A DNA stretch of 44,061 nt, taken from contig JAGWBV010000017.1 in assembly GCA_021295715.1 (NCBI GenBank), positions 1-44,061 of the forward strand, given 5' to 3'. This DNA is from Candidatus Poribacteria bacterium. Lineage in GTDB: Bacteria; Poribacteria; WGA-4E; WGA-3G. Shown here in pieces: positions 1 to 44,061 of the stretch (position 1 is the first letter of the stretch; each line of letters starts with the position of its first letter). The position numbers were made by a program, and so were the translations under genes. Under the pieces are notes generated by a model. It was not told where the DNA came from, made no database searches, and worked only from the letters and a program-made list of their open reading frames with translations.

Positions 1-1
1 T

Positions 2-367
2 TGGGAGTTGCCCGGCGGCGAAGGTTGGGAAGAGGAGAAAGGTGTTGGTTGGGATGTCGGTGCACGGATCGGCTCACTTCAAGAACTCACCCAAATCCAA
101 CTCGGTTTAGATGTCTCTTGGATGTCCTATATTGAGGATATTGAGGAGGAAGATGGTATTTGTCGTGTCTACGGATTTTCCGATGAAAACTTAGACATTG
201 ATGCCCTCGCAAACGATGGGTACGACTGGTTTACGAAATCCGAGTTGCAACAGCACTTCGGTGAGAGTGATGCTATTTGCAGTGCTGTTGATACATGGCA
301 ACAAGCGGATGTGATTCGGGGTAAAGGCACAGCCTGTCATCAGAGCCGACACCAGTTTGATGCCTAA
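2..367 (+). CDS. Nudix-like protein, 3' end only, degenerate Nudix box
   Basis: The reading frame is open to the left edge, so only the C-terminal part is present. It begins W-E-L-P-G-G, as in Nudix hydrolases, and has a late Y-D-W-F-T-K-S-E-L segment like the usual end of that fold. The Nudix box (GX5EX7REUXEEXGU) is badly eroded: where REUXEEXGU is expected it reads QELTQIQLGL, so the Arg and the metal-binding Glu pair are missing. If this is a Nudix fold, hydrolysis is doubtful; it may be a binding domain or a decaying gene. A TTG at position 8 could be read as a start, but the in-frame W-E-L codons before it fit the family better. It ends one base before the convergent PhyH gene. Confidence 0.5.
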   Translation, partial: WELPGGEGWEEEKGVGWDVGARIGSLQELTQIQLGLDVSWMSYIEDIEEEDGICRVYGFSDENLDIDALANDGYDWFTKSELQQHFGESDAICSAVDTWQQADVIRGKGTACHQSRHQFDA

Positions 368-368
368 T

Positions 369-1277
369 TTACCTACTGGAATCGGCTTCGAGTCGCTTTT
401 TCTGCTCTTCGAGCATCTTCTGCTGACGTTTGACGCGTTCTGGGACTAAACGTTCTCGCTGTGCCGTTGGTTTGAAATCGAGACGGTTTTTCCCTAATCC
501 GTGCAGCACCCCTAACTCCACAGGTGAGAAATCGTCTGGATTCTCACGATTGAAATTCATCGGTTCCTTGAGGGAAACTGGCGGATTCGTGATGAAACGG
601 GCGCGTCCGGAAGGATTCTGCGAAGCAGCGTGCAAGATGAACGGATGCAGCAGCACGACATCGCCTGCATTTCCCGTGATTTCTACAAAATCTTTGCATT
701 TGTCAATGAGTCCGCCAAACCCGCCCGGCAACAATCCTTCTGGATGTTCATACAACCGCTGTGCAACATGCTGGACCGAATCGCACGCCACAAACGTTCC
801 GCCACTCTGGGGATAGATATCCGACCAGACGACGATTGTGAGCAAGCCCTGTTCCGGGCTATCTAAGAAATGACGGAAGAAATCACCATCTTTATGCCAT
901 CCACCGACTTCTGGTGAAGGTGGTTGCCATGGTGTGTCCGCGCCTAACCCGAAGTTAATAATAAAACCATCACTCCACCCGGGTTTAGAATCGCCCCAAA
1001 AATTGACAATCCTGTCTTCATCGCCGAGTAGATCACAGATGGCATCCCACGCCCTCGGTGCAACGTCCTCAATCAGTACCCTGTTCATGGAAGGCAGATG
1101 AACGCGCGGTTCCTCCCAAGTCGTTGGATCGTCTGGATCATAACCGAGTCGCTTAAAAGCGAAGGCTTGCCATTCTTCTGCCAACTCGCGCGGAAAGCAG
1201 TCTTTCAGGATAACATGTCCCTTCTCAATGAAGTGGTTAATATCTTCTTGGGTAAGTGTCCTATAGGTTTTTGCCAT
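369..1277 (-). CDS. Phytanoyl-CoA dioxygenase (PhyH) family Fe(II)/2-oxoglutarate oxygenase
   Basis: A 302-residue cytoplasmic oxygenase of the PhyH family, which uses Fe(II), O2 and 2-oxoglutarate to hydroxylate small molecules. The HxD metal pair is H128-K-D130 in G-G-W-H-K-D-G-D. The distal His lies in L-L-H-P-F-I-L-H (H211 or H216), followed by an Arg (R225 or R227) suitable for the 2-oxoglutarate carboxylate. The N-terminal opening (TLTQEDINHFIEKGHVILKD) is typical of the family. The charged tail from about residue 270 looks like a coiled coil. The ATG at 1277 follows the conserved AAGG-N12-ATG leader and an abbreviated dispersed repeat. The substrate is not predictable; the family is large and secondary-metabolite or lipid substrates are both possible. 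Confidence 0.9.
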   Translation of the reverse strand: MAKTYRTLTQEDINHFIEKGHVILKDCFPRELAEEWQAFAFKRLGYDPDDPTTWEEPRVHLPSMNRVLIEDVAPRAWDAICDLLGDEDRIVNFWGDSKPGWSDGFIINFGLGADTPWQPPSPEVGGWHKDGDFFRHFLDSPEQGLLTIVVWSDIYPQSGGTFVACDSVQHVAQRLYEHPEGLLPGGFGGLIDKCKDFVEITGNAGDVVLLHPFILHAASQNPSGRARFITNPPVSLKEPMNFNRENPDDFSPVELGVLHGLGKNRLDFKPTAQRERLVPERVKRQQKMLEEQKKRLEADSSR

Positions 1278-1293
1278 CTTTTAATTTTTCCTT
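1275..1293 (-). promoter_or_regulatory. Conserved start-site leader motif (PhyH gene)
   Basis: On the minus strand the sequence is AAGGAAAAATTAAAAGATG: an AAGG ribosome-binding core, 12 nt containing AATTAAAA, then the start codon. An in-frame TAA lies two codons before the ATG. It is preceded by GACCGAACCGC, shared with other copies in this window. Confidence 0.7.
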
Positions 1294-1331
1294 GCGGTTC
1301 GGTCGGGTGATTTGTAGGTTGAGGTTTTTCA

Positions 1332-1368
1332 CGTAGAACCGCCCTCCATTACATTACGGGCTATCGGT
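1332..1368 (-). repeat. Dispersed leader repeat, short form (copy A)
   Basis: Read on the minus strand this carries TAGCCCGTAATG followed closely by TGGAGGGCG and TTCTACG. It matches both ends of the long copy at 41281-41352 but lacks the central palindrome of about 40 bp. It lies upstream of a gene start, as do the other copies. Confidence 0.6.
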
Positions 1369-1465
1369 TTTGAGGCTATCCGAAGAAGACCTCTGTGGTG
1401 TTGGATGAAAACCTCTTAACCAAGAACTGACAATTACTCCTTGTGGTTCTGTGCAGACGCTACAA

Positions 1466-2674
1466 TTACTCAATACTCGCTAACAGTATTTCTACGAGTT
1501 TTGTTGCGAACTCGTCGTCATTGATGTGAGCGTCCATCTCAATAACTGTGACGTTGCTGCCGATATGCGCCTTCAGATTCTCACTCCATGCGGTGCGTGC
1601 TTCCGGAGAGTCAAAGGGTTGTCCTGTTTTGTCGATCGCCGATACGCCCTGAGTTGGAATGATAACTGTTGTAGGTCCCTGTGCCTCGTTGAGTTTACGA
1701 GCCATGATGCGTCCAAGTTCAGCGGTTTCTTCAGCGGTTGTCCGCATCAGGGTCACAGTCGGATTGTGCTGGTAAAACAACCGATCGCTGAACTGCTCTG
1801 GCACTGTGTCAGGGGGACCGAAATTCACCATGTCCAGTGCACCTGGGGCGACAACTTGTGGCAGTCCAGATTCTCCGGCAGCTTCCAACCGATCGGGACC
1901 CGCACTGAGTATCCCACCCACCAATTCGTCAGCAAGTTCTGTTGTTGTCGCGTCTAACACGCCAGCGAGAAAACCGCCTTTGACGAGATCTTCCATCGCT
2001 TGTCCACCGGTACCCGTTGCGTGAAAGACGAGGACTTCATAACCAGCGGCTTCAAGGATTTCCATCGCTTTTGTGACGCATGGTGTTGTCACACCGAACA
2101 TCGTCGCGGCGATTAAAGGCTTGTCTACTATCGCCGCAGGGACTTCCGCATTCACCATCCCGACGATCGCACCAGCGGCGTTGGCAAGAATCTGCCGTGA
2201 CAACCTGTTAATGCCAGCGATGTCCACAACAGAATACATCATACTTATGTCTTTGGATTGGACATACGGACTCGTGTCACCCGATGCTAAGGTTGACACC
2301 ATAATTTTCGGGACACCTACTGGGACTGCCTGCATCGCCGTCGTGCCGATGGTCGTTCCTGCGGAACCACCGAGTGAGATGATCCCGTCAATTTCGCCTG
2401 CTGCCTGTTTTTCAGCAACGAGCGCAGCTGCACCTTGCGCCATCACAGCGACACTGTTACCTCGGTCGCCTTCATCTCTCAAAGCCTGGAGAGACGAACC
2501 GCCCGCTTGTGCGACTTCATCCGCAGAAACGTCCGGCGTTAATTGGGGTTCTCCCAATATACCCGTATTAATAACACACGTTGCGGTGCCGGTTGATTCT
2601 ATCTGTGTTTTGATAAACGAGAATTCCAAACCCTTCGTGTCCATTGTGCCGACAATGCAAACCGTTTTCGTCAT
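1466..2674 (-). CDS. UPF0261 / Tm-1-like ATP-binding domain protein
   Basis: A 402-residue protein matching the UPF0261 family from its opening I-V-G-T-M-D-T-K-G-L-E to the end, at about the usual full length. Family members have two Rossmann-like halves; the N-terminal half is related to the ATP-binding domain of tomato Tm-1. Here there are glycine-rich stretches (SLGGSAGTTIGTTAMQAVPV; GATGTGG-like near residue 220) and a C-terminal IIPTQGVSAIDKTGQPFDSP segment typical of the family. No signal peptide. In other bacteria these genes often sit near sugar or carboxylic-acid catabolic genes, but the biochemical role is not settled. Here it stands alone between a PhyH oxygenase and a pseudopilin gene. 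Confidence 0.85.
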   Translation of the reverse strand: MTKTVCIVGTMDTKGLEFSFIKTQIESTGTATCVINTGILGEPQLTPDVSADEVAQAGGSSLQALRDEGDRGNSVAVMAQGAAALVAEKQAAGEIDGIISLGGSAGTTIGTTAMQAVPVGVPKIMVSTLASGDTSPYVQSKDISMMYSVVDIAGINRLSRQILANAAGAIVGMVNAEVPAAIVDKPLIAATMFGVTTPCVTKAMEILEAAGYEVLVFHATGTGGQAMEDLVKGGFLAGVLDATTTELADELVGGILSAGPDRLEAAGESGLPQVVAPGALDMVNFGPPDTVPEQFSDRLFYQHNPTVTLMRTTAEETAELGRIMARKLNEAQGPTTVIIPTQGVSAIDKTGQPFDSPEARTAWSENLKAHIGSNVTVIEMDAHINDDEFATKLVEILLASIE

Positions 2675-2888
2675 GCCCGAATTCCTCCACTATTCTATAA
2701 ATTTAGGAATTACATTTTCGTGATTGTTCATGCGTCATAATCGTGATCATATTCTGCTCAATCCTGAAGTTTACCGATGTTTCATTCGCGCCCAGACCGT
2801 CGCCAACTTATTCTTAGGGTGGACAGGCAGATGAGCGTCTATAGTAAATTATATGGCGTGTTGCAAAGGGTGTCAAGGGATTTTAAAA

Positions 2889-2917
2889 TTGACACAATTC
2901 AGGAGATGTGATACACT
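2889..2917 (+). promoter_or_regulatory. Sigma-70 type promoter for the pseudopilin gene
   Basis: TTGACA at 2889-2894, a 17-nt spacer ending in TGA, and TACACT at 2912-2917. The TGN before the -10 box gives it an extended -10 character. It points toward the gene at 3083, leaving a leader of about 160 nt that carries the simple repeats. Confidence 0.6.
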
Positions 2918-2925
2918 TAAAAAAT

Positions 2926-2960
2926 GGCTGTCAGCAGTCGGCTTTCGGCTGTCGGTTCAG
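2926..2960. repeat. GGCTGTCAGCAGTCGG-type interspersed repeat patch
   Basis: This patch is built from near-identical 8-10 nt words (GGCTGTCAG, CAGTCGGCTTTCGG, CTGTCGGTTCAG). Related words recur between genes and inside the PBP1C and alpha-2-macroglobulin reading frames of this window. Confidence 0.55.
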
Positions 2961-3082
2961 AACTTTTTGAATGACCGTCAGTCTGCTGTTTGATTCGAGC
3001 GTTTCAGAAAACTGAAAGTACCCCGACTGATAGTTGAAAGTCGATAGCCAATTTGCTATGTCAGGTTAGCGGAGGAAAATAC

Positions 3083-3535
3083 GTGAAATCAATCGATTTT
3101 AAACAAGCAGGATTAACATCAATACAAATCTTAGTTGTCGTCATCGTTCTCGGAATTATTGGGGCAGTTCTTTTGGCACCTCGGTTGCTCGGACAGGCGG
3201 GACGGGCTTTACAGGCACAAGCCGCTGAAGACATTGAAACGCTTGGTATTGCTCTTGATAGGTATGCTAAAGATAACGGTGATTATCCTTCAACTGAACA
3301 GGGATTGAAGGCACTTTGGGAGATGCCTGAAGCACCACCAAGACCTATAAACTGGATAGAGCCTTATATTCAAATCCCGATCACGGAAGATCCATGGGGA
3401 AATCCGTATGTCTATGTTCGCCCTGGTAACCACGACCGTTACGGGTACGATCTCATCTCTTTCGGAAGTGATGGCGTTGAAGGTGGGACAGGTGAGGCAG
3501 AAGATGTCGTCAGTTGGATCCGACGTGATGAATAA
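3083..3535 (+). CDS. GspG-like type II secretion / type IV pilin-like pseudopilin
   Basis: A 150-residue protein starting at a GTG preceded by GGAGGAAAATAC; an in-frame upstream start at 3053 lacks this signal. The prepilin leader is MKSIDFKQAG, cut after G10, followed by a hydrophobic helix of about 20 residues. The C-terminal half matches GspG: Y-A-K-D-N-G-D-Y-P-S-T-E-Q-G-L, then D-P-W-G-N-P-Y-V-Y, then the acidic DLISFGSDGVEGGTGEAED segment that in GspG binds calcium. Mature position +5, normally Glu, is Gln (Q15), which should weaken N-terminal methylation or assembly next to a neighbouring pilin. No other secretion genes are in the window, so it is an orphan pseudopilin here. Confidence 0.85.
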   Translation: MKSIDFKQAGLTSIQILVVVIVLGIIGAVLLAPRLLGQAGRALQAQAAEDIETLGIALDRYAKDNGDYPSTEQGLKALWEMPEAPPRPINWIEPYIQIPITEDPWGNPYVYVRPGNHDRYGYDLISFGSDGVEGGTGEAEDVVSWIRRDE

Positions 3536-3599
3536 TTCACGGTGACACTCGTGCTTAAATAACGCGAAGAGACCCCTATGAGGAGATGTGGAGGCACTT

Positions 3600-4604
3600 A
3601 TGAAGATTACCCAGATTGACGTTATCGAAGTGAGAGTGCCGTATCATGAAGGCATTTATGAACTCATGACGCGTCGTAATCTTTACCAGATTGATTACGT
3701 CTACAAGGTACACACCGATGTAGGACTCGTTGGGATTGGCGATGGGGCGTCTCAGGCGGATGAAGTTGTTCAACGTTATGTCGGTAGAAATCCGTTTGAG
3801 TTTATGAATGGCTGGGCACCGACCCCTCTTCAACAGGCTTTTTACGACATTATGGGGAAGGCACTCGGCGTGCCGGTGCATCGACTTTTAGGTGAAAAGG
3901 TTCACGACAAAACGCAATTCGCTTACTGGTCGATCGATATGACCCCGGAAGAGTGGGCGGCAGAAGCACAACACGCTTATGCGCTCGGCTACCGGCTCCA
4001 CAAAATCAAAGCCCGGCCGTGGTTTGAAGTGCTTGAGCAGGTAGAAGCAATCGCGGGTGTTGTGCCAGATGATTATCGACTCCGCGTTGATGCAAATGAT
4101 TCGTTTGAAACCCCGGAGCGGACCCTCGAAGTTGCACGTCAACTTCAAGGTTACAATATAGAGTCATTTGAAACGCCGATTCCACAAGCCGATATTGATG
4201 GATACCAAGAGATCAAGCGACACACCGATATGCCCATAACAATTCACTTCGGCAACCCCGATCCAATCGAAGCAATACGGGCAAATATGAACGATTCATT
4301 TATTATCGCTTACCCAGACTCACGCCCTGCCAATGCTATACGAGAGGCGATTATTTCAAACGCTGCCCATCTTCCGGTATGGATACAAATTGTTGGACTC
4401 GGTATGACGACCTGCTACGTTATGCATCTTGCCGCAGTGATGCCAAATGCAACCATGCCAGGGATTACACTAAATGCTTTGCGCGCTTTTGACCTTGTTA
4501 CACCTTCAACGATTCCGCTTGTTGATGGATACGCAACGGTTCCAGATAAACCCGGATTAGGGGTTGAATTGGACGAGGACGCGCTTGATAATTGTCGTAC
4601 TTGA
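3600..4604 (+). CDS. Mandelate racemase / muconate lactonizing enzyme family (enolase superfamily)
   Basis: A 334-residue enolase-superfamily enzyme, which would abstract a proton alpha to a carboxylate with Mg2+ help. The start is ATG 3600, 6 nt after GGAGG; a GTG at 3588 would sit inside that signal. The N-terminal capping domain is residues 1-100. The barrel shows K135-x-K137 (base motif), D164 in L-R-V-D-A-N-D and E191 in S-F-E-T-P as the first two metal ligands. The third acidic ligand is not where expected: after M-P-I-T the sequence is I-H-F-G-N-P. The metal site may therefore be altered or use a displaced Asp. The protein is somewhat shorter than usual (360-400). The next gene starts 10 nt downstream, so the two are probably co-transcribed. 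Confidence 0.8.
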   Translation: MKITQIDVIEVRVPYHEGIYELMTRRNLYQIDYVYKVHTDVGLVGIGDGASQADEVVQRYVGRNPFEFMNGWAPTPLQQAFYDIMGKALGVPVHRLLGEKVHDKTQFAYWSIDMTPEEWAAEAQHAYALGYRLHKIKARPWFEVLEQVEAIAGVVPDDYRLRVDANDSFETPERTLEVARQLQGYNIESFETPIPQADIDGYQEIKRHTDMPITIHFGNPDPIEAIRANMNDSFIIAYPDSRPANAIREAIISNAAHLPVWIQIVGLGMTTCYVMHLAAVMPNATMPGITLNALRAFDLVTPSTIPLVDGYATVPDKPGLGVELDEDALDNCRT

Positions 4605-4614
4605 GGAGAAAAAA

Positions 4615-5412
4615 ATGAAAATATTTGCTGCCAGTCGAGCACAGGCTTTAACAGTTATTGTGAGTTCGCTCATCCTCGCGATGGGCTTCGGTATTTCTGC
4701 GCAAGCCGCGAAACTCGGTTTGGCGAGTGCTTGGCTCTTTGAGGAGAATGGTGGAAAGGTTGTTAAAGACATTGTCAGTGGACACGATGGTGAGATTAAG
4801 GGCACGCTTGAGTGGGTGGATGAAGGCAAATTCGGGGGTGCTTTGAAATTCCCCGGCAAAGGTGATAGTTACGTCCGCGTCGATCACGACGATGTTTTCA
4901 ATTCCGATCCTTACACATTTATCGCGTGGGTTAAGTTGGAAGCCGCCTCATGGCAATACGTTGTTTGGCGAAATGGGGATGTCTGGCCCGAACCAAAGGA
5001 TGTCCGCCATCTGGATATATGGATCCACGATGCTGACTATCCCGTGTTTATGTGGCATGTCAAAGGCAAGGTTGGGCGGATTGAGGGTAAGACCATTGTT
5101 GCTGATGGGGAGTGGCACCATATCGCCAAAATCTATGACGGTAAAAACGTTCAGATGTTCGTTGATGGGAAATTGGAGGGCGAGGAACCGAGCGGTGGCA
5201 CATTGGATACGAGTAAGTCGCCTATCTGGATCGGCGCGCGTCCCGGCAACGTTGCTGCAACAGGACTCTTTGATGAGGTAGGTTTCTTCACGGAAGCACT
5301 CTCTGAAGATGAACTCAACGATGTTATGGAGAATGGGTTAGCTGATTATGCCGCCGTTGATGCTGCTGGTAAATTGGCAACAACTTGGGCTCTACTAAAA
5401 AGAAAAAAATAA
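4615..5412 (+). CDS. Secreted LamG-domain protein with C-terminal KLATTWALLK motif
   Basis: A 265-residue exported protein. The start is ATG 4615 after GAGGAG, giving a Sec signal peptide (MKIFAASRAQ, then a hydrophobic stretch ending near A-Q-A-A). Residues about 35-235 form one LamG/concanavalin-like jelly roll: A-W-L-F-E-E-N-G-G-K near the start, F-T-F/Y-T-F-I-A-W-V-K, G-E-W-H-H-I-A-K-I-Y-D-G-K, V-D-G-K-L-E and L-F-D-E-V-G-F-F. Such domains bind carbohydrate or protein ligands at the cell surface. The protein ends in A-G-K-L-A-T-T-W-A-L-L-K-R-K-K, a variant of the tail on three other secreted proteins in this window. It follows the enolase-superfamily gene by 10 nt. Confidence 0.85.
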   Translation: MKIFAASRAQALTVIVSSLILAMGFGISAQAAKLGLASAWLFEENGGKVVKDIVSGHDGEIKGTLEWVDEGKFGGALKFPGKGDSYVRVDHDDVFNSDPYTFIAWVKLEAASWQYVVWRNGDVWPEPKDVRHLDIWIHDADYPVFMWHVKGKVGRIEGKTIVADGEWHHIAKIYDGKNVQMFVDGKLEGEEPSGGTLDTSKSPIWIGARPGNVAATGLFDEVGFFTEALSEDELNDVMENGLADYAAVDAAGKLATTWALLKRKK

Positions 5413-5458
5413 GTATAGGCACATCCGTGTGCTGAAGCAGAAACGGAGAAGATGCATT

Positions 5459-6850
5459 ATGCAAATGCACGTAGGTGGAGAATGGATTGATAAATCCGAT
5501 AAAATTGACGTACTTAGCCCCTTTGATGGTTCGGTCGTTGATACTGTTCCGAGAGGGGACGCAAACGACGTTGAAACCGCTATTCAGACGGCAGAACGCG
5601 GCGCAAAGATCATGGCGGGGATGACCGGCTATGAACGCTACGAGATCCTGCGTAAAGTTGCGGATTTGATGGTGGAACGGGCGGGCGAACTTGCCGAGGT
5701 TATCACCCGTGAGGAAGGTAAAATCCTCGCCGAGGCGACGATTGAAGCGACACGCGCCTCCGAGATTATTGCCCTCTCTGCGGAGGAAGCAAAACGATTA
5801 ACCGGTGAAACGATTCCCCTTGAAGGCGCACCGGGTGTCCAAGGCAAACTCGGCTTTACAGTACGCATGCCGTGCGGTATTGTGGCTGGCATCAGTCCCT
5901 TCAATTTCCCATTACCGATCGCCGGTGGAAACGCTATTATCATCAAACCTGCGACGGACACACCGCTCTCCGCTCTAAAACTGGTGGAACTCTTTTTGGA
6001 AGCCGGGACACCGCCTGAGGCGATTCAGTGTGTGACGGGACCCGGTGGCGAAATCGGGGACACCCTTTGTGCAGACCGGCGCGTCCGAAAAATTACCTTT
6101 ACCGGTAGCCGTGATGTCGGCGAGCATATCTGCAAGGTCGCAGGATTGAAGCGTGTCACGATGGAACTCGGCTCGAATTCGCCGCTCATCGTCATGCCCG
6201 ATGCGGATCCCGAAAAGGTCGCTCGTGCAGCAGCGGCATCCGGTTATTCTAATGCCGGACAGGTCTGTATCTCAACGCAGCGTGTCATCGCACATGAGAA
6301 AATCTACGGTGATTTCTTAGATGCGTTTGAAGCCGAAGTCGCTCAAATCAACACCGGTGATCCTCTCGCAGAAGGGACACGGATGGGGCCGATGATTCGA
6401 GAAGGAGATGCCACACGTGTTGCCGAATGGATTCAAGAGGCAGTCTCTGATGGGGCAGAGCTCCTCACCGGTGGAGATAAGCAGGACCAATTCGTTACGC
6501 CTGCTATCCTTGCCAACGTCAAGCCGGAGATGAAAATCTCCTGTGATGAGGTCTTCGGACCGGCTGTCGGTGTGACGCGCGTCAACGATATTGACGAGGC
6601 GATCGCCCTTGCCAACGATACAAACTACGGGCTGAGTGCCGCAATCTTCACACAGAACGTCGATTGGGCAATGAAGTTTGTGCGTGAGGTCGAATCTGGC
6701 AACTTGATGGTGAACTGGGGCACGCAGTGGCGTGCAGATCTGATGCCGTATGGTGGCGTCAAAGAGAGCGGTATGGGCAAAGAGGGTCCGAAATACGCCA
6801 TAGAAGAGATGACCGAATTAAAGATGGCGGTCTTCCATTTGGATAGTTAA
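5459..6850 (+). CDS. NAD(P)-dependent aldehyde dehydrogenase with a short internal deletion
   Basis: A 463-residue aldehyde dehydrogenase of the broad succinate-semialdehyde/lactaldehyde type, oxidising an aldehyde to an acid. The start is ATG 5459 after GGAGA. The catalytic Cys is C270 (G-Q-V-C-I-S-T), the general base Glu is E236 (M-E-L-G-S-N-S-P), and the oxyanion Asn is N149 (S-P-F-N-F-P-L). The last motif is C-D-E-V-F-G-P. Between N-F-P and the conserved G-N-A the family has about 15 residues forming a helix (NLVxHKxAPAIAGG-like); here there are only six (L-P-I-A-G-G). About nine residues (27 nt) are therefore missing in frame. The substrate cannot be told. A strong hairpin terminator follows at 6870. 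Confidence 0.85.
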   Translation: MQMHVGGEWIDKSDKIDVLSPFDGSVVDTVPRGDANDVETAIQTAERGAKIMAGMTGYERYEILRKVADLMVERAGELAEVITREEGKILAEATIEATRASEIIALSAEEAKRLTGETIPLEGAPGVQGKLGFTVRMPCGIVAGISPFNFPLPIAGGNAIIIKPATDTPLSALKLVELFLEAGTPPEAIQCVTGPGGEIGDTLCADRRVRKITFTGSRDVGEHICKVAGLKRVTMELGSNSPLIVMPDADPEKVARAAAASGYSNAGQVCISTQRVIAHEKIYGDFLDAFEAEVAQINTGDPLAEGTRMGPMIREGDATRVAEWIQEAVSDGAELLTGGDKQDQFVTPAILANVKPEMKISCDEVFGPAVGVTRVNDIDEAIALANDTNYGLSAAIFTQNVDWAMKFVREVESGNLMVNWGTQWRADLMPYGGVKESGMGKEGPKYAIEEMTELKMAVFHLDS

Positions 6851-6869
6851 TCGCGAACATTAGATTTAA

Positions 6870-6911
6870 ACATAAACCCACTGTTGATACAAATCAGCAG
6901 CGGGTTTATGT
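6870..6911. terminator. Strong bidirectional hairpin terminator
   Basis: The outer stem ACATAAACCC (6870-6879) pairs with GGGTTTATGT (6902-6911). After one mismatch an inner 8-bp stem (6881-6888 with 6893-6900, one G-U) closes on an ACAA loop. TTTTG follows on the plus strand and TTAAAT on the minus strand. It sits between the convergent aldehyde dehydrogenase and EF-G-like genes and can serve both. Confidence 0.85.
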
Positions 6912-6965
6912 TTTGTCGGTATACACGCTCTGGGGCGTTTCGTTTCTGTTGGGAAAGCAGTAAGT

Positions 6966-6987
6966 GTTGCGTCAGCGACGCACCTAC
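6966..6987 (-). repeat. GTAGG-type palindromic repeat
   Basis: On the minus strand, GTAGG leads into a small hairpin, TGCGTC-GCT-GACGCA. The same layout (GTAGG plus stem-loop) occurs at 9851-9875 and, on the minus strand, at 10756-10778. It lies in the gap downstream of the EF-G-like gene. Confidence 0.45.
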
Positions 6988-7027
6988 AAGCAGAGAGAAG
7001 GGACACCGACGACGGCTTTCCGATAGT

Positions 7028-9100
7028 CTACTCTTCCTCTTCGGTTTTCGACGCAGCGATTACCTTCTGTGCAACATCGTCCGGGGTGATTTCGTAATGC
7101 GAGAATTCCATCGTGAAGGTACCACGGGCACTCGTCATCGACTTAAGATCGATGGAATACCGGAGCATCTCCGAAAGCGGAACGTTTGCTTGGATAACCT
7201 GCTTTCTCCCCATCTGTTCAACACCCATTACCTGTCCACGTCGTCCGTTCAGGTCGCCGATAATGCTTCCCATGAACTGTTCGGGCACCGTGATATCGAC
7301 GCTCATTACCGGTTCGAGCAAACACGGATCTGATTCTTCGGCAGCGGCGGCAAAGGCGATAGAGCCAGCGATCTGGAACGCCATATCCGAAGAATCAACA
7401 GGGTGGTATTTACCATCATAGAGATCAATTTGGATATCGACGATTGGGAAACCTGCAAGCAAACCTCTGTCCATTCTCTCGCGGATGCCTTTTTCGACAG
7501 CTGGGATATAGTTGCGCGGTATCGCACCCCCAACAATGTTGTTAACAAACTCAAAACCATCACCGCGTTGCAAAGGGGCGAGATTAATCGTGACATCGCC
7601 GAACTGCCCTCTTCCACCGGATTGGCGTTTGTGTCTGCCTTGGACGCCTTGGACTCTCCTACGAATTGTTTCCCGATAGGGCACTTTTGGCGGTGAAAGT
7701 GCGGTCTCGACTCCGAATTTGTCTGCCATTCGTTCCCGATTAATATTAATGTGCAAGTCTCCGAGCCCAGAGATGAGAAGTTGTTTCGTAACTTCGTTCC
7801 GCTCAATCCTGAACGTCGGATCTTCTTCGGACATCCGTGTGAGTGATGTCATTAACTTTTCATCGTCGCCTTCACGCGTTGGGTGTATGGCATAGGAGAT
7901 GACGGAGTTTGGGAAATCAACACCTGTCAGCTGGATGGGGGTATCTCTGTCGCAGAGCGTATCCCCGGTCTGGGTCGCCGCAAGTTTCGTGAGCGCGCCG
8001 ATGTCTCCTGCTTCTACTTGTGGTGTGCTGATCGCCTCCTTACCGTTCATGAACGCCGTTTTTCCGAGACGTTCAATTTGTCCTCGCGTCGAATTACTGA
8101 CCTGAGTATCCCCTTGTAATATGCCGGAGTAGACACGAAAGAAACTCAATTGCCCCGCAAACGGGTCGGCAATTGATTTGAATACAACGGCGGACATCGG
8201 TGCATCCGGTGATGGTTCGCGACTGTCCGCTTCATTCTCTGCAGATGTGACCGCGCCTACGTCAACCGGAGATGGACAGCCCGTCAACAGTGTATCCATC
8301 AATTGTTGCACGCCGATATTGTTCAAGGCAGCACCACAAAGCACAGGGGTAAACTGATTCTCGAAAATCCCAAGTTGTAAACCGTTCTGAATCTCTTCGT
8401 CCGATAGTTCAGCTTCAAAAAACTTCTCAATGAGTTCATCGTCGCTTTCTGCAGCGACTTCAACGAGTGCTTCGCGGGTTTCTTCAGCCTCTGTTTCCAA
8501 GTCTGCAGGTATCTCAGCTTTTGCAGCGCGTTTGTTTCCATCGGGTTGCAAATAAGCCGCCATCTGTATGACATCGACGACACCGGCAAACTGGTCCTCT
8601 TTACCGATCGGGAGTTGAGTAGGGACCGCCCGAGTCTCTAAAATGTCTTCAATGGTCGAGAGTGCGTTTTCAAAGCTGGCGTTCTCTTTATCCATCTTAT
8701 TGATAAAGATGAGGCGTGGCAATTCGTATTTGTCCGCTACCTCCCACACCTTTTCGGTTCCACCTTCGACACCGGTTGTTGCATCGACAACGACGACAAC
8801 AGCGTCAACGGCTCGGAGTACGCTGTGGAGGTCGCCGTAAAAGTCTTCTGCACCCGGGGTATCAATCAGATTTAGTTTATGTCCTTCCCATTCTGCAATA
8901 CAAACTGAACAGTTGAGGGTTGTTTTACGTTCAATCTCGTCAGCGGCATAGTCAGCTACAGAAGTTCCACTATCGACGGCACCCATTCGCTCAATAGCAC
9001 CGCTGTTGTAAAGCATTGCTTCAACGAGTGATGTTTTGCCTGCTCCTGAATGCGCGATAATTGCAATGTTTCGGATCTGGTCTGTTCTGTATTGTTTCAT
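7028..9100 (-). CDS. Elongation factor G-like translational GTPase (EF-G paralogue)
   Basis: A 690-residue member of the EF-G family with the full domain order: G domain, beta-barrel II, III, IV and V. The P-loop is A16-H-S-G-A-G-K-T-S, the G3 motif is D-T-P-G-A-E-D and G4 is N-K-M-D. Canonical EF-G has A-H-I/V-D-A-G-K-T-T and E-R-G-I-T in switch I; here these are A-H-S-G-A-G-K-T-S and E-R-K-T-T-L. That matches the EF-G-like branch (FusA2-type) rather than the housekeeping translocase. Such paralogues may act in ribosome recycling or stress. The start is ATG 9100, downstream of AAGGAG and a good promoter; a longer frame to 9187 would begin near the promoter. No ribosomal protein genes are nearby, supporting an accessory copy. 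Confidence 0.85.
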   Translation of the reverse strand: MKQYRTDQIRNIAIIAHSGAGKTSLVEAMLYNSGAIERMGAVDSGTSVADYAADEIERKTTLNCSVCIAEWEGHKLNLIDTPGAEDFYGDLHSVLRAVDAVVVVVDATTGVEGGTEKVWEVADKYELPRLIFINKMDKENASFENALSTIEDILETRAVPTQLPIGKEDQFAGVVDVIQMAAYLQPDGNKRAAKAEIPADLETEAEETREALVEVAAESDDELIEKFFEAELSDEEIQNGLQLGIFENQFTPVLCGAALNNIGVQQLMDTLLTGCPSPVDVGAVTSAENEADSREPSPDAPMSAVVFKSIADPFAGQLSFFRVYSGILQGDTQVSNSTRGQIERLGKTAFMNGKEAISTPQVEAGDIGALTKLAATQTGDTLCDRDTPIQLTGVDFPNSVISYAIHPTREGDDEKLMTSLTRMSEEDPTFRIERNEVTKQLLISGLGDLHININRERMADKFGVETALSPPKVPYRETIRRRVQGVQGRHKRQSGGRGQFGDVTINLAPLQRGDGFEFVNNIVGGAIPRNYIPAVEKGIRERMDRGLLAGFPIVDIQIDLYDGKYHPVDSSDMAFQIAGSIAFAAAAEESDPCLLEPVMSVDITVPEQFMGSIIGDLNGRRGQVMGVEQMGRKQVIQANVPLSEMLRYSIDLKSMTSARGTFTMEFSHYEITPDDVAQKVIAASKTEEEE

Positions 9101-9177
9101 ACGTCCAAAAATTTCTCCTTTTACTTTTAACCACACGGAATAGACGGAATAGAGCGAGCTACGCCGTTTAAAACTAA

Positions 9178-9206
9178 ATCTTAGCACAATATGGCAAAAA
9201 TGTCAA
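9178..9206 (-). promoter_or_regulatory. Promoter of the EF-G-like gene
   Basis: On the minus strand: TTGACA (9206-9201), a 17-nt spacer ending in TGC, and TAAGAT (9183-9178). Transcription would begin near 9170, giving a leader of about 70 nt before ATG 9100. This supports the shorter start. Confidence 0.75.
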
Positions 9207-9270
9207 GAAAATATTTATTTCGATGTCATTCTTCCGCGAAAACATCTGTCGTGAGATGTGTGATTTAAGT

Positions 9271-9276
9271 TATAAT
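9271..9276 (+). promoter_or_regulatory. Possible -10 box for the DUF423 gene
   Basis: A perfect TATAAT within the 303-bp divergent gap (9101-9403), oriented toward 9404. No good -35 box is visible 16-18 nt upstream, so support is weak. The rest of the gap holds a CTTGCTGATTGCTGACTGG repeat patch at about 9363-9383. Confidence 0.3.
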
Positions 9277-9403
9277 GAAGAGACTCATGAATCATAGTGG
9301 AACTCAAAAAGCACAGCATATCGGCTATCAACGTGTTGGTGTTAGAAGTTAGTTCATCAGAGGCTCTTGCTGATTGCTGACTGGAATTAAAAAGGAGGCA
9401 TCC

Positions 9404-9772
9404 ATGCAAAATATTTTCTTTGCGTTCGGTTCAGGTCTGAGTCTACTGGGTGTTGTTTTTGGAGCATTTGGGGCACATGCGTTGCGATCAAAACTTTCAC
9501 CAGAGATGCTTGAGACGTTTGAAGTAGCAGTTCGATATCAGATGTATCACAGTCTGGGGATGATTGCTGCGGCGTGGGCGGTATCGCAGTGGCAGAACCA
9601 ACTCACGACTGCGTCGGGATGGTGTTTTTTCGCAGGTATCTTGATTTTTTCAGGCAGTCTCTATATCCTTAGTCTCACGGGTATTCGATGGCTTGGCGCG
9701 GTCACTCCGATCGGTGGGTTGGCATTTATCGTGGGGTGGGGGTGTCTAACAATTGCGGCGATTCGCGGGTGA
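9404..9772 (+). CDS. DUF423 family membrane protein
   Basis: A 122-residue inner-membrane protein of the DUF423 (YgdD/TMEM256-like) family. The start is ATG 9404 after AAGGAGG; the open frame to 9374 lacks a signal. It has about four hydrophobic helices. The first carries the family's G-A-F-G-A-H-A-L-R signature (residues 20-28), followed by E-T-F-E-V-A-V-R-Y-Q-M-Y-H-S-L-G. The C-terminus has L-G-A-V-T-P-I-G-G-L-A-F-I-V-G-W. Length and motif order match the family fully. Function is unknown in general; it is a small conserved membrane protein. It stands alone, followed by the MITE-like element. Confidence 0.9.
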   Translation: MQNIFFAFGSGLSLLGVVFGAFGAHALRSKLSPEMLETFEVAVRYQMYHSLGMIAAAWAVSQWQNQLTTASGWCFFAGILIFSGSLYILSLTGIRWLGAVTPIGGLAFIVGWGCLTIAAIRG

Positions 9773-9790
9773 GTCTCTGTATTTCAATCT

Positions 9791-9930
9791 ATTTAAGGTT
9801 AGGGTCATTTAGTTCGCCATTTTTAGGAGAATTTTGGATGCCCTGGCCCGGTAGGTGCGGTTTCCTAACCGCACCGGATCCACCCAAAGTCCCATAATTG
9901 CTTAAAACTAAATGACCCTAATTTAAGGTT
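9791..9930. mobile_element. MITE-like element with terminal inverted repeats and 10-bp target duplication
   Basis: The 120-bp core (9801-9920) is bounded by perfect 14-bp inverted repeats: AGGGTCATTTAGTT at 9801-9814 and its complement at 9907-9920. It is flanked by the 10-bp direct repeat ATTTAAGGTT at 9791-9800 and 9921-9930, as expected of a target-site duplication. Inside lies GTAGG plus a 9-bp stem (GGTGCGGTT-TCCT-AACCGCACC, 9854-9875). It has no coding capacity, so a transposase would act in trans; 9-12 bp duplications are typical of the IS4 group, but assignment is uncertain. It fills the 303-bp gap 9773-10075. Confidence 0.75.
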
Positions 9931-10075
9931 GACAGTTCTGACATGTTTATGTAAAATAATTGTAACGAAGGTAACGTGACACATCCACTTTGTAATGACC
10001 GCGAGCATCCTATATCTGCTTGGCGCAGAAGGCGGCGATTCGATACTCCGGCTATAAATCTAAGGAGAATCTCTC

Positions 10076-10750
10076 ATGAGAAAGTTGAATATCCAATGGA
10101 TTTACGCGTGCATTTGCTTAGGCTTTCTGCTAATTGGGCACACCGCAGAGGCGATTCGTTATGAGTTTGATAGTGACAAGGAGATTGCGGATTGGGAGTT
10201 GGGACCGCAGGCAACTGCGAAGGTGAAAGACGGTATGCTTGAACTTACCGTTGTCGGTGGACAGAATTCAGGCATCTACTTTGGGGAAGAAAACTGGACG
10301 GATTACCGAATGGAAGTTAAGGCACGAAAAATTGATGGCCCCTATTTCCATCTGTTCGTTCGGACGCAGGAACCAGCAGTGGATTTCTATTTCATGGAAA
10401 TCAGCTATAACTCGCATACCACCTCGCTTTTCATGTTTCAAGGCGGTGCTGGGAATGAGATTACCGGTGGTCCGCGTCCGAAACGTCCCGATTCCAAAGA
10501 CACCAAAGGTGGCGATGCATATACAATTGTTTTTGAAACAGAAGGCGAAACTCTCAGAACCTACATTGATGGAGAACTGATGGTTGAAAACCAGGATAAA
10601 ACCTATGATAAAGGGCGTCCGGGCTTAGGGGGCAGGGATTCAACCGTTGCGTATGAATATGTTGAGATTAATGGTGAGGGCATCCCACCAACGGCAGTGG
10701 AACCTGCTGACAAATTAACGACACTGTGGGGTGAATTGAAAAGTAGATAA
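10076..10750 (+). CDS. Secreted jelly-roll (DUF1080/LamG-like) protein with C-terminal KLTTLWGELK motif
   Basis: A 224-residue exported protein beginning at ATG 10076 after AAGGAGAA. The signal peptide ends near H-T-A-E-A. The body resembles the concanavalin-like fold of DUF1080-type glycoside-binding or keto-disaccharide hydrolase domains: F-D-S-D-K-E-I-A-D-W-E-L-G, N-W-T-D-Y-R-M-E-V-K-A-R, Y-T-I-V-F-E-T-E-G, R-T-Y-I-D-G-E and G-R-P-G-L-G-G. It ends A-D-K-L-T-T-L-W-G-E-L-K-S-R, the shared tail. I see no clear catalytic signature and favour a binding role at the cell surface. It is the first of three consecutive exported genes on this strand (gaps 47 and 60 nt). Confidence 0.75.
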   Translation: MRKLNIQWIYACICLGFLLIGHTAEAIRYEFDSDKEIADWELGPQATAKVKDGMLELTVVGGQNSGIYFGEENWTDYRMEVKARKIDGPYFHLFVRTQEPAVDFYFMEISYNSHTTSLFMFQGGAGNEITGGPRPKRPDSKDTKGGDAYTIVFETEGETLRTYIDGELMVENQDKTYDKGRPGLGGRDSTVAYEYVEINGEGIPPTAVEPADKLTTLWGELKSR

Positions 10751-10755
10751 ACGCG

Positions 10756-10778
10756 AGGCGGGTTCCGTGCCCGCCTAC
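10756..10778 (-). repeat. GTAGG-type palindromic repeat
   Basis: A hairpin AGGCGGG-TTCCGTG-CCCGCCT (10756-10776); on the minus strand it reads GTAGGCGGG and onward. It occupies most of the 47-nt gap between two secreted-protein genes, close to the next ribosome-binding site. Confidence 0.5.
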
Positions 10779-10797
10779 AACATATAGGAGAAAGACA

Positions 10798-11646
10798 ATG
10801 AAGAGACTGGTTATTCTTTTTTTTACAGTTTTGATTTCTACGCAGGTTGAAGCCAATTTCAATTTTGCGGTTCATACGGACTCACATCCTTGGGCGCGTG
10901 AAGATCCCAAAGGTGCCCAAGAGGAAATTGATGCCTTGATTAAGATTATTGATAATAAGGTAAACCTAACGGCTTTTGACCCCAAGGATATTAAGGGATT
11001 AGCAGATTGGGTCAAGGCACACACAGAAGGTGGTGGGAATACTCTGATTCTGACAGGTATTACTCCATCAACGATTTATCCGATTGGTAATGCGAAACCT
11101 GATGGCTCGCTTCTTGAAGAGTTCCTTGATGCCGGCAACACGGTTTTCAATACGGGTGAATATACCTTTTATACGTCGGAAGGACCCGATGAAACGAACG
11201 GACAAGCTGCATTACCCAATGTCGTCGACGTTCCAGAAGCATTCGTATGGCAGGGTAAAGGTCCAGACGCTTGGCAGGGCGCTCCAGTTGAAATGACCCC
11301 GACACAGGAAGGCAAAGACCTCATACCGAGTCTGAAAAAGTATAACACCTCTTATCCGTTCCATCTTGAGGATTACGAAGGAAGTCCCTGGGAGTTGGAG
11401 ATCGCGCTTGCTGAGAATGATGATCAAGATCCGCGGGTTGAACCGGCTGTGCTATACAACAAAGACACCGGCGGCCGCCTCGGCATCTTCGTCCAGACCT
11501 ATGTGGGTGATGTGCCGCATCCGGGTGTCTCGTGGGGCGCGATTATGGGTGAATTCATCGTTAATTATTACCTACCAGAGGTTTTATCGGTTGAACCGAC
11601 CGGTAAATTAACAACGACATGGGGAAAACTGAAATCCCCGAAATAG
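10798..11646 (+). CDS. Secreted protein of unknown function with C-terminal KLTTTWGKLK motif
   Basis: A 282-residue exported protein starting at ATG 10798 after AGGAGAAAG, with a short signal peptide ending near Q-V-E-A. I do not recognise the body with certainty. The segment N-T-L-I-L-T-G-I-T-P-S-T-I-Y-P then D-G-S-L-L-E-E-F-L-D-A-G-N-T-V-F-N-T-G-E resembles the flavodoxin-like core of ThuA or glutamine-amidotransferase-like proteins, where a strand leads into 'a gap or barrier opened by the leader' type loops, but no catalytic triad is visible. A late G-R-L-G-I-F-V-Q-T-Y-V-G strand fits an alpha/beta fold. It ends T-G-K-L-T-T-T-W-G-K-L-K-S-P-K. It lies in the middle of the three-gene secreted cluster. 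Confidence 0.75.
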   Translation: MKRLVILFFTVLISTQVEANFNFAVHTDSHPWAREDPKGAQEEIDALIKIIDNKVNLTAFDPKDIKGLADWVKAHTEGGGNTLILTGITPSTIYPIGNAKPDGSLLEEFLDAGNTVFNTGEYTFYTSEGPDETNGQAALPNVVDVPEAFVWQGKGPDAWQGAPVEMTPTQEGKDLIPSLKKYNTSYPFHLEDYEGSPWELEIALAENDDQDPRVEPAVLYNKDTGGRLGIFVQTYVGDVPHPGVSWGAIMGEFIVNYYLPEVLSVEPTGKLTTTWGKLKSPK

Positions 11647-11706
11647 CAGTCGGTCATTAAAAAATTGGAGGAAAATGTGAAGGTGATGCTTTCACAGGAG
11701 ATAAAG

Positions 11707-12477
11707 ATGAAAAAATTAGCATATCTTATGACGGCTGTAGCGTTTTTGATGAGTTGTGTACTCGCGCATGCAGTTGATCCGGACAAAGATTTACTTATCT
11801 ATCTACCTTTTGATGAAGGTAAAGGGAACACGACGGAAGATGTTTCGCCGAATGGATTCGTTGGTGATATAAAGAACGCGAAATGGGTAGAGGGTGTGTC
11901 AGGTCAGGCACTCCAGTTCAAGGGTGGAAGTGTTAACTTCGATCCGCTCAAGATTGATCAACCCAAGGAGATGACGATCGAATTCTGGTTCAAACCGGAC
12001 GAGAAAATTGAAGGTGGCGGCAGGATTGATCTGCTTTATCGTTTGAATGGTGGTGGGCGGCCTCATATTACATTCAACCGTGGTGGCATTTTATTCGGGT
12101 ACTACTTTGCGACGCAAGGTGTGGAATTACCGATACACACGAATTATAAGGCGTTTGAACCGGAATGGTACTACTTCGTCGGGACGCAAACCAAAAAGAC
12201 TGGGTGGATGTATATTAACGGGGAGCTTGATAACGAAACGGAAGCCGGTGGAGATGCCCGCATGGATTTCGGTACCGAAGGTATGTGTATCGCAGCGAGT
12301 CAGGGTAACGCCAACTTCTTCAACGGTATGATTGACGAATTTAAGATGTGGAGTGTCGCGTTTACTGCTGACGATGTCAAAGATAGTATGGAAAAAACCC
12401 TTGCGGTGCAAGCGGAAGGTAAGTTGACAACGACGTGGGGTAAGCTTAAATCCGGTTCTGATGGAATCAGGTTTTAA
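11707..12477 (+). CDS. Secreted LamG-domain protein with internal-to-end KLTTTWGKLK motif
   Basis: A 256-residue exported protein. The start is ATG 11707 after CAGGAG; an in-frame upstream extension to 11665 lacks support. The signal peptide (M-K-K-L-A-Y, hydrophobic core, A-H-A) is clear. Residues about 28-230 form a LamG domain: L-L-I-Y-L-P-F-D-E-G-K-G, A-L-Q-F-K-G-G, M-T-I-E-F-W-F-K-P, W-M-Y-I-N-G-E-L, and F-N-G-M-I-D-E-F-K-M-W. The tail motif E-G-K-L-T-T-T-W-G-K-L-K is followed by eight extra residues (S-G-S-D-G-I-R-F), unlike the others, which end almost at once; the normal stop may have been lost. It ends 18 nt from the convergent PBP1C gene. Confidence 0.85.
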   Translation: MKKLAYLMTAVAFLMSCVLAHAVDPDKDLLIYLPFDEGKGNTTEDVSPNGFVGDIKNAKWVEGVSGQALQFKGGSVNFDPLKIDQPKEMTIEFWFKPDEKIEGGGRIDLLYRLNGGGRPHITFNRGGILFGYYFATQGVELPIHTNYKAFEPEWYYFVGTQTKKTGWMYINGELDNETEAGGDARMDFGTEGMCIAASQGNANFFNGMIDEFKMWSVAFTADDVKDSMEKTLAVQAEGKLTTTWGKLKSGSDGIRF

Positions 12478-12495
12478 GCGTCTTACCAAACATGT

Positions 12496-15228
12496 CTACC
12501 GAATTAATGAGATATGGAGCGGACGGGTTGCTGAGCGACCCTCCGCATCCACACAAGTTAACACATGTTTCCCTCTGGCAGGCGTAAGCCAGTATTGTTG
12601 TCCTGCGCTCCCTTGAAAAATTAACTCGCCATCCAAAAACCAGAACAGATCCTGTGTCCGACTCGAAGCCGAGGCGATCAATCGAATCTTTTGGTTTTCC
12701 AGTGGCACCCCTTCCCGAATGTAATAGATAGTATCTTCTGCTGGAGATAAAATAACCGGAGCGTTCCCCGCGATTGTGCCGGTACACAAAGGATTATGCT
12801 CCGGCAGGACAGATACAGCAAAACCATTCTCTGCCAACCAAGTCGCCGCATCAGCGGGCCACTCTTCAAATATTTTTGCTTGTGCTTCGTTAAATGAGGT
12901 GCGAGTTGTAGCGTGGCTTTCAGTGTATTGGCTATCTTTCTGACTGCTGGTTGCTGACGGCTGACGGCTATTCTTACGACAATGGGAGCAGAGACTGTAT
13001 CCTGTCGTTTCATCGACATAGATGCGTTTATGAATCGCGCAAACCGCTACAGACGAGATGCCCGGGATATACACATCCTCTTTATGGATCGGACAGTGCG
13101 GTGAAATCGGCGCGCCACTCAGGGCACATATTTGTCGTGTTTTCAGTTGTTCCGGCTTAGTAAACCAGCGGTGTGTGTCCTGCCCTGTCAAGGCAGTGAA
13201 GAGCGCGAAGAGAATCGGAGTTGCTGCATCTGTACCGCTCAGCAGTGGAGTCCCCTTTCCATCGAAATTACCGAGCCATACACCAATTGTTAATGTCGGC
13301 GAGTACCCGATGCACCATGCATCTCGGTGTCCATAAGAAGTCCCCGTCTTCCATGCAATCTTCGGTAGATTCATTGTCCTTTCAAAGGCTTCTGGATTTT
13401 TAACCGTGTTGGTAGGCAGTTGTGAGTTTGTTAGCATTTCCGTTATGATGAAACTTGTCTCTTTTTGAAGTAAACGTTGCGAGAAATAGTTTTCGGGGCG
13501 TTCGCTGCGCTCGCTTTCGGCTGTCGGAAACCGTCGGTTAAGAGGTATTAAACGTTCAGATCCTTCTTGTGCCTGACTGCTATTTCTTGGGAGCGTTAAT
13601 TGATAAGGTCCAAATTCTCCCATATTTGCCAATCCAGCGTAAAGTGTTGTTAATTCAAGCAGATTTACTTCGCATCCGCCGAGAACCATAGAAAGTCCGT
13701 ACTTTTGGGCAGGCGCGAGTGTAGAGATACCAGCCTGTTTGAGGAAGGCGTGTAGAGTGACGTTTTTCAAGCGCGCATTAAGATTAACGGCAGGAACATT
13801 GAGGGAACGTGCCAATGCCTGACGGGTAGTGACATAACCGTTATATTTCCCATTGTAGTTCACTGGCGTATAGCCAGCGTAGGTAACAGGGACATCGAAT
13901 AACAATGTTTCTGGTGTAATCAAGCCCTCTTCCATTGCGAGGGCATAGACGAAAGGTTTGAGGGCAGAACCGGGAGAACGCGGTGCGAGCGTCCCATTTA
14001 TCTGTCCTAATGCGCTCCGATCGAAAAAATCGTGGGAACCTACCATTGCTAAGACATGGCGGTTTTGGGTATCCATGACGATGATTGCGCCTGTGCTGGT
14101 GCTATGGGATCCGCGCAAACTCGGTTTGCGCTCTGCATCCACAAGATATTCGTTAAGGATGCGTACCGCTGTCTCCTGAACCTTCGCGTCTATGGTCGTG
14201 TATACCCTGCCATTTGTTGTTGTTGATTTTGCATGTTTAACCAACATGCGTGAGAGATGTGGTGCTTTGAATGGAAGTGGGTAGCGTTTGTGCGGGATCG
14301 GTTCTTGGAGTGCCTCCTGCCATTGCTGTTCGGAAATTTGTCGATGTGCAAGAAGACGGTTCAAGACTTTTTCGCGTGCCTTTCGTGCGTTTTCTGGGAA
14401 CCTGTCAGGTCGCAAACGTTCTGGGGCGTTCGGAATGGCAGCGAGAAGTGCGGCTTCACCAAGACTAAGTGTGTGCTGGGGTTTGTTGAAGTAGAACCGC
14501 GAGGCTGCTGCTGTCCCGACGATATTCCCACCATACGGGAGCATATTGAAATAAAACGTTAAAATCTCTGATTTGGAATAGGTATGTTCGAGTTGAAGTG
14601 CACGGAACATCTCAATGAGTTTGTTCGGAATGTTACGCGCCTTGGGTTCCATCAGTCGAGCGAGTTGCATGGTGATGGTCGAACCACCGCGCACCACTTC
14701 ACCTGCTTTCAAGTTGTCATAGATGGCTGTTGCAATTGACACAGGGTTGATGCCATAGTGATAGTAAAACCACCTATCTTCCGATGTGAGTATTGCTTGG
14801 TGTAGTAAGTGGCTATCAGCCATCAGCCGTCGGCTATCAGTAAAGGGGTTTTTTGGTAAGTGGCTATCAGCCATCGGCACGGGTTGCTGCCCAATCCTTT
14901 CAGCCGTCAGTTTGCTGATTGCTGGTTGCTGACTGCTGGTTGCTATTCGCCACATGCCATCGTCGGCTAAAAATGCTCGAAGCCACTCGCCGTTTCTGTC
15001 CAATACAATCTGAGATACCGGTGGATGGAGACGTGCTTTGGGTAGCGGAAAACACCAGTTTGCGAGCATCAAAAGAATGAGAATTAACAAAAAAGGTAGC
15101 ATTACAGTTATCAGTTTCCGGAAGAGTGGTTGTCGGTTGTCGGAGGGGTTTGTTAAACGAGGGGGAAACGCCCAAGCAAAAACACCTCTTAACTGAAAAC
15201 TGAAAACTGAAAACTGAAAACTATTCAT
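12496..15228 (-). CDS. pbpC: Penicillin-binding protein 1C (bifunctional transglycosylase/transpeptidase)
   Basis: A 910-residue inner-membrane peptidoglycan synthase. One membrane helix (about 41-60) is followed by a GT51 transglycosylase domain (E150-D-R-W-F; G-G-S-T-I-T-M-Q-L-A-R). The transpeptidase domain has S421-A-L-K424, R-S-L-N and K627-T-G-T-S, and a C-terminal PBP1C domain ends the protein. It is longer than usual (about 770-800) because of low-complexity inserts near residues 97-143, near 560-590 and near 757-775, all made of repeat words. The ATG overlaps the stop of the alpha-2-macroglobulin gene (TAATG), so the two are translationally coupled, as in the known YfhM-PbpC pairing. 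The first codons lie in a 7-nt tandem repeat; M43 (15102) is an alternative start. Confidence 0.93.
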   Translation of the reverse strand: MNSFQFSVFSFQLRGVFAWAFPPRLTNPSDNRQPLFRKLITVMLPFLLILILLMLANWCFPLPKARLHPPVSQIVLDRNGEWLRAFLADDGMWRIATSSQQPAISKLTAERIGQQPVPMADSHLPKNPFTDSRRLMADSHLLHQAILTSEDRWFYYHYGINPVSIATAIYDNLKAGEVVRGGSTITMQLARLMEPKARNIPNKLIEMFRALQLEHTYSKSEILTFYFNMLPYGGNIVGTAAASRFYFNKPQHTLSLGEAALLAAIPNAPERLRPDRFPENARKAREKVLNRLLAHRQISEQQWQEALQEPIPHKRYPLPFKAPHLSRMLVKHAKSTTTNGRVYTTIDAKVQETAVRILNEYLVDAERKPSLRGSHSTSTGAIIVMDTQNRHVLAMVGSHDFFDRSALGQINGTLAPRSPGSALKPFVYALAMEEGLITPETLLFDVPVTYAGYTPVNYNGKYNGYVTTRQALARSLNVPAVNLNARLKNVTLHAFLKQAGISTLAPAQKYGLSMVLGGCEVNLLELTTLYAGLANMGEFGPYQLTLPRNSSQAQEGSERLIPLNRRFPTAESERSERPENYFSQRLLQKETSFIITEMLTNSQLPTNTVKNPEAFERTMNLPKIAWKTGTSYGHRDAWCIGYSPTLTIGVWLGNFDGKGTPLLSGTDAATPILFALFTALTGQDTHRWFTKPEQLKTRQICALSGAPISPHCPIHKEDVYIPGISSVAVCAIHKRIYVDETTGYSLCSHCRKNSRQPSATSSQKDSQYTESHATTRTSFNEAQAKIFEEWPADAATWLAENGFAVSVLPEHNPLCTGTIAGNAPVILSPAEDTIYYIREGVPLENQKIRLIASASSRTQDLFWFLDGELIFQGSAGQQYWLTPARGKHVLTCVDAEGRSATRPLHISLIR
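12930..12972. repeat. In-frame repeat patch near the PBP1C C-terminus
   Basis: Words such as TGACTGCTGGTTGCTGACGG and CTGACGGCTATTC lie inside the coding frame, giving a short Q/S-rich linker (N-S-R-Q-P-S-A-T-S-S-Q) just after C-S-H-C. The same words appear between genes elsewhere in the window. Confidence 0.5.
13496..13560. repeat. In-frame repeat patch in the PBP1C transpeptidase domain
   Basis: CGCTGCGCTCGCTTTCGGC and GTCGGAAACCGTCGGTTAAG words encode P-L-N-R-R-F-P-T-A-E-S-E-R-S-E-R-P-E, an insert between two conserved transpeptidase segments where the family has a short loop. Confidence 0.45.
14805..14945. repeat. In-frame repeat insert at the transglycosylase entrance of PBP1C
   Basis: The 19-nt word GTAAGTGGCTATCAGCCAT occurs exactly twice (14805-14823 and 14856-14874), 51 nt apart. 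TGCTGATTGCTGGTTGCTGA-type words follow at 14913-14943. In the protein this gives residues about 97-143, a Q/S/A-rich stretch with M-A-D-S-H-L repeated, just before the conserved T-S-E-D-R-W-F. Confidence 0.75.
15191..15222 (-). repeat. Heptanucleotide tandem repeat at the start of pbpC
   Basis: About 4.6 copies of AACTGAA (plus strand) lie within the first 12 codons of the PBP1C gene, encoding S-F-Q-F-S-V-F-S-F-Q-L. Seven is not a multiple of three, so loss or gain of one unit would shift the frame relative to the start codon. Confidence 0.8.
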
Positions 15229-18200
15229 TATTCTGCAGCCACTGTAATACGCATACTACCCGTTACAGCGGATTTTGTTGTATCGTACATCGCCTCGGCG
15301 ACAATGGGGGGTAAGGTGAATTCGCCTTGTGTGACGGCGCGTAACGCGTAATAGAATTTACGTTCACGTTGGCGTGGAAACGTGCCGAAGAAGATGAGCC
15401 TGTCATCACGAATATCAATGTAATCCGGTTTGAAATCCTGTGCTTTCAGCCATGAAATACCTGCTCGGGATTCTAACCGCGGATTCTCAATTTCGAATCC
15501 TGTAGGTAACATATCAACGACAACAACGTTTTCAAGATTGGCTGTGAGGGCTTTGACGTTTACCTCAGCGATGATCAGTTCCCCGTGTGCGAAGGTGCCT
15601 GTCCGTTCTTCGCCGTCTTTGTTAAAATAGCGTCTGCGGACTTGTAGTTCGTGTTCATATTCTTCAATGAAGGAATCGCGTTGGATACCAAACGCGCTCC
15701 AATAATAGTAGCAACTGCCCTCACCTTTGACAGAGAGTTGAACGCGCGTCCCATCCCATGCTTTATCGGTATAGCGGGTCTCCGTTGCGTCAAAGTCGAC
15801 GAAATGTTCATCATTAAGTGTCAGGGTACCGGTGTAATTTTTATCCATCTGTTTCTTCAGGATCTTGCCGAGTGCCAGAAACGCAAAAGCGTTTTCTTGT
15901 GTTGTTGCCCATCGGTTCCCCGCAGATGCTGCCTCACTTAGATTTTGGACAAGCATTGGGATTGACGGGTGGTTTTCGTTAACTTCAGCGAGAACGTCTA
16001 ACATGATGGCTTGGGCTCGAATGGGAGAATCAAGCGTTCCGCCTGTCTCGCGTTGTCCGTTACCCTTATTAAAATTAGGTGATACTGACACCGGTAGCAT
16101 TGACAGAGCGGTTTCCAGTTCGCCGCTGAGAGCGAACGCTCCTGCGAGTTGAAAGTGGCTATAATCACTGAGTCCGCTCAAGCCTCTGTTTTTGAGATAG
16201 TGCATCGTGCCTCGATCGGGATGTCCGGCAGCAGCTAAGACGTAAGCGGCATAGGTGGCTAATGAAATCTTTTTTCTTATCTCTTGTGCTTCCCCAAGCG
16301 AGCTTGTGAAGTCGTCTTCCGTGTTTGGTGAGAATTTCGCCTCTGTTTTTAAACCTTCCACCATTGCGTCGTAAACTCGGTCTGATACCTCATAGCCTGC
16401 CTTTCGTGCCTCGACGAGGAAGTGGGACGCATAGATACTGCTCCATGGGTTCACGTAAGTGCCGCCGGGCCAATAAGCAAAACGATCATCTGATTTCAAC
16501 ATACTTTCGATTTTCGTGATGCCCGATGTGATGTAGTGGTCCACTGCGTCTTCTGCTGCCAGCATCGGTTCGACGCTTCGCGCCAAGTCGCTAAAGTAAA
16601 GCAGTGAAAAAACCTTGCTCGTTGTTTGTTCCAAGCAACCGTGTGGATAGCGTATAAGGTAGCGGAGACTGTCCGCGAACCTGATGTTTGGGAACGGCGA
16701 TAGCGTGAGGCTAAACTCTGACGAATCTGGTATGAAATTCGACGGGAAAATAAAATCAACAGGTTCACCTGCGCGGACCACTCCCTGTCCACTTTGTGTG
16801 ACAGGTGGAGCGATGGAACGCAGTGGGATTTTTACATCCAATTGTGTTGTTTGTGTGTTACCGTGCGCGGAAAGATTGAAATTGGTTTCCCCGATTGCAT
16901 CCTGAACGAGAATATCGAAAAAAACTTGTGCTTCTGCGCCTGCGTCGACTTTCTGATCTATACTGAGTTTATCTACTGCATATTGGCTATCGGAAACCAG
17001 CGGCTGTTGACTTTCAGTAGAGGGGTGATCTTGCTGATCATTGATTCCTGATTGCTGATCGCTGACAGTCGTTGCTGAAAGGAGTCGAACGTCGCCTGAT
17101 GTTTGCAAATCGACCGTAAATTTTCCTTCAGTGCCCGTGCCGTTATAGAGGGTGACCGGTACACGAACCTTATCACCACCTGCAAGGAATCGTGGAAATG
17201 TTGGTGTTAAGACAATAGGTTCACGGACAATTAGATGCGCTTCCGTGCCGCCGTAATCACCGCCCGCGAATGCGACTGCCATCAACCTCAGGGTCCCATT
17301 GAACTGTGGAATCTTGAATTGAACAGACCCTTGACCGTTTCGATCGGTTTTCACGAATCCGGACCAGAGTGAAATCGGTTTTACTCGCCGGATGCTGCCT
17401 GTACTCAATCGCTTCCGTAGTACCGCGTCCCGTGCCGTAAGCGCATCTCCGCCTGTACTTGAATTGTCGGTGACATTTGCGATTTCGGGAAGGATCCCAC
17501 TATACAAGTCAAAGGAGCGCGTCTTAAGCCCGCGCTGTCGATAGAAGTAGTCGTGTGGGTTAGGTGTTTTGAAGTTGGTTAACGCGAGGATCCCTTCATC
17601 AACAGCTGCGATACAAACATCATATTTTTGCCAAGAGCGTCTACCGTGGACTTGGAACGCTATAGTCGCTTCGCGATTCGGTAGTACTGTCACTTCGCTA
17701 TTTTCAGGCTGAGAGACTTCTGCGGACTCTATATTCCTTTGCCGACTGACAAGTGGAATCTTCTGCATATCCCCAGCATCATTTGTCTGACTAAGCGACA
17801 TTTCGATTGAAAGTCGCCTCCGAGTTTCATCTATCTTTAGTGGAATTACCCCAAACGCGCGCGCAGGAAGAGGCGATTTCTTATCAGTCACAGTTCCTTC
17901 CATCGGAATGGCACGTGTCAACGTCGCGGAGAGATACACGTTTGGCCTATAGGCGTACCGGACTGGGATTGATAAAGTTGTGGTATTATTTTTCATCACG
18001 ATTGTCCGGTAACTCAATACCTTTTCCCGTTCGACAGTCAGCAGGAGTGTGCCAGGAAACGGTGCTTTAACATATAGTTTTGCTGTTTGTCCCGGACGAT
18101 AAGCAGGCTTATTAAGCGTTAATTCCAGTCGAGTCGGATGTTCCATAGAAACTGGGATGTTTCCCCATCCGCTGACGTAAAACCCGAGTTCGGCAGTCGC

Positions 18201-20948
18201 TGTTGAGGCGATATCCTTGAGACGGACGCGGTATTCACCATAATCTGAGGGAGTGAAGGTCACCGTTTGCACTGTCTCTGCTGAAGTTAATGTGACCGTT
18301 TCCACTTCCGTTGTTTGAGGTTCAGATATGTACTCATAACGCCCGGCATTGTTCTGACGGAGTATTGTGTTCCAGTGGACTTTGTGGAGACTTAGTTTTA
18401 AATCTCTTCCGGGGGCAACTGCCATTGCATCGTCAACAGCGATGTAGTCGAATCGGAGTGGTTGGTTAATTTTTACATCCCCGGTCTTTGTTCGTCGGAG
18501 CCCAACGTAATGCGAATACGGGTGAATCGTAACTCGGTGAGAAGCGGTGACAGATCTGCCACCGGGTTCGCTGACGGTTGCTGTCAGCGAACCGTTTAGG
18601 AGAGAAGGTGCTTTCAACGTTTCAGGGATCGTAAATTGATAGGACGCTTTGCCTGATGCGTCAGTTTTAGCTTCTCCCAACCCAATTCTTTGTTTTTCAA
18701 AATTGGAGCGGGTATTCCCAAAGACAAACGAGTTCCATTGTGTTGCGCTTGCGCTGGCTGCTGAATTGACAAACGAAACTGCTTCCAATTCACAGGCGGC
18801 TTCCACCTTGCGACCTACTGCTGGAGGACCGAATAGATTAATAGCAGACACTTCAATGCCGAGTTCCTCTCCAAGTTTGTAAGTGGACTTATCGGCTGTT
18901 ACAGCGACTTTTATCCGATCGGGCATAAATTCTTCAACTTGGAATTGGACTCTTCCAACGACCCGATCCGCGATCCGCATCTTGGCAATATAATTGCCAG
19001 TCAAGGCGTAATCAGGGATAGGAATTTGCACATCGCAGGCACCGCTTTTGTTTGTTTGTAGTCTTAACTCTCGCATGATTCTGCCGTTTGGGGAGATCAC
19101 TTCAATCCGCGTGGGAAGCGGTTGTGGTGTTACCTGCTTTGGTCCTCGAACAATTCCAGCAAGTTGGACGGTTTCGCCGGGGCGATAGACGCCCCGACTT
19201 GTGTAGAGGAATGCTTCATACCCTTTTTGCAAGTAGGCAGAGCCTGCAATGTTGAAATCTGCGGTTGCAATTTCGTGTCGGTTAAGTTGAATGAAAGCGA
19301 GATCGTCCTGTTTCGCAACGGTGACCATAAAGGGTGTGAAGTCTTCAGTTTTCTCCGCAATGTCTGTGAACGCGACATATCCTGCCCAGTTGGTTGTTCC
19401 TTCGAGTAGCGTTTGGTTATTATCGCTGATAAGTTTGACGCGCGCTGTTGGTATTGCCGATCCAGTAGCGAGGGATTTCACCCAAACGTATAGGCTATCC
19501 CCTATGCGTTTGGCAGTAATACCCAAATCTGTAATGAGCACCCATTGATGTGCGCTATCCCACTCCCTCTCTGCGTTTCGTGCCACAACCTTGAAGATAC
19601 CAACATGTTCGTCTGAGAGATATTCTTCCAACGAAATAGGTGTTGTTACCTCCTCGTTCAATTGCGAGGGGATATCAAGTTCTTCTGTATGAATGGGTTT
19701 ACCTAAGTTTCTGCTCCAACGACTCCATCGTTCTAATTTCGACACATAGATAAGGTTATTCGCGAAAACTTTTTCGATGTTGAGTTTCACGCGTTTAACA
19801 TTAATTGTTACGAGGCCTAAGTTCAGATGACCTTTTCTCGCGAGGAAGAAACCGTCGCCGAGGAACCGAAGTTGGGGTCGGATATCCGGGATTGTGAGGC
19901 GCGTCATGTAATCTTGTTTTAAAACGGCATCGTTTCGGGCTGTTAGACCCCGCCGGATCTTCAATGTGTAGGTAGTGCGCCGTTTGAAGTTGCCGTGAAT
20001 CTGCACGTTTCGGTAATCGGATGTCACCTGATATGCTACTGTTGGAGTCAGTTCTATATACGGCTCAATGGCATCACTGAGTACCGGTGCACTGAAACTC
20101 ACCGAGATATAGGGAGTTCCATCACTTTCCCAAACGTCGGAGTATGTTACACCGAGTGTCCCGCGCCCTCGGAGTATTACTGGTGTAACACTCGCTTTTT
20201 CTAAACCTATTTTCCCGCCAGTGCATTTGAACCTTTTTTCAATTTTAATCTTTATCTCTCGGTCTGCATTGCCACGTTTTATGCGTTTTGTCTCGAATCT
20301 TACCGTCCGCGCTGTTGCTGTATTGGTTTCAATCTGATAGGGGATTTCTGTTTCGTCGTCGAGTTCAATAGAGAGGTGTGCTTTTAAATCGACAATGGTT
20401 ACGGGATAATTGAATGCTATCGTACCGAAACCTGTTGCGTGTTCACGGGTGTCATCAGAGGTAAATTCCATGCGTGCTTGCTGCACTGCGAAAGGATCGG
20501 TAGCAAATTTAAATTCTTTTTGTCCGGTTAGGAGGAATGTCTCAGATGGATTGAGTTCTGGTGTGAGTTGAACGGTGTATTGTGCGGAGGGTGCTAAAGG
20601 TGCATCTAAAAAGAAACCGACTCTATCGCGTGCGATCCAACGGGCAGTCCCTTGGACAGCTGGCGTGAACCGAAGTGCTTCTGCTGGGACTTCGGTCCCG
20701 ACACGCGACTTATCAATAATCGCCTCCGAGAACGTAATCGACAAATCGACCCATTGTGGAACCTCACCTTGTGGCGTAAAGGTTTTGACACTGTATCGTG
20801 TCTGGGCACGCACGTTACCCTGTACAATGTAGAGGATACAGGCACCAAGGAGTAAGGACATCAGCCCGATCACGCCGATTAAGCTTTTTAAGAGCAAATT
20901 TCGACTTTCAAATTTCGCCGAAAGATTTTTGGAGAGTTTGGCTGCCAT
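15228..20948 (-). CDS. yfhM: Bacterial alpha-2-macroglobulin (thioester protease inhibitor)
   Basis: A 1906-residue periplasmic protein of the bacterial alpha-2-macroglobulin family, thought to trap invading proteases while PBP1C repairs the wall. A hydrophobic segment at about 22-42 ends in L-L-G-A-C, a possible lipobox, so it may be a lipoprotein as in E. coli YfhM. Tandem macroglobulin domains follow, with S-R-G-V-Y-R-P-G-E near residue 590. The thioester motif G-C-L-E-Q (C1438 to Q1441) is intact, so covalent trapping is possible. It is longer than YfhM (about 1650), partly from a Q/S-rich insert near residues 1293-1326 that is built of interspersed repeat words. The ATG follows the AAGG-N12-ATG leader; the stop overlaps the pbpC start. 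Confidence 0.95.
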   Translation of the reverse strand: MAAKLSKNLSAKFESRNLLLKSLIGVIGLMSLLLGACILYIVQGNVRAQTRYSVKTFTPQGEVPQWVDLSITFSEAIIDKSRVGTEVPAEALRFTPAVQGTARWIARDRVGFFLDAPLAPSAQYTVQLTPELNPSETFLLTGQKEFKFATDPFAVQQARMEFTSDDTREHATGFGTIAFNYPVTIVDLKAHLSIELDDETEIPYQIETNTATARTVRFETKRIKRGNADREIKIKIEKRFKCTGGKIGLEKASVTPVILRGRGTLGVTYSDVWESDGTPYISVSFSAPVLSDAIEPYIELTPTVAYQVTSDYRNVQIHGNFKRRTTYTLKIRRGLTARNDAVLKQDYMTRLTIPDIRPQLRFLGDGFFLARKGHLNLGLVTINVKRVKLNIEKVFANNLIYVSKLERWSRWSRNLGKPIHTEELDIPSQLNEEVTTPISLEEYLSDEHVGIFKVVARNAEREWDSAHQWVLITDLGITAKRIGDSLYVWVKSLATGSAIPTARVKLISDNNQTLLEGTTNWAGYVAFTDIAEKTEDFTPFMVTVAKQDDLAFIQLNRHEIATADFNIAGSAYLQKGYEAFLYTSRGVYRPGETVQLAGIVRGPKQVTPQPLPTRIEVISPNGRIMRELRLQTNKSGACDVQIPIPDYALTGNYIAKMRIADRVVGRVQFQVEEFMPDRIKVAVTADKSTYKLGEELGIEVSAINLFGPPAVGRKVEAACELEAVSFVNSAASASATQWNSFVFGNTRSNFEKQRIGLGEAKTDASGKASYQFTIPETLKAPSLLNGSLTATVSEPGGRSVTASHRVTIHPYSHYVGLRRTKTGDVKINQPLRFDYIAVDDAMAVAPGRDLKLSLHKVHWNTILRQNNAGRYEYISEPQTTEVETVTLTSAETVQTVTFTPSDYGEYRVRLKDIASTATAELGFYVSGWGNIPVSMEHPTRLELTLNKPAYRPGQTAKLYVKAPFPGTLLLTVEREKVLSYRTIVMKNNTTTLSIPVRYAYRPNVYLSATLTRAIPMEGTVTDKKSPLPARAFGVIPLKIDETRRRLSIEMSLSQTNDAGDMQKIPLVSRQRNIESAEVSQPENSEVTVLPNREATIAFQVHGRRSWQKYDVCIAAVDEGILALTNFKTPNPHDYFYRQRGLKTRSFDLYSGILPEIANVTDNSSTGGDALTARDAVLRKRLSTGSIRRVKPISLWSGFVKTDRNGQGSVQFKIPQFNGTLRLMAVAFAGGDYGGTEAHLIVREPIVLTPTFPRFLAGGDKVRVPVTLYNGTGTEGKFTVDLQTSGDVRLLSATTVSDQQSGINDQQDHPSTESQQPLVSDSQYAVDKLSIDQKVDAGAEAQVFFDILVQDAIGETNFNLSAHGNTQTTQLDVKIPLRSIAPPVTQSGQGVVRAGEPVDFIFPSNFIPDSSEFSLTLSPFPNIRFADSLRYLIRYPHGCLEQTTSKVFSLLYFSDLARSVEPMLAAEDAVDHYITSGITKIESMLKSDDRFAYWPGGTYVNPWSSIYASHFLVEARKAGYEVSDRVYDAMVEGLKTEAKFSPNTEDDFTSSLGEAQEIRKKISLATYAAYVLAAAGHPDRGTMHYLKNRGLSGLSDYSHFQLAGAFALSGELETALSMLPVSVSPNFNKGNGQRETGGTLDSPIRAQAIMLDVLAEVNENHPSIPMLVQNLSEAASAGNRWATTQENAFAFLALGKILKKQMDKNYTGTLTLNDEHFVDFDATETRYTDKAWDGTRVQLSVKGEGSCYYYWSAFGIQRDSFIEEYEHELQVRRRYFNKDGEERTGTFAHGELIIAEVNVKALTANLENVVVVDMLPTGFEIENPRLESRAGISWLKAQDFKPDYIDIRDDRLIFFGTFPRQRERKFYYALRAVTQGEFTLPPIVAEAMYDTTKSAVTGSMRITVAAE
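16975..17070. repeat. In-frame repeat insert in alpha-2-macroglobulin
   Basis: Words such as TATTGGCTATCGG, GGCTGTTGACTTTC and TTGCTGATCATTGATTCCTG run through the coding frame, giving S-D-Q-Q-S-G-I-N-D-Q-Q-D and S-Q-Q-P-L-V-S-D-S-Q. The insert separates two beta-strands of a macroglobulin domain upstream of the thioester domain. Confidence 0.65.
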
Positions 20949-20964
20949 TTTTTAATTTTACCTT
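20946..20964 (-). promoter_or_regulatory. Conserved start-site leader motif (alpha-2-macroglobulin)
   Basis: The minus strand reads AAGGTAAAATTAAAAAATG, with the same 12-nt spacing and in-frame TAA two codons before the start as the other copies. Here there is no dispersed repeat directly upstream. Confidence 0.7.
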
Positions 20965-21027
20965 TATTAAAGGAGCAAAGATACTTAAATTCCAAGCAAT
21001 TTTTATGCCAATCCAGTCTAAGTTATT

Positions 21028-21056
21028 ATGTTAGCCGTTTAAGGTGTAATAGTCAA
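21028..21056 (-). promoter_or_regulatory. Candidate promoter of the yfhM-pbpC operon
   Basis: On the minus strand: TTGACT (21056-21051), 17-nt spacer, TAACAT (21033-21028). It would drive the coupled alpha-2-macroglobulin and PBP1C genes with a leader of about 75 nt. Confidence 0.45.
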
Positions 21057-21118
21057 GTTTGATCATTACTGAGAAAGGTGAAAAAGATGTCTTTAGGTGG
21101 CCTTATGTGTAAATATAA

Positions 21119-21156
21119 ACACATAGGGACGGATGTAGGGATCCGTCCCTATGTGT
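21119..21156. terminator. Perfect 16-bp hairpin, probable terminator of the cytochrome genes
   Basis: ACACATAGGGACGGAT (21119-21134) pairs perfectly with 21141-21156 around a GTAGGG loop. It lies about 80 nt past the stop of the minus-strand diheme-porin gene. A TATGTGT at about 21104 could pair with the same ACACATA arm, forming a competing stem. The U-run on the minus strand is modest (TTTATATTT), so termination efficiency is uncertain. The rest of the 286-bp gap (20949-21234) holds the operon promoter. Confidence 0.55.
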
Positions 21157-21234
21157 CAAGCATTTTTGGATGGTGTTTGAGTCAAAAACGTGTTCTGAAT
21201 AGAATTGAGCATCTTGATGCCAACGTAGGCGTCT

Positions 21235-22485
21235 TTAGAACCAAAATCGTGACATCAAAATAATCTGGTCTGTCCCCTGGAGTTGGCGTAGTGTGCCTTT
21301 GTCTTTAATGGTGTCGTCGGCATTGCGGTCAGCGTTGGCAAGGTTTACCCAATAAAAGAGGGAAATTGCCCCGTTTTCGATGAAATTGTACTGTGCACTG
21401 AGTGTGACCCGTTGGCTTGCATCTCCCTTAACCCTTCGATCTGGGTCAAACAGACCGTATCGACCGGCGAGGGTGAATTGGGGAAGAATACGATATTTTG
21501 CCCCGATGTAGTATCCTTTTGAATCAACTGCATCCGGTGTGAAAGAGGCTACCTCTCCGCTATTTCCAAAATTGAATTCACCCTCGATACTCACACCTGC
21601 GTAGGAAGCTGTGAGAAATGCACCGATGAGTCGTTCCCAGTCTTCGGTCGGTTTTTCAAGTATTGCGGACACTCCCGCTCGAATCGGTCCGAGTTGTGCA
21701 CCAAGGGTTCCGAGTCCGCCTTTCGCGACGGAGGTACTGGCATTAAAGAAAGCTGCATTGTAGAAAATCTTTCCAGCACTTCCACCGATTTCAACGCCGA
21801 CATCCCGTTTATTAGAACCAAGCCCATATCCTTCTCGGACAACGATGTTATGATCCTTCTGTTTGATAGCGAATGGCAGTCGAAATTGTCCAATTTTGAC
21901 ATAGAGGTGTTTTGGAATCGCATCTACCGTCGCAAATGCATTCATCGTTGTTCCTGCGTTATTGGAAAGGGTAAGCCGAACATGTTCAGAGGCTTCTGCG
22001 TTGAATGTTACTTCTGCTTGCATGAGCAGAAATCTGTCGACCGAAGAGTGGCATGAATTACATCCAGCGATCGCCCCACTCCCTTCGCTGCCTTCTTCAC
22101 TGACATGTGTTGTCTTGATAAAAGCGGTCTGGAAGTCAAGGGAAGTTGTGAGTCGCTTGACGACCTCCTTGACTTCTTCGGTCACGGCTTCCATATCGAA
22201 ATCTTCGGGGAATTCAAAATAGTTCTCTTCAAAAATTTCGCCGATCCGATTGCGGGGTCCACCACCCGCCGGATCGAGATGACAAAAGCTACACTCTTTC
22301 CCAAGTTCGGTTGCAAACTCAGGGCGTGCTTCTACAACGATTGGGAAAAAAAGACTGAGTGAGATACCAGAAACCATGAGCGCGAGCCATAGAAGCAACG
22401 GTGCCCCTCTGGATATATCCAACGGTCTTGGCAGTGGAGTGATATTACTCAGATATCTCACCCAGTCGTTGTCGTGTGAATTCAA
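21235..22485 (-). CDS. Outer-membrane porin-like protein with two N-terminal c-type heme sites
   Basis: A 416-residue envelope protein. It starts at a TTG (22485) seven nt after AAGGAG. A hydrophobic export signal (about 28-52) leads to a region with two heme-binding motifs: C65-S-F-C68-H69 and C142-N-S-C145-H146. From about residue 150 the sequence alternates like a beta-barrel (Q-A-E-V-T-F-N-A-E; L-Y-V-K-I-G-Q-F-R-L-P-F-A-I; Y-Y-I-G-A-K-Y-R; F-T-L-A-G-R-Y-G-L-F) and ends in the aromatic S-R-F-W-F expected of an outer-membrane barrel. A periplasm-facing diheme domain fused to a barrel suggests electron transfer across or at the outer membrane. It follows the P460-type lipoprotein gene by 17 nt. 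Confidence 0.8.
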   Translation of the reverse strand: MNSHDNDWVRYLSNITPLPRPLDISRGAPLLLWLALMVSGISLSLFFPIVVEARPEFATELGKECSFCHLDPAGGGPRNRIGEIFEENYFEFPEDFDMEAVTEEVKEVVKRLTTSLDFQTAFIKTTHVSEEGSEGSGAIAGCNSCHSSVDRFLLMQAEVTFNAEASEHVRLTLSNNAGTTMNAFATVDAIPKHLYVKIGQFRLPFAIKQKDHNIVVREGYGLGSNKRDVGVEIGGSAGKIFYNAAFFNASTSVAKGGLGTLGAQLGPIRAGVSAILEKPTEDWERLIGAFLTASYAGVSIEGEFNFGNSGEVASFTPDAVDSKGYYIGAKYRILPQFTLAGRYGLFDPDRRVKGDASQRVTLSAQYNFIENGAISLFYWVNLANADRNADDTIKDKGTLRQLQGTDQIILMSRFWF

Positions 22486-22502
22486 AAGATTCTCCTTATC
22501 TT

Positions 22503-23066
22503 TTACTCAAGTTCAGTGAAAACGTAATCGATGTCTTCGACTTGGGCATGGCATCCCCAACAGATACGCCCTTGAAATTTGAGGCTGAACTCAGTGTCTG
22601 GCGCGTCTCGAAGGTATTCAGTGAACTCCCAATCATTGTGATCGGGGTCAGTGCCTGCCTTTTTCCGCATAATTGCGATAAGCCCGATATAATCCTTACC
22701 TGGACGAGTTGCATCTTTTACGACGATACTTCCATCCGGATATGGGAACTGCTGGGTCCCGTTCGGTGCAATGGTGTCTCGTGTTTGATTAACGTAAACG
22801 TTTTTTGTCCCGTTGTGTGGGTCACCGCCACCCTGCGGAGGGATAGGTTCTGCGTTCAATTTAAGCCATTGTGTGTAACCTGCCACATCATCGGGCAAAC
22901 CGGGGAGTGCTACTACCGGTTCTTCGGGGTGGGTAGATTCTTCCCAATTCGTGGTTTCTTCTTCGGATTGTTCAATGATTTCTTCGAGTTGTTTTTCGCT
23001 GGCACAGGCGGTGAAGAGTAGTGTTATCGCCAGTAGAGCCAGTAGGTTTCGTGTGTACATTTTCAT
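22503..23066 (-). CDS. Cytochrome P460-domain lipoprotein
   Basis: A 187-residue lipoprotein: signal peptide M-K-M-Y-T-R, hydrophobic core, lipobox L-F-T-A-C21. After an acidic linker (25-50) the rest resembles the cytochrome P460/c'-beta domain: Y-T-Q-W-L-K-L-N, P-H-N-G-T-K-N-V-Y-V-N, F-P-Y-P-D-G-S-I-V-V-K-D, I-A-I-M-R-K-K and a single heme site C169-W-G-C172-H173 near the end. P460 proteins oxidise hydroxylamine or bind NO, but many family members are uncharacterised; the cross-linking Lys cannot be assigned here. The start ATG 23066 follows GAGGAAC. With the diheme-porin gene 17 nt downstream it forms an evident electron-transfer pair. Confidence 0.8.
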   Translation of the reverse strand: MKMYTRNLLALLAITLLFTACASEKQLEEIIEQSEEETTNWEESTHPEEPVVALPGLPDDVAGYTQWLKLNAEPIPPQGGGDPHNGTKNVYVNQTRDTIAPNGTQQFPYPDGSIVVKDATRPGKDYIGLIAIMRKKAGTDPDHNDWEFTEYLRDAPDTEFSLKFQGRICWGCHAQVEDIDYVFTELE

Positions 23067-23235
23067 GATAAGTTCCTCATTTTATGAAGTTTTTATGAAG
23101 TATAGATGCGTTTTTATTTCGTTGGTGAGGTCTCTTAAGGAGACACCCTATCAAACACCTCACCTTTTCCAACTTAATTTTTTAAGGTTATGTTTTTAAT
23201 AGTTGAAAGAAAAACGTATCTTAACGATACAATTT

Positions 23236-23264
23236 AGTATACAAGAAAATGATGGAAAGTTCAA
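23236..23264 (-). promoter_or_regulatory. Promoter of the P460 / diheme-porin genes
   Basis: On the minus strand: TTGAAC (23264-23259), 17-nt spacer, TATACT (23241-23236). It leaves a leader of about 160 nt containing the composite stem described for this gap. Confidence 0.6.
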
Positions 23265-23380
23265 GGGAATCATCACGCCCTGACACATCGCGCTCTTTTT
23301 TGGAAACCTATCCCCTAAAAAGATATGATGTCTCAGCATATTTTTTTTCTATTGTTGTGGGTGTTGATACGAATTTTCGG

Positions 23381-23410
23381 TTGCCTTTTTACTTGTCGTT
23401 ATTGTATTAT
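23381..23410 (+). promoter_or_regulatory. Possible promoter of ftsY
   Basis: TTGCCT (23381-23386), 18-nt spacer, TATTAT (23405-23410), about 65 nt before the ftsY start. A moderate match only. Confidence 0.35.
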
Positions 23411-23478
23411 AGGTAAGAGACGGGCAAGGTTTCTGCTGAAAGTTAAAGACACAAAATAAGGAGAGAAAAAGAAAGATA

Positions 23479-24471
23479 ATGCTCAGAAATTTGTTCAAAG
23501 GTAGTGATAAAAGCCACGATGAATCCGATGCGGTAGATGAACAGAGGAACTGGTTTGATCGGCTCAAATCGGGGTTAACGAAAACCCGGGACCAGTTCCT
23601 GTCCCAATTATCAGGAATCCTGCGGGTTGGAAGAAGAATTGACGAGGATTTGATGGAAGAAATCGAGGAGATTTTAATCCAGTCAGATGTAGGCGTTGAT
23701 ACCACCTTGACTTTAATGGATAACGTCAGAGAAAGGGTGAAGTCAGAGGGGTTAAGCGATTCTTCAGAGTTGGCATCCGTCCTAAAATCGGAAATTCTCA
23801 ATTTGCTTGGAGAGGATATACCGTTGGAAATTAAGGATGAGAAACCGTATACGATTTTAGTATTGGGTGTGAACGGTGCGGGCAAAACGACGACGATTGG
23901 CAAACTTGCCAGGCGCTTTACTACGAATGGGCACAGCGTGCTTGTTGCCGCGGGTGATACGTTCCGTGCAGCAGCGGAAGATCAACTTGGTATTTGGTGT
24001 GAACGTGCTGGTGCAGAACTTATTCGAGGCGGCGAAAATGCTGAACCCGCCTCTGTCATTTTCGATGCAATTCACGCGGCGAAGCATCGCGATGCGGATG
24101 TACTCATTGTAGACACTGCTGGCAGACTACATACCAAAAAACCGCTGATGGATGAATTGTCGAAGATTGGACGTGTGATGGGACGAGCGCACATCGGTGC
24201 CCCGCATGAGGTACTGCTTGTCGTTGATGGGACGGTTGGTCAAAATGCCCTAATGCAGGCGAAAATTTTTAATGATGCGGTGCCAATTACAGGGGTAGTC
24301 GTTACAAAACTTGATGGCACTGCGAAAGGGGGGATCGTCATTGCGGTGAATTCGGAAATCGGCGCGCCTGTCAAACTCATCGGTATTGGTGAGAAACTCG
24401 ACGATTTGCGGGATTTCGCAGGTGCGGATTTCGTTGAAGCACTCTTCGCAGATGAAACAGCAGACGCTTAA
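23479..24471 (+). CDS. ftsY: Signal recognition particle receptor FtsY
   Basis: A 330-residue SRP-type GTPase that docks SRP-ribosome complexes at the SecYEG membrane site. The start ATG 23479 follows AAGGAG. Residues 1-25 are short and charged, so the acidic A domain of E. coli FtsY is nearly absent. The N domain (about 25-115) is helical. The G domain has G-V-N-G-A-G-K-T-T (130-138), D-T-F-R-A-A-A, D-T-A-G-R (near 212) and T-K-L-D-G-T-A-K-G-G (near 276), and ends with the I-G-I-G-E-K-L-D-D-L closing loop. The T-D-F or D-T-F-R-A-A-A form with FtsY-type G-E-K-L-D-D-L-R-D-F favours FtsY over Ffh, and the M domain of Ffh is absent. No obvious operon partners. Confidence 0.95.
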   Translation: MLRNLFKGSDKSHDESDAVDEQRNWFDRLKSGLTKTRDQFLSQLSGILRVGRRIDEDLMEEIEEILIQSDVGVDTTLTLMDNVRERVKSEGLSDSSELASVLKSEILNLLGEDIPLEIKDEKPYTILVLGVNGAGKTTTIGKLARRFTTNGHSVLVAAGDTFRAAAEDQLGIWCERAGAELIRGGENAEPASVIFDAIHAAKHRDADVLIVDTAGRLHTKKPLMDELSKIGRVMGRAHIGAPHEVLLVVDGTVGQNALMQAKIFNDAVPITGVVVTKLDGTAKGGIVIAVNSEIGAPVKLIGIGEKLDDLRDFAGADFVEALFADETADA

Positions 24472-24577
24472 AATATGTCGAATACTGTCGTCCACATGAG
24501 GGTGTTTTGAAACCTTTTGCCTTACCTACATCGTAAAGGTATGCACGCTGGATAAGCGCGCATCCCTTTGTTTGTTC

Positions 24578-25192
24578 TTAGGTGTCTGTTTCTCGCAGGT
24601 AAGGACTGAGGTGTTTTCGAAGATTACGATGCGCATGGAGCAGGTGGGCTTTGACTGTTCCATCGGATCGTCCAACGGTAGCCGCAATATCTTTAAGCGA
24701 TAACCCGTCCCAATGTCGTAAAATAAAGATTTGCCGCTGTTTTGGCGGTAGCCGACGGACTGCTTTCCGAATATGGGCTCTCAACTCCTTATTTTCGATT
24801 GCTTTTGCTGGGGATTCTGAGCGCGGATCTGGGATATTGGACATCGGCAGTTCCTCGGATTCGTCGATATCGTACAAGAGTACTTCCGATCTCGCTTTTT
24901 TCCGTAGGAAATCGATACAGAGATTCACCGTGATTCGGTAAAGCCAACTGTAAAACTGACACTGGCTCTTGAAATCGCCTAATCCTTGATATGCGCGTAT
25001 AAAAGCGTCTTGTGTCAGGTCCGATGCGTCTTCAGGGTTTGGGACGAAGCGTTGTACCAAACGATAGGTGCGTTTTTGGTAGCGGGTAAAGAGCATATCA
25101 AATGCGGCGGTGTCGCCTTGTTGAAATCGCTCAATTAGTTCAACATCCTCGTTACATTCTGGAGGGATGCTTTCTGGGCTTTGGGATTGCAT
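24578..25192 (-). CDS. ECF-type RNA polymerase sigma factor
   Basis: A 204-residue sigma-70-family factor of the ECF type. Region 2 spans about 25-95 (A-F-D-M-L-F-T-R-Y, D-L-T-Q-D-A-F-I-R-A-Y, F-Y-S-W-L-Y-R-I-T-V-N), and region 4 about 135-190 (L-P-P-K-Q-R-Q-I-F-I-L-R-H-W-D-G-L-S-L-K-D-I-A). The start ATG 25192 follows AGAGGAG. No anti-sigma factor with a membrane helix or zinc-finger lies next to it in the window. It is clearly related to the second ECF factor at 42973-43602, which shares the same layout and several exact blocks. Target promoters are unknown. Confidence 0.93.
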   Translation of the reverse strand: MQSQSPESIPPECNEDVELIERFQQGDTAAFDMLFTRYQKRTYRLVQRFVPNPEDASDLTQDAFIRAYQGLGDFKSQCQFYSWLYRITVNLCIDFLRKKARSEVLLYDIDESEELPMSNIPDPRSESPAKAIENKELRAHIRKAVRRLPPKQRQIFILRHWDGLSLKDIAATVGRSDGTVKAHLLHAHRNLRKHLSPYLRETDT

Positions 25193-25309
25193 TTTCTCCT
25201 CTGAGCGTCATTGACCGGGAAAGTGGTTTCTATGCTTTCAGCGAAGTCTGCTATACAAACGTCGCTAAACCGTCATCAGAAACGCAAATGGTCATTGACA
25301 AAATGGAAA

Positions 25310-26188
25310 TCACTGATTCGTTTGTTTATGGACACTGCGAAACCAACGTTTATATCTCTGACTGTCTTGAACCATCTGTTGTAGGACGATTAAGTCCTCG
25401 TCTTCTTCGGTATTGGAATTCGTCTCGAGCAACGATAACAATTCTTCATAGACGAGGGTATCTTCGTGGATGAGTGATGAGAGGAGTCTCTCGAAATTCT
25501 CACCATGTCCAAGCATTGCCAACAGTTGGTTCGTATGGCGTATCTCCTCAGACGCAGCTTGGTTCAAGTACGCTGCGAGTTCATGTTCATTGCGTTTTTC
25601 GGCGATTTGTGCGAGAATCAAACGCATCCCGACAAGTTTGAGTTTTGCTTGTGCAAGTTCATCCAGATCGGCTTCAAACCGTTTTTGTAGATGGTCTGCG
25701 TCTCGTGGGTGTAACTGTGAATAACTTGGCCACACCGGCTTCGCCATCACCTGTTTCAACCGTTTTAGGCTTTCAATCAGGTTTTCTTGCTCTTGTGGGG
25801 ATAATTGTCCAAAAGTGCTTTCCCAAAAGTTTGTCGCGTGTGCGACACCCTCTCGGAAAAGTTGTTCAGACTGTGGCGTGAGTCTAATCCGCGCACGTCT
25901 CCGATCCTCATCACATTTACGACGGACGACCCAACCGTGCCGTTCAAGACGACTGACTAAGGCGGATGTTGTATTATGGGCAAGACCCAAGTGCTCGCCG
26001 AGTTCACTCACTGACATACCAGCCTCACGCCCATACCAATGAAGATGTTGGAGAGCGTTAAACTGGACAATCGTCAGCCGATTCGGGACGACTTCCTGAA
26101 TAAACCTGGATTTGACGGCCGCTTGTGCATGACGCATCACACGCATCACGACATCAATTTCATTATGGAATTCCTGGTCTTTAGACAT
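25310..26188 (-). CDS. MarR-family regulator fused to a ferritin-like helical domain
   Basis: A 292-residue protein, roughly twice the usual MarR length. Residues about 1-150 are a MarR winged helix: L-T-I-V-Q-F-N-A-L-Q, S-V-S-E-L-G-E-H-L-G-L, N-T-T-S-A-L-V-S-R-L-E-R-H-G-W-V and the wing D-E-D-R-R-R-A-R-I-R-L-T. Residues about 175-285 are helical and resemble a ferritin/rubrerythrin-type bundle: a helix with E and H (I-A-E-K-R-N-E-H-E-L), then an E-E-I-R-H motif, then E-D-T-L-V-Y-E-E-L-L. The second ExxH of a diiron site is not evident, so metal binding is uncertain. There is no clear Shine-Dalgarno site before ATG 26188. A consensus promoter and a dyad upstream suggest self-regulation. Confidence 0.75.
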   Translation of the reverse strand: MSKDQEFHNEIDVVMRVMRHAQAAVKSRFIQEVVPNRLTIVQFNALQHLHWYGREAGMSVSELGEHLGLAHNTTSALVSRLERHGWVVRRKCDEDRRRARIRLTPQSEQLFREGVAHATNFWESTFGQLSPQEQENLIESLKRLKQVMAKPVWPSYSQLHPRDADHLQKRFEADLDELAQAKLKLVGMRLILAQIAEKRNEHELAAYLNQAASEEIRHTNQLLAMLGHGENFERLLSSLIHEDTLVYEELLSLLETNSNTEEDEDLIVLQQMVQDSQRYKRWFRSVHKQTNQ

Positions 26189-26285
26189 TTTTTGGCGGTA
26201 CTTTCAAGCCAAACTTACTGTTGAGTGAAGGTCGGCGGTGTAGGGTGTTGCTTTCAAGCCCCTGTTAAATCACAAAAAGTTATTA

Positions 26286-26301
26286 TATCCTATATTGGAT
26301 A
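26286..26301. promoter_or_regulatory. Candidate operator (dyad) of the MarR-type regulator
   Basis: TATCC-N6-GGATA, an inverted repeat about 20-35 nt downstream of the predicted transcription start of the MarR gene. Position and size suit a MarR dimer acting as a roadblock, but no binding evidence exists. Two CTTTCAAGCC direct repeats (26201-26210, 26251-26260) lie further into the leader. Confidence 0.35.
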
Positions 26302-26327
26302 CATTTTCCGTCGTATGCGATGAAATA

Positions 26328-26356
26328 ATTATACACCGACTTTCTCCAGATGTCAA
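26328..26356 (-). promoter_or_regulatory. Consensus sigma-70 promoter of the MarR-type gene
   Basis: On the minus strand: TTGACA (26356-26351), exactly 17 nt, TATAAT (26333-26328). Both hexamers match the consensus perfectly. The leader to ATG 26188 is about 130 nt. Confidence 0.8.
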
Positions 26357-26451
26357 GTTAAACCGCAAAGAAATAGTAAACTTCAGTGTTTTTTCATCTA
26401 AACTCGGGATTTTTGCTAAAATTCTCTGCATTTTTCACAAAATTAGCAGTT

Positions 26452-28230
26452 TTAGTTACTGCCGACGAGACGCTGTGCCTTCATTTTCCGCTTTCGTTTC
26501 GATTTCGACTTAGGTTTCGGTGCGTTAGTTTGGGTGTGTTGCGTTTCTTGGTTATTTTGGGTCGGTTGATTCACTTGAGATGCTGTCGGAAGCACGCCAT
26601 CGCGATGATCGTGATCGCGTGACTTCCGAAGTTGCTGCTGTGCCGCGTACTCGGCATAGTTGCCTTTGAAAAGTTCCGCAGTCCCACCGGGTTTACCGTC
26701 AAAAATTAACAATTTTGTTGCGAGGTTGTTTAGCAAATACCGATCATGAGAAATGATAAAAAGCGTTGCTGGGTATTCCGCCAGTGCTGCTTCCAATGCC
26801 TCACGTGCTGGGATGTCGAGATGGTTCGTTGGTTCATCAAGAAGTAGAACATTCGCATTCGCTAATAGCAACTTCGCGAGTAGTACGCGACTCTGCTCTC
26901 CTCCGCTTAGGTTCCCGATCCTTTTGAACACATCATCACCTGAAAATAGAAACTTACTCAAGAAACTACGTATTTCGCCTTGTGTATGCTTTGGTCGGAG
27001 TGCAGAGATTTCGTCAATAATTTCGTTGTCCGGGTTAAGTCCCTCTAATTCTTGTGCATAGTACCCAAATTTGAGCGTAGGACCTACCCACATTTCCCCC
27101 TCGGTTGGTGTTTCATCACCTAACATCATTCGGAAGAACGTTGTTTTTCCGGTGCCGTTTGCCCCGATAATTCCGATAACATCGCGACGGTATACCTCAC
27201 AATTCAAATCCGCGAAAATGACCTTGTCACCAAATGCTTTGCCAACATTTTGGCATCGGAGGATGTCATTTCCACCACGAGTTTCCGGCGTGAAACTGAG
27301 GCTGAGAGTGGCCGCATCGGATTTCGGTTTTTCGACCCTTTCCAAACGGTTCAGTTTTTTCTGTCTACCTTGTGCCTCTCGTGTGCGTTGCCCCGCCATG
27401 TTGCGGCGAATAAAGTCCTCTTCGTGTTCAATGAACGCCCGTTGTTTTTTGAATGATCGTTCTGCGACTAATTGTTCAACCCTTTTTGTTTCGACGTACT
27501 TGGAGTAGTTTCCACGATAAATTTTTATCTGGTGTTCTTCGAGTTCCCAAACCTTGCGGACGACCTTATCTAAGAAGTACCGATCGTGTGAGACAACGAG
27601 GACTGCTCCGTTGTATTCGACGTTGAGATAGTTTTCGAGCCACTCAATCCCGTTGATGTCAAGATGATTCGTGGGTTCGTCAAAAAGTAGTATATCTGGC
27701 TTTTCGAGGAGTAGTTTCGCGAGTGTTGCTCGGCTTTTCTGTCCACCACTGAGGACACCAATCGGGAGATTGAAGTCCAGTTCACTAAAACCTAAGCCGC
27801 CGAGGATACGATTAATCTCGTGTTCATAATCGTAACCGCCAAGTCGTTCGTGCTGTTCTTGAATCCGAGCGTAAGATGCTAAAAGGTTTGGTGCTTCTTC
27901 TGTTTCCATCTCCTCTGCGAGTAGAAGCATCTTGTCTTCAAGTGCCCGCCGTTTTTCAAAAACTTTGAGCATCTCTTGTCTTAAAGTGCAGTCACGTGCG
28001 AGATCCGGTTCTTGACTGAGGTAGCCGATACGCAGTCCCTTCGCGGAAATAACTTTCCCTTTAAAATTAGCAAGCAAACCGTTTATAATTTTAAGTAACG
28101 TTGTTTTTCCGGTTCCGTTACGGCCAATTAATCCGAGTCGATCTCCATGCTCAATTGAAACCGAAATATCGTCGAGGATCAGGTCTGGATCGTACAATTT
28201 GGTGACGTTTTCTAATCGTATTAAAGACAT
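26452..28230 (-). CDS. ABC-F family ATPase (Uup/EttA-type translation or resistance factor)
   Basis: A 592-residue soluble protein with two ABC ATPase domains in one chain and no membrane helices, as in ABC-F factors that act at the ribosomal E site. Domain 1 has G-R-N-G-T-G-K-T-T near residue 37 and L-S-G-G-Q-K-S-R, followed by D-E-P-T-N-H-L-D. An arginine/lysine-rich linker (about 240-305, F-I-R-R-N-M-A-G-Q-R-T-R-E-A-Q-G-R) corresponds to the P-site tRNA interaction motif. Domain 2 has G-A-N-G-T-G-K-T-T, L-S-G-G-E-Q-S-R and D-E-P-T-N-H-L-D. The tail (from about 530) is low-complexity, Q/T- then K/R-rich. Subgroup assignment is not possible by eye. The ATG 28230 follows the conserved AAGG-N12 leader and a dispersed repeat copy. 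Confidence 0.93.
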   Translation of the reverse strand: MSLIRLENVTKLYDPDLILDDISVSIEHGDRLGLIGRNGTGKTTLLKIINGLLANFKGKVISAKGLRIGYLSQEPDLARDCTLRQEMLKVFEKRRALEDKMLLLAEEMETEEAPNLLASYARIQEQHERLGGYDYEHEINRILGGLGFSELDFNLPIGVLSGGQKSRATLAKLLLEKPDILLFDEPTNHLDINGIEWLENYLNVEYNGAVLVVSHDRYFLDKVVRKVWELEEHQIKIYRGNYSKYVETKRVEQLVAERSFKKQRAFIEHEEDFIRRNMAGQRTREAQGRQKKLNRLERVEKPKSDAATLSLSFTPETRGGNDILRCQNVGKAFGDKVIFADLNCEVYRRDVIGIIGANGTGKTTFFRMMLGDETPTEGEMWVGPTLKFGYYAQELEGLNPDNEIIDEISALRPKHTQGEIRSFLSKFLFSGDDVFKRIGNLSGGEQSRVLLAKLLLANANVLLLDEPTNHLDIPAREALEAALAEYPATLFIISHDRYLLNNLATKLLIFDGKPGGTAELFKGNYAEYAAQQQLRKSRDHDHRDGVLPTASQVNQPTQNNQETQHTQTNAPKPKSKSKRKRKMKAQRLVGSN

Positions 28231-28246
28231 GTTTTAATTTTACCTT
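28228..28246 (-). promoter_or_regulatory. Conserved start-site leader motif (ABC-F gene)
   Basis: The minus strand reads AAGGTAAAATTAAAACATG, preceded by CTCCGC. The 12-nt spacing and the in-frame TAA two codons before the start match the other copies. Confidence 0.7.
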
Positions 28247-28292
28247 GCGGAGAAACGAGGTGCGTTAGGACTTTGAAGCACGTTTCTCAAAT

Positions 28293-28361
28293 CCACCCTC
28301 CAAATGTAAAGCAAAGACAAATTATGCCATTTAAGGAGACCTAATTTCATTACGGGCTACG
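28293..28361 (-). repeat. Dispersed leader repeat, long form with altered left arm (copy B)
   Basis: On the minus strand it runs GTAGCCCGTAATGAAATTA, then TCTCCTTAAATGGCATAATT, then TGTCTTTGCTTTACATTTGG and AGGGTGG. It matches the copies at 39940 and 41281, except that the left arm of the palindrome (ATTATGCC) is replaced by ATTAGGTCTCC. Confidence 0.75.
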
Positions 28362-28397
28362 GTTTTGGATTGCATCTCTAACACCTATAACCAACTG

Positions 28398-29357
28398 CTA
28401 TGAAGCCGAAGCTCCTACCTTTAGGTAGTGGGTGGTATCACGAAGTTTAAATTGAGCACTACGGGTAATCATTTCCTGATATGTATTGGCGCGATGTGGG
28501 TCTGGACGACGGATATTAAATTGCCTGAATCGCCAGAAAGCTATGGAGAGGGCGGCATAGTGAACAAAACAATCTAAACACTGCCGCTCATTTTCTGTCA
28601 ACGGACGCAAGGCATTGTAAGCGTCTAAAAATCGCTGGGCAGCTTCAAGATTTAGTTGATTCTCTGGTGTGTAACAACAACCAATAAGCGTCATTCCAAC
28701 ATCGATCAGTAATGTGTCATAACATCCTTCCTCAAAATCGAGAATCGCAACCATCTGATCGCCGTCGAAAAGGGCATTATCCAAAAAAAGGTCTCCGTGT
28801 AGAAGCCCCATCGGGAGTGGCGCGTTGAGTTGTGGTTCCATCGACTCCAATTGCGATTTCAACGATTCAACGAAAGGATGCGTGGCGAATGGCGTGCCGT
28901 GGATCTCCTCGAAAAAGGGGATCATTTGTGAAATCCCCATTGCGAAACGGGGCAGCCCGGCGATTGGTGGAGTGCAATGCAGTTTTGCCAACGCCTCACC
29001 GAGTTGTGCCAACGTCCCTGGTGAGGATTCTGGTTGTTCCCCTTGCAGGAACGGATAAAGCATCACACTGCCGAATGTCTCCTGTGTGAGGTGTTTCTGG
29101 TCTTTCGTTGGAATGGGATATACCGTCGGATACGCATGTTGGTGGAGATGTTGCAACAGCGTAATTTGCATGTTGAGTTCTATCGAATCTTTTTCATCAC
29201 AGATTTTAAGCAGAAATTCCCCGTCTGTGGTCGTCAGTTTAAAGTTGCTGTTCCCAAATCCGCCGGGAATCTCCTCGAGTTTCAGTGCCGTGCCAATCAG
29301 ATATTGTGAAACGATGCGGTCGAGTTCTGTAGGTGAAAGGGTTGTGTAGCGTGCCAT
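28398..29357 (-). CDS. Aminoglycoside-phosphotransferase-fold kinase, homoserine kinase (ThrB type II)-like
   Basis: A 319-residue kinase of the APH fold. The N-lobe has G-G-F-G-N-S-N-F-K-L (nucleotide loop) and E-F-L-L-K-I-C-D-E with the conserved Lys. The C-lobe has the catalytic L-L-H-G-D-L-F-L-D-N-A-L-F and the metal-binding A-I-L-D-F-E-E-G. The spacing and the D-L-F-x-D-N-x-L-F wording resemble type II homoserine kinases, which phosphorylate homoserine in threonine synthesis; choline or methylthioribose kinases are alternatives. No other threonine genes lie nearby, so the substrate remains open. No strong Shine-Dalgarno site is visible before ATG 29357. The TPR lipoprotein gene lies 20 nt upstream on the same strand. 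Confidence 0.75.
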   Translation of the reverse strand: MARYTTLSPTELDRIVSQYLIGTALKLEEIPGGFGNSNFKLTTTDGEFLLKICDEKDSIELNMQITLLQHLHQHAYPTVYPIPTKDQKHLTQETFGSVMLYPFLQGEQPESSPGTLAQLGEALAKLHCTPPIAGLPRFAMGISQMIPFFEEIHGTPFATHPFVESLKSQLESMEPQLNAPLPMGLLHGDLFLDNALFDGDQMVAILDFEEGCYDTLLIDVGMTLIGCCYTPENQLNLEAAQRFLDAYNALRPLTENERQCLDCFVHYAALSIAFWRFRQFNIRRPDPHRANTYQEMITRSAQFKLRDTTHYLKVGASAS

Positions 29358-29377
29358 ATTTTGTCGCTGAGGTCTTG

Positions 29378-29914
29378 CTAATTGGATTCAGTGTCTTTCT
29401 CTAATTCTTGAAATTCTGGAGAGTTACGAATGTGGTCAAATGCAGGTTCGGTTTTCGCGGCGGAAAGTGCTGCCTTGTCCACGCGAATTGCCTCACGCAA
29501 CGAGGCAATTGAGAGACCTTTCTCTGCCCTATGTGAATAGGCAACAGCGAGGTTGTAATGTGCCTTCGCGAAGTCAGCATCTAACTGAGTGGCGCGCTCC
29601 CATGCTTGAATCGCTTTGTCGAGTTCCCCTAAATTTCCATAGACAACGCCTAATGTGAAAAATGGCATTACCCACCCGGGTTCATTTTCGATTGCCAAGC
29701 TGAGTTCCATGATGGCTTGTCCAAAGTCGCCATCGTTGGCATACGCCATGCCCCAATTATAGTGTGCGACGGCAACGGAGTTCGGTTCAGGTGCGTCTGT
29801 GCTTTGTGAATAAGGAATCGCTTTCGGACCGCATGCAGTGAAACAAAGCATCAAACCTGTAATTAACATTAACCCACTCAGGGGTAGTTTGTTCAGTCCA
29901 TATAGAAGAGCCAT
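29378..29914 (-). CDS. TPR-repeat lipoprotein
   Basis: A 178-residue lipoprotein. The signal peptide ends in C-F-T-A-C28, a lipobox-like site, and GGAGG lies just before ATG 29914. Residues about 48-150 hold three tetratricopeptide repeats (A-H-Y-N-W-G-M-A-Y-A-N-D-G-D-F-G-Q-A-I; P-F-F-T-L-G-V-V-Y-G-N-L-G-E-L-D-K-A-I; A-H-Y-N-L-A-V-A-Y-S-H-R-A-E-K-G), which form helical hairpins for protein contacts. The tail (150-178) resembles the P-A-F-D-H-I-R-N-S-P-E-F segment seen after bacterial TPR domains. It is probably an envelope scaffold protein; the partner is unknown. It is likely co-transcribed with the kinase 20 nt downstream. Confidence 0.85.
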   Translation of the reverse strand: MALLYGLNKLPLSGLMLITGLMLCFTACGPKAIPYSQSTDAPEPNSVAVAHYNWGMAYANDGDFGQAIMELSLAIENEPGWVMPFFTLGVVYGNLGELDKAIQAWERATQLDADFAKAHYNLAVAYSHRAEKGLSIASLREAIRVDKAALSAAKTEPAFDHIRNSPEFQELEKDTESN

Positions 29915-29963
29915 AATTTTCCTCCATCTTTCCGTTAAATTTTAGCAGAAGATAAGATTGGAA

Positions 29964-31421
29964 TCAAGGGGTCTCCGATTTTTCCACGTAGATGGCATAG
30001 ACTTTTGGGTCTTCTGGACGGATTCCGACGTAATTCAGCCTAATTCGGATTGGACCATGCCTCCCGTCAATCTGTTTCCCGTTTTTCCATGCCACCGTCT
30101 GATGAAAACCCGATGTGAGGGGGAGGCAGTCTTCTCTGGTATACCCTTCGATGGGTTGAAAACGCTCGTCTAAGATGTCGAGTGTAACCTGACTGTATTC
30201 CGATAAACCTTCGACATTCAGTGCCACCGTGCAAGACTGTCCTTCAAGGTCAATGGGTGCCGAAATTACGTGGTGAGGTTCATCTGTTTTTCGACGCATA
30301 TCTGCCGCTTGGAAATAGCCGAGCCGATCGCGTTTCCACGTTGCGATCCGGACACCGTTACTCAGTTGCTCTGGCCACGGGGCATACCAGAAAAGCGTTT
30401 CATCACCAACGTTCTCAAAGCCTTGTCCCTGCATAAGTGCGGCGTGTTTGAAATTCATCGGTGTTGGGAGATGCTCAAAATCGTCTTCTGCCGCTTCTAC
30501 CATCTGAAAATCTGGAATCGGTTCGCGATAATGCAGAGCGTCGTTGCTGACAACCAAACCGAGATCCATCGTCACGTGCCGACGATCGTTATTTTCCGGT
30601 CCGTGCCACTGCCCATAAAAACCGAGAATCACATTCCCACGATTCCAGAGTGCCGCACCGAGATGGACCTGTTCCCCTTGGTGTGCCCCGGACACTACAG
30701 ATCTTGGTGGGATATTGCCCCTCCTGAACCCTAAGCACGATGCCTCGATCCAATGTTCAAAATCGTAGGACGCATACATCACCATCTGCCGTGTGGGACC
30801 GATATGGCTTCCACCGTGCGCGCTCAGATAGTAGCATCCGTTGAATTTCGTAACACCGGACATCTCACAGGAGGGTGGATTCGGGTGCCGTTCCGCTTCG
30901 CGCCATTGAAGTCCGTCTTCACTGAACATGACTGCGAATTTTGGGGAATATTTCGAGGTCTCAATAATAGCTTTGAACCGACGTGTCGGATCGGGGTCGT
31001 CTGGCTCATAATACACCACACACGCCTGAATATGGTATTGTCCATCCTGTATATCGACGAGATTGTTTTGAGTGGAGCCGTTATATGCTACCAGTCCGAG
31101 TTCCGGTTTCTCCCAGTTGTATCCATCACGGCTTTTTGCGAAACACACCCTTTGGTGCCAACTTTCGTCGTCTCCGTGTCCGAGATACCACATATAGAGT
31201 TCGTCGCCGACGCGGTGAACAGACCCGTAGTAGATGACGCAGGCACTGTCTGGCGCGCCGGGCGGACCCGGAGACACCACAATTCGCGTCCGATCGACTC
31301 CAGCTCTATAAGGCACAAGTTGTAAACGGACACCGTGTTGAAACGGGATGCTGTAGTCGTCAAACGGAAACAGCACTATCTGATTTGTACTGACGTGTTC
31401 AGGGTTATTTTTGATAATCAT
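29964..31421 (-). CDS. Glycoside hydrolase family 43/32-like beta-propeller protein
   Basis: A 485-residue protein without a signal peptide that resembles the five-bladed propeller of GH32/GH43/GH130-type enzymes. Repeated W-x-aromatic and S-x-D-G/D-G-x-x-W blade motifs are visible: E-L-Y-M-W-Y-L-G-H-G, F-A-K-S-R-D-G-Y-N-W-E-K-P-E-L-G, F-A-V-M-F-S-E-D-G-L-Q-W-R-E and M-Y-A-S-Y-D-F-E-H-W. A C-terminal beta-sandwich (about 375-480: L-N-V-E-G-L-S-E, R-I-R-L-N-Y-V-G) would be an accessory domain. I cannot identify the catalytic acids reliably. The likely role is hydrolysis or binding of a glycan-derived oligosaccharide in the cytoplasm. No ribosome-binding site is clear before ATG 31421. Confidence 0.7.
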   Translation of the reverse strand: MIIKNNPEHVSTNQIVLFPFDDYSIPFQHGVRLQLVPYRAGVDRTRIVVSPGPPGAPDSACVIYYGSVHRVGDELYMWYLGHGDDESWHQRVCFAKSRDGYNWEKPELGLVAYNGSTQNNLVDIQDGQYHIQACVVYYEPDDPDPTRRFKAIIETSKYSPKFAVMFSEDGLQWREAERHPNPPSCEMSGVTKFNGCYYLSAHGGSHIGPTRQMVMYASYDFEHWIEASCLGFRRGNIPPRSVVSGAHQGEQVHLGAALWNRGNVILGFYGQWHGPENNDRRHVTMDLGLVVSNDALHYREPIPDFQMVEAAEDDFEHLPTPMNFKHAALMQGQGFENVGDETLFWYAPWPEQLSNGVRIATWKRDRLGYFQAADMRRKTDEPHHVISAPIDLEGQSCTVALNVEGLSEYSQVTLDILDERFQPIEGYTREDCLPLTSGFHQTVAWKNGKQIDGRHGPIRIRLNYVGIRPEDPKVYAIYVEKSETP

Positions 31422-31430
31422 GTTGTAGGT

Positions 31431-31462
31431 ATAGGTTATCAGATATTAGTTATCAGTAAAAA
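31431..31462. repeat. GTTATCAGATATTAGTTATC simple repeat patch
   Basis: A patch of GTTATCAG/TTAGTTATCAG words upstream of the propeller gene, of the same kind as the CAGC/GCTATCAG words found elsewhere. Confidence 0.35.
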
Positions 31463-31503
31463 AGGATTCCAAGACACTTTGAGCGTTTCATTTTTGCCAA
31501 AAA

Positions 31504-32760
31504 CTATTCCTTTGAGATCGCTGCGTAGATGAGAGGCTTAAGGGTTTGACTCAATTCGGAAAACGGGATATGCTGGGCAAGGGTGATTACCACCAATTCA
31601 TCTCGCGGTGAAATCCAGAATTCGGTGCTTGCACCGCCAATCCAGCCGTATTCACCGATTTGTGAAGCCGGTATCCAGTTGGTTTGCTTGACGCGAACCG
31701 AGACCCCTAATCCGAAACCGAGTCCAGCATAACGTTCATCCGGTTTTTTATCGAGCGGTATCAAATGTTCTGGTAAATGGTTGCGCGTCATCAATTCGAC
31801 AGATTCCGATGTCATCAACCGTTCGCCTTCAAGTACACCTTTGTCTGAGAGCATCAGACAAAAGCGAGCAAAATCAGTAGCGGTAGAGACCAAGCCGCCA
31901 CCGGCAGATAAGAATTTCGGTTTCTGTGTAAAACTGTTTTTGGATATATGACCCGTTCCACCCTCCGGGGCATCAATGGTTTGCAAACCTCCCTCCGGTT
32001 TTGGACCGGACATACTTGCGAAACGCTCTATTTTTTCCTTCGGCACATAAAAACCGGTATCATGCATACCTAACGGTTGAAAGATCCGTTCTGCTAAAAA
32101 CGCATCAAAAGGCTGACCGGAAGTTACTTCAATCAATCTTCCCAAAACATCTGCGGCGATGCTATAGTGCCATTTTGTTCCGGGTTGGTACAACAACGGA
32201 ATCCTACCAAGCCTCTCGACCATTTCTTGCAGATCGCATTCATGCAGGAGGTGTAGCCCCGCCTCGCGATAGCGTTTGTCGATCGGTGTTTGTCCTGCCA
32301 TGTATCGGGCAGCACCGGGCAGTCCGGCGGTGTGGCGCATCAGATCACAAACAGTCATGTCCCGATCCGCTTCAACCCATGTGAGTAATTCTCCATCTGT
32401 ATCCGCTCCTACTTTCAGTCCACCTAATTCTGGTAGGTAGACTGAAACTGGGGCATCCAAATGCAGTTTTCCTGCCTCACAGAGCATCATGACTGCAGCA
32501 GCGGCGATCGGCTTGGTCATTGAATAGATACGGAAGATGGTATCTCTTTGCATCGACTTATCCGCTTCAAGGTCCATCGTGCCGAATGCCTCGAAGTATG
32601 CGATTTTACCACGCCGTGCTACAACCGTGACCGCACCCGCGAGTCCCTTTTCGTCAATAAACTTTTGCGAAGTCGTAGAAATACATGCAAGCCGTTTTGC
32701 TGAAAGTTCGACCTCATGGGGTGCAGCGATAAGGTTGGGATTTAGTGTTCCGGTGTCCAT
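31504..32760 (-). CDS. Serine hydrolase, class C beta-lactamase / EstB-like family
   Basis: A 418-residue protein of the beta-lactamase-related esterase family. The nucleophile motif is S80-M-T-K83 and the second motif is Y199-S-I, as in EstB-like esterases rather than the Y-x-N of true AmpC enzymes; W-H-Y-S-I-A-A-D-V-L-G is characteristic. The C-terminal G-W-I-G-G-A-S-T-E-F-W holds the third strand. There is no signal peptide, so a cytoplasmic esterase or peptidase is more likely than a resistance enzyme. The start ATG 32760 follows AAGAAG. A candidate promoter lies at 32821-32849. Confidence 0.9.
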   Translation of the reverse strand: MDTGTLNPNLIAAPHEVELSAKRLACISTTSQKFIDEKGLAGAVTVVARRGKIAYFEAFGTMDLEADKSMQRDTIFRIYSMTKPIAAAAVMMLCEAGKLHLDAPVSVYLPELGGLKVGADTDGELLTWVEADRDMTVCDLMRHTAGLPGAARYMAGQTPIDKRYREAGLHLLHECDLQEMVERLGRIPLLYQPGTKWHYSIAADVLGRLIEVTSGQPFDAFLAERIFQPLGMHDTGFYVPKEKIERFASMSGPKPEGGLQTIDAPEGGTGHISKNSFTQKPKFLSAGGGLVSTATDFARFCLMLSDKGVLEGERLMTSESVELMTRNHLPEHLIPLDKKPDERYAGLGFGLGVSVRVKQTNWIPASQIGEYGWIGGASTEFWISPRDELVVITLAQHIPFSELSQTLKPLIYAAISKE

Positions 32761-32820
32761 GATGCGTTCTTCTTTTTGCGGAAAGTTTTGGTGCTAAGGA
32801 TTTACGAGTTTCTCCCGTTA

Positions 32821-32849
32821 AGGATACCACATCAGTGATAGAATGTCAC
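32821..32849 (-). promoter_or_regulatory. Candidate promoter of the serine hydrolase gene
   Basis: On the minus strand: GTGACA (32849-32844), 17-nt spacer ending in TGG, TATCCT (32826-32821), giving an extended -10 arrangement. Confidence 0.45.
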
Positions 32850-32876
32850 ATTTTTTGGGCACTATGCTTTGTTGGG

Positions 32877-34151
32877 TTACACAAGTGCGTTCAGGATCGG
32901 GAGCAAGGTACGTATAGTTGGGACATCTCGAAATGTGAAGCCGAACTGCGAGAAATATGTAGATGCTGCGAGTGCTTCCGCGATAAGTGGTTTTTTTTCC
33001 AACTCCTTTGAGACACCGAGGATAAGGGACACATCCGTCTGTTCAGCGAGGGTGTTAAGTCGCGCAATGAGGTGTCCTTGATGCCATGGATGAAATAATT
33101 CAATGACGGTTTCTACACCGCTTTTGTGAACGAGTTGATAGTCTGGAAAGCAGTAGAAGTCCCCCGGTAAAGGGATGAACTGACTTCCGGGACGGATCTG
33201 CCAGTCATCGGTTTTGTTACAGAGCATCGTCTGGAAGAGTTGGATATCTTCAGGGATATAGGCGAGGAACTGTCGTGAAATCGGTTTAACGCCACACGAT
33301 TCGTTGAGCGATAATCCATAACCCTGTTTATTTCGGAACTGGATCTCCGCTGTAAGTTCCCATTTGGGTTGATGCAGCACCGCAAGGAAAAAATTCGCCA
33401 AATTCATGCCGTACCGTTTTGTTTTATAAAAGAGATTGAGCGGTCCGTCCACCGTAATCTGATAGACTTCGTTGTTTTCGGTTTTCTCTTTCTGGATTGT
33501 GGAAAGGAGCTGGTTGAATCTGAGATACTTGAACAGTTGACGAAGTTCGGCTGTCAGGGAGTCAGCGAGTTTTAGCGTGAGACTGTTGCTGTGGAGAAGC
33601 AACCCTTGAACCTGTGCGGCGTTATAACGGTGGAGCAAATGTTCAGCAGAAAGCGTCTTGAATGCCAAAACGGGTTGGCAACTCGGTAGGTCTGCATAGA
33701 GTTTAGCAGTCAGATTCTCCACTTCTATCGGAGCGACCTCTGGTCGCGACTCTTCTGTCGTCCCTAACACTTTACATTCTCCTGCAAGCGCGCACGCGGC
33801 TTGTGCATAATCTGTGTAATTTTCAAACTGTTCTTGTGAAAGCAAGCGGCTCGTCTCCGTGAAGAATTTTTGTCGAAACGCAATGAGTTCTTCGTTGGGC
33901 GTAGTATCAAACTCTGTCCGATCTAACAGGAGTTTTTCAAATCCGCGTTTGATTATGAGCGGTCCCGCTGTGCTATCAATGATGTGCTTGCTGGTCTCTA
34001 AAAGCGTCGCGCGTGGCTTATCTGGTGATTCTTCAAAAACTGCGATCAATTGCTCAGCAATTGCCAATAATTTCGTATCGGTAGGCTTTATGAATTGTGG
34101 ATGAATTTGCCCGTTTTGAGTTTTGTAACGGAGTAGGTCTTTGGTGAGCAT
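32877..34151 (-). CDS. DUF790 family (Bax1-type) nuclease, partner of the XPB-like helicase
   Basis: A 424-residue DUF790 protein. Archaeal DUF790 members (Bax1) bind the XPB helicase and act as a structure-specific nuclease in a repair pair. The N-terminal L-L-R-Y-K-T-Q-N-G-Q-I-H-P-Q-F-I is typical of the family. The likely PD-(D/E)xK-type site is in the C-terminal third: C-F-P-D-Y-Q-L-V-H, about 10 residues, then T-V-I-E-L-F-H-P-W-H, where the final Lys of the core is replaced, as in Bax1. The gene lies 3 nt after the helicase stop. That stop (TAA) is itself part of the AAGG-N12-ATG start motif, so the two are tightly linked in expression. Confidence 0.88.
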   Translation of the reverse strand: MLTKDLLRYKTQNGQIHPQFIKPTDTKLLAIAEQLIAVFEESPDKPRATLLETSKHIIDSTAGPLIIKRGFEKLLLDRTEFDTTPNEELIAFRQKFFTETSRLLSQEQFENYTDYAQAACALAGECKVLGTTEESRPEVAPIEVENLTAKLYADLPSCQPVLAFKTLSAEHLLHRYNAAQVQGLLLHSNSLTLKLADSLTAELRQLFKYLRFNQLLSTIQKEKTENNEVYQITVDGPLNLFYKTKRYGMNLANFFLAVLHQPKWELTAEIQFRNKQGYGLSLNESCGVKPISRQFLAYIPEDIQLFQTMLCNKTDDWQIRPGSQFIPLPGDFYCFPDYQLVHKSGVETVIELFHPWHQGHLIARLNTLAEQTDVSLILGVSKELEKKPLIAEALAASTYFSQFGFTFRDVPTIRTLLPILNALV

Positions 34152-34167
34152 TTTTTAATTATACCTT
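34149..34167 (-). promoter_or_regulatory. Start-site motif overlapping the helicase stop codon
   Basis: The minus strand reads AAGGTATAATTAAAAAATG. The TAA two codons before the ATG is the stop of the upstream XPB-like helicase gene, so one short sequence carries the helicase's last codons, its stop, and the signal for the nuclease gene. Confidence 0.75.
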
Positions 34168-35546
34168 TTAGAAGGCTGGTAAGCGTGGTGTTGTCTGCGT
34201 CGCTTGTTAACAAAATGTTCGCTGGTCTGTTTGGAGATGAGTTCGTAAAGCACTGCCTGTTTGCCTTCCTGCTTGCGGAGGATGCGCCCTAATCGTTGAA
34301 CGTGTTCTCGAACGCTTCCACTTCCTGAGACGATGATGCCAACATTCGCTTCCGGGACATCTACACCTTCGTTTAGGACTTTTGAGGTGACGAGGATGGA
34401 ATAGGTGCCATCGCGAAACTTGTTCAAAAAATCATTCCGTTCCTTGGGTTTCGTCTGATGTGTTAGCACCGGTAGAAAGAAACGCGTGCCAAGTTGATAC
34501 GCCGTATGGTTGTCTTGTGTAAAAATGAGGATCCGATCGCCACTGTGCCTCTGAATGAGTTTCCAGACCCATTCCTGTTTTGTAGTTGAAGCAAAACTGA
34601 GTTGTTTTTGGGCGAGATACGCTTTAAAGACGGCACGTCCTTCCTCTGTTTGAGAGGTTTTCCAGAGAAAATGGTGCCAGCCGCGCGGGGACCCCATATT
34701 AATGCGCTCCTGTTTGAGGAAGTCTAAATAGGTGCGACGGGCTTCTTCGTACTGAACCCGCTCTGTGTCTTCCATGTCAACGGCTATGGTGACAACCCTA
34801 TACTCGGAGAGCGTTTTCCCAGAGAGTTCTTGTACCTTTATATCGTAACAGGGTTCGCCAACGAGCGCATAGAGTCGGCTTTCTTTCCCATCAACGCGTT
34901 CCGGTGTGGCTGTCAATCCCAATCGAAAAGGGGCAATGCTGCTGATTGCTGCATACTGATATTGATCGCTCGGTAGGTGGTGGCATTCGTCGAAAATGGC
35001 GAAGCCGAATCGATTTCCGTAATATGGTGCGTGCATGACAGCGGATTGATACGTCGTTACAGTGAGATCTTTCAGTTCGTGATAGCCACCCCCATAAAGT
35101 CCTACCTCTTGTCCGAAGTGTTCTTTCAACACGGAGCACCACTGGTGCATTAAGTCGATTGTTGGCACATGTACGAGTGTAGGACGCTGCGTGTCAGCGA
35201 TAAGCAGAATCGCGATAAAGGTTTTACCTGCACCGGTGGGGAGAGTCACTACGCCGCGTTTGCCGTTGGCGTGCCATGCGTCTATTGCCTCGGTCTGGTA
35301 AGGATAAGGGGACATTGATTTTTGATGTGTGAAGGGGCTGACTGTAAACTCTCGTGCTGTGTCCTGATACGCGATGTCGTGTGCGCGCAGTTGCGAAACG
35401 ATATGCCGGTAGCGGTAGGCGGGCGCACGGAAGGTGAGTGTGCGTTCGTCCCAGCGGATGTTTGGCAATCGTGTTTGGAGGACCTCTGGAACGTTCTGTA
35501 AGATGAGGGTGCCTTTGTCAAAGTCGATTTTGAGTGGCGAGGACAT
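34155..35546 (-). CDS. XPB/Rad25-like superfamily 2 DNA helicase
   Basis: A 463-residue superfamily 2 helicase close to archaeal XPB. Residues about 1-70 form a small damage-recognition-like domain. Walker A is T-G-A-G-K-T (104-109), motif II is D186-E-C-H189, motif III is L-T-A-T-P (near 218) and the C-terminal RecA domain ends with V-Q-R-L-G-R-I-L-R-K. After A-T-P-E-R-V-D-G-K the sequence resembles the RED-motif region. XPB unwinds DNA for repair; with the DUF790 gene next to it, this is the archaeal-type helicase-nuclease pair in a bacterium. ATG 35546 lies downstream of a promoter at 35600-35627. Confidence 0.9.
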   Translation of the reverse strand: MSSPLKIDFDKGTLILQNVPEVLQTRLPNIRWDERTLTFRAPAYRYRHIVSQLRAHDIAYQDTAREFTVSPFTHQKSMSPYPYQTEAIDAWHANGKRGVVTLPTGAGKTFIAILLIADTQRPTLVHVPTIDLMHQWCSVLKEHFGQEVGLYGGGYHELKDLTVTTYQSAVMHAPYYGNRFGFAIFDECHHLPSDQYQYAAISSIAPFRLGLTATPERVDGKESRLYALVGEPCYDIKVQELSGKTLSEYRVVTIAVDMEDTERVQYEEARRTYLDFLKQERINMGSPRGWHHFLWKTSQTEEGRAVFKAYLAQKQLSFASTTKQEWVWKLIQRHSGDRILIFTQDNHTAYQLGTRFFLPVLTHQTKPKERNDFLNKFRDGTYSILVTSKVLNEGVDVPEANVGIIVSGSGSVREHVQRLGRILRKQEGKQAVLYELISKQTSEHFVNKRRRQHHAYQPSKRYN

Positions 35547-35599
35547 AATGGTTTCTCAGTATTTTAACTTATAATTTTTCATTGGTTGCTAATGACTCT

Positions 35600-35627
35600 A
35601 TTATATTCAGATCCTATGGACATTCAA
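35600..35627 (-). promoter_or_regulatory. Promoter of the helicase-nuclease pair
   Basis: On the minus strand: TTGAAT (35627-35622), 16-nt spacer, TATAAT (35605-35600). The leader is about 45 nt. Confidence 0.6.
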
Positions 35628-35649
35628 GCGTTTTTTAGTAGAATAGGTC

Positions 35650-35678
35650 TTGATTTTCTGATACCACTGTGCTAAAAT
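35650..35678 (+). promoter_or_regulatory. Promoter of the D-2-hydroxyacid dehydrogenase gene
   Basis: TTGATT (35650-35655), 17-nt spacer ending in TGC, TAAAAT (35673-35678). The first 11 and last 9 bases are identical to the promoter at 39861-39889, although the genes are unrelated. Confidence 0.75.
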
Positions 35679-35720
35679 GGGCATATCTTAGACATAAAAT
35701 TTACAGAAAGGACAGAACCC

Positions 35721-36686
35721 GTGCCAAAGCTTATAATCATGCCACCACAGGACGCGGAATTACGCGAATGGGCTGAACGTCTCGAAAATGAATTGCCCGC
35801 GTACACTATCGTTTTACCGGAGACAGACGAGGCAGTGAACGAACACCTCCCCGATGCAGATGCTGTCTATGGGTGGGTGTCACCGGAACAATTACCCTTG
35901 GCGAAAAGCCTGCGATGGCTACAGAACCCTGCTGCAGGTCCTTTTCCAGGCTATTATTATCCAGCGTTGATCGAGCATCCCGTCGTCGCCTGTAACCCAC
36001 GTGGTATTTACAATGACCATATTGCGCAGCATATCATGATGTTTGTGCTTGCGCTTTCTCGTGGGCTACCTTATTATATGGATGCACAACATGAAGGTGT
36101 TTGGGAGAAAGATGCACGCAAAAGTGGATACATCGACCTCGCACAAGCGACGGCGTTAATCGTTGGGGTTGGCGGTATCGGGCATGAAACCGCGCGACTT
36201 TGCGATCAATTCCGGATGAAGGTGGTCGGTGTCGATCCGAGATGGGAATATGAAGTGCCTTTTGTAGAGAAGCACGAACCCGTGGAACTTGACGCACTCC
36301 TCCCGCTCGCCGATTTTGTGATAACCACAACCCCACATACACCTGAAACCGAGGGAATGTGGCACAAAGATCGCTTCGCGCGGATGAAACAGACGGCTTA
36401 CTTCATTAATATCGGACGCGGTAAGACGACGAAACTCGCCGACCTTGTTGAGGCACTTGAGCGGGAGATTATCGCCGGATGCGGCTTGGATGTATTTGAA
36501 ATTGAGCCTTTACCTGCTGAAAGTCCGTTGTGGCATCTGCCCAATGTGTTGATAACGCCACACATCGCTGTAAAAGACGCGGAGAACCTTCCAGCACGAC
36601 GGTTTGAAATTCTCTTGGAAAATGCACGTCGGTTCGCCGAGGGTGCACCGTTGCAGAACGTCGTTAATAAGGCGGCGTGGTATTAA
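35721..36686 (+). CDS. NAD-dependent D-2-hydroxyacid dehydrogenase
   Basis: A 321-residue D-isomer-specific 2-hydroxyacid dehydrogenase, reducing 2-keto acids or oxidising D-2-hydroxyacids. The GTG start at 35721 follows AGAAAGGA. The NAD-binding loop is G149-V-G-G-I-G154 with an acidic residue after the next strand (V-G-V-D-P-R). The catalytic set is visible: Arg in N-I-G-R-G-K, Glu in D-V-F-E-I-E-P-L and His in I-T-P-H-I-A. Length fits the family, close to glyoxylate/hydroxypyruvate reductase types. The substrate is not predictable. It is driven by its own promoter and is followed by a 70-nt gap with an abbreviated dispersed repeat before the PhyH-HEAT gene. Confidence 0.92.
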   Translation: MPKLIIMPPQDAELREWAERLENELPAYTIVLPETDEAVNEHLPDADAVYGWVSPEQLPLAKSLRWLQNPAAGPFPGYYYPALIEHPVVACNPRGIYNDHIAQHIMMFVLALSRGLPYYMDAQHEGVWEKDARKSGYIDLAQATALIVGVGGIGHETARLCDQFRMKVVGVDPRWEYEVPFVEKHEPVELDALLPLADFVITTTPHTPETEGMWHKDRFARMKQTAYFINIGRGKTTKLADLVEALEREIIAGCGLDVFEIEPLPAESPLWHLPNVLITPHIAVKDAENLPARRFEILLENARRFAEGAPLQNVVNKAAWY

Positions 36687-36742
36687 AAATTTTTATTTTT
36701 TGGGCATCTGACTGCGCTCCATTACGCGCAGGTTCTTGATAC

Positions 36743-36777
36743 GCAGCCCGTAACGAAGTGGAGGGCGGATATACGGG
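36743..36777 (+). repeat. Dispersed leader repeat, short form (copy C)
   Basis: GCAGCCCGTAACGAAGTGGA followed by GGGCGGATATACGG, the short form without the central palindrome. It is followed about 40 nt later by GACCGAACCGCAAGGAAAAA and TTAAAA, the usual leader end, but without an ATG at the expected place. Confidence 0.55.
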
Positions 36778-38749
36778 AAGGCTCTTGATAAGCGAGATCC
36801 AGCTGACCGAACCGCAAGGAAAAATTAAAAATCAGAAGCTTCTAAATGATGAACAGATTCGCCACTTTATTGTGAATGGGTATGTCAACGTTACCGCTGA
36901 CGTGCCGACACACATCCACGAGACCATCTATGATAAAACCGATGAACTCTTTGAAGGAGCGACGGATTTCCGAGGCGATAGGCAACACAACCCACTCAAT
37001 AACATTTTACCGGTGGTGCCAGAACTTCAGGTAGTCTTGGAATCTCCAGAGGTGCGCGGTGCGCTCACCAGCATTTTGGGGAACGGGTATGTCATGCACC
37101 CGCATCGGCATTGCCACCCCAATTTTTTAGGAAGTGCACCGAGCGGGAAGGAAGATGGCGAAGAGCGGTTGATGATGCCGCTGCATAAAGATGGACACGC
37201 CGGTGGGAAGCGACCACGGCATCGAACACCTCGCTGGGCGATTCTCTTCTATTATCCGCAACCGTGTCTCGCTGAACAAGGACCGACCTGTATCATTCCG
37301 GGGACGCAATACATCCGAGAATTTATGTTGGATGGCGAACGTCAACGGCACGAGATACATGCAGAAGGTGGAAACGGGACGCGACTGCTTTCTGAGGGTT
37401 TCCTGAATCGTAATCTGGTTCCGATGTCCGGTGAACTCGGCACGGTGTGGATTATGCACTTTGATATGGTGCATTCGTTCCTGCAGAACTATGTTCCTCT
37501 GAATCGCTACGGGATGAAATTCGTCTTCATGCGCACTGAGCAGCCGACGGCACCTTCATGGAACAGTGAAACCTCTCTGTGGCAACCCCCTGAAGTTAAC
37601 CACGTTCCTTACGATGCGGAGATCCTCTGGACGTATATCTGGAATTGGATGTCCGGCAAGACCGATCTATATGACACTGACCGTCCAAATACCACGATAG
37701 ATGTAGCATCAGCGGTTGCGGCATTGAAAGCAGATGATCCGAACGAGCGTATGAAAGCCGCCAACGAATTGGGTTTTTGGCGTCCCTTGCAAGCCGAAAC
37801 TTGCTCTAAAACAGTGCGAACAGTTGCTGCGGAGGCTGTCCCCGCACTGGTCGATGCCCTCAAAGATAGTTATGAACCTGTCCGTCGGAACGCCATCTAT
37901 GCGCTTGGTGCGATCGGTGAACCGGCTGTTAAACCCCTCGTTGATGCGCTTGATTCAGAGAAAGAGGCGTTTGATATGGAGCCGATTCTCCATATCTGTG
38001 ATGCCGCGCATGGACTCGCGGCAACGGGTACGCCAGCTGTGTCTGAACTCATAACGGCTCTACAGGACAAACGCGAGAACGTGCGCGCTTCAGCAGCGTA
38101 TGCATTAGGCGAGATGGGGCCTGTCGCAGCAGAGGCGGTTGATGGACTTATTGCGTTATTAACGGATGAATCGGAAGAGGTGCGACGGCATGCAACCTCG
38201 GCATTGGGGATGATTAAAGTGCCAGTGTCGAAAACAGTCCCGGCGTTGTTAGAGGTCCTGGAAGATCGCGAAGACACGGATTTAGCGTTCTTTGCGGCGC
38301 AGGCGTTGACTCGTATTGGACCAGATGCGACGGAAGCTATCCCGGCATTGTGGGAGGCATTGATGAGCGAGTCGGCGTATGTGCGTGGATTCTCTTCGGA
38401 GGCATTGGCTCGGATTGGCACTGCTGAAGCATTGCAGGCGCTCGTGCCGTTTCTACGGACGGCGCGTTGGTTTAATTATGTCAAGAAGAGTGTGCCAGCT
38501 TTCAGTATTGAATTGAAGGACGCAAAATTCGCACCGAGTGACGCAGATTCCCTCACGAAATTGATTCAAGAGTGGGCGGAACAGAAGGATATTCCCTTAC
38601 CGAAACCAGAGACGATCTCACAGGACTCCGATACACAATTTCAGGTGACCTTCAGCGATGGCAGACAAGCGACTGCCCGCGTTGAGGGTGATGTGCTAAA
38701 CCTCTATCGTAAAACGCGTGTGGAGGCTGGATTTAAGACATATCGTTAG
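36758..38749 (+). CDS. PhyH dioxygenase fused to a HEAT-repeat domain
   Basis: A 663-codon frame. Residues about 30-310 are a PhyH-type Fe(II)/2-oxoglutarate oxygenase: N-D-E-Q-I-R-H-F-I-V-N-G-Y-V opening, metal site H-K-D in M-P-L-H-K-D-G-H, and distal His in W-I-M-H-F-D-M-V-H. Residues about 320-600 hold five or six HEAT/PBS-lyase-type repeats (A-V-P-A-L-V-D-A-L-K-D, V-R-R-N-A-I-Y-A-L-G-A-I-G, V-R-A-S-A-A-Y-A-L-G-E-M-G, V-R-R-H-A-T-S-A-L-G), a helical scaffold for protein contacts. A small domain ends the protein. The start is unclear: GTG 36758 and TTG 36785 lie inside the leader repeat, and no in-frame ATG precedes the family's first residues. One missing G after AT at 36831-36832 would restore an ATG in frame. 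Confidence 0.85.
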   Translation: MEGGYTGRLLISEIQLTEPQGKIKNQKLLNDEQIRHFIVNGYVNVTADVPTHIHETIYDKTDELFEGATDFRGDRQHNPLNNILPVVPELQVVLESPEVRGALTSILGNGYVMHPHRHCHPNFLGSAPSGKEDGEERLMMPLHKDGHAGGKRPRHRTPRWAILFYYPQPCLAEQGPTCIIPGTQYIREFMLDGERQRHEIHAEGGNGTRLLSEGFLNRNLVPMSGELGTVWIMHFDMVHSFLQNYVPLNRYGMKFVFMRTEQPTAPSWNSETSLWQPPEVNHVPYDAEILWTYIWNWMSGKTDLYDTDRPNTTIDVASAVAALKADDPNERMKAANELGFWRPLQAETCSKTVRTVAAEAVPALVDALKDSYEPVRRNAIYALGAIGEPAVKPLVDALDSEKEAFDMEPILHICDAAHGLAATGTPAVSELITALQDKRENVRASAAYALGEMGPVAAEAVDGLIALLTDESEEVRRHATSALGMIKVPVSKTVPALLEVLEDREDTDLAFFAAQALTRIGPDATEAIPALWEALMSESAYVRGFSSEALARIGTAEALQALVPFLRTARWFNYVKKSVPAFSIELKDAKFAPSDADSLTKLIQEWAEQKDIPLPKPETISQDSDTQFQVTFSDGRQATARVEGDVLNLYRKTRVEAGFKTYR

Positions 38750-38781
38750 GATGCTGAAGTAAAATTAGATTCCTTTTTCCC

Positions 38782-38808
38782 GCTGGCGAGGTTTAAAATC
38801 TCGCCAGC
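38782..38808. terminator. Bidirectional hairpin terminator
   Basis: GCTGGCGAG (38782-38790) pairs with CTCGCCAGC (38800-38808) around an A/T-rich 9-nt loop. It lies between convergent genes (PhyH-HEAT and a lipoprotein). AAAATTTTGC follows on the plus strand and a GGGAAAAAGG run on the minus strand. Confidence 0.65.
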
Positions 38809-38820
38809 AAAATTTTGCAT

Positions 38821-39765
38821 CTATCGGGATTTTTCATCGCTTGCATCGTCTGTGTAAGTGGATTCTGCTTGCGATGGGACCTCTATACGATCTCCTTCCG
38901 CACGGAAATCGTATATGGTTTTGCTGCCATCAGGGAGAATAGTTGTTATTCTGCCGTTGCTATAGGATGTCTCCCCGGTGTACCTCAATACAGGTCGGTC
39001 CATTGAGATCCCCAGTCTTTCGTATCGCTCTTTGTCCTTTTTCCACCTTTTTAAGTTTGCTTTTGTGGCATCTGACGGATAGAGGGATGCTTCTGCAGTG
39101 TAGAGTTCTATTGCCTCATCAATGTTAAACCCAATGCCGCTGTAAAATTTTTGTTTGAGTCGCATATAGGTGCGAACTTCTGGAATATCCCCGAATTTCC
39201 TTATCAATGGATTGTGGGGACTTGGATTATCTGGGTTGTCCGTGAAAGGGTTAACGAGCACAAAATCTGGCGGCGGTAAGTTTTCTTTTGGCGGGGTGTC
39301 TGTCAATACGGGTACATCTGCTGGGATTCCGAGTCTTTCGTATCGCTTTTTGTCGGATTTCAGGTCTTTTAACATCTCCTTTGCGGCAGGCGTAGGATAG
39401 AGGTAGACTTCTGCAGTGTAGAGTTCTATTGCCTCATCAATGCTAAGCCCGATGCCACGCTCCAGTTTTTGCTTGAGTCGGATATAAGTGTGGACTTGCG
39501 GGATGTCCCCAAACTGCTTGATAAGTCGGTTATGCAGACGAATGTTATCTGGATGGTTCTTGGACGGATTGGACCCGGTAGTGAAATCTTCTTTGGTGGG
39601 CTGCGCCTTTACATTTTTATCTGTAGACAGATGGGCAGTGTTGCCATCTTCAGAGCGTATTTCGGATGTCTCAGTCTTGATATGTCTACTGGCACACCCG
39701 AAGAGGAGAAAACTGGCAAAAATACCGAGCAGTGTTATGACTGGAAGGGCGAAAATCCGTTTCAT
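38821..39765 (-). CDS. Lipoprotein with an internal tandem duplication
   Basis: A 314-residue lipoprotein: ATG 39765 after AAAGGAG, signal peptide ending in L-L-F-G-C. The middle contains two copies of a module of about 85 residues (about 70-155 and 175-262). Shared blocks are F-G-D-I-P, then Y-x-R-L-K-Q-K, then D-E-A-I-E-L-Y-T-A-E, then Y-P, and Y-E-R-L-G-I near the end. The two halves look about 60% alike, so the duplication is moderately old. I do not recognise the module; helical, charged content suggests a binding or scaffold role. The C-terminal part (from about 262) has a strand G-R-I-T-T-I-L-P-D-G-S-K-T-I-Y-D. It is a single gene, ended by the hairpin at 38782. Confidence 0.85.
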   Translation of the reverse strand: MKRIFALPVITLLGIFASFLLFGCASRHIKTETSEIRSEDGNTAHLSTDKNVKAQPTKEDFTTGSNPSKNHPDNIRLHNRLIKQFGDIPQVHTYIRLKQKLERGIGLSIDEAIELYTAEVYLYPTPAAKEMLKDLKSDKKRYERLGIPADVPVLTDTPPKENLPPPDFVLVNPFTDNPDNPSPHNPLIRKFGDIPEVRTYMRLKQKFYSGIGFNIDEAIELYTAEASLYPSDATKANLKRWKKDKERYERLGISMDRPVLRYTGETSYSNGRITTILPDGSKTIYDFRAEGDRIEVPSQAESTYTDDASDEKSR

Positions 39766-39820
39766 TTTGGTTCTCCTTTGTTTTTATCTTTGACTGTTTT
39801 TTCTCGTTTTCTGGTAAATC

Positions 39821-39826
39821 AGTATA
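39821..39826 (-). promoter_or_regulatory. Possible extended -10 of the duplicated lipoprotein gene
   Basis: On the minus strand the sequence reads TGATATACT, a TGN before a near-consensus -10 box, about 55 nt before ATG 39765. No matching -35 box at 17 nt. Confidence 0.4.
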
Positions 39827-39860
39827 TCACAATTCTGCGTTTTGGAGGACAAGTTTCCAA

Positions 39861-39889
39861 TTGATTTTCTGTGCCGAATTTGCTAAAAT
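39861..39889 (+). promoter_or_regulatory. Promoter of the HIT-SDR-SDR-GDPD cluster
   Basis: TTGATT (39861-39866), 17-nt spacer ending in TGC, TAAAAT (39884-39889), very similar to the promoter at 35650. The leader to ATG 40106 is about 210 nt and contains dispersed repeat copy D. Confidence 0.7.
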
Positions 39890-39939
39890 AATAAAGAGAC
39901 TCATTCTTTGCAACGCTTCTATTTTTTAATTCAAAATGC

Positions 39940-40010
39940 GTAGTTCGTAATGAAATTATGCCTTAAATGGCATAATTTGTCTTTGCTTTACATTTGGAGA
40001 GCGGATATAA
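39940..40010 (+). repeat. Dispersed leader repeat, long form (copy D)
   Basis: This includes 54 nt (39946-39999) identical to 41287-41340. It contains the palindrome ATTATGCC-TTAAAT-GGCATAAT, then TTTGTCTTTGCTTTACATTT and GGAGAGCGG. It lies between a promoter and the HIT gene. Confidence 0.85.
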
Positions 40011-40071
40011 GAAAGGCATGCTAAAGTTCTTAGGGAAACCCCCAAGCAAAACACCGACATTGTTTAACTGC

Positions 40072-40108
40072 GAGGAATAATTAAAAAAACGTAAGGAAAT
40101 AAAAAATG
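40072..40108 (+). promoter_or_regulatory. Decayed start-site motif with a second signal before the HIT gene
   Basis: GAGG followed by AATAATTAAAAA and then AAC instead of ATG: the conserved motif has lost its start codon. A second AAGG (40093-40096), 9 nt before ATG 40106, serves the gene instead. Confidence 0.5.
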
Positions 40109-40513
40109 GATTGTATCTTTTGTTCCATTGTTGCTGGTAACATTCCGGCAACAACAGTGTATGAAGATGAACACGTCTTGGCTTTTATGGATATTGCCCC
40201 CGCAAACCCGGGGCATACCCTCATTATACCAAAGCAACACTATCGAAATATCTATGATATCCCTGTAGAAATAGGCAGTAAAATTATGCAAGCCTCGATT
40301 CCGCTCGCAAACGCGATCCGAGCGGCATTGAACACTGATGGGCTTAATCTCGTTCAGTCGAATGAAGCCGCAGGGTTTCAGACCGTTTTTCATTTCCATC
40401 TCCACCTCGTCCCGCGATGGGAAGGCGACCCGCTCCGGTTACCCTGGCGACCGAGTGAAGGGGATATGGAGGAAATCGGCAACATTGCAGCAAAAATTCG
40501 AGAAGCTTTGTAG
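40106..40513 (+). CDS. HIT-family nucleotide hydrolase/transferase
   Basis: A 135-residue histidine-triad protein. C3-I-F-C6 at the N-terminus suggests the zinc site of HIT (HINT/Fhit-like) members. The catalytic triad is H96-F-H98-L-H100, followed by L-V-P-R. N-P-G-H-T-L-I-I-P-K-Q-H and D-I-A-P-A-N-P-G are typical. Such enzymes cleave phosphoramidates or dinucleoside polyphosphates and act in the cytoplasm. Length is at the family norm (about 115-145). The start ATG 40106 lies after AAGGAAATAA. It heads a cluster with an SDR gene 23 nt downstream. Confidence 0.95.
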   Translation: MDCIFCSIVAGNIPATTVYEDEHVLAFMDIAPANPGHTLIIPKQHYRNIYDIPVEIGSKIMQASIPLANAIRAALNTDGLNLVQSNEAAGFQTVFHFHLHLVPRWEGDPLRLPWRPSEGDMEEIGNIAAKIREAL

Positions 40514-40519
40514 AACCGA

Positions 40520-40539
40520 AAGGAAGAATTAAAAATATG
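40520..40539 (+). promoter_or_regulatory. Conserved start-site leader motif (first SDR gene)
   Basis: AAGGAAGAATTAAAAATATG; the spacing is 13 nt rather than 12, so the TAA is not in frame with the ATG. It is preceded by GTAGAACCG. Confidence 0.55.
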
Positions 40540-41241
40540 AACATCTTGATTACCTCCGCTGGTTCTGAACTGGCACGCAACGTAGCGGGAGCATTGGCGG
40601 AAGAACACACACTCCGCTTGACAGAGTTGTATCCCGTTGACACTGTTGAAGGAACGTTCGTGCAAAGCGAACTTGGACACGACGAGTCAACCAACGAACT
40701 GGTGCGCGGCATAGATACCATTATCCACATCGCCGAGATACCGTCTGATCTCCTGGTTTCCGAAGCTGACCAACCCGACAATTACGCTATCGATTATCAG
40801 ACGCGTTGCACTTATAACCTACTGATGGCAGCATCGGAAGAAGGCGTAAAACATGCCATTTACGCAAGCACACTCCGCCTTTTTGAGCAACATGGTGAAG
40901 ACTGGACGGTTACAGAGAGTTGGCGACCTCGTCCATCTGTCGATAGTTTCGTGCTTTCAAAGCATCTTGGCGAGTTCACGTGTAGAGAATTCGGTCGCGA
41001 GGGCAAGCTCAATGTGACGTGCCTTCGCCTCGGTAATCTCGGTACTGTAGATGCTGCCGTAACCGCCGAACCGGATTCAATGTGGCTTGAGATGAACGAT
41101 GCTGTCACCGCCTTTCAAGGAGCACTTGAATCTTCCTCGCCGTGGCGAATCTTTCACATCCAGTCAGAGTTTCCTGGCTCCCGTTTTTCCATCGGGAAAG
41201 CCAAAGGGCATCTGCAGTTCAATCCGCAATTCGTACCATAG
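40537..41241 (+). CDS. NAD-dependent epimerase/dehydratase-like (extended SDR) protein, degenerate motifs
   Basis: A 234-residue extended-SDR-like protein, shorter than the usual 300. The N-terminal fold is M-N-I-L-I-T-S-A-G-S-E-L-A-R-N, where the G-x-x-G-x-x-G dinucleotide loop is altered (S-A-G-S-E-L-A). The catalytic Y-x-x-x-K is F-V-L-S-K (D-S-F-V-L-S-K-H-L-G-E), so the Tyr is replaced by Phe. I-H-I-A-E-I-P and H-A-I-Y-A-S-T are otherwise typical. With both motifs changed, epimerase activity is doubtful and a binding or regulatory role possible. It lies 23 nt after the HIT gene and before dispersed repeat copy E and a second, more canonical SDR gene. Confidence 0.8.
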   Translation: MNILITSAGSELARNVAGALAEEHTLRLTELYPVDTVEGTFVQSELGHDESTNELVRGIDTIIHIAEIPSDLLVSEADQPDNYAIDYQTRCTYNLLMAASEEGVKHAIYASTLRLFEQHGEDWTVTESWRPRPSVDSFVLSKHLGEFTCREFGREGKLNVTCLRLGNLGTVDAAVTAEPDSMWLEMNDAVTAFQGALESSSPWRIFHIQSEFPGSRFSIGKAKGHLQFNPQFVP

Positions 41242-41280
41242 CCGATAGGTAGTCTTCCATGCCGTTCCTGAACCGAAATT

Positions 41281-41352
41281 GTAGCCCGTAATGAAATTAT
41301 GCCTTAAATGGCATAATTTGTCTTTGCTTTACATTTGGAGGGCGACTCTACG
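41281..41352 (+). repeat. Dispersed leader repeat, long form (copy E)
   Basis: This begins GTAGCCCGTAATGAAATTA, contains the ATTATGCC/GGCATAAT palindrome and TTTGTCTTTGCTTTACATTT, and ends GGAGGGCGACTCTACG. Its 54-nt core is identical to copy D. It separates two SDR genes. Confidence 0.85.
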
Positions 41353-41392
41353 CAAAGGAACGTCAATCCGAAATCCTATCTGAGCGAACCGC

Positions 41393-41411
41393 AAGGAAAA
41401 ATTAAAAAATG
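41393..41411 (+). promoter_or_regulatory. Conserved start-site leader motif (second SDR gene)
   Basis: AAGGAAAAATTAAAAAATG with 12-nt spacing and the in-frame TAA two codons before the start, preceded by GAGCGAACCGC. Confidence 0.7.
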
Positions 41412-42134
41412 AAAGTTCTTATTTTAGGGGGTAACGGGTATCTTGGACCGCATGTCGTCAAGGCGTTGGAGCCTTACTATACTTTGCGCGTCACAGACAT
41501 CAACGACATTGAAACGAAGCATGAATCGATGCACATCGATGTCGGTTCACTGGATCAGGTTCTGCGAGCAGCTGAAGGGATGGACGCGATTCTCAATTGC
41601 TCCGTCCTACGACACGATCGGCAGCTGGCTTTCGATGTGAGCACGCGTGGATGTTACAATACGATGCGCGCCGCTGTCGAACATGGTATCCGTCGCGTTA
41701 TTAACACGGGACCCCATTTCACTATCCAAGGCGATGACTATACCACCTACGATTACGAGATTAATCCGGATGTTCCACCACACACAAGCACCGGACTCTA
41801 TCCGTTGACTAAGGGGTTAGGACAGGAAATCTGTAAAGTCTTCACTGAACATTACGACATCTATGTTCTCTGTTATCTGTTCCTTAGTTTCCGGGAACAC
41901 GAAGATTCAGCGGAAGGCACCGATCTCAATCCGTTTTCTGTCAGTTGGCGGGATGCAGGAGAAGCCTTCCGACTGGGTTTAGAGATTGATTTGGAAGATC
42001 TCCCGTCACGCTGCGAGATTTTCAATATCTTCGCAGATTTACCGCATCAGCAGTTCTCGAATGTCAAAACAAAACGCATCTTAGGTTTTGCCCCCCAAGA
42101 TAATTTTGAGCGAATGTGGCATAAAACGGAATAG
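41409..42134 (+). CDS. NAD-dependent epimerase/dehydratase (extended SDR)
   Basis: A 241-residue extended-SDR protein. The dinucleotide loop L-I-L-G-G-N-G-Y-L-G (4-13) is intact, and the Y-x-x-x-K pair is in G-L-Y-P-L-T-K-G-L-G (near 136). D-I-N-D-I-E follows the second strand, consistent with NAD. The C-terminal substrate domain is short. Y-P-L-T-K and N-T-G-P suggest a sugar-nucleotide or related epimerase, but the substrate cannot be given. It is more canonical than the preceding paralogue; the two are clearly related and probably a duplication. The next gene (GDPD) starts 49 nt later and has its own start motif. Confidence 0.85.
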   Translation: MKVLILGGNGYLGPHVVKALEPYYTLRVTDINDIETKHESMHIDVGSLDQVLRAAEGMDAILNCSVLRHDRQLAFDVSTRGCYNTMRAAVEHGIRRVINTGPHFTIQGDDYTTYDYEINPDVPPHTSTGLYPLTKGLGQEICKVFTEHYDIYVLCYLFLSFREHEDSAEGTDLNPFSVSWRDAGEAFRLGLEIDLEDLPSRCEIFNIFADLPHQQFSNVKTKRILGFAPQDNFERMWHKTE

Positions 42135-42167
42135 GACATCAATATCCAATCCATCTGACCGAACCGC

Positions 42168-42186
42168 AGGGAAAAATTAAAAAATG
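42168..42186 (+). promoter_or_regulatory. Conserved start-site leader motif (GDPD gene)
   Basis: AGGGAAAAATTAAAAAATG with 12-nt spacing and the in-frame TAA, preceded by GACCGAACCGC. This intergenic gap of 49 nt has no dispersed repeat core. Confidence 0.65.
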
Positions 42187-42951
42187 GACATTCGGCTTTT
42201 CGCACATCGAGGCGGCATGGGGCGTGCACCCGAAAACACCCTTGCTTCCTTCAGGCAGGCATTGGCGGATGGTGCTGATGGATATGAGTGTGATGTCTGT
42301 CTTACCCAAGATAAGCAACCTGTCCTAATTCACGTTGGCTTCAACCGACACAGTATTCGGGAAGCTACAGGGTGTTCCAGATCCCTGAGTGATCTCACTT
42401 GGCAAGAGGTACAGCAACTCACGATGGAGGCATCTAATGAACCTGTTGCCCACCTTGACGACGCACTCCGTTTCGCACGAGAAAACCAAATGCCGTGTTT
42501 CGTTGAGCCGAAGACGGACACACCAGAACTACTTCCAATCATCATAGAACGGATCCGCCACTTTGAGGTCGTTCATCTTGTCAATATTCTCACATTTTAC
42601 TTCCGAAAGCATCTGCTTGTAGAGGCGAAACGTTTAGAGTCGAGGTTGCAGACAAGCGCGATTCTCATTAATCCAGCAGCGAACTTCCGCAAGGCAGCGG
42701 CTGCTATTGATGTAGACCGCATCATCTTAGGTTGGAGCGGGATTAATCACTTCGGGCTTTATAACACGTTCACGCAGACTGTTGCGCGCCAAGTCAAGGA
42801 ACTCCGGGCAAACGGTATTTTTGTGGATGCTGGATTCATTCAGACGGCGAAAGATGTCGCTTGGGCAGTCTCGCCGCAGAAAGCGGGTGGTGTTGATGGT
42901 TTATGGGTGGACGATGTGCCTTACATCAGACGTTGTCTCCAAGAGATTTAG
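42184..42951 (+). CDS. Glycerophosphodiester phosphodiesterase-family (GDPD) protein
   Basis: A 255-residue TIM-barrel protein of the GDPD family, which hydrolyses glycerophosphodiesters to glycerol-3-phosphate and an alcohol. The opening A-H8-R9-G-G with P-E17-N18-T and G-Y-E35-C-D37-V is typical, including the metal-binding pair E35/D37. The second conserved His, normally in an H-D-x pair, is H50 followed by V51, so the Asp is missing; L-T-Q-D-K-Q-P-V-L-I-H-V is otherwise in register. Activity may be altered. There is no signal peptide, so it would act in the cytoplasm. It is the last gene of the HIT-SDR-SDR-GDPD cluster and is convergent with an ECF sigma gene 21 nt away. Confidence 0.85.
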   Translation: MDIRLFAHRGGMGRAPENTLASFRQALADGADGYECDVCLTQDKQPVLIHVGFNRHSIREATGCSRSLSDLTWQEVQQLTMEASNEPVAHLDDALRFARENQMPCFVEPKTDTPELLPIIIERIRHFEVVHLVNILTFYFRKHLLVEAKRLESRLQTSAILINPAANFRKAAAAIDVDRIILGWSGINHFGLYNTFTQTVARQVKELRANGIFVDAGFIQTAKDVAWAVSPQKAGGVDGLWVDDVPYIRRCLQEI

Positions 42952-42972
42952 CTTTAGTAGACACCTTTGGGT

Positions 42973-43602
42973 TCAAGTTTTCGTGTACCATGCAAGAGGT
43001 TCGTTTTGCAGATAGGGAAGCAGCAGGTGCTGGAGTTTCCGACGTGCGTGGTATAGGTATGTTTTAACGGTGTTCTCCGACTTACCCAAACGTGATGCAA
43101 TCTCTTTTATCGGAAGTCCGTCCCAGTAACGCAGGCAAAAAGCGGTGCGTTGACTAAGAGGCAGCTGGTCGGTAGCTTTACGGATAATGTGTTCGAGTTC
43201 TTTCTTTTCGAGAAGTACACAAGGCGGAGGTTGCACCTCGGTCATTTGGAGTGTATCATCTGCGTTCTGAGGTAATTCCTCGAATCCTATAACACGTTGT
43301 CTATTACGTTTACGGAGAAAATCAATGCTACGATTGATAGCAATCTGGTAAAGCCAACTGTAAAATACGGATTGCCCCTTGAAGTTGGGCAGTGCCTGCC
43401 ACGCCTTCAAGAACACCTCTTGGCAGAGGTCTTTTGCTGTCTCACGGTCACGAACCTTGCGGTAAATCAGATTATAGATTTTTTGCTGATATTTGTACAC
43501 GAGTGGGTTAAACGCCTCTGTATCGCCGTTCTGGGCACGCGCAACAAGTTCCTGCTCATCGAAATTGTCGAGTTCAGCGTGTATTGTTAAAGCACTTCTC
43601 AT
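42973..43602 (-). CDS. ECF-type RNA polymerase sigma factor (second)
   Basis: A 209-residue ECF sigma factor. The start is ATG 43602, following AAGGAG at good spacing; the longer frame to 43692 begins in repeat-like sequence. Region 2 holds A-F-N-P-L-V-Y-K-Y-Q-Q-K-I-Y, D-L-C-Q-E-V-F-L-K-A-W and F-Y-S-W-L-Y-Q-I-A-I-N; region 4 holds L-P-L-S-Q-R-T-A-F-C-L-R-Y-W-D-G-L-P-I-K-E-I-A and E-N-T-V-K-T-Y-L-Y-H-A-R-R-K-L. It is a close relative of the factor at 24578. No anti-sigma gene follows within the window; GDPD lies convergent. The next upstream gene on the same strand is a TolC-family fragment 117 nt away. Confidence 0.93.
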   Translation of the reverse strand: MRSALTIHAELDNFDEQELVARAQNGDTEAFNPLVYKYQQKIYNLIYRKVRDRETAKDLCQEVFLKAWQALPNFKGQSVFYSWLYQIAINRSIDFLRKRNRQRVIGFEELPQNADDTLQMTEVQPPPCVLLEKKELEHIIRKATDQLPLSQRTAFCLRYWDGLPIKEIASRLGKSENTVKTYLYHARRKLQHLLLPYLQNEPLAWYTKT

Positions 43603-43697
43603 ATTTTTCTCCTTGTTTATGGCTGTCGGTGAAGAGGCTTTTCGTGGAATACGTAGAAAACCTGGGGAAATACGCAGAAATACCCCTATCAAATACC

Positions 43698-43722
43698 CCT
43701 GACGACTGACTGCTGATTGTTA
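43698..43722. repeat. CTGACGACTGACTGCTGATTG repeat patch
   Basis: CTGACGACTGACTGCTGATT and similar words, in the 117-nt gap between the TolC-family stop and the sigma start. It is the same type of word as in the other interspersed patches. Confidence 0.45.
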
Positions 43723-44061
43723 TTCGATCCATTGCATTGTTTCTCGAAGTTGTTCCTTTGCCTTGGCATAATCTCGACGTGCTTGGTAAAAGACACGTTG
43801 TGCTTCTGTAAATTGCGCTTGTGTTTGAAACGCATCGTTATAAGTCATATTTTGATACCCCGGTATTTCAACCGTGACTTCATCCAGCACGCGTTCTATG
43901 GTTCGTAACCTTTGCTCAAAGATTCTCACGCGTGTTTCTTCGATTTCCGCCCGTTCTCTGGCATTTGCCACCTCACGATAGGCGCGTCGCACCGCGACAC
44001 GGATTGACTTTGTTTTTTCGATATATGCCAGCTGCAACCGCTCCAATTCTGCAATTTCTAC
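43720..44061 (-). CDS. TolC-family outer-membrane efflux protein, C-terminal part
   Basis: The frame is open to the right edge, so the 5' part lies beyond the window. The last 113 residues form long coiled-coil helices with heptad-like alternation (V-R-R-A-Y-R-E-V-A-N-A-R-E-R-A-E-I-E-E-T-R-V-R; A-Q-F-T-E-A-Q-R-V-F-Y-Q-A-R-R-D-Y-A-K-A-K-E-Q-L), a short loop (E-I-P-G-Y-Q-N-M-T-Y-N) where the barrel strand or turn is expected, and a closing R-E-T-M-Q-W-I-E. This fits the helical second half of TolC/OEP proteins, which form the outer-membrane exit duct of tripartite efflux or type I secretion. Family assignment rests on this fragment only. The stop is followed by a simple-repeat patch. Confidence 0.6.
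   Translation of the reverse strand, partial: VEIAELERLQLAYIEKTKSIRVAVRRAYREVANARERAEIEETRVRIFEQRLRTIERVLDEVTVEIPGYQNMTYNDAFQTQAQFTEAQRVFYQARRDYAKAKEQLRETMQWIE

Follow-up and report, generated by a model that had tools for sequence, protein, structure and literature searches.

Palindromic repeats lie in frame within PBP1C and alpha-2-macroglobulin genes of a sponge-associated Candidatus Poribacteria

We analysed a 44,061-nucleotide stretch (the window), one contig of the 5.14-Mb draft genome of a sponge-associated Candidatus Poribacteria. In this contig the gene for PBP1C (Transgly, Transpeptidase and BiPBP_C domains) adjoins that for a YfhM-like bacterial alpha-2-macroglobulin (A2M), both on the minus strand. 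A model that read only the letters (the sequence-only reading) had proposed that interspersed repeats were inserted in frame into these two genes. We followed this up by comparison with other genomes (numbered with G below), most of them metagenome-derived drafts. The repeat features of the window are as follows.

2926..3040, plus strand: intergenic element, left arm TGGCTGTCAGCAGTCGGC, right arm CTGATAGTTGAAAGTCGATAGCCA
9363..9383, plus strand: intergenic arm GCTGATTGCTGACTG just upstream of a gene, absent from G010
11636..11675 (approximate), plus strand: element remnant AATAGCAGTCGGTCATT; the element is 91 bp longer in G010
12874..12975, minus strand: PBP1C insert 3, residues 752-785, preceding the BiPBP_C domain, with heptamer arm AATAGCCGTCAGCCGTCAGC...
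13480..13587, minus strand: PBP1C insert 2, residues 548-583, degenerate element within a transpeptidase-region loop
14805..14946, minus strand: PBP1C insert 1, residues about 98-139, complete two-armed element containing a 20-nt duplication
15121..15228, minus strand: fifth copy, forming the PBP1C 5' end, ATGAATAGTTTTCAGTTTTCAG...AAGAGGTGTTTTTGCTTGGGCG...
16975..17072, minus strand: heptamer arm in the A2M (YfhM-like) linker, residues 1293-1322
26585..26629, minus strand: 45-bp palindrome in frame in an ABC-F-type ATPase gene, reads RKSRDHDHRDGVLP
31431..31462, plus strand: degenerate TTATCAG-flavoured repeat between genes, not recovered by the arm-block scan
43698..43722, plus strand: intergenic arm, found by arm-pattern searches

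All but one of these lines concern an imperfect palindrome, roughly 75-240 bp in size, in which degenerate heptamer arms face each other across an AAGAGG...CCTCTT core. The element runs from a TAGC/TGGC end through heptamers, the core with its variable content and the opposite arm to GCTA/GCCA. The arm units are NNTCAGY on one side and RCTGANN on the other, the heptamers being of the RTCAGCN or TTNTCAG type, and 43 of 49 arrays are of mixed units. Among arms with a neighbour within 200 bp, we found 12 pairs in the converging left-then-right order and none in the diverging order. Given this order of NNTCAGY, core and RCTGANN, a single strand folds into a hairpin. Two-armed copies indeed gave a mean hairpin z of -4.1, with 26 of 29 below -2, a test that is partly circular because the elements were selected for having both arms. 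As a separate observation, a 20-22 nt word, GTGTTTTTGCTTGGGTGTTTC, recurs within otherwise unrelated repeats (window 15160-15190 and many other loci), as if itself inserted.

The catalogue of the family draws on searches by pattern, on 444 kb of sequence taken unselected and on another 40 loci picked by arm pattern, and the control for motif counts was the same pattern reversed. Across the 5.14-Mb genome, GCTGATTGCTGA matched 64 times and its reversed word not once, and the three-unit arm TCAGYNNTCAGYNNTCAG matched 244 times as against 27 for its control; arm blocks in the unselected sequence numbered 46, with 5 for the control. Of 37 genomes from the genus, 36 had the strict arm pattern; the 21 genomes examined from the family's other genera had none. 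A degenerate pattern gave 20-403 matches per genome in all 38 genus genomes, in contrast to 0-20 in the other genera of the family and few further out, except in G075. This genome, from another class of the phylum, held 77 TCAGTRA-flavoured heptamer-arm matches, and the reversed control none. The stretches in PBP1C and A2M thus belong to a dispersed repeat family that is abundant in the genus and scarce outside it.

Repeat words had been reported at eight places, and we recovered them, far above chance, at 12930-12972, 14805-14945, 16975-17070, 2926-2960, 9363-9383 and 43698-43722. At 31431-31462 the repeat is a degenerate TTATCAG version. None of the quoted words occurs at 13496-13560, where a degenerate right arm and AAGAGG could be recognised only via orthologues. 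Rfam gave no match within the window, and an nhmmer search with a hand-made palindrome seed recovered just the best copies because the arms diverge.

Within PBP1C, insert 1 directly precedes the glycosyltransferase domain, the alignment to a solved PBP1A beginning at residue 142-143. A word in it recurs exactly, at 14805 and again 51 nt on at 14856, the spacing first described; its length is 20 nt and not 19. The duplication also occurs in G010 and is therefore not specific to the source genome. The place of insert 2 is occupied in orthologues by CAGTCAGCAGTCAGAAAACC...GCTGAAAGCCGATGGCTGAAGGC, and insert 3 consists of heptamers in the source genome, G010 and G013. The first 30-odd codons of PBP1C are themselves an element (15121-15228) that the sequence-only reading had not listed; it is common to the source genome, G010, G017 and G008, and other repeats stand in its place in G001, G007, G018 and G013.

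Across the genus the three internal inserts are hypervariable, ranging over 7-60, 8-56 and 10-70 residues at sites 1, 2 and 3, respectively, alongside 756 alignment columns with at most one gap. Their frames are intact, and the best orthologue matches carried no internal stops. Inserts of equal length and high conservation, which would have spoken for functional loops, were not seen. The inserts had also been said to replace short loops of their protein families. This holds for PBP1C sites 1 and 3, which measure 8 residues in 7 of 7 outgroup genomes, but not for site 2, already variable in the outgroups (9-48 residues), nor for A2M. Order-promoting residues make up 0.06-0.21 of the three internal inserts and the A2M linker, compared with 0.34 of the PBP1C core; the N-terminal element is not order-poor (0.40). 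An AlphaFold2 model of PBP1C built with nine sequences was uninformative (pLDDT 30). At site 3, four genomes (G011, G016, G019 and G018) carry other long inserts without heptamers, so that this loop seems prone to inserts of several types. The A2M stretch is part of a linker of about 30 residues common to the genus orthologues, and its composition is 47% Q/S/N and 13% order-promoting residues. Palindromic repeats thus do lie in frame in tolerant linkers of both proteins, much as in Rickettsia.

Genome-wide, about a quarter of the two-armed copies are genic, and most others lie in spacers between co-directional genes. Strict arm clusters fell inside ORFs of at least 150 aa in 9 of 57 cases, with hosts that include MurD, a CHAD protein, DUF4340, DUF4159, altronate dehydratase and an FGE-sulfatase. 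MurD has one copy at or before its start and one internal. At the internal position, the closest relatives carry another loop of comparable length that lacks heptamers, and other genera carry almost nothing. An open frame runs through all seven genic two-armed copies, one of which (C3:52120, in a 150-aa frame) may be a chance ORF, compared with 8 of 22 intergenic copies. The latter are open less often than shuffles (8 versus 13.9 expected), implying that openness within genes is survivorship and that the element is not built to code. We therefore rejected the idea that it is pre-adapted to coding.

In a DUF4159 gene (C6:7948), all left-arm units read GCCGTCA in the source genome and GTCGTCA in G010, which indicates that the units were homogenised in place; the right arm differs little between the two genomes. 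Joint correction of both palindrome arms is not supported, since this locus changed mainly in its left arm. The cores at C3:68090 are alike by eye and the arms switch flavour, and in close relatives other heptamer slots have no element or a repeat of another type. Because the flavour or the type of repeat in several slots differs from species to species, turnover in place can look like insertion. Precise presence and absence was observed at one spacer, C3:53272, where 123 bp are missing from G008. Reading this site as an insertion was rejected: G017 has an element built alike at the site, which makes a precise loss from G008 the more probable event. No clear target-site duplication was found for the family at this single clean empty site, and no transposase could be linked to it among the Y1 transposases examined. 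We therefore find no support for the view that each insert is recent: slots are occupied across much of the genus while their arms change in place, and in close relatives the corresponding slot can be filled by a loop of similar length that is unrelated. The heptamer slots in PBP1C and A2M are fast-turning-over and not demonstrably recent insertions, given that homogenisation acts on the arms in place and that a linker of about 30 residues is found in A2M genus-wide.

Taken together, we propose, with a probability of roughly 0.7, that these stretches represent a non-autonomous palindromic repeat limited to the genus, whose copies spread by insertion and then turned over. We infer mobility for this family: the element would be mobilised in trans and its copies would spread by insertion. 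Genic copies would survive only with one frame open through them and would then give hydrophilic loops on translation, SSQQSAVSSQQ...LLTDSRRLMADSH, and copies would later turn over by slippage, unit homogenisation and hairpin deletion.

Mobility might be dispensable if heptamer arrays expanded and homogenised via replication slippage and hairpin template switching in tolerant linkers or spacers. The unit switch between the source genome and G010 at C6:7948, the altered arm flavour around similar cores at C3:68090 and the heptamer-free loop of similar length in the MurD slot of relatives are all in accordance with this. However, copies with both arms and the core are found at many scattered loci and almost exclusively in one genus, and the 43 of 49 arrays with mixed units are not pure slippage products. 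We regard this explanation as unlikely.

It is less likely still that selection spread the intergenic copies as signals for translation or mRNA processing, with the genic copies as by-products. Their placement is suggestive: of the 23 intergenic copies classified, 22 are flanked by co-directional genes (expected share 71-74%, P about 0.004-0.008), most sit a few bases from the preceding stop codon, with the next start usually following 6-30 bases after the copy, and the TAACTGA repeats of Beggiatoaceae are similarly placed (PMC4679880). Yet gene calls and starts around these copies were made mechanically, and orthologous slots are empty or hold unrelated repeats in close relatives.

Movement of REP-type elements by a RAYT (Y1 transposase) is very improbable. 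Like REP/BIME sequences, the heptamer elements are short palindromes in spacers, and Y1_Tnp was found in 35 of 36 genus genomes; but copy number does not correlate with Y1 count (Spearman 0.08, P 0.64), G013 has many arms with no Y1 found, none of the eight Y1 loci read carries arms, and no GTAG/CGTC end is apparent by eye. A RAYT origin is thus disfavoured by both the copy-number correlation and the reading of the Y1 loci. That PBP1C and A2M keep the inserts as conserved functional loops is scarcely credible, since the inserts vary freely in length and sequence and the PBP1C outgroups lack sites 1 and 3, even though the A2M linker persists at about 30 residues genus-wide.

The strongest support for in-frame palindromes came from a second family, outside the coordinates of the sequence-only reading. 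It is a 45-bp palindrome, GCGGAAGCACGCCATCACGATGATCGTGATCGCGTGACTTCCGAG, unrelated to the heptamer family and present in 32 genome copies at no more than 2 mismatches, with 0 for the control. The copy in the ABC-F-type gene (26585-26629) adds exactly 45 nt, that is 15 codons, and is absent from G010, G018, G001, G022, G005 and G023; another (C3:77700-77744) lengthens a DUF2126 gene by 45 nt, and G008 and G010 lack it. These filled and empty orthologues show recent in-frame insertion for this family. The palindrome thus behaves like the heptamer family and displays directly an in-frame insertion. Any target-site duplication would be of at most 1-2 bp, and about 1.3 Mb of relatives' sequence (with some overlap) held one distant match, in G011 (two overlapping loci).

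Sixteen of the 30 loci read lie inside ORFs of at least 150 aa. The hosts comprise RecG (two loci on one contig, apparently in the same gene), a RecQ-like helicase, PdxA, LpxB, DprA, a QueG-like protein, a histidine kinase, ABC transporters, a GH95 enzyme and a DNA methylase. Three of the six frames of the palindrome are open. Nine genic copies on one strand read AEARHHDDRDRVTSE and seven on the other read RKSRDHDHRDGVLP, both hydrophilic; the hydrophobic third open frame is used in 0 of 16, for which the chance is (2/3)^16, or about 0.0015, if the three open frames are equally likely. The family seems suited to in-frame insertion because the net gain is 45 nt, three of six frames are open and only the two hydrophilic ones are used.

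The closest known parallel is provided by the Rickettsia palindromic elements (RPE; Ogata 2000, 2002), palindromic repeats in frame in unrelated housekeeping genes, about 150 bp in length and predicted to be translated as extra segments (PMC10969869). Both Poribacteria families are likewise interspersed in many copies and in frame within unrelated housekeeping genes. They differ in that the host is a 5-Mb sponge symbiont and not a reduced intracellular genome, that the heptamer family has degenerate periodic arms and that the second family measures 45 bp. By analogy, they appear to be Rickettsia-like coding palindromes in a new lineage, the likeness to RPE being one of behaviour. Direct repeats of the heptamer TAACTGA are known from marine Beggiatoaceae, Cyanobacteria and Bacteroidetes (MacGregor 2015, PMC4679880), where they lie upstream of start codons and occasionally in ORFs as Q/S-containing heptapeptides, and would read LSVISYQ (PMC4679880). 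The Poribacteria units are seven bases in the same register (TCAGTTA is the reverse complement) and recall these repeats, and intergenic copies also lie just upstream of start codons. In contrast to the TAACTGA repeats, the units are degenerate and their arms face as a palindrome with a core; pure TAACTGA tandems amounted to two pairs in 444 kb, the arrays being mostly mixed NNTCAGY. The heptamer family further resembles MITEs, being short, non-autonomous and interspersed with terminal inverted repeats, but no parent transposase turned up among the Y1 transposases examined and no clear target-site duplication at the one clean empty site. Neither palindrome family was found described for Poribacteria in a literature search of a limited collection.

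We lean slightly towards the broader view that at least two unrelated palindrome families independently entered coding sequence in frame in one large-genome genus of Poribacteria. In-frame palindrome invasion of housekeeping genes has so far been a hallmark of Rickettsia, known mainly there, and that case leaves two readings, an effect of genome reduction or a general means by which proteins gain new segments. If the broader view is true, protein-coding palindromes would be a recurrent route to new protein loops and not a peculiarity of Rickettsiales. With 5-Mb genomes, dozens of sequenced congeners and clean filled and empty orthologues, the question is testable in Poribacteria, as are rates of gain and loss, the choice of frame, which loops tolerate inserts and whether inserts gain function.

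Two other repeats were noted in the window. A MITE-like insertion of about 130 bp at 9815-9935, with ends TTAGGGTCATTTAGTT...AACTAAATGACCCTAA and a possible 9-bp duplication TTTAAGGTT, is absent from G010, G017 and G008. Another interspersed repeat, with the words TTTTAATTTTTCCTTGCGGTTCGGTC and CTCCAAATGTAAAGCAAAGACAAATTATGCC, occurs at 28234-28440 and on C3/C6, and is absent from G010 at the window site.
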